64,000 nt of DNA from Glossina fuscipes (taxonomy: Eukaryota; Arthropoda; Insecta; Diptera; Glossinidae). The notes beneath the pieces were generated by a model. The model ran no database searches and was not told where the DNA came from. It saw only the letters and a list, made by a program, of their open reading frames with translations. Shown here piece after piece: positions 1 to 64,000 of this stretch; within the stretch, counting starts at the first letter, position 1, and each line of letters starts with the position of its first letter. Location: assembly GCF_014805625.2 (NCBI RefSeq), contig NW_023998458.1:1035480-1099479 (forward strand), read 5' to 3'. The translations under genes and the position numbers were made by a program.

Positions 1-11
1 TTCCATGGATT

Positions 12-894
12 TTGAAAGACTGCTCTTTTCACATCTCGCTGTCTATGCACAAGAAAGGAGATACTCAAAATTATGTCTTGAGGAATCTAATAGCTAAAAA
101 AACCCAAGTATTAGAGAGTACTGGTTGCAATCTTTTATGCACAGGCGGCTCAAAATCTTTAAGCCTGCCTCCTGCTTGTGCCGTGGTAGATGCTACAGGT
201 CAGGTTCTTTTCAATCATATATTTCACGAAAATACCTCAACTTTCACAACCGAAGCCAGAGCTATGCTTCGCGCTGCGAACCTTGCCCATAAAAAAAAAA
301 CCCAAAACCGTCATTGTTACCGACAGTTTGTCTGTATTACAAGCTATTCGGAACCCTTCGACTTCGAGATGGAGCACCATCAACAAATTAAGGAATATAA
401 TTACCACACCCGACGGAAAACTTAAAATGCCAAGTCACATCGGTTTATTGGGAAATGAGCAGGCTCCTCTAATTATGGATGGTGTCATGGAAAAGTTGGA
501 TCTTGAAAGATACATTGGAAGAAAAGTTAAAGAGAAAATTGCAGAGGGAAATTTACAATACCATCATCAACACTACTCTTGCATTAACCCTCAATTAACT
601 CCACCTCTATATCCAACAAATGTTCAGAAAACCAATATCCAAACATTTTCGAGAATTCGCCTTGGTCATACAATTGCAACTCACCAATGGATCCTGAAGA
701 AGTCTTCTTCCCCAATCTGCTGTTGTGGACAAACTCTAACTATAAAGCACATTCTCTGCGACTGCCTTAACTTTTCCTTGGCTAGAAATATTGCATTTGG
801 AGCGACTAGCCCTGTGGACACTCTAAAATCAGCTTCAGAATCAAATATCAATTCTATATATTACTTTATTGATACTACTAAGCTCATTATCTAA
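12..894 (+). pseudogene. LINE ORF2 C-terminus: broken RNase H domain plus Cys/His finger
   Basis: Frame 3 (12 to about 290) gives the N-terminal half of RNase H. The reading then moves to frame 1 (about 300-894) at a run of ten A at 291-300, a one-base frameshift. The RNase H Glu is visible in TTEARAML and the second Asp in TDSLSVLQAI. The first Asp of the usual TDGS motif is Gly here (CTGGSKS). The PSHIGLLGNEQ motif follows directly on LKM, so a few residues seem to be deleted, and the Asp expected after GNEQA is missing. Downstream, CCCGQTLTIKHILCDC is the C-x-C-x(7)-H-x(3)-C type finger common at LINE ORF2 ends. With catalytic residues lost and the frame shifted, the copy is dead. Identification as LINE RNase H is strong; the exact clade is less certain. 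Confidence 0.87.
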
Positions 895-990
895 CGTACA
901 TTTATTTAAATTAGAGCCGATAGCCTGTGTTGCTAGTGCTCAATGTCTTTTTTTTTTTAGTCTAAGAATTTATTTCATTAGTCTAAAATT

Positions 991-1010
991 ATAATAATAA
1001 TAATAATAAT
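991..1010 (+). repeat. (TAA)n tail of LINE copy 1
   Basis: Uninterrupted ATAATAATA... run immediately after the shared 3' UTR; it marks the 3' insertion boundary of the element. Confidence 0.85.
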
Positions 1011-1723
1011 AGAAACAAATTTCTAACTGCCAAATCAGTTATCGGTCCTTCACCGTACACGCTGCACATTTTTACAGCTGTCATCTTAGCACTATTGGCT
1101 CGATTAAATGTCCAAAGCATTACATGTCGAATACGCGCTTTTTGATTCTCCATTTCAAAGGTTACGAGAAATAGTTGAATGTAACATATACCAGATAAAG
1201 CAATTGACAGAAGACTAACTGAATCCTCATCTATATAGTGAAAACAAAAACTCGCTTGTTTCGGTGACTTTTAGTAGGTAAATACGAACAATAGACTCTA
1301 CCTAGTTGGATCGGAAATTACTTATGACTCGACTTAATAAATATAATTCCTTCCATATATTTAGAAAAAAAGTTTACCAGATTCTTAAGCACATGGCTGA
1401 CAGGAAGTGATTACCAAAGGTATTGCGGAGCAAGATTAATCTTTTGCCAGAAATATACCTATACTTATGTTGTAACTTCTCTTGCACATGTCACTTGTAT
1501 ATCGATATTAATTATTAAAAAAAAAAAAATTAGTTTCTAATTGTGCATCGCATAGATCTATTTTTTGGCCCCTTTTCCGTAAAAGCAATTGACTTTGTGA
1601 GAAGCTACCTGGTCCCTTTAAACAGCTACTAACAAAAATAAAAAACTCAGTTTCAGTCCCTCTAAATCTTTTACATTAAGGAAGACAAATGAAAAGAATC
1701 CAGCGGGCACAACACACCATTAA
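1011..1723. other. No gene seen
   Basis: AT-rich unique-looking sequence with stops in all frames and one 12-A run near 1,518. I see no exon, RNA or clear repeat. Confidence 0.6.
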
Positions 1724-2013
1724 ATACCCTACACTAATTTACAGATGTTTATATGACGGCAGGATGTTATAAAGGGAATGTTCAAAAAAGTGATCCGATC
1801 TGAAGCATTTTCAATAGCATTCGTCGTTAGGCCGAAATATTCCAAATGCCAAACTATTACCACCTCAATGTTGAATACAAGAAACGTAATCGGAAAGATG
1901 GACAGACAAGGCTAGATCAATTCAAATGTGGGTTTATCTGAAGTCTTCCCGGGTGTTGCATTCATCCGCACGAACTTAATACACTTTTGTGCTACAAGTG
2001 AGGTAGACTACAA
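1724..2013 (+). repeat. Short interspersed repeat (ATACCCTACA family), copy A
   Basis: Starts ATACCCTACACTAATTTACAG, like the reverse complement of copy E. It carries the family's internal GTGATCCGATC and GGACAGACAAG segments, then GGGTGTTGCATTCATCCGCACGAACTTAATACACTTTTGTGCTACAAGTG near the right end, closely matching copy D. No ORF. The ends are inverted in the best-preserved copy (C), which suggests a MITE-like non-autonomous DNA element; that class assignment is inference. Confidence 0.65.
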
Positions 2014-3754
2014 TGATATACACGAAATTCATTTCTTGTTTTGAGATTTACACTTCATTCCGTTATGTTTTAGAAAGTAATAGCACAGATATTATTATGT
2101 TTATTATTCGAAAGCTCTTAATCTTGCCTTTCTGAAAGCTATTCTTCGAATTTTATTCTTAACTTTAAGATATCTACGAAGATCCAGCAGCAGATTATCT
2201 AAAACAAATTATTGCCTTCAAAATGAATTTAACAGCACTGAATGCTTAGACAGTTTTAATGACTGCAAAGAGATCTCGTATTTCTATCAGATTTCGTTTA
2301 ATTTTCTATTAAGATGTTTTCGAAAAAAGGAAAAAAAAATACATATCTTATCTTAATACACGTAAAAAGGGGGTTGCATTCGTGCGCCTTAAATTTAACC
2401 TCGATTCTCGTAGATTAAGGTCAACCAAAGTTAATAGCAACCTATAAAAAAAGCATATTAATGAATTGACTTTAAATCCCAAGCCGTTTAGTGGGCCTTC
2501 TTTTTTTTTTACATTCGACTGCAGTTAAGAAAATCAAAAAAAAAAAAATGCATTTATATTAGAAATGGTTGCGTTGCTTTATGCAGTATACATTTATGAG
2601 AAATTAAATACATTTATATATGCATGTAAGTGTTAATTAAGAACCTTCAAATGAACACTTTTACGACAGTCGACTTAGAACGCCTAACAATACTGTGCGT
2701 TTACTTCTCACTAACATTTGACTTTAAAATAAAATTAATATAAAAAAACAAAATTCTTTTTTTTTATATGGAGAACAAAATTTAATAACGAAAACCTGTC
2801 GATGTTAAATAAAAATATTTATGACGTTTGCTTAGAATTCGCTGTTGTTTTAAATAATTTGAGAGAATTTTTTTTTTTGTTTCTTATTAACTTTTGTTTG
2901 TTGTATTCCATGTATTTTAAAATTTAATTTATTACCTCATTCTAGTATGTGGCACGACATGTCAGCTATGATCTCATCGGAAATGGCAAATTAAATCAAC
3001 ACAAATAGCAATGAAACATGACATTCGGTTATATAAAGAAAAGAAAAAAAAAAACAAAAGTGAAAGAAAAATTTTCAGAAAACTATTATTAGTTGTTCTA
3101 TAAAAAACTAACACCAGCAATTAAGACAAATTGTATTCACCTTGATATAAATAATAAATTTTTATAAAAATCAGATAAATTCTTAAGCATTATATCACAT
3201 ATATAATGGATATCTGCTATGTATGAAAATTCATATGTCTTTTAGTTTAATTAGAGAACAATTTATGCTTAAGGAGATTTGATGAACTTGCAGCTTGCAG
3301 CAGCTTTTTGATTAAACTTCAATGGTCGACTATGATGTTGATCGCTTTTTACCACTTTCAATTCGAATTTTCAATTATTCTTCCTAACTACTTTATTCGC
3401 ATGACTGCGAGCCTACGAAAAACCTTGAACTGTTTTATTTCTAATAATCTTCCAGTTCATTTGTTTTAACTGTGGTATAATTTTTGCTTCAAATTTTTGT
3501 CTATTACACGATGGCTGAATAGCTACATAAGCAAAGAAGAATTAAAGAAGATAGTAGGTCTTGTAAGTATTTTACGTAGACGCGCAAATATTAGAAAAGC
3601 AGCAAAGATCTCTAAAGCAAAATTTTTTTCAGAGAATATTCCACGGTTAACACGGTTAGTTATCTGTCGCGGCCTCAATAAGACGGACAGACTGATTTTG
3701 CAAGACATATTATAAGGCGGATAGAGCAGCTTAAATCGATTCAGCAAGTGATTC
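2014..3754. other. No gene seen
   Basis: AT-rich with several A and T runs of 8-13. A 72-codon plus-strand ORF at 3,497-3,715 overlaps a minus-strand ORF of similar length, shows no recognisable domain, and is not annotated. Confidence 0.55.
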
Positions 3755-3832
3755 CGAATCCAATCACTGCAATAAGACGTGGATTTATCTCAAGCCCTTG
3801 CGGATGCTGCACGCATTCACACAAATTTAAAA
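3755..3832 (+). repeat. Short interspersed repeat, copy B (right-end fragment)
   Basis: GTGGATTTATCTCAAGCCCTTGCGGATGCTGCACGCATTCACACAAATTTAA matches the right-hand ends of copies A, C and D. The left part and the terminal GTAGGGTAT are missing or too diverged to see. Confidence 0.5.
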
Positions 3833-6128
3833 GGTTACATTAACCTAAGTATAATCGAAAATGTTACCAATTCTCCAGGACGAGGAAAATTGTCTGACAA
3901 TTCAGAGGTGAAAGAAAGGACATTGTTCGTGGAAGTTGTCGTGCTATACAAAGATTTTTTCATCTCTTCTATTACCCAAAGACGATCACACTTCAACTTC
4001 TCAAAGAAGTCTTCTAATTTTTGCGGCTATGTGCTAATGAGACGACAACACACTCTGTAGACTTGGCTTGAATATGTTCCACAAATTCGTTTTAAAACTC
4101 TATGATATTGTCATTTGGTTAATATTTTTATTAGCTGGTGCATAGGTTCGGTAAAAACTATCTCCTATTAACATGAGTTAAATCTCCTTATTTGGGAACT
4201 TACAAAAGGGTTGAGCTGCTTCTTTGGTTTATGATTTCAATCGGTTTAAGAATAGACAAATGAAAATTTTATTTGTTTTATTTTATGGGCCGTGTTGATT
4301 ATCTTGCCGCTGAACAATTGGGTTCCGTTTATTTTGCATTTCATTATCCTAATTGACAAGTCCAAGTCTCATTTTCAGGAACATTATTCCTTTTAAAACG
4401 ATCGAAATTTTTGAATATTTTGTCAATAGTTTTCTCATACCTAATTTGAATCAAGCATTGCCCCTGTCGATACGGCTGCAAACGCAGCTAAATCAGCCAG
4501 AGTCAAACCATGGTTTTTGAAAACCAAATAATCAATAATATCCCGACTAGTTGCAGCTAAAGAGTGCAACTGACTTTGAGTGATCACTTAAAGGGTATTT
4601 AAATGGAGTAAAGCTTGTTTATCCATTGCGCTCTACATTCATATATTAACTATAATCATATCTAAATAAATATTCAAGCAAAGCAAAATTTCTGCCGTTT
4701 TTCCTTTTTCGCGAAGGAGAGGCGAAGCAAGTTTGCTTTAATAAGCTGTCTAAGGCTTCTAGATTGATTAGTCGACTTTAAACTCATGGCGTGTATGAAC
4801 GTGAAGGACGCAAGTTCTTGATAACGTTATGTTGTTTAGGCTGTTACCAAGCACCCCTGTATATCAGGTTACGAACTTTTCGACCAATGACTTAATTCTT
4901 TACTTTTTTTTTTTTACGTTTTTTTGGGTTTTGCGATTCATAAGATCTAGACCAACTCTCGATTCTCCTGACCTAAAGAATACGAATAGCAAACCAGCGG
5001 ACGGACGGATGGACTGAAAAACGAATTTTAGGAAATCGACATATTATGCTTCTTTCGAATGTATATTATAGTCTCTTCGAAGCGTATACTTAGCATTGCA
5101 AACGTTTGCTTTAAGCCAACTAACGTACCCCTTTCTATCGCTAACATCTATAAAATGTTAATATCTGGGAAAACAAAAAAAAAAGAAAAAAAACTGAAAA
5201 AAAAAAAAATCAAATTCCTTACCTCCTAGTCAAGTATATGGAGAACATATGTGGGATTTCCATTTATTTTAGATACAATATATAACTGCATGTGGAAACA
5301 ACAAGTTGAATGGCCTTTAACAACAGCAATAACAAAAACAACAATCGCAAACAACAAAACATAAATAAAATTTATCTTATTACACATTTTCGTAACGATC
5401 GGCCGACCGACCGACAATAGCAACCAGCTTTAAAGTGTTTTTGGTTTACTCAAGTAATTCTTATAGCCCCATACGACCATAGGCGGACAAGTTGCAATAA
5501 ATAGCAACAAATTTTTATAACTTGACAACATTCACACCAGTTACACATTCAGGTGCTTTAAATATTTTATTTAAATACATTGGAATTTCTGTATATGTTT
5601 TTAAAAATATGTAAAAAAAAAAAGATTTTTTTCTACTTTTAATTATCTGTGTTTCTGTAACATTGTCTAGTCATGAATCTTTTTACACAAGTACGACGAT
5701 GTGTAAAATTATTCCAGAATAATCAAAACCTATATATCATCAGCCTACTTAGATTCTGAAGTAGTAAATGATTTGATTTCTTTTTTTTATATATATTATT
5801 TTTTTTTTTTTTTTGTATATTAATAATAAAAATAAATTCTTAAATCATTTCGATTGCAAACCGCGTTTTTTTTTTTCTTACTTTTTATTATTGCACTTAC
5901 TCTTATTACTTGTTACTTGCTCACTGGCAAAAACGTTGTCTTGACTAGTATCCAGTGTTGTTGTACGTCATGTTTTAGTGTTAAATGTAGGCTTCAAACT
6001 GAACTTCTCTGCTGGCTATTTTTAAATCTCATTTTAAAGTCATTTCTTTCTCTACTGGAGTTTGACAATTATTACGTGGGTTATTATAAAATATACTTCT
6101 TGAGGAGCAAAAAATAAAAATTTAAAAA
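3833..6128. other. No gene seen
   Basis: AT-rich intergenic or intronic sequence. It holds a (GGAC)-rich patch near 4,997-5,010 reminiscent of the interspersed repeat's internal core, a (CCGA)3 patch near 5,401-5,415, and poly-T runs around 5,790-5,875. ORFs here are short and unrecognisable. Confidence 0.5.
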
Positions 6129-6941
6129 TTAAATTAGCAATGCATCCATCTCTCTCTTATTGATCCGCATGAGATTTTCCCTCAATTTAGCCATGCACGC
6201 TAAGTTTCTGTCTGTCTGTCTTCGTCTTTTTTTTTTGAACACGCTCTAAAGCATAGCAGAAAAATAAGCCGAGTAGTACTTTGCTCACATGCACCTGATT
6301 AGATTTTTCATATCAGTTTTAAAAGGAGTGGCGTGATAAGCCCGCATTAGTCGAATAATGGGATGGTGTCATCTCTTACCAAGTCGGAGTCTCTATGTAT
6401 TCTTGTGTTAGCACAGGATTCAGTGTGTTTCGACCTATTTGGGCCTGAAAACGCACCCTATTACAAACGGAGCGAATCTAGATATAGTTTCGGGTCTTCA
6501 AAAAAAGTCGGTATGAAATGGTGACATGCTCCTCTCAACCACAGCTTTTTATTTCACTTACCATTTTTGACAGGATTATTTAGCAAGTTCTTGTTAGGAT
6601 CAATTTTCATGGCCCATAACCAACCTCCAACTTTTGCTTTGCAATTGCAATCGAACTCAGCAGCCATGATTCCGATTGCTAAGGAATACATGAAACATTT
6701 TAAAATTTAAATGTGTTATTAAAAATACAATTAATTGGCCAATGAAATATGATAAATAAAAATATTTAAATAAAATTTAAAAAACTCGTCGCTTTTTTAC
6801 AAGCGACGCAACAGTCTGGCAGCAGGTTCTGATCGTTTTAGCACTCGGACATTGCTGGACGGCGTTTTGAAAGATCGAGTTACTATTACCATATTCTATA
6901 GAGTCTATGAATACAATCTTCGAGGGTTGATTTGCCAGCGT
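6129..6941 (-). CDS. Possible four-exon gene fragment, protein not recognised
   Basis: Four minus-strand segments chain with correct phases. Exon a (6,941-6,890, 17 codons +1) ends at GTAATA. Exon b (6,678-6,562) lies between TTCCTTAG and GTAAGTG and is 2 nt + 38 codons + 1 nt. Exon c (6,444-6,380) lies between TTTTCAG and GTAAGAG and is 2 nt + 21 codons. Exon d (6,245-6,129) follows TTTTTCTGCTATGCTTTAG and is 38 codons with a TAA stop. Introns would be 211, 117 and 134 bp. Exon b contains FDCNCKAKVGGWLWAMK; exon d starts with a basic stretch (KKKRRR). I recognise no domain. No start codon exon was found, so the 5' end is missing, and the exon a acceptor is weak. Open AT-rich exons can arise by chance, so confidence is modest; exon b is the best supported. 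Confidence 0.3.
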
Positions 6942-8329
6942 CTTTTCAGGGAACCATGTTAGTAATTAAAGACGTCAACTCCTTCAACCCTTCTTTCATT
7001 ATTCAAATCTTAACTTAGAATAACGATAAAGATATTTTTTTAAACTGACAAACATAACTTCACGATTTCACTAGCCTTGTTTGTCTGTCCGCCTGTCTGT
7101 TCATCCATTCGTTTACTTTTTGTTGGAATCTAGGAAACTTCAAGTCTATAAAAAGTATTGAAACTCTTCAATATAAAATCTCTAGGCTTTACTTAAAGAT
7201 CTGGTAACGTGATAGCTTAGTTCAGAAAGCTTTTTAAGCCTACTACCTACCTCATGGCTTAGCATTATAAGCTTAAATTGTGGTGGTTCGGTGAGTTTCA
7301 AGCCACCATCGCTTTAATTCATATGCGGAGCGACTTTTCCAAAACTCAAACACAACAAATATTTCTATACGTTTTTGTTTTTCGCCAGACATTCTCTCCA
7401 AATGGTTGCGTGTGCTTAACACATCTCCAGGCAAATCATCATTTACTTAAGACCTCTCACTGAATATTATTATTGTTATTATTATTGCTATTATTGTTTT
7501 TCATATGGGATCCATACAAAGTTATTCGACGCCATTTAAGATAGACCAGAGCAATGCAAAAGTAAATCGCATGTAATTTTATTTAATTATAATTATTTAA
7601 ATTTTTATCGACATTTGTGTTATGTTGTGTTTATAAGCTTGAAAGGCCATTATTAAATACCGGAAATTAACCAAGTGTTAGTGATTTGTTATTACTTTTG
7701 CCACTAATGTGTATGCAAACAACTTATCTTTAGCGGCAGCTAAGCCATATGCATACATTTCCTTAAAAAAAAAAAAAAACACAAAAACAAAAAAATTAAT
7801 TTACAATATTCTTCAGATAATAAATTAAAGATTTTTCAGATAAATAACAAATTAAAAAAAAACAAAATAATAATAGTTCGTGAAAAGAAGAAGAAACGTT
7901 GTCTTTGTGAGGCATAAAATGTACCTCGTTAGCTATATAAAATAAAACTTATACTTATATACATATGTATGTGTTTCGTTTGTCTTTGCATGTAATTTAC
8001 TACCGTTTGATTGATTGCTTTGATTAAGAATGCAATGTAGCTCTTGCTGTTGCTGTTGTTAATATTGTCGTTGTTTTTTTTAAGATCTGTCATAGATAAT
8101 CTCATGGAGAAACGGAGACATAACGAAAACCTGTGAAGAGTACAATCGTTACAGTTGTTTCTACTCAGTAAAGAATGTTTTGATGGAAATCTTGTTTTCA
8201 AATCTATACAAAAGTTGCGATGTCATACACACGCATATGGTTACTTGATAAACATTTGCGTATCTTACTTAAAAAGCGAATAAATATACGCTAGATGCAT
8301 ATATATATCAATTTTCGAAGAGAATAAGT
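6942..8329. other. No gene seen
   Basis: AT-rich, with CTGTCCGCCTGTCTGTTCATCC near 7,085-7,110 that resembles the internal core of the interspersed repeat on the minus strand, a TTA-rich patch near 7,467-7,497, and poly-A near 7,767-7,795. No convincing coding region. Confidence 0.5.
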
Positions 8330-9230
8330 CTTTGCCTGAAAACAACAAAGTTAATTGGTCCAGAATAGCTATTTTATCCGTCAGGTTGGGATCATACAAA
8401 TATATTTGTCGATAGAGAGTCTTGTTTAGGTTTAATTTTCCAAGAATAGTAGCTACGGTGATTGGTCTGGAACATATGTATATATATTCATATATAAATT
8501 AGGATTACATTAAACCATTCTCCCTTGCAATGCGAGGGCTTTCAATGAAAGTAAGTAATATTTTTCGATGACATTTGGTTCAGAATGATTATCTGTTACA
8601 TATGTATTTACCTTGGCAAGTTTTGATCTATTTGATCTATTGATCTATTTTTCAAAACCCTTCCTGTAGAAGGGCTCTCATAAAAAAAATAAGCCTTTAT
8701 ATAACAACAAAGCCCAAATTTCTAAGTGCTTTACCACGGCAACTCGTCCAGAATAGTGATTGGAAGCAAAAATTTACTCCGCCAAGTCGGGATCACAATG
8801 AGTCATTTTTCGAAAACCTGCCTACATAAGAGCTTTCAACGCAAGTAGGCCTTAACGAGCGGACTAACCCCAATTTTTAAAAAAATTTCGATAACGAAAT
8901 AATTATCAGATACATAAATTTACTCTACCAAGCTCGGGTTACATAGATCTGACACTTCGAAACACTTCATATAAAAGCACTCTCAGGAAAGGTAAGCCTT
9001 TATAAGGCCAACAAGTTCATTTGTTTGGGTGCTAGCTCGCTAACTTTTGATCCACTTTTCGAAGCTCCTCCTGTACAAGGAACAAGTAAACCTTTACAAA
9101 GCAACAAGTCAAACAAAGTCAATTGGTTCAAGTAGTGATTTGATTTCTTAAGTTACTGAACCTTTTGCTTTGCACGGACTCCCATGAAAAGTACGTTTTC
9201 TTAAGACAATAAAGCAACGAATTATAGACT
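8330..9230. repeat. Degenerate tandem array, period about 140-200 bp
   Basis: A block resembling GGGCTCTCAaGGAAAGTAAGCC recurs at about 8,535, 8,671, 8,831, 8,976 and (weaker) 9,176. Between these blocks the order of other motifs is kept: a CCAGAATAGTGATT-like segment, CCAAGTCGGGATCACA (8,380s, 8,790s, 8,925s), TTTTCGAA with CCTCCTGTACA, and AAGCCTTTATAA followed by CAACAAAG. At least five units are visible, each diverged by substitutions and small indels. It resembles an old satellite or a duplicated intronic unit. No ORF runs through it. Confidence 0.6.
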
Positions 9231-10152
9231 TTGATACTTTATGATGGAAACAGGAATGTATCATATGTTAATTTTCCAAAATTTTCACGCAAATCTTTAT
9301 GCCCAGCTTATTGCAACCAAGCGATTTTCCATTTGTTTCCCTTCAGCAAGCGATGAATTAAGTTTTGTTCCCATGGTAGATGGCTTCAGTACAGAAATCG
9401 GCACAGAAAACAGTAAGCAATTGGATCGTGCTTTCTTAATAGAATAGAATAGATGATGTGGTGTGGCAAGGTGCAATAACTTCCCCAACAACTTCCCCGA
9501 TATTAAAGAAAGTTTCACTACCATACATGGATGGCATGTTGATATATAGGAATTTTGTTTGCGTTTGTCTGTCCGGAGGATGGCTGAAGAATAATCCGAA
9601 CTAAGATCTCCGGGGTCAATTATTGCCAAATTTCCCGGATAACGATGCGTTATCAAACGCTTCTTATCTGCGTCTTATTTGGTTTAGCGGAAAAGTGTGT
9701 AATCAGCTGCTGCTCTGCTTGGCGAAGCCGAAAATCTCAAGCCGAAGAATTTAAGATCGAAGAAGCAACGCGATGAAAATAGACCAACAGACCAAGTGTT
9801 GCATTACCTCAATGTACTGGTCACACTTGAGAATACAAAAGTAATTTCTCTTTTTAAACAAAGTAGACAAACCTCTTTTCTTCATTCAACTTTGAAATTT
9901 TTTATTAGAAAATCAAAAACATTTTAAATTATTGTCAGCTTCTTAAAACAATTCTTTTCAGTTTCTCCCTGAAAGTATTTTTTTTTTGTTTTATTAAGAC
10001 GAAGCCTTAAAAAAATTAATATAGCTTTTTGTTAATTACATGTATATGTATGTAAAATAAAAAAAGAAAAAAAGAGAAATTTGTAAAACACAATTTTTCT
10101 GTTACGAGTTTCGAATTCCTTTCCGAGTTATTGTGCATAATTTTGATGAAAA
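9231..10152. other. No gene seen; upstream region of the COX6C-like gene
   Basis: Contains short opposing ORFs at 9,241-9,656 without recognisable content. The last 200 bp before the COX6C-like start codon are AT-rich; I see no certain promoter element. Confidence 0.4.
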
Positions 10153-10479
10153 ATGCACGATAAATGGAATTCGCCTAAGTTTCCTATGCGCGATAAACAT
10201 TCCATGAAATCATTGAAAACTTGCTTTGTTGCCATAATGGTAGCTTTGTCGGCCAGTGCGTCTCTCTATCTTTTCCGCAGTTTACCGCATAAAGCGGCCT
10301 ATAGAGACTTTTATGCGTAAGTAATTTAAAAAAAAAATTCTTTAATCTTGAACATATTGATTTTTTAATTTTTTCCCCTAAGGGATTACGATCCGCCGGC
10401 TTCGTTTAAACGTATGCTGGAAGGTGTTTACATACAATCTTCGTCTTTGCACAATAAGTTCAATGAAAAGAACAAGTGA
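10153..10479 (+). CDS. COX6C: Cytochrome c oxidase subunit 6C-like protein
   Basis: Predicted 86-residue nuclear-encoded subunit of respiratory complex IV in the mitochondrial inner membrane. Two exons: 10,153-10,316 and 10,383-10,479, split within an Ala codon (GC|G) by a 66-bp intron with GTAAGT donor and TTTTTCCCCTAAG acceptor. The N-terminus is short and basic; residues about 23-41 form one hydrophobic helix (CFVAIMVALSASASLYLF), as COX6C has a single membrane span. It is followed by the family's conserved motif across the splice: AYRDFYADYDPPASFKRM. The C-terminal tail (GVYIQSSSLHNKFNEKNK) is longer and more polar than I expect for the standard subunit. AATAAA at 10,479-10,484 overlaps the stop codon. 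The start was chosen as the first ATG in the open frame; internal Met12 and Met18 are alternatives. The divergence suggests a paralogue, perhaps tissue-restricted (inference). It is too short per exon to be obvious as an ORF. Confidence 0.85.
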
Positions 10480-10484
10480 ATAAA
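10479..10484 (+). terminator. Polyadenylation signal of the COX6C-like gene
   Basis: Canonical AATAAA sharing its first base with the TGA stop codon. A cleavage site would be expected within the next 10-30 bases, in or near the A-run at 10,494-10,503. Confidence 0.55.
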
Positions 10485-12519
10485 AATGTTATTAAAAAAA
10501 AAACACAAGCATACGTTTTAAAATTTGTACGTATATGAAATTTGAGAAATGAATAAATTTGTCGCAAGTTGTCCGAAAATTGCATCCATTTGCGTTTTGC
10601 AGTTTTTTTTTTTTAGTTTTTGCATGTTTATGCTTATGACTACTGAAACTGGAAGCAAGTGGGACCAACTGCCCCCTTGTTCTTGGAAATTGTTCTTGGC
10701 GTAAAGCGTACCCCGAGATGAATGCCCCAAAATATATTTTCGTGCATTGCATGAGAAACTTTGTAGAAACCATTGTTCAGATCTCAGTCGACCAACAAGG
10801 AGGTGTACGTTGATTAAGTTGAAAACCAGAAAATGTGTTTACATTTCCATGGCTGTTAATATGGAGTTTAGATTTCGTGCAATATTTATTGATGTTTAAG
10901 CATGTCACGCCACTAATTGAAACCTCGAAAGTTTATCTACATCTAGTTCGGATGGCAATGTCCTTGTTTTCTTTACAAAGATTTTTCGTTTAGGCTAAGA
11001 ATGCAAGATATTTCGTAGATCGGCTCAAAAATCGTTGCTAAAACGGGCAAAATTGCCCACTTAATCAGCAAGTGATTTCGGATTCATTACCTCATGTGCA
11101 TTCTCCAGACTATCTGGAGTGTAAATATTAGCATGTACTTCTTGAGATTGATTTTATGAGCCGAGCGCCTATAATCTCTCCAAAAATAAAGAGCTGAAAT
11201 CGCTTCATAAATAAGAATAATTTGATAATTTATTGATATATTTGGACATGTTATATATATTGGGCTTGAATTTATGGCTTTGTAGCAGTTTTGCTCTCCT
11301 GAATGGCTGGCAGCTGTCATTCATTCATTTAAACAGAATGGAATTTTTGTGCGATAAACAGGACAAGCTGACCTAAATGAAGTGCAGGGCATCTCGTCCT
11401 TCAGTGAACTATCTCGATGTGAAAACTATATCGGTACTACAATATTTGTTCTTCTGCGAACGATCTCTATACTAGAACACATCCAAGTGTTTTCGATTCG
11501 AACTACAGCCGCATGCATAGTCCAATTGCTATCCTCCATTTTATTTGGTTTCTGTTAGAACTCGTGTTTTCTTTTGTGGGGTTTTGCTCTATTATTCCCG
11601 TTAGCGCATTCTTTACCCACTTTTGCGAAAACGCTATAAGATCATATTAATTTCCCTAGGAAAATGCTTTATCGCCACGTGTCAGCCTGGTTTAAATGAA
11701 CATATATAAAGAATGAAAATTTTTTTCTTTCGTCCACTCGTAACACGCAATGGGCACGGGCATGATTTGAAGGGGAGCAGTATATAGATTTCAAAAAAAA
11801 TTCCCAGTAGCGGTCCATGGCAGGATGAATCAAGAATGTTGAATGTTTCATTACCGCCACCAGTCTGGTATATTTTCCTGATACGAATACCTACCTATTC
11901 AATCTGTAATAAAATTAATGCCTCCTCACTGGTAATTCAACTGTGCTTTCTATTCAAAAAATATTAGACATTAAAATTATCCAAGTCTTCTTCTTCCATC
12001 CCAAATCACGCGGGCTTTAAAAACATTAACCTTCAAACAATAACACCAAGAATACCAAATTTTTTGTTGTTTGGTTTTATTTCTTTTAGTAATTAATTCT
12101 TTATTTTATTAAGTCTTATGTCTCTGATGATGGTGTTGCTTCCAATTACACATATGTGAGCAAATTGCTTCGCGATTAAATTTGCAATTTTGGCGAATTG
12201 AAATTTGCTTAAAATTTTTATTGGCTGAACAAAGTGTTATGGCTAAACAATTAAGTGGCGAACGTGGCAACCACTCGCATGGCCAATAACTAAAAAAGTA
12301 ACCCTGAAAACAATGTGCGTTCAAGTTGCAGCAGCAAACACAACATGACTTGAACCTCAAGCGAAAACACTTTCGCTATACGCGTTGTACCTCACTTCAC
12401 GTAATGATTTCGTAGTAAATTGAAAAAAAAAAACATCAAAAACAAAGACAACAACAAAAACAAGATTGAATTGCCAAAGAAAAAAAAAGAGAAGCTTTTG
12501 GGCGAATGTCAACAGAAAT
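10485..12519. other. No gene seen
   Basis: Several ORFs of 60-93 codons on the minus strand, none with recognisable motifs; AT-rich, no clear repeats. Confidence 0.5.
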
Positions 12520-12967
12520 ATTCGTTAGAAAATTGTGCAATAANNNNNNNNNNNNNNNNNNNNNNNNNNNNNNNNNNNNNNNNNNNNNNNNNNNNNNNNN
12601 NNNNNNNNNNNNNNNNNNNNNNNNNNNNNNNNNNNNNNNNNNNNNNNNNNNNNNNNNNNNNNNNNNNNNNNNNNNNNNNNNNNNNNNNNNNNNNNNNNNN
12701 NNNNNNNNNNNNNNNNNNNNNNNNNNNNNNNNNNNNNNNNNNNNNNNNNNNNNNNNNNNNNNNNNNNNNNNNNNNNNNNNNNNNNNNNNNNNNNNNNNNN
12801 NNNNNNNNNNNNNNNNNNNNNNNNNNNNNNNNNNNNNNNNNNNNNNNNNNNNNNNNNNNNNNNNNNNNNNNNNNNNNNNNNNNNNNNNNNNNNNNNNNNN
12901 NNNNNNNNNNNNNNNNNNNNNNNNNNNNNNNNNNNNNNNNNNNATTCGTTAGAAAATTGTGCAATAA
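12520..12967. other. 400-bp N gap with identical 24-bp flanks
   Basis: N from 12,544 to 12,943. The 24 bases before it (ATTCGTTAGAAAATTGTGCAATAA, starting at 12,520) recur exactly as the 24 bases after it (12,944-12,967). This is typical of unmerged overlapping contig ends, so the real gap may be zero or negative in length. Reading frames spanning the N are meaningless. Confidence 0.85.
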
Positions 12968-15714
12968 CGATTTGCAACAACAACAACAATGATGACGACG
13001 AAAAAAACGGACATTTAAATGACCATTAATGGTCAAACAATTGCAATTGTGCAGTGTGCAGTGATGTGGCAATTTGGCTAAAACCTCTTACGAGAAACGA
13101 AAAAGCACAAAACTCTTTCTCGTTTTCTGTTACAATTGTAATGAAAATGGAAAACAAACTTCACGAGGTAGACAAACAGACGTATAGACGAATATGGAGA
13201 ATAACATCTAAGACGACGCATAATGCAATGCAGAAAAAAGGTTTCAATTTTAGTTTTCGTTGCTTTTCTGTTTTTTTTGCATTTTTGCTCCAAGATCTTG
13301 GCTAAGCTATAAAACGCTATTTGGCAGTAGTACGGTTAGTACATAATTTCCTTTTCTATTGGAAATGTTTTCAATTTCGTTTCTGTAATCGATATGTAAA
13401 TTGTAGCGTGTAGTGTAGCGTGTTTATTGTTATACGGTTGTCGATGGGTTGCGTGTGTATTATGGGGCATTTTCGAATGTTAGTGTTCGCCATAAGTGAC
13501 ATTTTAGAGGTTTCGATTTCAAATTGTTTTTCTTTTCTTTTCTGCTTTTCCCCGGCAGATAGGCTAAAATAAAAAAAACAAAGCTATAAATATGTGATAG
13601 GTTAACCAATACACAAAACATATATGAAAAGTGAGAGTTTTGTTTATGTTTATCGTTATGCATTAAAAAAGTAATCATTTGCATCTACGCCTCCTATATA
13701 TACCAGGGCATATATTGCTCAGCAATTTATTCACATTGAAATGTTTGCCATATTTAGAAGCGATTGCACAACGCTTGAAATTAGTTTCTAAACAAATGCA
13801 TAAGCATTCATAAATATTAATGTTTGATATTGAAATGAAAATTGAAGAAATACAATACGAGGAACTAAATGCGAGCTTAGCGAACGTTAGCAGGAACCAG
13901 AAAAATTAGACAAAGTAACGCTTTGTCCCCCAAAAAGCGCAAATCAGTTATGAAAGTCCTCCAATCACCCACGGGTGGATCTATAATTAATACTCCAACG
14001 TATCCTACAAATTTCGAATGCCACCTGTTTGTAGGAAACGTTTAATAAATGCCCGAGTACTACATTTTCAAGTATTTCTCTCGAATCTAACAAAAGTCTT
14101 CATGCGACGCTTTTCTTTATGTAATCCGTATCCCAGCTTGTTCCTACAGATCTATTTTAACTCAACTTGTAAGACGAGATAAGGTCACATGCTATATTTC
14201 TGATCAAACCCCATCGACTCCAAAGTCGGCTTTTGATTTCTTCTTTTACTGCAGTTGCAGGCGGGCACAGCACAACCAGAGTATCAAGAGGTGTTACTTT
14301 CTCCCGGCAAAAGTTACGTGTTCTGTTTCTACTTTTATTTATTTTATATATGTTAGCGATTCTCTTCATTTTAATTTCATCTTTCGAGACCTTTCCAATT
14401 TCAACGTCCGCTCTATTCAAAACTCCCAATCTGCGCGGCTTCCAATACAGAATGCATATTCTAATTGAAATTAGCCCACTGAAGCGATGTCTAATTGGGG
14501 GCTCGATTTCAATCGGAGCTCAGTAGCGCTCCCAATTGCAGGGCCTAGTTTATTTGCGATTGTCGATTCCGTTCCAAATCGGAACTGGGCTACGGGCATT
14601 ACGCAAATTCAAGTTGGGCATCCAGTTCCAGCCGTCATTAGAATTATAAATCAAGTTGGAATGACTTTAGTTAGAATTTGTATAAGAATTGCATTTCGAA
14701 TATCTGCCTAGGGTTAGTATGTCCAATTATTGTACTGCAGTCTGAATTTGTAAACCAGAGTCCACATATCGTTACGTATATCAAAGTGCGGTTCGATATA
14801 CTATCCTATCCGAACTCTGGTTGCGATTATAATCTCCAATGTTTGAATTCGACAGTCACTCCTCCTCAAATTGAATTTTGATTGTCAGTTAAGTTCTTGT
14901 TCTTCTTCTTGTTTTGCTGTAATTCAGCAAATCAACAACATATGATACGGCACGTGAAAAATTTTCAATGTGAACACAAAGTTCTTTGTTTGAACCTTAA
15001 TAAAGTCTAAACTTTAAGTTCTTGTTGTGGTACGAAAACCAATTGAGTTTGAAACTCTATTTTGAATTTCAATTTTATTTTCAACCACAGTTACAATTGT
15101 AGCACGAACTCAAATCAAAATTCCCCAACTAAACCTGACTTACCATTTGATGTGAGTTCGTATGATTGCTTTTAGCGAAATGGAATGCTTGCTAAGAAGA
15201 AAAAGTGGAATAAAATTCTTTTGTCCATCACCAGACACTACCTTAAACTTAACCTTAGGCAACGTAAAAATTTCATGTAGACAGGGTAACGGATGTTTCG
15301 AGATTATCCATTTTTAGAAGTGAATCGGATCCTTAGAAAAAAAAAGCCAGTTTGACATATCATTTCAGTCTTCCTGCATGTCTCCGTTTAGTCACAAGTA
15401 ACATTGTAGCATGTCAAATACCATAAAACGTTCATCGCAAGAATTTCAAACGTTGCTTTTGTGTTTGTTTCACTCATAAGCATATTCAGAATTATGACTT
15501 TGACAACATGAGGCAATTGTTGCCTCATATTTTCTTTCTAATTTGGCTCGAATCGTTTCACGAATGTGTCAATTTCACGTAACATAGATATTTTCAAAAG
15601 AAGTTATCTAAAAAGCAATCAGCAAACAAAACAACTCCCAGTAATTGATCATTTGTAATGGAGCACAAGCGCCAAAAATGTTGCTCTACTTTTGTTTATG
15701 ATTTAACTTTGTTT

Positions 15715-15717
<3 letters not shown>
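12968..15717. other. No firm gene; compositional island near 14,430-15,120
   Basis: Between 14,430 and 15,120 GC content rises and AATTG/CAATT/TTCCAA-type words recur (for example AATTGGGGGC facing GCTCCCAATT at about 14,492-14,538, which can pair). This looks like a decayed repeat, but I cannot name it. A 48-nt segment at 15,191-15,144 (-) has good splice-like borders (see findings). Confidence 0.4.

Positions 15718-15749
<32 letters not shown>
15718..15749 (+). repeat. Poly-T run, 32 T
   Basis: Uninterrupted homopolymer, the longest in the window; it could be the minus-strand A-tail of a lost retrocopy, but no such copy is visible next to it. Confidence 0.8.
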
Positions 15750-15750
<1 letters not shown>

Positions 15751-18435
15751 TTGAATGGAATCGAAACGATTTCAGGTTTGTAAGCATAATTTTCATTTAA
15801 CGATTATATGTCTGAAAGTCGTGCATTATTTATCTTATTGCATATATGTAGGTTACGTTTATAAATTGGATTTCATCTATTCGTGAGCTGATGTCATATA
15901 TTTTTTAAATTAAAACAAAAAAGAAGACAACTTTCCGATAAATCATAAGGGAAGGAAATATTTGATTCTCAGATCTTTAAAGAAAGAACATTTGTATTGG
16001 TTTTCCAGTTAATAATCTCTTTAATTATATTTAATTGTTTGCTGTAGACACTTCCACAGGCACTTTACAGTAAAGTCCGTTTTAATCACTGAATCTAAGA
16101 TGTTTAGCGATGTCTGTCATTCCGTGTCGTTTGTTAAAAAAGTAAATATACAAATTCTTTACCTGACTATTTTCTTCCTCTGCTCTATAATAAATGTAGT
16201 TTTAAATTAAGAATTTATTTACTTATAATCATTATTATTATTATTATTTATTTTCAGATTAGTGATAGCAAAGGCGGCCTTTATACGTTATGGTATGTAA
16301 ATGCAAAGTCAAAATCAGTTTATCTCAGAAATTCCTTTACTATCCAAACCTATACGCTATACTTATACGCTGCGCTTGCATATTATGACTTATATTTGGT
16401 TGGCATCAAAGTATTTTCGATAGCCGCAAAGAGAGCTTCTGTTATTTTCAAGAACTTTCATCTATTGTTAGAATTATTCTTCTCCTTCTGATGCTATGCA
16501 GTCGCTATGCCATGATTTTAGGAGTAAGTTTGAAAGGCTTTATATTGCATTTGACGATGAATCCAAGAAGATACTTACTATTAGCAAATTGATGACGAAG
16601 TAGAAAATAGAAAATATTGCTTAAAATATAATTTTGTTTTCCCTTCTACGAAATTACTTTCTTGTCTGCCTGCTTCATGCATTCATTAATGTCCATATAA
16701 TTTAGAAAAAAAAGACAACAAAAAAAATTGATAAAGAAAAAAACACTTTTCTGAAAGCCTATAATTGAAATGTGTGTAAAGGTATAAATTAAACACGCCT
16801 TAAAATACCGCAAATTTTCCTACAACGACACGAATGTCTATAATTTTCAAAATCAATACAATTAAAATAAATTTATGATTTGAAACCTGACAGCCGCTTT
16901 GACTTTTATTGATTTTTTATAGGCGTTAAATGAAGCAAAAGCAAAAACAAAAATTAGGTGTTTGTGGAGAATTTCCAATCATGGCAGGACTTGGAATAAC
17001 AAAATAACACAATAAAGAGCAAAATTGCATTTAATTGATCAACCATTCAGACAAGCGCTCGAATAAGCTTTTCAATCATAATTCGAGAATTTAATAGCTC
17101 TTGTCTGAATGGATTATTTGCTGAGATTGCTTTGTCTAAAACATTTAAAGGATTCAGCTTTAATGCATTGGTTGGTGGGATTGGCAAAGGTTTGCACGAG
17201 CACAGGGAATTTTATATGGAATAAGGAGTTTATAAGCTCTCTAAAACTACAGGGTGCGTAAATTTGGGCCCTTTGACCTTATCTGTATGAAAAGATCTTT
17301 TTATGCCTGCAACCAATTTTTCTCTATATATTCCTCTTTTTTCGGATACCGGTTGCATACACTGTATTCCTTTTTCGATCGACTTGAGTCAACCTGACCC
17401 ATAATCTTTGTCGAATTGTCACAGTAGCAAAGAGAGAGTTAGGAAGTTGAAAGATTCCGATGAAAAGAAATCATTTTAAAACCGAGCATGCAACCGGTTC
17501 TAACGAACATTTGCGTAGCAGCTTTTCAGAAATCGTTTCACGTAATAGAAAATTGTAAACGAAATGAAGGCAAAATTGCTGACCCTTTTTCCGAGATTGT
17601 TTGTTGTTTGTCCTTTACACTGTGGGCGTGTTTACTGGCAAATCAGGACTATTCCCTAGCCTAGGGCTCCTAATCGATCAGATAATGTTTGTGACAAATT
17701 CCTTCTTTTTTCCCAATTTTGTGAGATGGTAGCAGTTCAACAAAAATAATGGAAGCTAGGAAGAGTATACTGAAAGGAAGAATAATTTTATATTCATTTA
17801 TGTAACGATACTTAGAAAAAGCATAAAGCAATAAAAGTGTGCAGGAAAGATCTGTTGCAGAAAAATCGTTCTCTATCATGATCTGTCTTTTAGAATAGTC
17901 GCTCTTAAATCAGGGCCTAGCAGAAGTCGCGTCAATTACCTTTTCGTTGCGTCAACGATTTGCTGAATAATTTATACACAAATTTTTAAAATTTGTAGGA
18001 ATATCTGGCACATTAGGGTATAATTTCCACTTAGCTGTGGTTACGATAGTAAAAACCATAGAAAGATACGAAAGCATGGAAGAAAGTTTGTCAAAAGTTT
18101 ATATACATTTTCTATATATGTTAGAGAAGCATGCATGAAGTATCAATCCTCGTCAACTATATCCATGAACAAGCACTAGGCGAGGCATTACATTACACAC
18201 CAGGTACCCCAGGTAGCCACACGAGATGTGGCTTCGTGGGCTACGTACAATATATCCGATTTTCGATTTTTTCTTTTTTTTGTTTTGCCCAACATATGCT
18301 GATATTATCAGGCATTTTGGAATTTTAGTTCGTTTTTGACAGGTATAAAGGTTAGGCGCGTTCAATTGATCAAACAATTTGTATTAAAATCCTGACTGTG
18401 GCATTTGGCGAGTCAATTTCAAGTAAAAAAAAATG
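15750..18435. other. No firm gene
   Basis: AT-rich. (ATT)6 at 16,231-16,249 leads into TTTATTTTCAG and a 35-nt open segment ending at GTATGT (16,259-16,293; see findings). An imperfect hairpin with GTAGCCACACGAG facing CTTCGTGGGCTAC lies at about 18,213-18,245. No recognisable protein. Confidence 0.4.
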
Positions 18436-19098
18436 TTTATAAGTGACGCAAGCTCTTCACAGAAGCTCGCTCTAGACGCTCCAACGAATGATGAAAACGT
18501 TGAATCAGTGAAGAAAATTTTTGTGAAACATCGTCCCACCACTACAGAAGAGTTGTCAGTTGGCTCACGCAATGCAATTTATTTTGGATATTTTGGGCAT
18601 GGGACGGTCAGAAGAGTTAAGGCTGAAAGAAGCATGCTAAGGTCGGAAGCGTGAGTTCTTGCCAGAAGGCCATACGATCAAGAAGAATTAAATATCTTGC
18701 AGTTATGTGCTGTTCGGGTGAAACAATGTGAAAAAAATGGCTGGAATTGTCAAACAACCAGTCATGGATATTGCGTGATCACGATAATGCGCCAACTCAC
18801 ACGTAATTATTTTTGAAAATATCATAATCACGCTTCAGCTACCGTATTCATCGCACGAGACGAGGAAGAGACCCATGAAAGGACGGCGTTTTGCTCAGAT
18901 TAAGGAGATAAAGACCGCCTCGCTGGAAGAACTCAAGATGCGCATATCAAAAGTACTCCAAAGGTTGCAAAAAGCGTTGGCACCCGTGGATAGTACCTAA
19001 GTGGTATCACTTTGAAGGCAACAAAATAGATGTTGATGAATACGTAAATGTTTTTTGAGAAAAATATGGAGTCACCTTTGGCTTTGAACAGCCTTCGT
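18436..19098 (+). pseudogene. Decayed mariner-family transposase gene
   Basis: Fragments in changing frames follow the order of a mariner transposase. At 18,436-18,560 is a helix-turn-helix region (APTNDENVESVKKIF). Then most of the region up to the catalytic core is deleted. At about 18,745-18,803 NNQSWILRDHDNAPTHT carries the second catalytic Asp in the DNAP-H motif (RDHDNAP for the usual HHDNAP). At about 18,870-19,060 the C-terminus reads MKGRRFAQIKEIKTASLEELK and then YHFEGNKIDVDEYV. The first catalytic Asp region is not seen and frameshifts and stops are frequent, so it is inactive. Its 3' end was interrupted by the LINE at 19,115-19,533. Inverted termini were not identified with confidence. 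Confidence 0.8.
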
Positions 19099-19114
19099 AT
19101 AAACCAGAATTATT
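19099..19114. repeat. Target-site duplication, left copy
   Basis: ATAAACCAGAATTATT, identical to 19,534-19,549; the last six bases could also belong to the LINE's TAA tail, so the sure duplication is at least 10 bp. Confidence 0.8.
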
Positions 19115-19533
19115 ATTGTTATTATTATTATTATAATTTTAGACTAATGAAATAAATTCTTAGACTAAAAAAAAGACATTGAGCACTAGAAACGCAGGCT
19201 ATCAGCTCTAATTTAAATAAATGTACATTAGATAATGAGCTTAGTAGTATTAATAAAGTAATATATAGAATTGATATTCGATTCTGAAGCTGATTTTAGA
19301 ATGTCCAAAGGGTTAATCGTTTCAAATGCAATACTCCTAACCAAGGAAAAGTTAAGGCAGTCGCAGAGAATGTATTTTATAGTGAGAGTTTGTCCACAAC
19401 TACAGATCGGGGAGGAAGACTTCTTCAAGATCCATTGGTGAGTTGCAATTGTATGATCAAGGCGAATTCTCGGAAATGTTTGGGTCTTGGTTTTTTCAAC
19501 ATTTGTGGGATATAAAGGTGGAGTTAATTGAGG
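19115..19533 (-). mobile_element. I-like LINE, 5'-truncated copy 2
   Basis: Minus-strand insertion of the same family as copy 1 at 1-1,010. It keeps only the last ~105 codons of ORF2 (beginning PQLTPPLYPTNVEKTKTQ), the 3' UTR and an imperfect (TAA)n tail at the low-coordinate end. The Cys/His finger is intact here (CSCGQTLTIKYILCDC). Target-site duplications of up to 16 bp flank it, so the 5' truncation at 19,533 is original to the insertion. It sits inside the mariner relic and is therefore younger than it. Confidence 0.92.
19228..19533 (-). pseudogene. Truncated LINE ORF2 C-terminus (copy 2)
   Basis: Open frame continuing beyond the element edge only by chance, ending SNINSIYYFINTTKLII. 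It is about 87% identical by eye to the same stretch of copy 1. It carries the Cys/His finger only; no reverse transcriptase or RNase H, so no activity is possible. Confidence 0.85.
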
Positions 19534-19549
19534 ATAAACCAGAATTATT
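19534..19549. repeat. Target-site duplication, right copy
   Basis: ATAAACCAGAATTATT, the partner of 19,099-19,114, abutting the truncated 5' end of LINE copy 2. Confidence 0.8.
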
Positions 19550-19747
19550 TCTCTTTTTTTCTTCAATTCTTTCATGTTTTCTCAGGGCATTGCTTACTCT
19601 AAACTTCATTTTTATCGATTAAAATAAGGAAAAAAGCAGTTTTTTGTGTTTTGCAGCACTTTCAACATAAATTTACATTATATCCAACGCTTGAAATAAA
19701 TTTTATTAGTTTTTCCAAGAACTATCCATAGATATCAATGCCTTTTG

Positions 19748-19748
<1 letters not shown>

Positions 19749-19778
<30 letters not shown>
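19749..19778. repeat. (TA)15 microsatellite
   Basis: Pure TA run followed by an imperfect TA-rich extension to about 19,797. Confidence 0.9.
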
Positions 19779-19784
<6 letters not shown>

Positions 19785-21003
19785 TGTAGATATATATTTT
19801 TGTAAAAATACATTATATTCAAAAAACGTATTTCCTAGTACTCTTTCCAGCTAATATCCATTGTCTCCTGAGGTACTTGTAGTTATGCTATACACCATAT
19901 ATCCAATTGACATGTGGCCACAAATTATTGATAGTTATCGAGAAAAATAAAAAAAAAAAATATTCATTACTTTAGAAAAGTATAAAAATCCTCGTAGCTA
20001 CTTAGCTACACATCATCATAGTGAACACGACGGCATATATGTGTGTAGAGAGAAGGGCAGGGGAAACGTAGACAATAAAATTCTTTATAAATTGACGCCT
20101 TTCCTGAACATACGATGCGACAAGTGTGAATCCTAAGCCAGCGATATTTGTGCGTTCATCTATCTGCACGTACGTGATAATGCTGGTATGTATGTGATTT
20201 ACTAAGGAATTCAATCCGCAGACTTACATAAAAAAACATAAACTTGCAAGATTTTATGAACATAAACTAAAGGCTATTAAATTTTTATGCTTATAAAACG
20301 CGTCGGACCGCTCCTCTCTTTTCTTTCTAATAATAATTACAGCATGTCGAGTCACACAGCAATCAAGGAGTTTTAAAACCACACGCAAATCCTAAGTGAG
20401 TCGATCTTCTTTCGCTTGCCTATCGTGTGCCGTCCTCCCTCCTCTTCTTTAGATTTAAAATTTAATTTATATAAATTGCTTCATTATATGATATTGACTT
20501 TTTTTTTTTTTCATTTTTAATTTATAATAAGAAGATTTTCAATCTTAAAATACGTGTGCTACTCTGTCCGTCTGTCCATTTGCTGGTCTTTCTGCTATTG
20601 CATTAGCTATGATAGGGTGTCATAAACATTAAGAAAAGCCCTGGCGTGTTGTCTAGTACGCCAGTAAGCGCTTATCTATACAAAACCACAAAAGGACTTT
20701 CGTGCATAGTTTACACGTTGCGGTCTATATCTCTAATGAAATCTACATGGTTTTGTGCTTTAACAAGCATTTACGTTGTCTACTTATGTCGCCTGGCGAA
20801 TTAAATTTCATTTTATACGTATACATATATACGATAGCACGGTGTCGATGGTGTGGTGTTGGTGGTGACGATTACATGACCCTTTCGATGGCGAGTATGT
20901 TGACGACAATGATTTTATGGTTTTCGCCAGCTAGCATAGGCGATTTGATTTCTCACATGGCGTTGACTACTTAACCCATTGATAACGTTTCAAGTTGTTA
21001 TTT

Positions 21004-21025
21004 TTGTTGTTGTTGTTGTTGTTGT
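21004..21025. repeat. (TTG)7 microsatellite
   Basis: Uninterrupted TTG repeat; no surrounding open frame that would make it a coding tract. Confidence 0.85.
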
Positions 21026-21220
21026 CGTTGTTTCACATAAAACAATGTTTAGGATAATTTTATTTTATTATATTTTATATTTATATTCTTGTTTTGTTAG
21101 CGCTTTCCGTTTCAGTTCACTTTTAATTTCGTTTTCGTTTCGTTAGCCAAGGCTATTAATAGTTTAACCAGAATCTAGTTAACATAAATATTAACCTGTA
21201 AATGTATAAAACAATGTTAT

Positions 21221-21230
21221 GTTGTTGTTG

Positions 21231-21269
<39 letters not shown>
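21221..21269. repeat. Compound (GTT)5-(ATT)11 microsatellite
   Basis: GTT repeats change directly into ATT repeats, consistent with a single substitution spreading by slippage. Confidence 0.88.
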
Positions 21270-21274
<5 letters not shown>

Positions 21275-23283
21275 GTTGTTGTAGCAATATATTAATGCAA
21301 AAGTATTACTTGGCTTTTTTTTATGGTCTATAGATAAGTGCTCTCCATGCTATTATTGTTTTTGTTCTTTCTTTAGATATGTATCGCGTATAGCAAAGAT
21401 GTTTTTCGCTGTTTTTCGCTGCTTACCTTAATCACGGGCGAAGCATACAAAGAGTTTATAAACCTCAAAGCTAAGCTCAGCTAGTTAAGCAAGTGCTCGG
21501 CATGGTAGTGCTGGTGATGATTGTGACGATGTTGCAGATGTTGACGGTGATGTTGAGAGATTTTGTTGTAGTTTAGAGGTTTTGTGCACAATTCTATTTA
21601 GATCACTATCTTAACTACTCAAACAGCCTATTTGTAGTTGTTCGGTGTAATTGTTTAATATACATGCGAACACAGAATAGACATACATACGTTAGCATAA
21701 GCATTCGAAAACTTGTTGGCAATTGTAGGAGTAGTCGAGAGCGAACCTATGAAGTATAAGTGGCTTTGCTATAAGTTTTGTCTTGTCATGTGTGTAGTTC
21801 AGATAAAATCAAAACAATTAATTGGAAATCTTATAAAAGTAAAATTCTTACGAAACCTAATTGGTTTTCGTATTCTTGCTCGTAGTTTTTATTCTTTTTC
21901 TTTTTTGTTTTTCTCTCAAATCAAGATTGTTATCAATATCTTTTAATTGAAGTGAACTGATTTTCAGGTAATCTTTATACAAATCAATTTAAATCATTTG
22001 TATCCGCAGACACATTTAATTATTTAAGTCTTTACCTTTCTCAAAGGCTTAACTAGATGCTTGCAATTCAATTCAAGGTAAGCCTATCATCATAAGGAAG
22101 TGGGAAATAACGTTTAATGAGAAATTTCATAATAAGCAGAAAGCTGATATCGGCTTTAGAGGGGAAATCTTTAATGCTTAGCAGCGTCTTCATTGGGTTT
22201 TCGTGCTTACCAACTTTAACGAACATATTTCAACGTAAGTTTAAATCAACACCTCTTGACGGCCGTAACTTAGATTACGCTTTATATTTATTTTCAAGGT
22301 TAGATCATTTTCGAAATTTTTATAACAAGTACATCTTTTGGTAAACGTCTTTACGACTAACTGAGAAACAACGCTGGCCATGTTCGTTTTCGTATCTCCA
22401 CGCTTACCATTTCGAGAAGATCGACAATGCGTGGGCGAAAAGACGGACATAGCCAAACCGCCCATAGCTAAATCGCCCATAGCTAGTCTACATGTGCTCC
22501 ATGGTGCTTCGAACTGTAACGAATTAAGAAAATCAAAGTGCCAAATAGTTTTAGAAGTCCCGTGAATAGAACCCTCACTGTGATATGAAGCAACGTGGCA
22601 TCGAGGTTATTGTCTGGTCCAACCGAAAATTATATCAGAAATAAAATCTTCGGGACAAAGGGTTCTTAAGACCAAATTCAAGATTTAGAGAATCTGTGCG
22701 TCGGATAAGACACGAATTCACGCTGTTGCTCAATTGCCACAGCTAATGGAGGCCATACACGAACTGAACAAAATAACCAATGCCTTATAGAAGATATATG
22801 GAGGACTCAGATAAGATTATAGAATTGTGTTGATATTGCCCTTTCTCGCAAGTTCTCGCTTATTATTTTTAAATGTATTTCTTTATTAGGTGTAGTTGGG
22901 ATTAGAGGCAATGGCATTAATTTTCTTCTTTGTTTTTTTTTTTTTTTTACTATTAAACGATTTTTTTTTCTTTTTATATTCGTATCGTTTTGCTTTGAAG
23001 TCGTCGTAAAATTTTGTTACAATTTCGTTTTGTGTAAGACACGACCAGTCAATTAAAACGTTCTCTAAGACCTCACCGTTAGCTACTTTTATTATTTAAC
23101 ATTGCAAAATTGTAGTAAAGCGTTAAGTAAAACAAACCAAACAAGTTGTTAAACATAAACATTTCACCGACAGGTGCCTAACGGTCGTCATTATGCTGGT
23201 GTATATGTAGGTTTATAATTGTGTCACATTTGACAACAATTCGCAAACTATTGTTTGCAATTGTTTTGCATGGTGCAACAAAT

Positions 23284-23307
<24 letters not shown>
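23284..23307. repeat. (AC)12 microsatellite
   Basis: Pure AC run, followed by an interrupted CACA-rich tail to about 23,326. Confidence 0.9.
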
Positions 23308-23314
<7 letters not shown>

Positions 23315-24640
23315 TAAACACACAAACATTGACAATATGATGCAAACTTTTTCATTATTTTCTTTAAGCTTTTTTTTTTCTATTTTTCGTTTACTTTCGT
23401 TCAGTTTATTCATACTTCACCCGTCATGCTATAGTAGTAGGATTAGTTTAGTGCTCCTATCCTGTCGATTGTTTATTGAAATGTTTGATTATTTGACTTC
23501 TTAACTGTTTGCCAATTGTCGAAATATAATAATAATAAAATTGGCAAAGAGAAATATAAAAACGGTAAAGCAGAGAGAAGTAAAAAAAATTTCCCCCGCA
23601 CAGACGAATCTTTACGAAGTTTCTATATGTTGCCTAAGTGGTGCTTGCGGTTTGAATGGTGAGGCAATTTGGTAAAAGGTGTGTCAGCAGTAGTTAATGC
23701 AACTGACTAACTGTGTAAGACGCTGCTTACATACGGAAAAGTCGGTTGTTTCGTCGAGACACTCGTTGTTGCCGCTGTTCGTGTTGCTGGTCCGTAGCCA
23801 TTGAGTCTATGTTGCATTATCGAATATAGTATTATGAGATGGCGGCAGTCGAAGCTCTTGCTATTGTTGTTGTCCTTGTTTTTTGTTTTATTTCTCGTTT
23901 TTTTTTTTTTTCTTTTTATTGTTTGGTTTTGTTTTGTTTTTGCGATTGTCATTGTTTGCATGCGTTCACCTCTTTAACAATCTCTAACGCCTTATTATTA
24001 TTTTGCTATAACTTTTTGACGGTGGTGTTGCTATTGCTGCTATTGTTGTCGGTTTATGATTTTGTGTTAACTTCGCAGTATATTTGAACAAAACATAGAT
24101 TTACGTTTCTCAGTATTTTTGTGATATATATATGCACAATTTTCCTTTTTTTTCCCGTTTTGTTTTTGTTTTTCGCACACAGTGGCTGGCAGCATCATGC
24201 GGCGCGATCAATAGTCCATAAGCACGCAAACACTTTGTCTGGCACACAAAACTTTAAAAAAAAAATTGAAGATACAAAAAATGAAAAAAGAAAGCCGCAA
24301 GGGAAGTGGATATATATCGTTCGCTTGGTAGCTAAGGAAAACTCAGCACTGTGATGTTGTTTCATCACTTATTTCCACATATTCTATTACATAATTTTTG
24401 ATTCTACATAGATGAGATAAGACCGAAAAGGTCCCTGTTGTTAAAACTGTTAAATGATATATATTTTATATATCATGCTAGAGTGTATATAAAATTTGTT
24501 GCTTGCTTTTGGGAGCGAAAAATACATACACATCGTTGTCTACTGCTAAGGGCATGCAGCACCATGCAGAATGACTTGAAATGAGCTCAGTTCTTATTAT
24601 ACTGATCGGTTTAGAAAGCGATTGTGAATTCTATCTAAAT

Positions 24641-24780
24641 CTGTCTCTCTGCCTTTTCAAATTTAGGACCGCACTTTTTGAGAGATTTTGATGAAATTTG
24701 GTGCAAAGGCATGGTTTGGTCCAAAGACGAACGCTATTCAAAGTAACTATATTAAGCGAAGTTGGGTAATGGTGGTTTAA
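24641..24780 (-). repeat. Short interspersed repeat, internal fragment
   Basis: CTGTCTCTCTGCC, GAGAGATTTTGATGAAATTTGGTG and TTTGGTCCAAAGACGAA occur in the same order as in copy E. Both termini are missing or unrecognisable. Confidence 0.5.
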
Positions 24781-25853
24781 TGGTGGTCTGTGCCACGCTG
24801 TAGAGTTTTTACTGGTTCTTCTTCAACAATTTTTTTAAACGCGATATTTTTGCCACACAACCGCCACAAAATTTAATTCAGTTATATTATGTACAGGACC
24901 TGCAGCGATAGCACAGGAGCATATTTTTGTATTTCTAGTGTTCTAATAAGAGCCTCAGAGTTGTTTTACTTTCTTTTTCTGTTGCCATGGCGAGCCACCT
25001 AGGGGAAGTCCACTAAACATGTAGGCATATTGGTGGTCGAGAAGTGTTGTAAGTAAAGGGTAATTGAAGAAGGGAGTAGTATTTGCGTACCTTACGCTTT
25101 TGAAAGTGGAAACATTAAGCACGATGAGAAAGATCACTGATGGCGGATTGTTTCAAAGCCGAGCAGCGCGATTAAAGATTGACGAATCTATGGTATGCAA
25201 GCGGTTTCCCCACGAGCGGATGAGAACGCAAATAAAAGCCGTGTAATTCTTTTCAAGGACTTGATTTGTGTATAAATCTCTTTAGGATACTTGGATTGTT
25301 TGTGCCCATATTTAAGGATCATACAGCCTGCACAAAGCCCATCCTTAAATGTATAGAAAGTTATGGAAAGAAGCTTCGTTACTTATGAGTGTCAGAGCTT
25401 GTCGCTGCAAGCGATAGAGCGAGCAGACTATGAAGGCTAGCGGTTCCACAAAGGAGTTATACTCTAATTTTGTGAGTTCAGCCGCGATGATTCTGTAGAT
25501 GCGGATTATTTTTTTGAGATGGTTAATATAAGTGGACTCTTTTTCTTACACCACCAGTGTGTCAGTCAAGTTGGACAGAAAAAGTGAAGCATTAATTTGC
25601 TTCCACCCATCATAATCTACCTTTTCTGTTTTTCATATTGTGTGGAAATCTATAACTTATTGAAGTTAATGCGGTGTTATCATAGAACATCTATTAAAAA
25701 TTTCTTGGTGGTAATCGTAGAAAAATAAGTCGATACTTTATCAGGTGTATACCAAGCAAGCAAAAAAAGTTAAATAAATACAATCGACCTTTAAATAAAT
25801 AAAAATATCAAAAAGAAGTAAAAACACTCCAGTGGGGCACAGTCCATCGCTGG
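24781..25853. other. No gene seen
   Basis: Two 60-codon ORFs overlap on opposite strands at 24,955-25,246; neither shows a motif. No repeat recognised. Confidence 0.5.
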
Positions 25854-26084
25854 ATACCCTACACCACCCTAAAGTTACCCGTATGTCAAATTTGCATAAC
25901 ATTACGTAGTATAGGAAGTGATCGAAAAAGTGTCCCAGTACGTATCGCAAAAATTGCGGCATATAGTCTGAACACACGAAATCGTTACGGACGAATAGGA
26001 TGGAGCTTATCTCAAAGCCTTTCGGATGATACATACATTCGTGTAAGCTTAATATACTCTTATACTACAATCACTGTAGGGTAT
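25854..26084 (+). repeat. Short interspersed repeat, copy C (both inverted ends)
   Basis: The best-bounded copy: ATACCCTACA at 25,854-25,863 and its exact inverse TGTAGGGTAT at 26,075-26,084. Inside are GGAAGTGATCGAAAAAGTG (shared with E) and TATCTCAAAGCCTTTCGGATGATACATACATTCGTGTAAGCTTAATATAC (shared with A, B and D). It is 231 bp long and has no ORF. No target-site duplication is obvious. The inverted ends support a MITE-like element. Confidence 0.7.
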
Positions 26085-27626
26085 AATAAAAAAAAATTTA
26101 TTTAATCAATTAAAAGCCTTTTCTATAACCAATGGTTTTTATTCTTCTTGCTGGACAAACACTAGTTTAAAGTGGAATGAAAGAATGCGGAGTAAGGAAA
26201 CTTAATTAACAGTTTGCTTTATAGAATCTATTAATAAAAAAAAATGTTCGATTTAATTATTATTCCACAATAGAAGCCAAATACATGCCATAATTGCTTA
26301 AGAAATTATATAGTGGCTGTCCATATGGCTGGCCGTAATTGCCGATCACAGACAATTAATAGTTAAAAGTGTTTATTTTATAACCCTTTTAATAAATACA
26401 TTGTTGTTGATGTTGTTGTTGGTGCTGGTTTTGTTACTACAATTATAGCAAATTAACAATTTCTTATGAAATTCTGGAAAGAAAAGAAAAGAAAAACAAA
26501 TATATAGACCTACAAACATTACGATCGCAAGTGAGTATATAATTACATAAAAGGCGAACCGCCCTTTTTACAAAACCAACTGACCGTTTCGCTTAGATGT
26601 TTTATGTAAAAAACGCACACTTGATTGCATAATCATAACGAGAGGCGGCAACCATGAGCGACCTTCCAAAGACTCGGCATTTGTTACACTTTTTTAAAAA
26701 TTTATTTGTTCTCAAGTTATGTTATTGAAAAAATGTTTTACTTACAATATTTATTCCATAATTATCATGTTATTTAGTATCATTAGCAATCATTAGCTAG
26801 TCTTCTTTCCTTTTTTATTTCAATAGAAAATTTTTATTACAATTCTGTAGATAGCCTTAGTAAGTCGGCTAAGTAAAAGAAGGAGAAGCGAGAAAATATG
26901 AGAATGGAGCAAGAATAAAGGGATTTCTTTCATGGGATATTTAGTTAATTGAAAAAATATTTATTCCGTTCTGCAGAGCAATTTCGATTATTACTAATGA
27001 AGAGTTAGTATTTTCAAGTGGATTAAACTTTTACGGAAATATTCTCCAGAAAGATGAAAAGAAAAGAACAAGAAAAAATCGATAGAAATTCCTTGCTCTC
27101 GGGTTTCGATAGGCTTGGTAAGCTGTGCATTTTTCATATTTAAAATATAGTAACGTGCGCAAAATATTTAAAGTTTATGGTTTAATTTTTTCTTTACGCT
27201 TAGTATTCTCCCGTTTCTATTGATTGCCATAAAAATGACAAAGAATGAAATGTGCGAGAAAAAGTTTTGCCCGGCTCCGTGCTCTGCAGTAGTAAATCAA
27301 AATTTTCTTGAGAATTTCAAAATTATTATTATTCTACGATTATTTCACGACATGCCTTAGTAAAAGTAAGGTAAAGAATATCAAAAATTAAGAAATAAAA
27401 AACAATGTCTCTTGTAATAATTCTATAAAGCTGGGGAATACAAAATTCATGTCAAAGCAAATCGAGTACTTTCAAAGTAGCAATTTCGAGTACTGCCACT
27501 TATCGACTGTTGTCTAAGTTAGAAAAGTACGTCCTTCATTCGCGTTTTTTTATTCTAGGTATGGTTCTTGGATAAGTAGACGGCAAGTTGCAGTATGTAA
27601 ATGTTCTTTACATTGACAATGCTTCC
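26085..27626. other. No gene seen
   Basis: AT-rich, TTG-rich patch at 26,401-26,430, no ORF of 60 codons or more with a start. Confidence 0.55.
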
Positions 27627-27685
27627 GGTCTGATCACTTTTTCAACCACCCTCCATATAACGCCTTATTTTGAAAAAGTCATGAT
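27627..27685 (-). repeat. Short interspersed repeat, small fragment
   Basis: GGTCTGATCACTTTTTCAACCACCCTCCATATAACGCCTTATTTTGAAAAAGTC aligns with the GGGATCGATCACTTCC...GTCTTATTTTGAAGAC stretch of copy E. Confidence 0.4.
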
Positions 27686-30600
27686 AAAAGAAAATATTGC
27701 AATTTTCAGAAACTCGTAACGAACATCGCTTGGTAATCGTAATTCGGCACTGAAAATTAGTACGAAAAGCTCGGATCGGATTTGGAAATTATTTAAACCT
27801 TTTGCCATACAACCTGAGTCTGAATTTTGGAAAGCGCAAAAAGACGAATTTTCAATAATTCTTGAAAAAATTGACCTTACCGTAGGGTTTTTCTTTTTTT
27901 TTTGATCACAACCTATGTAGGGGTTCTAATGAAAAAGAAGACTTCATATGCTAGAAAAGTCTAATTGTTAGAGCTTTATGATGGAAATTTGTCCCTATTG
28001 ATGAAATAAAAATATTTCAGTCTCTTTGACTTTCCTCACATTAACATATCTGGAAAGAAATTTGGAAATTATAGAAAAAGATCATCTAAAGAAATACCCA
28101 AGTTTTACATACTTAAACTTGGTTCTTACAAAAGTTGATTAGCTTTTAAATGAAATCATATATAGCAGAGAAACAAGCCAAAAAGAGGAGGTAATTACTT
28201 AGCTTTTTCATTAAACTTGAAACTTTGAAAGAATCGAATCTACTAAACGAGTTCTATTATCCTTCCTTGTGTACGATAAAACATATTACAGTCGTATAAA
28301 ACTATACAAAACTGTATAACTGCTTGACTGAAACACGCCACGGGATATAATTTACCATTAAATTTGAACATTGACTTGAGCAGGGCTAAGTCAGTAGATT
28401 CTCTGAGTTGACTGAAACTATTAAATTCCAACTGAGTTTTTCATTAATAGATAAGTACTAGCATACACCATAGACTTAATCGACTGTTAAAAATTTGCGA
28501 AAACACGAAAATGATGTCTTCTAGTCTCATAAAATTATTTTCATATTCATAAAAAACAAAAAAAAATATAAAAGTATGAAAAGTATAAAACATTAAGTAC
28601 CCAGGAAGTTATTCTTATCATTATTATTTATTTATGCAGGCGAGTAACATCATGCAAGCAAGAGATATGACTTAAGTTGCTTATGTCTTTCAATTTTATT
28701 GACTCGATGATTTTCATATGTATATGTATATATATATACATATTTATTTTTAATTTCACTGTGAATTTATTGGATTTTTATTATTTCACTTAGGAATATC
28801 AACGATTTTAATGATTCTGAGTCAGAGACGAAGAAGTTGCATTTGATTTTTTATTTTTTTTTTCTGATTTAGGATGAAGACATTCTAAAGATTTGGTCAT
28901 GAAGTCATACTGTGCTGTAAAAGTAAGCAGAAAAAAACCTTCAAAAATTTGCTTAACGATTTGTTTCAACTTTTATTTAAAAAATTCAAATGAAAAAATC
29001 GTGTTTTGAGTTTCTTTTTGTTTTCATTGAAAACAAAGGCAGATAATAAATATATTTGTATGTGGATTAGCAAAAATTCGAATAAAAAAGTTAACAAACG
29101 TGAACGGTTGAATAGTGTTGTTCTGGATATAGTCGTTTATAGAATACCCTGGACGACCTGGAAAATTTTGTCATCAAACTCCACGCATTTATTTCTTCTT
29201 CGTATCGATTATGTTTGCCGACATTCGAACACCCTTTTTACTGTATATCAAACATAAACGGAGAATAGGTTTATCAGGGCATCTCTTGAAGTTAGCTTTG
29301 AAAGGTTTTGCTAATGTACATACAATACGCTGAATAAAATGTTGGACGTCAGCATCGCAGAAGTATGCTGGTCTATGCAGGCATGCAGATAGGTTTTGTT
29401 CGAAAAGCATGGTTTTTTTCTTTTTTCCATTAGTTTTAGAATTTGAGCCGTATCCTGAAAGCATCCTTCCTTTAAAAATTCATGAGCGAATTTTCTTAGA
29501 GCATTTTCAGCTTGAATATACACAGGAAGGCTTCCCATTTAAAGCGCTTGGCTTGCGTGTAATCATATGATGAAAATTTTTGCCTTTACTGGAGACATTG
29601 CTTGTTTACCTTTAATTTGGTTTGATATTTAATGGAAAACTATTTCACTAAGGCCTTAAGTAATTTTGTACCACTGTTTTGTCCGTTCTTTGACAAAGGC
29701 CTAAAATGAGATATTTTTGGGGTCTCCGACTACTTAATATAGTGTAACCATTGGAAAAACTTTTATTTTAATTTCATCCTACCTATTTGGGAAGGTTTTG
29801 ATATATTGCCATGCACTTAGATGGTTTGAGCTGGAACTAAAAAGTTTTACAATATCTATCTCAACAGCTAAAGTTCCATTCCTTACACTAAATTGCAAAT
29901 CATTGCTATATAAATTCTACCGTTTGTGTGGAAATAATCGTCATTCCTTCAAAGCTACGAATTGCATGCTTTTCAAAGCCCATAATTTCTTTTTCTACTA
30001 TTATGATTACTACTTCCAAGCAATAAACGTATAGTGGACACAATCAGTTCTATAGACTGTCAACCCATTTCCTAACGTCCTGTTTAGTTTTTGCACTGAA
30101 TACTGAACATAGCTAAAGTGTTTCAAAATCTCATACTATGGGCTGAGCTGTAATAGGCTTCCGGGGTATAAGATTCTGCTGTAAATATCTAAAAGAATGC
30201 GTACGATTAAGTGACTGTGTGTCGCCCGATGAAACTTGAGAGTTTATCTTATACATATATATCGTTTATCGCGTGCTCCCTCTCAAACAATAATGTATGA
30301 TATTCGCCCCTGGAATAGCTTGCATACTAGACACCAATAAAAATCAATTTAAAACTACTGTACTACATTTCGTTAAGACTATCTAAAGACAAAGTGCATT
30401 AGAAAATAATAGCCTATCTCTGGCAATACTTTATGTGACAACCACATAGCGTGTATTTTGTGCCGGTTACAATTCATCCTGTTCTATATCAATAAGATTC
30501 TTTCTTCATGTATGCTCATGCAAAGGCCTTTGAATGGCCTACACACCTTACATGCACTGCTTAGGCAAGATGGAAAGTCACATGTTGTGAAGAGGAAGAA

Positions 30601-33600
30601 AAAGATTTATAGACTGCACGAGACCGTCCCAAAAACGGGCAGCGATCAGTTTAATCTAAGAGGACACCATCTAAAGCAAGTCCAGCTAGACCAAGTCTTT
30701 CAGACAAATAAGATGGATTTGAACGAATCGCTTAACATAAAACCCCCTTTAGGATAACAATAAGAGTCAATTGCCGTTAGAAACTATATTAAAATATGTT
30801 TCTTGAAGATTCGAAGTTTTGCGTTTCAGAGACATCGATAAAGTCACTCTCGTATTTCTTTATCAATCGTGTTTGATTTTCTTTCGTTACTTGTACGCTC
30901 AAAAGCGGATATTCAAAATATTTTCTCTCATATATTTAGAGGCACTGCGAATTCGCCGTAAATTGTCTTAAAGAAATTTTCGTTTTTTCTGTGCTATAAA
31001 AATAAATCTTTTTGCATAAATTTGAGAAAAAGAAAAACATTATTAGAAATAAATTTATATACATTTGTCTCAGTGCGGTGACAGAGGCAAAAATCGTGCA
31101 AAATCGAAACATGTTAACACATTTTTTCGGTGGTGTTGGTATAATGGAATATTTAAAGAAAGATTGTCATATGGACGATTAGCGTAGTGGCTGGTATGAG
31201 TGCTTGTTAAGCCTCTTTTGTTTTGTGAGACTTATTTAACATATATCTCATATGTTGATACATATGTATATATTTCGAATCGAAAATGTATGCTGGCGAA
31301 CATGTAAAATAAGCAATTTATGTTAATGCCTTCACAGCTTGTGACTACCACCATCGCCACTACGAGAGCAACACCAGCAACTATAGCACAATATAATGGT
31401 AGCAGCAAATGTCGGTTTGTTGTTTTTTTGTTGCTGGACTCCAGCTGTATAGCACAGAAGTAAATATTTATCGTCTATTTTAAGTCATTATCGTCAATGA
31501 AGCTTTCTTCCGTTCCATCCTTTTGTTTCAATTCATTGTTTTTTTTTTTCTTTTCTTTTTCTTTATTGATATTAACAGCAACACTGACATTGTATTTAAA
31601 TGTTGTTGCTTTTGTTTGATATTTTGCTGCTATTTTATGTGCTATGAGTAAAAACGAAAAAAACAAAATTAGTTGTATTTCATTTAAATGCTAAGATGAA
31701 CATCGATGATGAGTGTGGTAAAAAAGCATGCAAGCAAACATGAACACAGAGAAAAAATGCTGGAAATGTGTTTGTTGCCTAAATAACAACAAATCATCAT
31801 ATGAAGCGGCAACGAGGAGGAGGCGTAATCGCAAAAAACATCATTAGCCGATAACATAGTTTTCATTCGCCAAAATGAGTGAAAGAAAAAACCGCCAGAA
31901 AACATGTCTTACAAGATGATGACAACAATTTAGTGTTAAATGTCAAACTTGAACTTGAACTTTGAAAACATAAACAAGTCATTGCCTGCCCCCTTCAACC
32001 TCACAAGTCTTACCTGTACATCGCGAATTTTTTCAATTTTTTCTCAGAGATTTATAACTTTTCATAAAATATCTCCTAAATATGAATTTTTTTCCCCCTT
32101 TTTTACAAAAACTCTTTATAATCATGCTAAAGCTCAATGACCTCCATTGTATTTATTTCACGTAAGAAAACATCTTTAATTGTTATTATACGCATGTCAA
32201 GATATTTAGCTTAAACACATCTGTCCGTGCATGTGCTTTCTTATGTGTACAAAGTTCTCAGATTAACCACCACTAACCGCTAACCGCACACACATTTGAC
32301 TCTCCAAAGCATATGCAGAAGGCACGTCCCATCTTTTGTTTTAACACAGAACACATAGACATTGCGATTGCATATCACGCACTCTTCAGTATCAACGGCA
32401 GCGTATGGGTTGCATATGAGTAGCGGTATGGTTATCATCCACTACTCTCTACGTAGGCATAAGCACTCATAGCTAATTCAACTGCTTTGAGTTTTGATTT
32501 TTCATTTCAGAGCAATTAGGTTGTTAGTGCTGCTTGTTTTTTTAGTAGTTCCTTGTTATCATTGAAAAATTTAATATTACATAAGTTGTATAAATCTTTA
32601 GAGTTTTAGGTTGATTTCTAGAAATTCTTCTCCAATTCGTTGCTGCCTGCTTTCGTTGGTTTCATGCTGTGAACAGAAAGAGCATAAACACTTTATGATT
32701 ATTTGGTCTTCACATATAAATAAAAAGGATCTCTTATCTGGACTTCATGATCGACCTTATCACGAACGTGATTCTTTCGAGCAGACTTCATACCGTTGCT
32801 CTTCGCTTTCACCGTATATTTGACATTCTTGCACCATAATTTTCTGTTTCTTCGAAAACATTAAAATTCCTGAAGATTACAACTCTCTTAATATACTGTT
32901 ACAGCATTTTTTTCACACAAGCCCTTGGCAGTTTCTACCTTATTAGACACAGTGGAAGTTGAAGTCGAATTTTCAATACCCACATTCTACAAACTCTACG
33001 AAAATTATTTTTTCTTTAAATTTTAATTCTTTGTTTTTTTTTTTTCCATAAATATATGGAAAGTGCATTGCAAAAAAATGTTGCACTCTTCATTGAAACT
33101 GTCTTGATTTGACCTGTGTTTGCTCTAAATCATATAACATATGCAGGCCAGCTAGCAACTCCCACCGAATGACCGCAAATATTTCTTTTTAGTACCCTTC
33201 TAATTCCGTGAATTACTCCTCCCGGCGCAATTTGCAAGCTTCGTTACCATTTCATTGGATGCCCAAGTCCACAAACATTTATAAACCATAAGCAAGTAAT
33301 GGAACGAATGCATTGCATACGATTTTTTATATGTGCTTTCAAAGCATTGCGACAGAAATTTAGTCTTTGCCTTCGAAACATGAAATGCACATTACACCCA
33401 GAGATATTCTTCTCTCCAATCTAATTCTTTCAATGCCATTTGCAATAATCCAATAATATCGGACGGAGTCATAGATTCAAAACAATTAGTGTATTTTGTT
33501 TCTCTTTCTACTTAACTGCGGAAGCCTTCGGGGGCATCTACTTCTTTTGCTCGCTCTGAAATACAGTTTCAGTGATGTTCAAAAATCCAATTTGGTGGCC

Positions 33601-34006
33601 TTAGTGAACTTATACTTTGTTCCCCTTACTAACAACTTAATATTTTCACACACCTACCGTGGATGTTCAATAGTTTTCATCACTTTTGAGGTCAACGGAG
33701 GTACCACTGATTTTATAAAGAAAACAGTGAGAAAACAGCACCACCAGTGACCGGTTTTTAAAAAATTGTATTCATGAGACCCCTTTTGCAATTTTTCGTG
33801 GCTTGATTTTTACACTTGGCCTATAAGATAATAAAGTCATTACTCGTAAAAACCTTCTGCGTATAAATGACTTGGTGACTTAGTCATCAATTCGTTGTCT
33901 CTTCCGCAAGTTTGTAGCATTGACCTTGTCCGTAACGCGTCGTAAAATTGATTTGAAGAGAGCAGTGGGGACAATGCCGCGAAAGTAATTAAGTAATTTC
34001 AAAATT
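27686..34006. other. No gene seen
   Basis: About 6 kb of AT-rich sequence, with scattered ORFs of 60-99 codons that overlap others on the opposite strand and show no motifs. Small TA-rich patches (28,715-28,745) and A/T runs only. Confidence 0.5.
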
Positions 34007-34032
34007 CATATCCATATCCATATCCATATCCA
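34007..34032. repeat. (ATATCC)4 short tandem repeat
   Basis: CATATCCATATCCATATCCATATCC, four perfect hexamer units. Confidence 0.85.
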
Positions 34033-37000
34033 AAGCTTACAATTTGGAATCTTTCCAAGCTTGCTCTTCTTTTAAACTGCTACCGCCGAAAAAGAATTAT
34101 CCATTGATTTATTAGGAATTCAGTTGACTTCATCAAGGACTGTTATGATGAAGGCAAACAAAAAGATGATGAATGAGGGTTTATTCACACAAAAGCTGGC
34201 GTCGAATTATACTTCTCGAACCTAAGCTTTCTCGTGCTGAGGAAGCTCAACAATTTCATGGTAGTTTACTTTTTCTTTTGAACGAATAGGGCGTCCGTAT
34301 AAAGCCTCGAAAAGTAATTCTACGCGGATATCATCGCCATTCGCGATTTCAAACATCAAAAGGTTTCACCGCAAGTCTTCCAATAACAAATCGTATATGA
34401 TTACTACGATCAAGGCGAAGAAGGATTGAAGAAATTTTGGAAACATATCCATAGAATGAAAGCTCCATATATGATCGCTTGCTTCTAATGCTCCTAATGA
34501 TAATGATTATCACCAGCAAATTTCGTTCTAAAGGCTAAATTATAAGAAATAATTTAATGGCGTGTAAAAAAAAATTTGGCTAAAAGATCGTAAATTTTTC
34601 TTATTTTAAATGTCGGGATTTTTTTATTTTTTTTTATAATTCTCTGCTTTTCCACTTTTTTTATAGACATAAAAAAAAAATTGTGAAAATTAAATACGAA
34701 ACATGTTTATAATTATACCAGAAGTGCTTCGACAAGGTCAGCAACCTGCTAAGCGAATAATAAATAAAAATATATGATCATGGGTTGCTATCGATCTTCA
34801 ACGCACTACTACTAATCTCTAAAGGAATGCTATTAACTTTTGATCATTTAAAAATACAACAGATATTCAGCGAGAAACTTAGAAAACAAAATCATTTATA
34901 TATAAGGTCGATCGATATTTAAATCAATAGAAGCGATATTAAGAGGAATGTGACACGACCAAAACGGCGATGCTTCATACAACTCTAAAAATTTATATTA
35001 TACACCGCGCACTTTATTGAACACGTGAACAATTGTTGTACATTTCCTCGTGGCCTTATTTCTCTTCAGCTTCAAGACTCACGCTTATTAGTTGCGTCTT
35101 GAGTTGAGTTGAAGGTTTTAAGGCGTGTATAACTAGAGATATGACCATTATATTCCTACTTTTTTTACGCATCACTTAGTCCTTCATTGATAAGCTCAAA
35201 TAAAAAGGAGTCGACTATATGTCGAGACGGGAGCTGGTCTAAGACACAATGCCGATACATAGTCGATTGACGAGTGCAAAGAGTTAATAAAATTGTCTTA
35301 CGGCAATCTTTGCGTTCTTCTAAAACTTGTTCGTCAACGTGTGAACAATGTGCAAAGGAATACTTTTTTACGATTTCATAAAATATTTTCCGATATCCTC
35401 TTACTTTGTGTGTTTCAACTGACACTAATTGAATCATTATCGAAAGAGAGAGATATAAATGATATCTACCGAAGCACTGCTCTACTCAAAGACTGCAAGC
35501 TACTGAATAAAGCAATTATTACTTTGAAATGTATTTTATTTCTTACCGCAAACCCACTTCTCCCCTGCCCTCCAACTTTCGCCGTTTCTTCATATCGGCT
35601 ACAAAAATTGCTTTCCCCCACTTAGTATATTTTAATTGAGTTTAGTTGTAATTTATCAAAGAAAATGTCCATAAACGTTGCTATGGTTATACCTGCGTGT
35701 GTTTACATTGATTGATTGGTATTAGTTCGGTAACCTAGAATGTTTCTGTCGATTTTTATTCAATGTTTCTCTTTTTCACTAGAAAACATACACAAATGTA
35801 ATTATCTTCTACGTGGTGTTCGAGATCTGTATCTGATTGAAGCTTTGTTATCTAAACCGTGAGTTTATGGTGTGTTTGTACGTCTATTATGCGGCAGCGT
35901 GCGTGATACAAACGAAAACAACATCAGTAGGTCTCTGCATGTATACTGAAACGGAATTTTGTATAACAAAATAATATATTCAAGCGTGTGACTGGGTCAA
36001 CAGTGTGCTGTGAATTACTTTAAACTTTCGTTTGCTTAGTAATAATAAAATGATTTCGTTAAAGAGAGAAAGAGCATTTTTAAAGGATTGGGTTCAGAGC
36101 AACACCAATCAGTCTCTAGAATCCACAATCCAAACAAGTCACGCCTCAGTCACTTTTCTTCAAAAACCTGACAGGACGACATTTTTCTAAGAAAACCAAA
36201 TCTCTCTCCATAGCAATGCAGGCGCCATTGATGTTGCCTCCTCGTCTATATAATAGTATAGTAAGTGACAACATGCTGTTTTAAACCAACGGTAACGTGA
36301 ATGGATTATATCGGATTGCCTAACTACTAACGATTAAACAATTTAAAATCTACAGGGATTGCCGCACTTGCCTTGAGATGGAAGTAAGCGGACGGTACAT
36401 CAAAAAATATCGATTGTTTTTATCTGTGAATCCCAAAAGATTTAATATACGATCGGGTGCTAATAGATTTTCTCTCTCCGTTCTAATCTACGACTTCTGT
36501 CAAAGACATTACAGGATCTACATTCCGTTTACTATTGGTATTATTGTTGTTGCTATTGTTGTGATTATTATTATTATTATTATCTTTATTAGCTCACATC
36601 TGTAAGCCACACCCTTTTCTTCTGCATATGCAGGGCATTACATCCGATCTGTTTGCTCCCTCCACCTGCGGTCTGTGAGGAAAGGGCCGACATATTACTC
36701 AAACGTTTATTCTCGAGAGATGTTTGAAACTTTTCCCAGTTAATTAACATATTTTAGGATCATTATCATTTTTAACAATGAGTTTGCAAAGTAACTTAAA
36801 CCACAAACAATTCCAGAAATGCAAAGTGAGACTAAGACAAGTACTAATAACTCTTCAAAGCATAACTTGAATGCTGCCAAAGACAAAAAACATAAAATCC
36901 CGTACTTAAAACACGACAAAGAAAACTTTAAAAACGTTGCCACCAAACCTATGCGGTGGGTGTTATGAATGTGAAAGCACTAAGAGTTGCCTCATTATGC

Positions 37001-40000
37001 AAAGACGAGAGAAAACATAGAAAATGAAGTTAAACTTATTATAGTTCGGAAAATCGTAAAGTTGTTGAAAATTTAAGACTGTTTGAGAAGCCAGGTAAAA
37101 GAAACCCAACTCAAAACAGCATAACATAACACAACAGATTAGTATGACACGACAACAAGACAAACGCACTGTTAAGGAAAAACGACAGTGAAAAATGATC
37201 CACAACCCTAAGCACCTCAAAGAAAAAAAAAAAACAAGAAAGACGGAGGAAATCAAAGTCAATATTTTTTCTTTCTTTTCTTTCTCTCTTTCTTTTTAAA
37301 ATCATTTCTACGCATATGTACGTATGTATGTGCTGTGTACTGGTTATAAACAGCATCAAGAAAAGCTAAATAGTATTCTTTTCGTTCGTGCTGCTGCTGT
37401 TGCTGTTGCTGTTTGCATTAAGCGAAAGTGTCTTAACCTAATATCCAGTCAAGCATTAAGAATAAATAGTTGTTTTTATGGCTTCACAAGACAAATAATA
37501 GATTATAACTGCAGGCAAAGTATGTATCTTTAAATGTGTGTATGTACGTACATACAGTGAGTAGGAGTCGTTGCCTTAAATAAATAAAACCGAAGCGCGA
37601 GAGGAAAGGAAGAAAGTTTCAGTTCTTCAATAAATACTTAGCAACGAGGAAAATGCTTTCTATGATTCCCTGAAAGTGAAAAACTAAGCTTTGGATAAAG
37701 AAATTCAAGAAATTCTTATTTATTTCTTTTTAATTTCGAGTTAAATTCTTTTGAGAAAATCGTTTCTTCTTAAGATTCTCTTAAATCTATGCGAGTTTTT
37801 TACAAATGTTTTTCTTGTCAGTTGTTATGTTGTTGTTAAAACAAGACATCACCACAACCCGTATATGTACTTACGGGCAGTAAAAAACAGTAAAACCTCC
37901 ACTTATGCATACATAGCCATACGCTTATAAACACTCATTCAAGCGCATGTAGCGTTAACTAGAAAATAAATTTAAGTTTTGTTGTTGACAACAAATCATA
38001 TTGTTTGCAAACACTTCCACTTGCATATTATTGAACAACAAGGCAATAAAATATAATTTTAGTTATTTGGTGAAACAAGCCTTATATGGATAAAGTAAGT
38101 ACATGTTGTTGCGTATGTTTGCATGTCTATGACTACAAATACTACATTAATTACAACATTTGGAAAACACTTAACATAAACATACCTTTAAAGTTTTATG
38201 AATACCTATACGAGGTGCGGACAAAAAAGTTTCAAGAAATGAAAAACATTAAGTGCTTTGTTCATCACAAAAAACTTGAGACTTGAAAATCTAGGGCCAC
38301 TTTTCGTTTAGTAGCTACAGGGAACTATGCAGTGGCAAATGGCTTAACCAACCTGATTTTGTAAAGCACTTACTGTTAGATATACAAACTTGACTCCACT
38401 AGAAGATTTGTTCAACTTTAACTAATGATAAACATATTTAGCGATTGTCAGACGATCAGATCTACTTCAGCTCCTTTTGTATTTACTAAGCTAAAGTTAA
38501 TTTGCTCTTTATGGATAATATTTTTTTCCTCATGCGAGATTGAGTCTCAATTTCAAAAATTTATCGCTTTGACTCAATTGAGCTCAAGGTCTAGAAATTT
38601 CGCGTATTGTTTTTATGTCAAATGATAAATGTCTGTCAGATAGTATTTAACTGCTTTTCTATGTCTTCAGCAGTAAATCCTCGTATGAGTTAAGATCTCT
38701 TTTCCTGAATAATTATGTAACCACATAAATAAATCGAAAAAAATAAAAGAAGAAACGAAGCAAAATGCCAAAGAGATGATGTAATGCAGATGCAACAGCT
38801 GCAGTTTATGGGTTGGTAGACGTCTCTCCTTTTTTGTCTTATTACTTCTACTCTCAACACATATGGGCCAATGCTAATGATAATGATGGTAATGATTGAT
38901 CTTTTATGCAGAATAGCGTAGCAGTAAAATTATGCAAAAATGTTTACGAAAACATCAGAAATAAAGGGAAGAGAAATAGCATTGAAAGGTTGATATTGAA
39001 GTATTACTCGCCCTTGATTGGTTGCTAAGATTGGCGACAATAGCAAGGACAGCAATGAACCAAAAATATTTTATGTATGGAAAGCATTTGTGAATTATTT
39101 TGTGTACACATGCACACATACCAATGAAAAATGTCAAAAATTTAACATTAAGGAAAATGTGAATTTTCTAGGAACCGGTTAAGTGATTGCTACGAAGAAA
39201 ACATTGACAATTGAAGACTTTGTGACAAGAAGGGCAAAGAGCGTACGAGAAGGATATGCGTATAAATTGACAAAAAGGCGAAGACATTCATGTTAAAATT
39301 AGGATAAGTTCATTACCTTGGAAAAAAGCTTACACATTATAACAATTGTATAGATCGACCTATTCTTAGTTTGAGCATCTACTACTTCAGAAGTTTTTAA
39401 CAACTTTTGAGTCTACTCTCCTTTTAAAAAGCATAATAGCATAAAAGGTGGTAACAAATCATATAAATTTTTTTAAATGCTTTGTGTTTAGAAGGTATTT
39501 ACTAGCGTAACTTGTAAGATACAGAATAGGGCCTCATTACTTACTCTCGATATTGAGATGAAAAGGCATGCAAGCGAAATTTGCAAGGATGATGGGAAGT
39601 CTCTGAATCGCAGGCAGAGAGGGATAGAAAGCTACGAAAGAAGACAACTACCAGAGACAAAACGTGAGTACTTCGAAAAAAAAGAAAGAGTGGTTTCCGG
39701 CCTTGTGTTTATGTTAAGTAAGGAAATTTTCAAATTCCCATAAAAAAATTCTCCGGGCAAAACTTAATATAACCTGCACACCATTGGAAAGGCTATTAAT
39801 AGAGGATTCACTCTGTGCTAGTTTCATTTTTTCAAGGGACATGGTTTGGCCACAGTAGCTCCGTAAACTTTCGCTTTATCAACCTCATTTATGACATAGT
39901 GTAAAAATGTAGTCCTCTCGAATATTAATTAATTTACATAAAGTCATGTTTTGTTTATAATATTTTGTAACAAAATTCTCGAAAAGCTTTATTTTAACTG

Positions 40001-41883
40001 CATTTTCACTTGAATCCTTTCGAGACATCGTTTAACAAAGTTCCGTTAACGTTTTAACAGAGGTCTGATTCGTGCCTTTGCTAGTTATATTTAAATATAA
40101 CTTCACGCCCTTTTGGCAGTGTGTAAATATTTAGAGCAAGTATACGATCTGTAAGCTTTACATAATAGTGGAAGTAATTTCGCTGAAGGGTACGCAACAT
40201 GTCATCGGAGCTTTGATTCGCTTCAATGCTGCACTAAACTAGATAAGTATTATTCGTCCTGCTTACTTCAAAGGAAGGTTCTATTGGGTCAAAACCGTTA
40301 ATAGAAAAAAACTTTGGCAGCTTAGCAATATCGTAAACATTGACGGTCATGCCGTATATCGTTGGCCTTTCAATTAGGGGACAGCGAGAAGATTGTCTTT
40401 CCCGGCACGCAATTTGCATTTCATCAAAGAGAAGGAAAAATGTGCCGCTAGCAACGATCAACGCTTTGAATAAAATATTTTTTCCTCTTTTTGGGTAAAA
40501 AAAGAACGGTCGGAATTTATTCTTACGCCGGTAAATAACATTTAGTTAGTTTTGCTTGCCGCGTATTGGAATCAAACGCTTAAAAGTTGTGGCGGTGATC
40601 GTTAGACACGCAAATTTACTGTGTTCAAGGGAGTTCATTGAACCTTGGATTTAGAAATACATAAAACGATTTAATTGAAATTTCTCTCTTATTAAAGTAA
40701 ATGTAAAAATTCGTTGAAAATATGGAAAGTGCGTGCTTAGAATACAAGAACATAAGGAGCAAACAACAAAGCGCAAAGAGCGCCATACACTACTAACCGT
40801 CAATTAGAAGCAATTCCGAATATTTCTATTAGTTTAATATACAAAAAGTCACGACTTTCTTGAACATGCGTGCTTTGGTGAAAAAGTGAGAAATTTTGAC
40901 AGTTGACGCATGCCCCCAATATTGGTAGCTTTGTCTTGTAAGGAGACTTTTCATTTATATTTTTTTCCGTTTTTTGTAATAATCTCAGTTCTTGTCTTCC
41001 CACATCTTAAGTTGGATTTTGTGTTTATGTTTTTGCTTTCTTTCCTTTACCGCTGGCCGCACAACATCAACTGACCCTTGTCTTTCATATAAATCATTTA
41101 AAACTAAATTATGCTGCCGTTTTCTCGGGCGAGACATCTATAAATCATATAAGTTACCTGATATGACCGAAGTCATAATAGATGTGTTAGTCGATATGTC
41201 TTTCACACGCCCTAGCATCTGCAGCATGAAACCTGACCCGTACTTTTTTTTTTGTTTTTGTCCTATGTAAGTGTATAAAAAAATGAACGGAGATAACAGA
41301 AGAAAATCATTTGATTGGTATTGATGTTGGTGACTGCCATCATCAGTAACTATGAACTTTTTTTTACGCATTGTACGATTAATTCTCATAATTCATATCG
41401 TTGTTGGTGTGAAGTTCTGGTTCAATAGCAGCAGCAGTTTTTATTTCATTATTTTCATATCTAATATTTAGTGCCTGCAGATAACATATTAAACACCCGA
41501 TATTTATTTTGTCGAAATTTGACATAATAGTAAAAAAGCAAAATTATTTACCTTGATAAAGCTGCGAAGTGAATTTTGAAAAGGAAGCAAAAGTCGAAGC
41601 TAAAAACCTTGAGTTTGTTCTTTTTCTTTTTATTATTATTATTTTTAAAATATGTTTAATGCTTAAATTCACAAGTACTGTGAGGCTTTTAGCAGCAATA
41701 AGCGGTGGCTTTGTCTTATGCTCAATACTAGTCGATATAATGTTTTATATATGATACGTTTGCGTTTTTCCTGTTTCCTTAAAATAATTGCATCCGCGTT
41801 TCTTTTTTTATATCAATCGTTATTGACAAACCTGAAATAAACAACTAAAAACACTATAGTGTAGGGCCATGGCCCAAAATTAA
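34033..41883. other. No firm gene
   Basis: Mostly AT-rich unique sequence. TTA/TTG tract at 36,541-36,583; CTG-rich patch at 37,389-37,412. The sequence TACGAGGTGCGGACAAAAAAGTTTC at 38,209-38,233 looks like a mariner terminal repeat, but no partner or transposase was found. A minus-strand open stretch at 40,521-40,081 with one internal TAG is discussed under findings. Confidence 0.45.
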
Positions 41884-42226
41884 GTACCCTATTCAACTTT
41901 ACAGTTATATGAATAACTGCAAGTGTTTTTCAAAATAAGACGTCATATGAAAAATGGTTGAAACAATAGTCTGGTCCTAACCACTTTCAATGGGATCCGT
42001 CCTTAGGAAAACCAAATTCATCAAAATATATAGGTATTATATAGGTTGAGCACAACAAAGAAAAAACCAAATGGACAGATGGACAGACAAACTTAGATTG
42101 AATCCGAAAGTGGTTCAGAATCGGTCAATGTAATAATGAAAAGTCGATTTACCTCAAGTCGTTATGGGTGTTGCGTACATCCGCACAAACTTAGTATGCC
42201 TTTGTACCATAACTGGTGTAGACTGC
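41884..42226 (+). repeat. Short interspersed repeat, copy D
   Basis: Begins AGTACCCTATTCAACTTTACAGTTATATGAATAACTGCAAG, matching the start of copy E on its own strand. The middle has CATCAAAATATA and GGACAGATGGACAGACAAAC. The right part has GGGTGTTGCGTACATCCGCACAAACTTAGTATGCCTTTGTACCATAACTGGTGTAGAC, matching A and C. At about 343 bp it is the longest copy. Confidence 0.7.
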
Positions 42227-44015
42227 AAAAAAAAGAAATAAAAATAAAAAATGGATACACATATCACTCAATTTACGTGGTAAGTACATGCTTTGAGAGG
42301 TCGCGTAAAGACGGGAAACTGCTTACAAAGCGGTGTAAAGTGCGTACTGAAACCAACTAAATTGCAAGTGGGTCAAGCCGATGCAAAAAGAAAAACAAAT
42401 GGTTATGATACAGATTTTATCGTCATCATGTTCTTATCGTATACTAATTCCAGTGATTTACCTTTTTCCGGTTTTTATTATCATTATTATCATTAAAATT
42501 TTATGTAGACCGAAGAAGTTTAATCCTAGGACTGTCAATTAGGATGAGCGGTTAAACCAAATGGTTAATCTAGTTGGCCTAAAGATTTTCACAAAAAAGA
42601 GAAACCATTTGAACATTTCTGACAAATTTTTGCTATAAGAATTCGTGACTAAGTTCATTGCGTATTATGTAAAAAAAAATTTTTTTTTTTTTTTCGAAAG
42701 TTTAATATATTCTGTCTTTCCGCTGAACCGAGCTGAAAACAATTTTTCGTTTTTTTCCCCTTTTTTTGCCGACTCATTCAAAGAGATCTTTTTCTGCTAC
42801 ACAAAACTCATTAAGTCATAATGTAATCATGATTTAAGAGTGTTTGTAATAAATATATTTGTTTACGGACATTTATTTTAGCTTAATATAATCACCTCTA
42901 GGTAGGAAACACAACCTAATAACCGACATTCTATTAACTTTGCATGCACAAATCCATTACTTAGTTGCATATGTGCATACATTTAATAAAACACTCCCTA
43001 TATTCTGAAACCAACCAACACCTTACCCTCAACAACAGCAAATAGTTATTACTATAGCTATATGAGTGCTATAGTAATGATTGTTAGTTTGCTAACGTTT
43101 TGCAATGTTAGGTTGTATCATCAGTATCCGTCTAAGTCATCAAGTATTACTTAGTTAAACACTTTTAAATGCATCAAAAAAAAAAAAAAAAAAACAGAAA
43201 ATGAAAACGGACTAAGATAAAGTTAGTGGTGCGAGCAAGCATCATAAGATAAATAAACTTGGGTACCAGAGGGCAATGAAAATGTTACCATAAAGCTGTC
43301 TCTGTATGTTTTATATGACACCTACACGCTTATGCGTGCTATACGGTAATGACTTTTGTCATAACAATTATCGCAATCATTATTTTCATGTTATACATAT
43401 ACGCTATAGCAAACATATATATATATATAGGCAAGCATTTCCAACGTAGGACAGTAATAAAGACAATAAAGTGAAATTATGTGAGGCTCTAGAAGCAATA
43501 GCCTATCATTCGAAGCAGCAATAATCTTAACCTACAGTATAATGTGTAAAACATAAAATATAATTTATTTGCTTAAGTACGATTGCGCGAAGGAAGATCA
43601 AAGCGAATAGTAACGAGGGGAACTAATGAAATCGAAACAAAAGTTCACTTAACAGCCCAAGTAAAGATATCAATGAAAAAATTAGAAAAACTCTTGTTAA
43701 TATGCCACGCCTTTAATTTTCACAGTAGGACAAGTCAAATTTTTTCAAAATAGGCTTAATTTGGCTGAAACTTTCTTACTTTTTGATGCAGCGACAATTG
43801 ATGCGAGGCGTGGTATATATACCTTGAGTGGGGCTGGATGTAGAAAGCCGTGGGCTTTACAAGGGCATCTACCTTGATCCGTTACTACCTCCTATCACCT
43901 GACCTTTTTATCTTGTTAATGCTATGGGACTTGGGGACGCATTACACCACCATGTCTGACTTTGACTAGACCCTTAAAAGTATTGTTTTCTGTTGCGCTG
44001 TACATATGTATGTGC

Positions 44016-44051
<36 letters not shown>
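44016..44051. repeat. TA microsatellite (imperfect)
   Basis: ATATATATATATATACATATATA... with a single C interruption. Confidence 0.85.
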
Positions 44052-44282
44052 TGTAATAACAATCAAAATTTAATTATTTTTTTTAACTAATGAACTTGAC
44101 TCACTTTCAAATTTAACATATCGCTTACAAGCAAAGATTAGGCTTTGTAAACAGTATTAGTAAAAAATTTTTTTTGGAGATACATTACAAACATTACAAA
44201 CATTACTTTCCAATTCTCAATCAACTTTTTATAAAACTGATCGGCCCATCTAACGAAGTACAGCCATTGCATGCAGCACGTG

Positions 44283-44347
44283 CTGCTGCTACTGCTGCTT
44301 ATGTTGGTGATGCTGATGCAGATTCTGCTTCTGCTTCTACTTCTGCT
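44283..44347. repeat. Imperfect CTG/CTT trinucleotide tract
   Basis: CTGCTGCTACTGCTGCTTATGTTGGTGATGCTGATGC... reads as Ala/Asp/Ser in one frame. The pattern resembles opa-type repeats, but nothing on either side supports coding. Confidence 0.6.
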
Positions 44348-44790
44348 GTAAATATCAAACGAAGTGTGGGCTTTTATTATAAAAAAATTTTTAATTGCTT
44401 CTCAGTTTTTTTTTTATTTTGCGCATTTATTTATAATCGAAAGAATATAATAGTCGTTGAATCTATTTATTTGCAACAAACGGCACTTATTGCTTATAGC
44501 TGGCTGCCTTTATTGCTTTACTCTGCGAAAAAAAAAAAAAAAAATTATATGCAATTTTTGGTTACTATTGCGCTTGCCGCTGTTGTTATGCATTCAACTT
44601 AAGAATTTATAGATTTTCGACATGCAAATCCGTGGTTGTTCATGTTCTTCTCTATTCACTCAGCGACTGCACCCATTAATGCGGTACACTCATCAAGAAT
44701 CATGTCTACTTGTTTGTATATGTATATATGCGTTTGTGTGTTTCATCTCCCGAATCATTTGGCATAGCGTTCGTATGCTGTAACTGCTAC

Positions 44791-44815
44791 AAAAAAAAAA
44801 AAAAAAAAAAAAAAA
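44791..44815 (+). repeat. Poly-A run, 25 A
   Basis: Uninterrupted homopolymer; no retrocopy recognised upstream. Confidence 0.8.
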
Positions 44816-47800
44816 TCTTTTTTCTTCGTTTTCTTTTTTTTTGTTTGATTTCTATTACAATTGCAATACATTTCCTTCTATAACTAATCATAAATCTTTT
44901 ATTTATTTATTTATTTACTTTTTTTTTTTTTGAATTTATATTTATTTTTCATCTTTAAGTTTCTTATTTTTCTTTTCTCTTTTTATTTTTGTTCAATTTA
45001 GTCGTATTGCTATAATTCAATCATCGACACAGTGTACGATCTTAGTTATATATATATATGTACATACATATGTCCCTTGAAAGTGCCCAGCACGATATGA
45101 ATTGTTGTTTTGCCATTTCGATAGTAGCCTAGCGCTCATATTTCTTTATGATTTTTTTTCTTTTTTACGTACGAGTTCGTTATAGAACAAGAAACTAAAG
45201 TGTTTTTAAAATTTTTTTACTTTTAGGTGATTACTTCATTTTGATTTCCAAACCAGGGAAAGATTTTGTAAGTATAAGAGACTTTTTAAGAGACTTTTTA
45301 ATATATTATTATTTAAAAAAAAACAAAAATAAAACCGATGGTCTTAACTATTACTTTTCTGTTCTGAAATTTATTTCCTTAGTTTAAGTCAATTGCGTTA
45401 ATAATAATAATTATTTATTTTTTCTTTCTTTCTTACTTATGATGACATCATCGATGAGTTCATCTAAACTTTTCTTTCTTAGAACACTCTTTAATGTTCA
45501 ATTTTTTTTGTGTTGAGAGCATCGTTTGCGACTCATTCCAAGCAACCCACTTTTTGAGTGAACTCACGCATTATAATAATATAAATATCGTATATATATA
45601 GATGTAAATAGTATGTAAGTCAGAGGTATACGTTATAAGAAAATTTTTTTCCGTAAGTAATATTAAAAGCAATTAATGCTAAATAAATAAACCAACAAAA
45701 AAATTAAAAATTAAAAGTTGGATGGGCTAAGCTGAGCAGACATTTGTACGGCGAGTTTAATAACAATTTATATAACTCTAACGGGTATATATGTGAGCAA
45801 TACATTTTTTTTTTTTTTTAAGAATATATAAACTGACCTCTGCAGACTTCGAACACGAGCGTGACGGTCCAACGATTTGATAGTCTAATGGTTTGGTGTA
45901 GCCTTTACAAGGGTACTATGCGTAGTAAGCCTACGGGATATGAATGAAAGGTCCGTCGTATACAACAAGATTCATTGTTTTTCTTATTAATCAAAAGCCT
46001 CACATGACGTTAGATACAGCTCCGGAAACTCCCTAATCGATAAAGAAAAATGTGCAACAGGTTTCAGTTTGTTTTTTGCTTTTGTGTGAGGGACAGTACA
46101 CTGCGAGGAAGGTAATTGTTAAAGCAAGCCAAGCAGAGTAACAAGATCGATATTTTAAAGAAGTCTCAAACGTCAGCTGCGCTATCCAAACCTTCCACTC
46201 TGCTGCTTAACAGACTTTTAAAAAAAATTTTCTTACAAAAAAAGGAAAGGAAAGAGGGAGTGACATTCGTCCAAAATAATTGTCGACCAAAAAAAAAAAA
46301 AAATTTTAAAGGAAAACGACTCCTTATTTACTCCTGTTTATATCCATTGCAGTCCGACTTCGTATTGATGACCAATGAACTTAATTCGCCATTGATGACA
46401 CGATTTTTCTTGTCTTCTGATTTTGTAGACCCTAAGTAGTCTGCCCTCTTCGATTGAATCTTTCGTAATTCTTATAGCTTTAGAATTGATTTTTTATTTA
46501 TTTTCGGCCTAAGTACGATGATGTAGTAATCGAATTCATTATTGGAAGATCCATGCCAGTCACCAAAAGTTGAGCTTTTTGAGAGGATAAGCACACATGA
46601 CTGCAGGTGAATTCTGCATTAAAAGGCCCAACCCTACAGATGCAAGTCCTAAAGTTGAAATGCAATTTATTCATAAGATTTCTGACAATGAACACCGAAA
46701 AGGAACCTGCCATAAGCTATCATGATCTAATTGCCGCTGCTCTTTTCACCGCCTATAACTTTGAGTAGGTTTTAGCAATGCTTCTTTAACCCATCCTAAC
46801 TAATTTTTATTTCCAGTTGGTCCTATATAAAGCAAATCATCTCGACGTTTTGCCCGACAGCATTTTCTAAGTCTATAAGTCGCGCATTTGGTATATTTAT
46901 ATTCCCAGAAATATATATATATATTTACATATATACGATTTATTGATATAAAAATGCCTTTGCGGGTTAGGCAGTTTGTTCACGTGCTTCAATGGATTAT
47001 ATGCAGAGGCGCTCTTCTCACTTATTTGTTCGTTGCTTTACTTCAGCAATCAATCGAAAAACGAAAATTTTCCTTAAACAATCCATGTTTACTCAAATAA
47101 TCGAATTCACAAATATTTGAGTTACTTTTTTGTGTTAATAAGTTGTTTATAATTTTTATAAAGTTCTTTCGTTTTTACCTAAGTGATTTTATTAAGCGAA
47201 GTTAGTAAATCAATAATTTTTATAAGTATACTCAACGACTTATTGGAACAATGTATTTTTTTTTTTCGTGCTCATCTCGTTTACGATTCCAAGATCAGCA
47301 TATGATAAGAGAAAGAAGCCCTTTAAATAAAATGTTAATTAAGTGTAGATGGTTATTCTAGATCTAAGCATGATTAGATCGATCGTGTTGTTATCTCGCT
47401 TTAATACTAAGGATTCCTTTTTCGTTTGGACGTCTTGATACTATCGAGAGATTTTCAGGTTTTAATCAGAATATCATCTGCAAAGACTTTTGGCGATAAT
47501 GTAGGCAAAGTTACGTATAATATATTCACTAACTTATAGAGCTTACAAGTCACACCTGACCTTAGGGGGCAGAGAGGAGACGTGGACTGCAGTAGCTGTT
47601 CCATTTCCTGCACTGTAAACATTAATATTTCTGGAGTGTTGCCGAAGACGACGCAGGCATTATAGTAGGCATCCTTCCTTTTCTTTACCCACAAGTTCTT
47701 CTGCTTTATTACAACAGAACAGAAAATTTATGCTTAGCTGCGGAAATTTTATAAAGTTTGCAATGAATATGAAGACAGTTCTGTCAAAGGCAATTCTGCG

Positions 47801-48844
47801 AAAGAGATGAACAAGGCGAAAGGTGCTGCAGTGGTTGATTCAGTAATGAGAAAACGAGTCGAAAACAATCTAGGCTGACCTTGTAGTAACAATTTTCGTT
47901 ATAATAATGTATTAAAGCTTCCTTAAATACATATCCAACCAACAAACAATATTTACCAACCTTTTTTAAAAGTGTGCATTAGTGATATAAAAATGAAAGA
48001 GTTTAGAAGGTCTGTTAAGTTAAATGAAAATAATGCAAAACTTTGTCTCACCTATTTTCTGTTCGTCTTATACATCTCCGTTTCACCCTCAAGTGGCAAT
48101 TTTTAAGATAATTTGATGATCCATCGAACCGATTTGGGCGGAAGATAAACACTACTGAAAATAGTTCGGATCAAAGCATTTTTCCGGCCACTTTCCATAA
48201 GAGTTCTTATCTTGACAACTCATTATGTGAATGATTGCTGTGTTAGTTATTTAATGGTGGCCCGTGACCTACGATTGCGTTTTTTTATTTACTTATTTTT
48301 AATTATAAATGAATTTCACAAAAAAATTGTGTTTGGATGTAATAGCAACCAAACGCTACCCTTTTTAAGAGTTTACGTCTCAAGAAATTGTTAAAACGTC
48401 TGCTTAACTAGGTGAAAGTAAACACAGCCCATACATTTGTACATTCCAACACACAAGCTTGTGAATTTTTTCCTTTTTTTCTTCTATTGTTTATAAAATT
48501 CTTGAGCATAAACATCCGGATAAGGCGTTAGAAGAGTGTTGGTTGCAATACCAACAAAAGAATGCATCTTATTGTTCAAAATAAATAATAACGAACAACT
48601 GTAACGAGAGAGTCGTCGACATGGGAATGGACGAAATGTGTAATATTTCCAATTTACATGTGGTCGTTTTCATTTTTGTATCAACAAAAATATGCACAAA
48701 AATTGATAGAAATTTAAGAAAAAGAGAAAAATTGTATATAAACACATAAATCAATCGAGATAAATAATAAATTTAACGCATTTGTAAAAATGTTGTTTTT
48801 TGTCGAGCATTTGCATAAATAAAAGATTTTCTACGGAATGCTAA

Positions 48845-48869
48845 TTTTTTTTTTTTTTTTTTTTTTTTT
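48845..48869 (+). repeat. Poly-T run, 25 T
   Basis: Uninterrupted homopolymer; no retrocopy recognised next to it. Confidence 0.8.
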
Positions 48870-49182
48870 GTAAAACATAATTTGAACGAATTTTAAAGAA
48901 TATTTTTTCCTTGTAGTTCTCGAGTTTTATTGTGCAAAAGCTTTTGAAGGGAAAAAACAAAGTTTAATTTTGGCGATAAAACATTATCGTCGATGCGTGT
49001 GTGTGTGTACGAAGCAAACAGTCACCATCGATTTTAAGCAAACATTTGTCAAATTGACAGTTTAGACTTACTACGTGTTTTGTTGTGATTTTGTGGCGTT
49101 GTAGATAATGGTTGCGGTGCCAGATAACCCATCACATCACATAGTGCCCACTGCTTAATTTTTTTTCTTTCCTTACATTTCC

Positions 49183-49185
49183 ATA

Positions 49186-49225
<40 letters not shown>

Positions 49226-49266
49226 TATATGTGTGTATGTGTGTGTGTATGTATGTATATGTATAT
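49183..49266. repeat. Compound TA / TG microsatellite
   Basis: (TA)n from about 49,192 to 49,221, then TGTGTGTATGTGTGTGTGTATGTATGTATATG. It explains the repetitive minus-strand ORF (HTHTHT, YIYIYI) here, which is not a gene. Confidence 0.88.
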
Positions 49267-50869
49267 GAATACATTTGTACACATTATCTTGGCATTTTCA
49301 ATGATTATTTGACGTTTGTTAATGCGCACGCACCTTAAATATCGGTTATATTTGTTCGCGTTTGCTTGAGTTGTGTTGTTGTTGCGCTAAAAAGCCCATA
49401 AACTATGTACATATGTAGCTGAAAAAACGTATAAAATTTGCATACAAATTCGTAAATAAAGACAATGTTTATTCAATTTTTGTCAATATACTCATTTGCA
49501 AACGCTCACACACGCACACGCACACACATACTAACCTCCGAACATGCCTATATATCAGAAGACGCATATAAATAAATTAGTCGCGCTAAGTATTACACAC
49601 TTGCGAGTCTAAATAAAAGATCTCTTGACAATTTGAACTTAGTGTACTTACTGCGCTTATATAGCAATATATGGTACGTATGCGTGCATAGCTGTATTGA
49701 TTACAATGAAGATAAGAATGAAAAAACAATTTTTTTTTGTAATTTCAAGTCTTGTGTCAATATGTTGGATGTCATTGCAATTGAAATCCAAACTTAAGTA
49801 TGATACGAAATCATATGACTTTAGAAGCAAAAGAAATTAAATACAAACAACTTCCAATGCAATGCAAAGCGTTTTGTAAATTAAAGCCGAATATTTATAT
49901 TGAAAACGTTTTTGTTTACAAACACCGGCTACTTGTTTAGAATATTTCGGTGTTCCTTCATATTTTCATGCTTTTATGCCTTTGAAATAACAAACACTTC
50001 CCAGCGGCCGATTGTGGAAAAGGTATTCATTTCACAACTTCTCCACTTGCCCTGAGAAAAAAAAGACGCAAAGAAGCTTTTAATATCCCTTCTCTGACTA
50101 ATACGAGAATTTGCTTCACTTAACGCATGTTTTTTGCTCGAACGCTTAGTCTTCCGTGTACACAAAAACTAATTTTTGCAAATATGAATACAGAGTAAAG
50201 TCATAACTGCAAAAAGTTTTTAAACGAATTAAGAACATATATAAAATTTTGAAATGGATTTGATGAAAATTCAGCTCTTACAGCTCTCTATCCGCCCGGA
50301 CATCTGCTTGTGGTAAACATTCCTTTGGCCGAAAAATGTAGATGCCAGCTTCAAAAAACGCTCGAGACGTAGGTTAATATTGAAAATAGCCCAAGTACCT
50401 TAAAGGATACGCCGACGGCACACTGTGGGTGGCGAACGCGTCCCTTTTTGAACCGAAACATATTGAGTTTTTTGCTCTTTTTACAAATTTCTTTGGCAAT
50501 TCTTTTTTCGGGACCAATTCAGGAATAAAATATTTTTGAATCAATCGCTACTACGGATAAATTTTCATCACAAAATATTTACAATTAAACATTTTTCTAA
50601 AGTGTTCACTATTCATGAGAAATCTTGTATGGGGTGGAATCCAAGACCAATAGACCAATGTGGTTCAAATTTCAGTTTTATGTCAAATTGCTATCATGAA
50701 CAAATTTCCATCGTAAAACATTAACAAATAGGTTTTTTTGGCTTGTTGTTTGGGTTTACAACTCCTGAGCATACTTACATTCGGCGGTATCCAATAAATA
50801 GATCTATGTGGTCCAAATAATTATTTTCACGTTTTGTTTATTGACTTTTATAATATATGATTCTTTTTA

Positions 50870-50884
50870 CTGAGCCGTGGTAGG
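50870..50884. repeat. 15-bp direct repeat, left copy (candidate target-site duplication)
   Basis: CTGAGCCGTGGTAGG, identical to 51,939-51,953. The last two G overlap the first bases of the ribozyme-like sequence, so the true duplication is probably 13 bp. Confidence 0.75.
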
Positions 50885-50988
50885 GGGAGATGAACTATGC
50901 TTTGATGGGAAGCATAGATGTGCCGAAATTCTCACCTCCCAGCGGTGATCCCCGGGCAACGGCTTCGGCCGGCTAAGAAGAGTTTAAG
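50883..50988 (+). ncRNA. HDV-like self-cleaving ribozyme (predicted fold)
   Basis: Elements in the HDV order. P1: GGGGA 50,884-50,888 with TCCCC 50,949-50,953. J1/2 contains a perfect 8-bp hairpin, CTATGCTT 50,895-50,902 with AAGCATAG 50,910-50,917. P2: AAATTCT 50,926-50,932 with AGAGTTT 50,979-50,985, one G-U pair. P3: CACC 50,933-50,936 with GGTG 50,944-50,947, loop TCCCAGC supplying P1.1 C's. GGGCAAC 50,954-50,960 supplies P1.1 G's. P4: CGGC-TTCG-GCCG 50,960-50,971. J4/2: GCTAAG after P4, with C50,973 as the candidate catalytic cytosine. Cleavage would fall just before G50,883 or G50,884. The weak points are the 5-bp P1 (6-7 bp is usual) and that folding was by eye. Confidence 0.7.
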
Positions 50989-51351
50989 GTTTTGGGCTGC
51001 TAACTCGGCGACGAGTTTCTGAGAGATGGTGGAGGGGTTGGCTGGAAGAAGAGCTCTTACTCAATAAGCTAGTTACTACCGAGGAAATATATTGAATGGT
51101 ATTTAAGTACAATGAAGGTAGTAATCTAGCGAGTGCATCGTAGAGTCACATTAGACTAGTCTACCATGTTCAGTGCAATACCCGAGACCTATATATCTTG
51201 AAGAAAAGTAGTTCACTTGGGGCTGGCAACCAGGAAAGTATGGAGAATCCGAAGCAAGTACGGTTGTTTTTAACAACCGCCCAAAGTATGCCATAAGGCT
51301 TTGCAAAACAAACTGGGAGCCACGTGGGTCAGGAAGCTCGCCTCACAAAGC

Positions 51352-51582
51352 CACGTATGCCTGCGGGTATATGATGGACTTTGTCCTTAAGTCGTAATAA
51401 ATAAATTAATTATACTATTAATGCAAAAAGGAATTGACGGACGGCCTTCCCTTTGGCCGATTGATAGAAAATGTCTGGTAAATTAATTAATACATGCAAA
51501 AATGGAAAAGGGATATGACGAATAAGTTTTCCCCTTTTACCTATTTTTACTTTTGAACACATGTCACGGATGCCTGCGGGTA
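51352..51582. repeat. 18-bp direct repeat pair with internal ~78-bp units
   Basis: CACGTATGCCTGCGGGTA at 51,352-51,369 and CACGGATGCCTGCGGGTA at 51,565-51,582. Between them, TAAATTAATTA...ATGCAAAAA-GGAA occurs twice, near 51,402 and 51,480, each followed by a pyrimidine-rich CCTTCCC or TTCCCC stretch. Confidence 0.65.
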
Positions 51583-51590
51583 ATGGTGGT

Positions 51591-51918
51591 AATTGATCAA
51601 CAGCACAGGGGAAGCCTTATGGCGGAAGCAGTCAGTTGATCAATTTGTGAGTCCTGACTGCTTGGGTGCGGCCCTTCGGGGAGTACTCGTGGTGGTTGTG
51701 GTTGGCGAGTTCCTAGCTAAAATGTAACAATTGAGTGCAGCTAGGCCTCGCCATTCACCAGAGTGGGGTTTATTGTTCCATACACAATAAACTGATCTGG
51801 ACTCTGGTGCTGTTTAGGCCCCTACTCTGTGGGGATTGTCTAACTCGCCAGGGGGCGTAGTACGCTTAAAAGTGGCTTGGGCCACCGTGGGGTTAAGCCT
51901 TTCAGGCAGGAACCCACG
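51591..51918 (+). other. Structured RNA-like domain: consecutive perfect stem-loops
   Basis: Perfect inverted pairs in order: AATTGATCAAC 51,591-51,601 / 51,635-51,645; AGCAGTCAG 51,627-51,635 / CTGACTGCT 51,654-51,662 (competes with the first); CCC-TTCG-GGG 51,672-51,681; GGCGAG 51,704 / CTCGCC 51,747 enclosing CCTAGCT 51,712 / AGCTAGG 51,739; CACCAGAG 51,756 / CTCTGGTG 51,802 enclosing GTTTATTGT 51,768 / ACAATAAAC 51,784; CCCC 51,819 / GGGG 51,831; CGTGGGGTT 51,886 / AACCCACG 51,911 with one bulged G. Such density suggests selection on RNA shape, for example the 3' UTR bound by a LINE reverse transcriptase (inference). Confidence 0.6.
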
Positions 51919-51938
51919 TTAAACCCTTGCCACAAATT

Positions 51939-51953
51939 CTGAGCCGTGGTAGG
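51939..51953. repeat. 15-bp direct repeat, right copy
   Basis: CTGAGCCGTGGTAGG, followed by AT-rich flank TGTCTTATATATAATAA. Partner of 50,870-50,884. Confidence 0.75.
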
Positions 51954-52262
51954 TGTCTTATATATAATAATTTTTGCGCTAGCTTAAGCAAAATAGTAAA
52001 ATTTCAAACTAAGTTATTACTAAAATTTTACAGATGTAGGTTATCTTAATTAGGATATTACTTTTAATGTGTTATAGCTAGATTTATATTATGCAGAAAT
52101 ATTAGAAAATGTGAACTTAGCATAAGTGAGTAGTAACTAGAATATGATGAATCGATAATGCTACACTATGTCAATTTACGATTATGAACCAATTTTCACT
52201 ATGAAACATTGAAAACTAGATTTTGTCACCATATAAAGAAACAGTTTTCGTAAGAACGGCTA

Positions 52263-52626
52263 TTGGAGTCGCAATTCAAAAAATTGCACAAACCGATCCA
52301 AAGTTTCCATCATTTTCTACAACATCTTACAATATTTGTAGCAACATGGCGATATCATGTCGAAAGTACTTATAATGATTTCACAGCGATCCACCCACGG
52401 AACCATTTTTGTGCTTCTTCAAGTTTGTGGACGTGCGTGTCGGCCAAGCCATGCTGCAGCCTTTTCGGTGAACAGAGTGGTAATTAGGAAACTCCGTGTC
52501 TGATGAGTGCGGTGAGTGTGGCAGAACTTCTCATTCGATCGAAGAGTGTATACTAGACATGTGCCGCAACAAGTGGCCAAAAAATGGCATTTTCAGTCAA
52601 TTCGTGTCGCAACTTTTAAATTTTTG
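52263..52626 (+). pseudogene. Possible gag-like relic with a CCHC zinc knuckle
   Basis: A 74-codon frame (52,263-52,487) is followed, in another frame, by 52,499-52,626, which reads SDECGECGRTSHSIEEC, an exact C-x2-C-x4-H-x4-C zinc knuckle, then a stop after QLLNF. Zinc knuckles of this spacing are typical of retroelement Gag or ORF1 proteins and of some cellular RNA-binding proteins. The two parts need a frameshift to join, and the first part has no recognisable motif, so this would be a dead copy. It lies about 300 bp beyond the ribozyme-headed element, but I see no proof they belong together. Confidence 0.35.
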
Positions 52627-53765
52627 AACGCAAAACCGACGATTGGGATAGGATCGGTCAGCATCAGCATAAGTCTCTGAACGTCTTTGGTGGGCTTTGG
52701 TAGCAGATTACGCCAAATAAGCAAAAAACATAATGAACTTAGATGAGGAAGGATTTTCAGGGTTCCATGGCTAGCGTCGACGTAAGCTAAATAAATCAAT
52801 TATATTAAATGGAAAATTGTTATTTTATGTACAGGTAGATCAAAACTAAACTACCGAATTCAACCGATATATACCACCGTATTTTCCATTTCTTTATCAT
52901 TTTTACCTGTAGAAGTCGCTGGCCAAAATATCTTATTATAGTCGTCCATATCGCAGATTTCGCGTTTTGATGAACGTCTGAACTACTAAAGTCTTATGAC
53001 TCATGTCTTTACAATTTCTGTTTGATCGGTGCTTATTACGCAACTATGAAGTTTCTGAAAATTTTGTTCATCATATACAATAAGGCAATAGGAGAAATGT
53101 GCAGGTGTTGTGACTGTTTCCTGACAAAAATTCGATAAATATTTTTCATACGCTTAACGTACGAAATATATTTGCTAATAATAGCAAAATAAGATTAAAG
53201 AAAATGAAGAAATGTTTGTAAGAAAAAGGTTAAGAACAGTGAAAGAAAGAATAAATAAAAATATATATTAATATAATCCTAATAATAATCACAAAAAATC
53301 TATAAAAATGAATAAACGATTGAAATCGGAATAATGATTGCCCCAAATGATTTGCTTCCACTGTCTCTTTTTGCCTTTTACTTGCGGATAGATTTCTTAA
53401 AGAGCATAGCTTGATCCGTTGTGAGTGAGAGGGACATATAATATTTTAGGTTACTTAATATGATACATGTTCCCGTGAGAGTTGTCGATGTACGAAATCT
53501 TATAAACCTATTGATAAATTTAACAATAGCCGATAGCTGTTGAGAGAAATGTCTGAATGCCTGGGTTTCGTATCATTATAACAATTGAAAGACTTCTGCC
53601 AAGTGTCCACTACCGGTGATTTGAAATGAATGAAAGAAGGGGAAAATAGCTTTCGATTGTCGATGTATTTGAATTCTTATAACATCAAAAGAAACCGATT
53701 AATCTTAAAAAAAAAAACCTGAAAATTTTCCAACGACAAGATAAGAAAAGAAACGAAACGTAACC
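52627..53765. other. No gene seen
   Basis: AT-rich sequence with short opposing ORFs only. Confidence 0.55.
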
Positions 53766-53869
53766 TAAGCAGATTTTCTACGATTTCTTTTTCTTTTTAT
53801 TGGGATATTCAANNNNNNNNNNTAAGCAGATTTTCTACGATTTCTTTTTCTTTTTATTGGGATATTCAA
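53766..53869. other. 10-bp N gap with identical 47-bp flanks
   Basis: N at 53,813-53,822. The 47 bases at 53,766-53,812 recur exactly at 53,823-53,869. The two contig ends overlap and should probably be merged. The duplicated peptide predicted across this gap is an artefact. Confidence 0.88.
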
Positions 53870-53932
53870 AAATAAAAAACAAAAAAAAAAATAAAACACC
53901 GAAAATAAATAAAAAAATAGACAAAATATATT

Positions 53933-53935
<3 letters not shown>

Positions 53936-53966
<31 letters not shown>
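53936..53966. repeat. (AT)n microsatellite
   Basis: Pure AT run of 31 bases, then CATATATATTC. Confidence 0.88.
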
Positions 53967-53972
<6 letters not shown>

Positions 53973-56900
53973 TATTCTGCATTGACAGTTAAGAGGAAGG
54001 TAGACATTTAACGAAATTTAACGCACTTACGAAAATAGTCTCTCCTTCTCTCTCGCCTTCTTGACATGGGCAACTGGCTGCTTATTAACCAGCGGACATA
54101 TCGATTGAATGAACGAATGAATGAATGCACAATCGTATGACCAGCATTATGTGATTGGCATTTTATAAATGCAATTTGTATTGTAAATGCAACGGACAGA
54201 GGTACGAAAATAAAAAATTCAAAAACAAATGTAATGGCGAGAAATAGTTAAACGGCTGACAGACGGCATTACCGCTTACCACCACTTTTTTGCTTATTTG
54301 TTTCTACCTTTAAGGTAATCACTCTCTCGAGGGGATAAATGAATTATTGCATGCGTATTTGTGTGTAAACTGTAATCAAGTTGAATAATCGCTGCCCAAA
54401 GAGATCAATGGTTAGTTATAAACCGATGATATGTGGCCTCTAAGGCCTTTTCTTAATATTCCCCATTAACCTTTGTTTAAGCCGAATTAACTGACATCTT
54501 TAACTTATGGAAAACGGAAACACGTCAAGCGTACAATCATTTGAGTTAAGCGTACAGAAGCTTAAAAAGATTTTATTATGTTTTTCTTTTCATTTTTCTC
54601 TCTTCTTAATAACTAAAAAGAGAAAATGGAAACAATTCGTGTTTAAGTTAATTTTCAATTGCAACGTGCTGTTAAAAGAGAAAAGGAAAAGACAATGCAT
54701 TGATTGTTTTCGTTAATTAAGCAAATAAATCTCAAAAAGTGTGTTTACGGCCGGCCTGTGAAGTTAACTTTTTTTTGAATAGCCATTCGTCAGAGTTACC
54801 ACACGAAGAAAGCTGCCGCATGTGCGGCTAAGCATCAGCCGTTTATGGCAAAGAGAAAATACAAACATTTATTCATCGTAAACTTTTCGCTACAAATGTT
54901 TACTGAAAGAAATTTTGCCTTCAAGGTTTTTCATCAATAATAAAATGAATGAAACGACCACTTTTAGTAATGAAGCGGCTTTAAAGCTACACACACTACT
55001 CTAACATGGAAAATCATGATTCTCTATATAATCATGTGAGGATTTGCTATGGATCAAAGCTATTATTAAACTAATTAACAGATTAATTAATTTATCTTCT
55101 TGCAAAAAAAAAAAAAATAGTAACAAGAGCATCTTTCAGTTGATAAATAGTATTCTATATCTTGTTTTGTAATCATATGCTGTTTAGTAACTTATACTTT
55201 TAATTTGCTCGGAAAATTTCAGATCAAAAAAATTCAATGCCGTTTGGAGCTGCATTCCAACAAAGCCAGATCACTACATGGAGCATTAAAAGTTCCATGC
55301 ACTTGATTTCGTTATGTAAACTATAGAAAAAAAAAAAATTTTTAATCTCTCAACTAATTCGAGCGATTGTCTACTAACTTAAGGTTTCACATGATAAATT
55401 TTTCGTAGATCAGCAAGAGCCATGTGATGCTCTACGGGTTTGAGTCGAATAAGAAGTACGTGAATAACCTAGAAAACCCTAGAAAGTTTTCGTTGTTTTT
55501 TTTTTTCTTTTTTGCATGGCATCCGTCCATCCATCCATATTGCAAAACCGGCTACTATACGTTCGGAGCAATCAACTGAGAAGTACCGGACCATGCGACT
55601 TGCTCGCCAAACTCGACCTGTTCCAACTGACATTTGTGTTCGCCTCGATGAGACAGGCACTTAGTGAGCAGCGCTTGACTTCTTAAAAGTCCACAATCAT
55701 CAGGTGTGATAAATATTATCGTTTTTTTCATTCTCACATGATAAGCGCGTACTTTCTACAAAACAATTCCCGTTTGAAAAACACAAACCTGATAACAATA
55801 AAGATTTTAAAAAGTCATTTAATCAGTATTCAGTGGTTTTTTGTGAAATTGCAAATAAAAGAAAACAACAATAGCCCATGAAGATGACCGATATTCTACT
55901 GACTGACAAGTTTCAAATTAATAGTTTGCCCTAAGTCATGGTCTGTCCATGAAATATACGAAAAATAAAAATAAGTTAATTTCATTCGTTTATAATGCAT
56001 TTTATGTCTTCAGTTTGATCATCCTAAGCACGTAGCACATATTGTATCGATAAAGTCTAGACTGGAGAAATATTTATTTTAACATGTAACTTAAAGAGAG
56101 AATTCCAATATATTTTCTGTTCATTTTTACAAATAGCTACAAAAAGCATGCGCACTATGTCAACGTAAGATTACACGAAATGAATATTCAAAGGGGTAAA
56201 AATATTTTCTAAAATTATATTATTTAAGTCATTTAACTGTCACTAAACGAAATAAATTCCAAATAACGTCATACTTTTAAATAATAAATCATTTATCTAA
56301 TCATTTGAATAAAACTTTCTATATTATAAATAAGGTTGACGGTATACTACTAATCACCGCGTAGGCACACGAGTACATGTCCAGATATTCACAAAAACAA
56401 TCGTTCCGTTGACTTTTACAAATTTTACAAAATCCGTTAACAGTCATTGGTCCGAAAAATCCCGGAGTGTTTCAGCAGGAACGCCATTTATATCCAGCGG
56501 TACGGAGTTGGTTGCATAGCTGAGAATTACTATTAAACTAGGAGATAATTGAAGGCAGACAACTGAAGGCTATAACTAAACCATTACTTCCTCTAAGTTT
56601 TTTAATCAAATCTTATATCGATATCAGTACGATTTTCATCATTGTTACCTACACTTTTCAAGTACCTACACTTTCAAGTCCAAGTGATTTGAAAAATTTC
56701 AAATTCGTCAGCTTTTCGTACCTTCACTTGTTTCGTTTGCGTTTGCTTGGTATCTTCTTGCTGCTGCTTACCTACCCGCGATTTTATTCTCAGTTTTTAG
56801 TTTCTTTCCTACTGTTTAATTTTAATGCGTGAGAGAATCCATTAACCGTCTGTCAGGCTAAATGTACATAAAATGTTCAAAAAAGGTCCGCAAATTCATT

Positions 56901-58756
56901 GCAAAAGAATTCCGATTTTTTCTTTAGCTTTCAAAAAAAAACGAAGGTAATAATCGTTATCGTATATGATATAAAAATTATTTTAAAAAATGAGTAACAG
57001 AGGGATAAATGGAATGCAATTTCCTCTTTACACTTATTACAAGGCCCAAGTGATGATTATACCACATATAGGAAATACGTTTATAGCAAGAAGGATGGAG
57101 TTTACTGTATATTTATTGGTGAAACTTTATTGATAGTATTTACGGTAACCGTGTAGAGGGACAGAGAAAAGCCGTTTCTTCCAGCGTGTGGTACATTAGA
57201 GCCAGTAAGCGAAAAATTACTCGAGTTCATATCCAGGGAATTCCTAGGGGGTAATGTGTACTCAAAAGCTCACAAACGAAGTCTTCCATGGCATAAGTAT
57301 ATGAGCCATTCTAATCTGAAATTGGCTTGAAGCAATATGCTCAAGAAGGCGTTATGTCCAGTTATCGAGGTACTTGTTTTCTCTTGCAATTTTTTTTCTT
57401 TTTTATTTAATCGCTTTAAATCGTTTTCTGCCGAAAAGGCTCTTTGCTTTAGAGGAAGTGCTACGCGAAGAACTAGCCGACTCAAACTGCTTTCGGGACT
57501 ACGACATCAATAAGTTCTAAAAACGCTGTGATAGAATAATTATGTGTAAGGATGCTCTATAGTGACTTTTTCGCAAGGGAGAAGATTTTGAGACAAACGC
57601 CCGCCCCCACTACTTCTTAATTTGTTTTGTACTTTTTTCACGTTCCTCCTTTCTTTTCTTCCTTCCTTCCTTTGCTTTCCATTATGCTTGCCTTACTTCA
57701 AGCCTCTCGTTTAATTGACTGCTTTATCTTTTTCTCGTTGACATTTGTTTTCTTCGTCATCTACAAATTCATAGAAAGTAGCGCACACTTTTTTAGTCAC
57801 GTACTCACTTCTGAGCTTTTTTCTATTCTCGTGAAAAAGCAGGGCAAAGCAAGGCGAACACAAGAGTTTGATCCTTAAAAAGGAAAAAATAGAAAAAAGT
57901 CGACTATGAACCCAAAGTTCATAGACTTTTTTTTTAAATTTCTCACCATGATTGGAAATTGTGCACCGCGCGAAGCCCACCAGCATAAAGAAGAAGATGG
58001 ATAAGACTAACTAGCAGTTTATTCTTCTATAGGCCTTTTTCGACCCTATACATAACTCCGTTAGGAAAGCCGCATTCAAAGAAAGCTTTTTTATTATTAT
58101 AAGGAGGTTATATTGTCTCGCTAAGTCGGAGTGACTTTCAATTTTATTTAAATTAATTAGGCCAGGTGTCGATACCGTTTATATAAAAATAGTCTTTGTG
58201 CTTTCTTCACACAGCTTAAAATTCTATTTGCAATTTTTCACATAAGATCGTATATCTATCTGTCTATCTGAATGCTGATTCAATCGTTATGCATCTCTCA
58301 ACTTGTCGATCGAATTCGCTTTAAAATCAATAACATTTTAATTATCAGCAACTTTTCACTGACGAGATACAAACACTTTAGAAATGAATAAAAACAATTC
58401 CTCAATTAAATTAAATATTTCAATATCCACTTTATTGCTAATAGCTTACAAAAGTAATAATAATAATAAACAACGACGTACTAACGATATATATATTTGC
58501 AAACAAACATGTATACAAACGCGTTATTTATTATTTGACATTTAATTATATAAAAACAACATAACACAAATTCTTTTCTAAATGAAAATTTTTAATGCAA
58601 AAAAAGAAAAAAAAAAAAAAAATTGCGTCGTTAATTAAATGAAAAAATTAAACAAAAAAAATGTATATATTTTTTGTTTTTAAATCGCCGCTCTGCTATA
58701 AAAATCTTTACTTTATTTATTTGTGGTTATTACTATTATTAAATTGAACGATAAAC

Positions 58757-58772
58757 GAGAGAGAGAGAGAGA
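58757..58772. repeat. (GA)8 microsatellite
   Basis: GAGAGAGAGAGAGAGA. Runs of this kind can bind GAGA factor in flies, but no promoter is visible here. Confidence 0.75.
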
Positions 58773-61700
58773 CTGGGGAATAAGTGACAAAGTACCAAAA
58801 CGAGTGATTTATAACCGAATATTTTAAAGTGATTAGTATGCAGTGCCAGCAGTTTCTGTTGAGACAAACTTTACGTAAAAAACAAACTATAGCTAAAAAA
58901 ATATTAAAAAAAGGAAAATAAATAAATAAATAAAAAAAAATCCGAAAGAAAAAAAAACTTTAATGATAATGTTAACTACTACTAGTTTTGCTTTTTTTGG
59001 GTGGATATCCGGTTATTTCAGAAAAGTAAACAACTAATAATAATATTAATGATTTTTTATTTTTTTTTTTTTTTTTTCTTTTTTTTTTTTTTGCTTATAA
59101 TGTCAGTTTTTGCAAAAGCAGTAAATTTTTATTACCTAAATAATGCCATATAGGGGCAATTGTTTTTCCCAAATAACTCTTAATGGATTTAGTTAATTAA
59201 ATTTTATATGCAATGTTAATAAAAATGATTTAAAGTTTTTTAAAAATAATAATAACAATAATAATAATAATAATTTGTGTGAATAACAAGGTTACACAAG
59301 ACTATTCTTAAAACTTGAGACCAGGTGTTAGTCAGATTGAAATTTTTATGCTGTGGCAGAAAATACTTTTAAACGAAAGGTACATCGGTCCATTTTAAGA
59401 GGTAATTTCTTAAAATTTTGCAAAATTCAAACCCAAGTAGAAAGCAATTTTCACTCTACTTAGCTTACGCCAATAGTAAGAGAGAAACTATTTGCGAAGG
59501 CTTTCTAACTTTAACCAACATGCAAGAAGCACTAAAGTTCTGCTTAGTGTGAACTTTTTATTATGCTACAATATATATATGTATACACGATACTTTATTC
59601 ATAGAAATTATTCGCTGGAACTTTTGCATTACTGTACAGTATACAATACGGTGTACGTGACTTTACCAAGTAGTTTTTTTTTCCAATTTAATAATTATTT
59701 ATGTACATGTGGTTTGCTAATAATTATACACATATGTGCACAAATCTTAAATTGTTATTATTATTATTATTATGCGGTATTAGGTCATTATTTGTGTGGG
59801 TTTGTGTGTGTTTGCGTGTTTGCATGTTTACCATTCAATTACAAACTGATTACGGAAAGCTCAAACTCTTGAAGAAGATGAAAGTAAGCCAACATTCACT
59901 TGAGGTTTACGGACAGTGCACATTGTAGGGCGGAAACGATTCTTCACTTTAGACTGCACGTAATCTCAAATCAATAATCTCCCAATATTTACGATATGAT
60001 ATTTTTAACATTCATTTGTATTTTATCCATTATTGCAGAAAACGCCTTTTAGATGGTGACGAAGCTAGAGCTAAAGTTTTGAAGCACTCTATGTGTGTGT
60101 ACAAGTAACTAAGTTAACTTCCTAAGATTCCTAAAAATCCTCTTTAGTGGAAGAACATTTATTTTCGCTCAAAATTTTTAATCGCACGCTTCAGAGGAAG
60201 TACTGTTTGTCAATGCGAAGCTTCCTTTTCCATTCAACCATTAGACTAGGGAGTACGAAGCTCACAAAAGACATGTAAGTTACCTCCCTCGTTCGTCTTG
60301 TTTTCTTTTTTGCTAAGTCTTGCTTAAATCTGCAAAAAGCAGTCCCTAAAGCTCGCTCGTGTTAGCAATATTGGACAAACTTTTCAGTTTTTAGTTAATC
60401 GATAAACCTGCTTTATATCTCGAGCAGTTCCTATTGGTTGCTGGTATTAGGACTGTGAGGAAAACGTGAGGCTCATGGTCAAAGGGCGAACATTTCTACA
60501 CCAGCTGCCGTGTAATTTGGTTGAAAAACTATCACCATGAAAACAAGTACATCAAGACCTCGAATATATACAGCGAGAGTTGTAAACCGACTATACCCAT
60601 GAGTAGACGGTGAGATAGGTCGATGATCGCAGCTTCAAATCCCCGTGCGGTGGAGCTTGTTTAGTTGTAGTGTAGTAGTAGTGAAGGCACGCACTAGGCT
60701 TCAGGGACATGCTATCCCGCTCCTTTCTGGCCGTAATCGTGTTACACGTTTAGGGAATATAAAAAAAGAAACAAGCTGTGTAGAAGCATGATGAAAAAAA
60801 GTGATCCAAGCAATCGAGCCCTGAAACAGTGACAAACCATGATGAAGAAATAAAATAAATAGGTGCAAACAAGGCTCTGCTTGCTTAGGCACTATAAAAG
60901 CTTCAGTCTCTATACCTTACGAGCTTTGTGTGAAGCAAAGGAAACAGAGGTCGAAACATGCGTACATCGATTTCTTTTATGAGGAATGACTGCTTTCAGG
61001 GTTACAAAGTAAGTTAAAAGGAGTGACTCAAGATGTTGAGACCCTAAACAGGAGCAATACTAAGAAGACGAAAGAACATAAATGCAAACGAATGGCGATC
61101 TTAATGCTTACTCTCTCTATAGAAATATTGATCTCCACCACAAATATTGCGATCTCTGAGCACCGTGAATCCACTTCACTTGGAAAATGAGTGCAACCTG
61201 TGCATTAATTTCATTTATAAGATCTGATTTACTCTAGTGGCAAGATAGTCTCTCTCCAGGTTTACTTTCTGGGAGCTGACCTTAGCTTTGGAAAAGTAAT
61301 GTTCTTCTAAGCTTAAACAAATGCATTCCTTAAACAAGTGCATTCGGTGAAAAAAACAAAGTCGAGGAAAAAGGTTTTGTTTTATTTTGTTTGATTTTCT
61401 CGATTTTTCTCTACTTAGTTTAATGAAAAATTCCAAAGTTAAAAGTAAATTGAGATTTTTTACTTTTATACAGAATCTGCGAAATGGAAGGAAACCAGAC
61501 GGAGAAATTAAACTAAATTGATTTACATTTCACTTTGGATTTCATTTGAGTCGCGGTTTTTTGCATGTTTTTCAAAAATTTCTCCACGCCCCTATTTCTT
61601 CAACAAGAAAAAAAAGGAAAAGAAAAGAAAAACTCTTTACTCATTCTTCACAGATTCAACAGATAGTAAATTTTCGACAAGTGTGCGAAATCATTCCAAA

Positions 61701-62550
61701 AAAGAAAGAGAATTAATAAAACCGTATCATATTACACTTGTGTTACTCATAAAGTCGGGAAACTTTATGATAACCGCAACGGTCTTAATACGCGTAGAAA
61801 ATCGTTACAAATAGTTGAAAATTAAATATTATCAAAGATATCATTGAAGTCGCACTTGCTAACACCGCACCGCACCGCACTAGGCGCAAATGGTCGCTTA
61901 CTAAATTAATGGTAATAGAAACCGTAAGTTGCATGTTAAAAAGTATGAAGAGAACGCGAAAATTCACTAAGGATTGCGCATGTCAGTTATTTATAATGAT
62001 TGCAACGCCATCTGTGTATCGCATCGCGGTGCAATTAGTCATAGATGTGTAGAAAGACTATAGCATACACTACGAAAAATTCCATATGAAAATCGATGAA
62101 AATGATTAAAATATATATGAAAGAAAAGTGAAGGAAAGGAAAGGAAAGGCTTTGCAAGCCCTTATAATTTATTAGTTAATTTATTTAGTTTTTCAATATA
62201 TTTTCTGTAATTTAGAAATGGTTAAAAAAGCCTTAAGCATTTTACATAAAATATATAAATTTTTTTTTTTTTGCATAGAAAATATGTGTCGATGAATGAT
62301 TAAGTGTGCGCAATAACAGCATGAGGTCTGAGTCATTTAATTGCCTTCGCTGCACATAGAGAGCGTTGAAAAAATGAAGAGCAAAACAACTAAAAAATTA
62401 CACAAAAAGAAAAAAAAAAAAATTCGCACATATTTGTGAGGTAATGAATAGAAAGAAATGATCAAAAAAAAAAAAAATATATATATATATATATATAGAA
62501 ACCTGCAGCCTTGTATGGTCTTGTAATGTTTCACCTTGGCTCTGGTTAGC

Positions 62551-62604
62551 TGTCTGACTGGCTGACTGGTTGGTTCGTTGGTTGCTTGCTTAACTGACTG
62601 CTGG
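62551..62604. repeat. Imperfect CTGACTGG/GGTT tetranucleotide tract
   Basis: TGTCTGACTGGCTGACTGGTTGGTTCGTTGGTTGCTTGCTTAACTGACTGCTGG, interleaved CTGA, GGTT and GCTT units. Confidence 0.7.
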
Positions 62605-63648
62605 TCTTGTTTATGACTTACTATTGCTGGTCAATAGAGTGTCGGCTTTATTTTCTATTTAATTTGTTTTTATTTATTTTTTTTAGTTTTACTGAGAGAG
62701 CGGCTACAACACAGCTATCACAACTAGACTAAGATGATATTCGTTGGCTGGGGGGCATTTGCAACAGGTAGCTGCAACAAGCATTTTTCGCCGACAAGAC
62801 TGTTGCAACGTTGCCAAAGAGACACTTAACCCGTCGCTATGCCATGTAATGTGATGGTAGATCCCATTAACAGTCAAGTGTTAGTTAGCGTTTCCTTTTC
62901 TTTTTGTTTTTTTTGGTACAAGCAAGCATACACAAGGCTGAGGCTATATGTCTAACACTTTGTATTTACATACATGAGTGTGATTAATACGTTATTGGCC
63001 GCCAGGAAAATTAATTCACCGCAACCAATGTTTTTCAGCACGCTTTTACTCTATCGGTCCACGGCTGCTGAACTAAAGTTGATTTGTTTTTACCTCGTAA
63101 TCTGGCAATTCATCGACAAATTTTCATTTCATTTCGTTTTAATTTCCACATGTTTTACCGACATGAACACACACACACAAATTTATTAATACTATCCTCT
63201 ATGCCAGACGTGCAGAGACACATATCCATTAAATATGCAAATTTTTTTTCTCTTCCTTGGTGGCGTTTTTATTTTTTTTTTCCTCAATTTCTTTTTTCTA
63301 TTATTTTGATGTATGCTTCTTGTTTTATTGGTCATGTAAATATCATTTAATTTTCGTTTATTTATGTTTAACCATATGTGCCGGGGTCATAAAATACAAT
63401 TATTTTACAAATTTTGCGATTGCTTTTAATTGGCTTGTGTGCAGCATATAGCCTTGTGTTTAGCTCTCTTTATGTACCGCCTTATTATATTATATAAATT
63501 GATATGCGTATGTGAGACTTTCACGGAAACCAGTGGTTATATTACTTATTCAAAAGGCAACGGTCTTTAAAAATTTCTTTCAAATCTTTGAAAATTTGCT
63601 TATAATTTTTGCAACTGCTCGTCCGCGGTTAATATAGAAAACTATTTG
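62605..63648. other. No gene seen
   Basis: T-rich plus strand with overlapping hydrophobic ORFs at 62,974-63,451 produced by T runs; no motif or splice evidence. Confidence 0.5.
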
Positions 63649-63946
63649 TACCCTATACCACTTGTGGTGCAAGGGTGTGTTAAGCAACGCTCAGACATAT
63701 CTTTTATTAAATCTATTGATTCAGAAAATAATTCTTGTCTGTCTCTCCGTCCGTTTGCCTGTCTTCTGTTTTTCTACTCAACATACAGGCCGCATGTTAA
63801 TTGAGATATTTTGATGAAATTTAGTACACTGACGTCTTTTGGCCCAAAGTCAAATTTTATTGAATGTGGTTGGGATCGATCACTTCCAATATAAAGTCTT
63901 ATTTTGAAGACTTGCTATATGAATAACTGTATGGCAGTGTAGGGTA
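63649..63946 (-). repeat. Short interspersed repeat, copy E
   Basis: TACCCTATACCACTTGTGGTGCAAGGGTGTGTTAAGC at the low end and CTATATGAATAACTGTATGGCAGTGTAGGGTAT at the high end. On the minus strand it starts ATACCCTACACTGCCATACAGTTATTCATATAG, like copies A and D, then AAAATAAGAC, GGAAGTGATCGATCC, CATCAAAATATC and the GACAGGCAAACGGACGGAGAGACAGAC core. Length 298 bp, no ORF. Confidence 0.72.
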
Positions 63947-64000
63947 TTTAGCGTTGAGCCCTGTCTACTATAATGCTTCTATTTGTTTCATGTATATTAT

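Follow-up and report, generated by a model that had tools for sequence, protein, structure and literature searches.

A dispersed retroelement of 1,055 bp, which contains no open reading frame and whose first 102 bases have the layout of an HDV-like self-cleaving ribozyme, lies within a 64,000-nucleotide stretch of the Glossina fuscipes genome (contig NW_023998458.1; hereafter, the window). In the interpretation that we favour, to which we give a probability of roughly 0.7, the ribozyme cuts the element's RNA out of an upstream transcript, and this RNA is copied in trans by the machinery of an R1-type LINE. We read the element as non-autonomous and SIDE/SINE-like, with an HDV-like ribozyme at its head. 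Its features are collected in Table 1.

Table 1. Features of the element, in window coordinates
Feature	Positions	Strand	Basis or pairing
Predicted HDV-like self-cleaving ribozyme	50884..50985	+	ordered segments, RF02682 match, strict descriptor
P1 5' strand GGGGA	50884..50888	+	pairs with UCCCC 50,949-50,953; in the nested MFE of 50,883-50,988
P1.2 hairpin, insert in J1/2	50895..50917	+	9 bp; strands 50,895-903 and 50,909-917, loop GAUGG
P2 5' strand AAAUUCU	50926..50932	+	pseudoknot with 50,979-50,985
P3, CACC 50,933-936 and GGUG 50,944-947; L3 UCCCAGC (7 nt)	50933..50947	+	
P1 3' strand UCCCC 50,949-953, then GGGCAAC 50,954-960	50949..50960	+	
P4 CGGC-UUCG-GCCG (50,960-971), then J4/2 GCUAAGA with candidate catalytic C50,973	50960..50978	+	
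P2 3' strand AGAGUUU	50979..50985	+	
Whole ORF-free element, 1,055 bp	50884..51938	+	duplication edges, frames, copies
Target-site duplication, 5' copy CTGAGCCGTGGTAG	50870..50884	+	perfect 15-bp direct repeat
Target-site duplication, 3' copy	51939..51953	+	perfect 15-bp direct repeat
Hairpin GUUUAUUGU...ACAAUAAAC	51768..51792	+	kept in relative B (L044): one both-sided, three one-sided pair changes
3'-terminal hairpin CGUGGG...CCCACG (51,886-51,918), inner GCC/GGC, then UUAAACCC (51,919-51,926)	51886..51926	+	

The predicted ribozyme and the edges of the element

The sequence-only reading from which we started had assigned a complete HDV-like double pseudoknot to this site, and every segment that it named is indeed present, in order and complementary to its partner, between 50,884 and 50,985 on the forward strand. 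The letters that characterize the active site of HDV-like ribozymes are there as well: U50,937 and G50,942 in L3, G50,954-955 in P1.1 and C50,973 in J4/2. A U at the first and a G at the sixth position of L3 make up the reverse-wobble pair of the HDV ribozyme. The nested minimum-energy structure of 50,883-50,988 already holds P1, P1.2, P3 and P4; when the whole element is folded in nested form, the 5' strand of P1 takes other partners, and folds of this kind cannot form the pseudoknot.

Cleavage is predicted to occur between 50,883 and 50,884. Two registers of P1, one base apart, had been put forward; the one in which the element begins with G50,884 stands, while the other falls because G50,883, the fifth G of the run, is target DNA. 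Among the 20 other full copies, 19 carry a base different from G immediately ahead of the first G of the element, which settles the register and places the predicted cut before G50,884. P1 is short, as had been flagged, with 5 bp here compared with typically 6-7 bp, and 4 bp in one case, in the R2 ribozymes (PMC3774820). In the family consensus, position 50,929 is C, which makes P2 all Watson-Crick (AAACUCU/AGAGUUU); a C-to-U change at this position in the window copy has left a U.G wobble.

The element is bracketed, at 50,884-51,938, by a perfect 15-bp repeat, CTGAGCCGTGGTAGG, whose fifteenth base, G50,884, is readable either as element or as target. Only four of the 143 repeat pairs in the window (exact, at least 13 bp, spaced by 300-3,000 bp) passed a complexity filter, this repeat among them. 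The predicted cleavage site thus coincides with a 5' edge that is fixed independently, by the flanking duplication and by the other genomic copies. The earlier description of the element as ORF-free also holds, the longest stop-to-stop frame that touches it being 68 aa. The sequence shows, at the head of an element without ORFs, an HDV-like ribozyme fold, in agreement with the duplication edge and with the starts of the other copies.

GC content is 46% in the element versus 33% in its flanks. The RNA of the whole element folds more strongly than shuffled sequence (z −4.9 on the + strand and −5.1 on the − strand, versus −0.7 and +0.4 for the flanks). Across successive 120-nt steps of the element z lay between −2.7 and +0.6; the two that cover the ribozyme gave +0.4 and +0.6. 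Since these are no better than shuffles, the ribozyme is not the source of the strong folding seen for the element as a whole.

Copies and insertion sites across the genome

We searched the window's own assembly (366 Mb, 709 contigs) for further copies. A 5'-end query (50,870-51,070) gave 431 candidates, of which 40 were scored; all 40 were 97-100% identical to the query, and 27 of them began at query base 15, that is, at 50,884. Twenty further copies recovered with their flanks measured 1,022-1,062 bp, were 94.5-99.1% identical to the window copy and lay in differing surroundings. The 21 copies depart from their own consensus at 2-16 positions each (mean 0.75%). The family is dispersed, with many near-identical copies.

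Because these copies had been found through their 5' ends, we added a 3'-end query, which gave 764 candidates, 40 of them scored and 30 fetched. Ten of the 30 3'-anchored loci, the window's own included, start at base 1 and two at base 3-4; none starts between bases 5 and 28, and the remaining 18 are 5'-truncated, starting at base 29 or later. A constant 3' end, combined with a fixed 5' end that stands out from scattered truncations, is characteristic of target-primed reverse transcription (TPRT) of an RNA whose 5' end is defined. The family thus combines 3' anchoring, variable 5' truncation and target-site duplications (TSDs), as expected for a repeat mobilized by non-LTR machinery through TPRT. 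One locus (L015:301-1501) carries a full copy followed directly by bases 909-1055 of the same element, with no duplication between them.

The ribozyme was compared in 26 copies, 12 of them distinct and one belonging to the diverged relative B described below; L041 and L053, which start at base 3 and 4, were left out. Pairing was intact in 98.6% of cells, versus 35-49% when the partners were slid, and P2 and P4 were paired in 100% of cells across the 12 distinct copies. C50,973, the first U of L3, the G at its sixth position and G50,954-955 were invariant in 26/26. No stem pair had changed on both sides; the stems are almost invariant, the copies near-identical and the structure itself was drawn from one of these sequences. 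A P1 or P3 pair is broken in four of the 26 copies (L022, L024, L025, L049), so not all copies could be active.

By a criterion of our own, applied without a shuffled control, TSDs accompany 38 of 45 distinct copies; none was found by it in the other seven (L015, L021, L024, L031, L045, L051, L053). Of the 38 duplications, 32 are 12-16 bp long, with 14 bp the commonest length (15 cases); four are of 9-10 bp, and two of 19-20 bp extend into the tail of a neighbouring copy. The nick is at TG in 30/38 sites, and the majority logo reads C T T A C / T G T C C A T T, with the nick at the slash.

We compared 28 of the TG sites with the R1 insertion site in 28S rDNA, excluding TG itself from the 11 positions scored and leaving out L028 and L046, which adjoin another copy. 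The sites matched at 4.86 of 11 positions on average, versus 2.61 for 40,749 background TG sites; none of 5,000 resamples reached 4.86, and 2 of 1,000 letter-shuffled R1 sites did as well. The downstream half of the R1 site, TGTCCCTATCTACT, is present in a 28S fragment of this genome. Its upstream half, which we take to be CCTAC, reads CTTTC in the 28S fragment in L065; with this variant the match was 4.68 versus 2.83, again with 0/5,000 resamples reaching it. The C and the TG at the nick may stem in part from annealing to the 3' end of the RNA and not from the choice of the endonuclease.

Tandem pairs of elements, 11-15 nt apart, occur in five of the 45 loci (L028, L033, L044, L046, L054). 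Their spacers repeat the target, although in L054 the repeat is short and in part the tail of the element. R1 itself is described as generating 14-bp TSDs and tandem arrays separated by the TSD, and its insertions outside 28S genes as using sites that share 4-9 bp with the 28S site (PMC2718515).

The 45 copies read have unrelated flanks and so lie outside the R1 site of 28S genes, in an assembly that seems to hold hardly any rDNA and would hide any copies there. A 74-base 28S query met two fragments only (L065, L066) in the 366 Mb; either the assembly contains almost no rDNA or the search missed it. With the 28S query limited to these two fragments, no R1 element bearing the 3' end of our element was found.

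The element body, its 3' hairpins and its relatives

Two relatives of the family described so far (A) were recognized. Relative B, in L044, is a diverged, full-length second family, 83% identical to A over bases 1-899 with the ribozyme included; its ribozyme is changed in L3, P1.2 and J4/2. The last 150 nt have diverged strongly between A and B, yet the pairs of the terminal hairpin have been kept. Relative X, in L033, is a third relative that has only parts of the 3' half in common with A; it has 42 genome matches (143 candidates, 40 scored).

The terminal hairpin takes the form CGUGGG/CCCACG in A, CGUCUG/CAGACG in B and CGCAGG/CCUGCG in X, and UUAAACCC follows it in all three. Between A and B, both-sided changes affect 8 of 260 predicted pairs, and three of these fall in the terminal hairpin, which is thus compensated. 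We infer that this hairpin is likely to be what the reverse transcriptase recognizes.

Two X copies (L067:3357-3796 and L068:1731-2170) have 440 nt in common at 97% identity, with an abrupt shared 5' start, GGCCACCGGTCC. No HDV match was found in L067 between 2900 and 3801. In the two X loci fetched of the 42 matches, there is no + frame of at least 90 aa in the 3.3 kb upstream of X (L067) and none of at least 70 aa (L068). Because the shared block starts abruptly and no long frames lie upstream, X looks like another short element, and it is likely to be a third one, with the same 3' tail and a different head.

Within the body of A, AAAGGAATTGACGGA at 51,427-51,444 and neighbouring stretches (also 51,571-51,600) resemble conserved pieces of 18S rRNA. 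Against what we take to be the corresponding 18S piece, picked after the likeness had been noticed, 17 of 18 bases match at 51,427-51,444, a score reached by 0/300 shuffles; under gap-tolerant scoring the likeness is not unusual (9/300), and an Rfam search of the stretch returned no rRNA. An 18S-like 15-mer is also kept in relative B. Short stretches of the body may have been borrowed from 18S rRNA, which we offer as a lead only.

Alternative explanations and known systems

Could the HDV-like arrangement have arisen by chance within an ordinary SINE-like repeat? We regard this as highly improbable, even though the 106-nt piece has an ordinary fold energy (z −0.55) and loose structural descriptors match shuffled sequence. 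Indeed, neither the loosest level (12 sites in the window versus a shuffle mean of 27) nor the middle one (2 sites in the window; at least one site in 16/48 shuffles) discriminates. The strictest level, tuned after the site had been seen, finds one site in the window and none in 48 dinucleotide shuffles, in line with the expectation that a descriptor would pick it out. The companion expectation, of a match to an HDV-like covariance model, was borne out in part: RF02682 (HDV-F-prausnitzii) matches 50,917-50,985 with 32.6 bits and an E-value of 6.3e-4 (1.2 kb searched), below the gathering score of 44, which is the threshold of one family model and not a defining trait of the HDV-like fold. At gathering thresholds nothing was listed for the whole window; in a permissive scan of the same sequence, which listed 10 rows, microRNA models and SCARNA7 came ahead of the RF02682 match (E = 0.034), which was third by score and fourth by E-value. 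What argues further against chance is that the first base of P1 is also the first base of the element, whose 5' edge was fixed on independent grounds, and that the consensus P2 is better paired than that of the window copy.

Two further alternatives accept the fold and differ over its use or over the partner. The fixed 5' end might mark the element's own transcription start, with the HDV-like fold a relic or serving another role, such as protection or second-strand priming. A defined start would give a fixed 5' end equally well, the ribozyme pairs show no compensatory change and the linkers look slow; nevertheless, we think this distinctly unlikely, given that the active-site letters are kept in 26/26 copies and that P2 and P4 are fully paired, an argument weakened by the near-identity of recent copies. 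Alternatively, the same element with a working ribozyme might be mobilized by a LINE outside the R1 clade, for example a CR1-like one whose endonuclease prefers CA^CTGW. The 3' end of the element, AAATTCTG, resembles what we take to be the CR1 terminal octamer, and no partner LINE was found in the loci read. SIDEs of a CR1 LINE are described in Lepidoptera (PMC6740152). This we consider rather unlikely, because the agreement of the target logo with the R1 28S site goes further than TG, because 14 bp is the commonest TSD length and because tandems separated by the TSD are an R1 habit. The target logo and the TSDs fit R1, from which the 3' end of the element may derive.

The nearest known system to the element is formed by the R2/R1 hybrid SIDEs of Drosophila, which self-cleave (PMC3414825). 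In common with them it has a 5' HDV-like ribozyme, no ORF, machinery that is presumably supplied in trans, 14-bp duplications, tandem copies and an R1-like insertion site; whereas they reside in the R1 site of 28S genes, its 45 read copies are found elsewhere. J4/2 of the element keeps UAA, described as a stop in 18/19 Drosophila R2 elements and in none of five SIDEs. The element works like an R2/R1 SIDE in its plan; we do not file it as one because the copies read lie outside the 28S location and a descent from R2 and R1 is putative.

With R2 ribozymes it has in common the P1-P4 double pseudoknot, the catalytic C, the position at the 5' end and an insert in J1/2, and differs in coding for nothing and in lying outside the R2 site (PMC3774820). 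A stable P1.2 hairpin in J1/2 is likewise found in the HDV-like ribozyme Agam-2-1, whose P2 has 12 bp in contrast to the 7 bp of the element, the latter also having longer single-stranded linkers (PMC4908430). TbRIME and NARTc of trypanosomatids, which carry the ingi/L1Tc ribozyme, are also non-autonomous and have an HDV-like head (PMC3414825, PMC8256844, PMC4035085); they differ in host lineage and partner, and their ribozyme sequence doubles as a promoter (PMC8256844). The non-28S R1 insertions of Drosophila resemble our copies in their 28S-like target sites and short TSDs, and are copies of R1 itself (PMC2718515).

Returning to the favoured reading of a self-trimmed element copied by R1-type machinery, we suppose that the RNA cleaves itself, that transcription from host promoters provides it and that its partner enzyme is a member of the R1 clade. 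A host transcript would run through the element, and the ribozyme would fold and sever the RNA at G50,884. An R1-type protein would then take up the released RNA, whose 3' end is structured, make its nick at a CA^CTG-like site, start copying from there and leave a duplication of ~14 bp. This duplication would recreate the target site, which would explain the tandems. Cleavage may be slow, because the 14-nt linker and 7-bp P2 of the element resemble those of slowly cleaving Agam-2 constructs (PMC4908430).

A wider scenario, which we hold tentatively and at somewhat less than even odds, casts the element as a ribozyme SINE. In it, a chimera of R2/R1 type moved out of the ribosomal genes and gave rise to a large, recently active dispersed family, in which the HDV-like ribozyme replaces the usual pol III head, the relaxed endonuclease of R1 serves as ferry, the element feeds on transcripts wherever it has landed, and stretches of the body perhaps come from 18S rRNA. 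In the open-access literature searched we found no tsetse or dispersed insect SINE with an HDV-like ribozyme head. If the scenario is true, a short non-coding parasite that trims its own 5' end would have escaped the single-site life of R2 and R1 through this trimming and R1-like insertion, and any host transcript could yield its RNA. The near-identical copies would then offer a natural test of what defines the 5' end in a dispersed retroelement, self-cleavage or a promoter.

Other identities were considered and rejected. For a classical SINE with a tRNA, 5S or 7SL head, no tRNA and no such Rfam family was found; for a retrozyme, the element gave no hammerhead match at E up to 5; and a plasmid or phage origin gave no match, the window being of insect origin by the RNase H frame described next. 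Scans of viral contigs for the exact ribozyme core and for a piece of the 3' end returned 0, and a relaxed core pattern met six bacterial loci in genome contigs, none of them an Rfam match at gathering.

Elsewhere in the window, positions 190-894 hold the end of a LINE-like RNase H frame, for which a Pfam search gave no match. It is 76-81% identical to four proteins, all that were found: three from Glossina fuscipes and one from G. morsitans. Runs of N (400 and 10 bases) within 12,520-12,967 and 53,766-53,869 have the same sequence on either side, over 24 bp and 47 bp, respectively; both junctions are likely to be assembly artefacts in which overlapping contig ends were joined across a gap.
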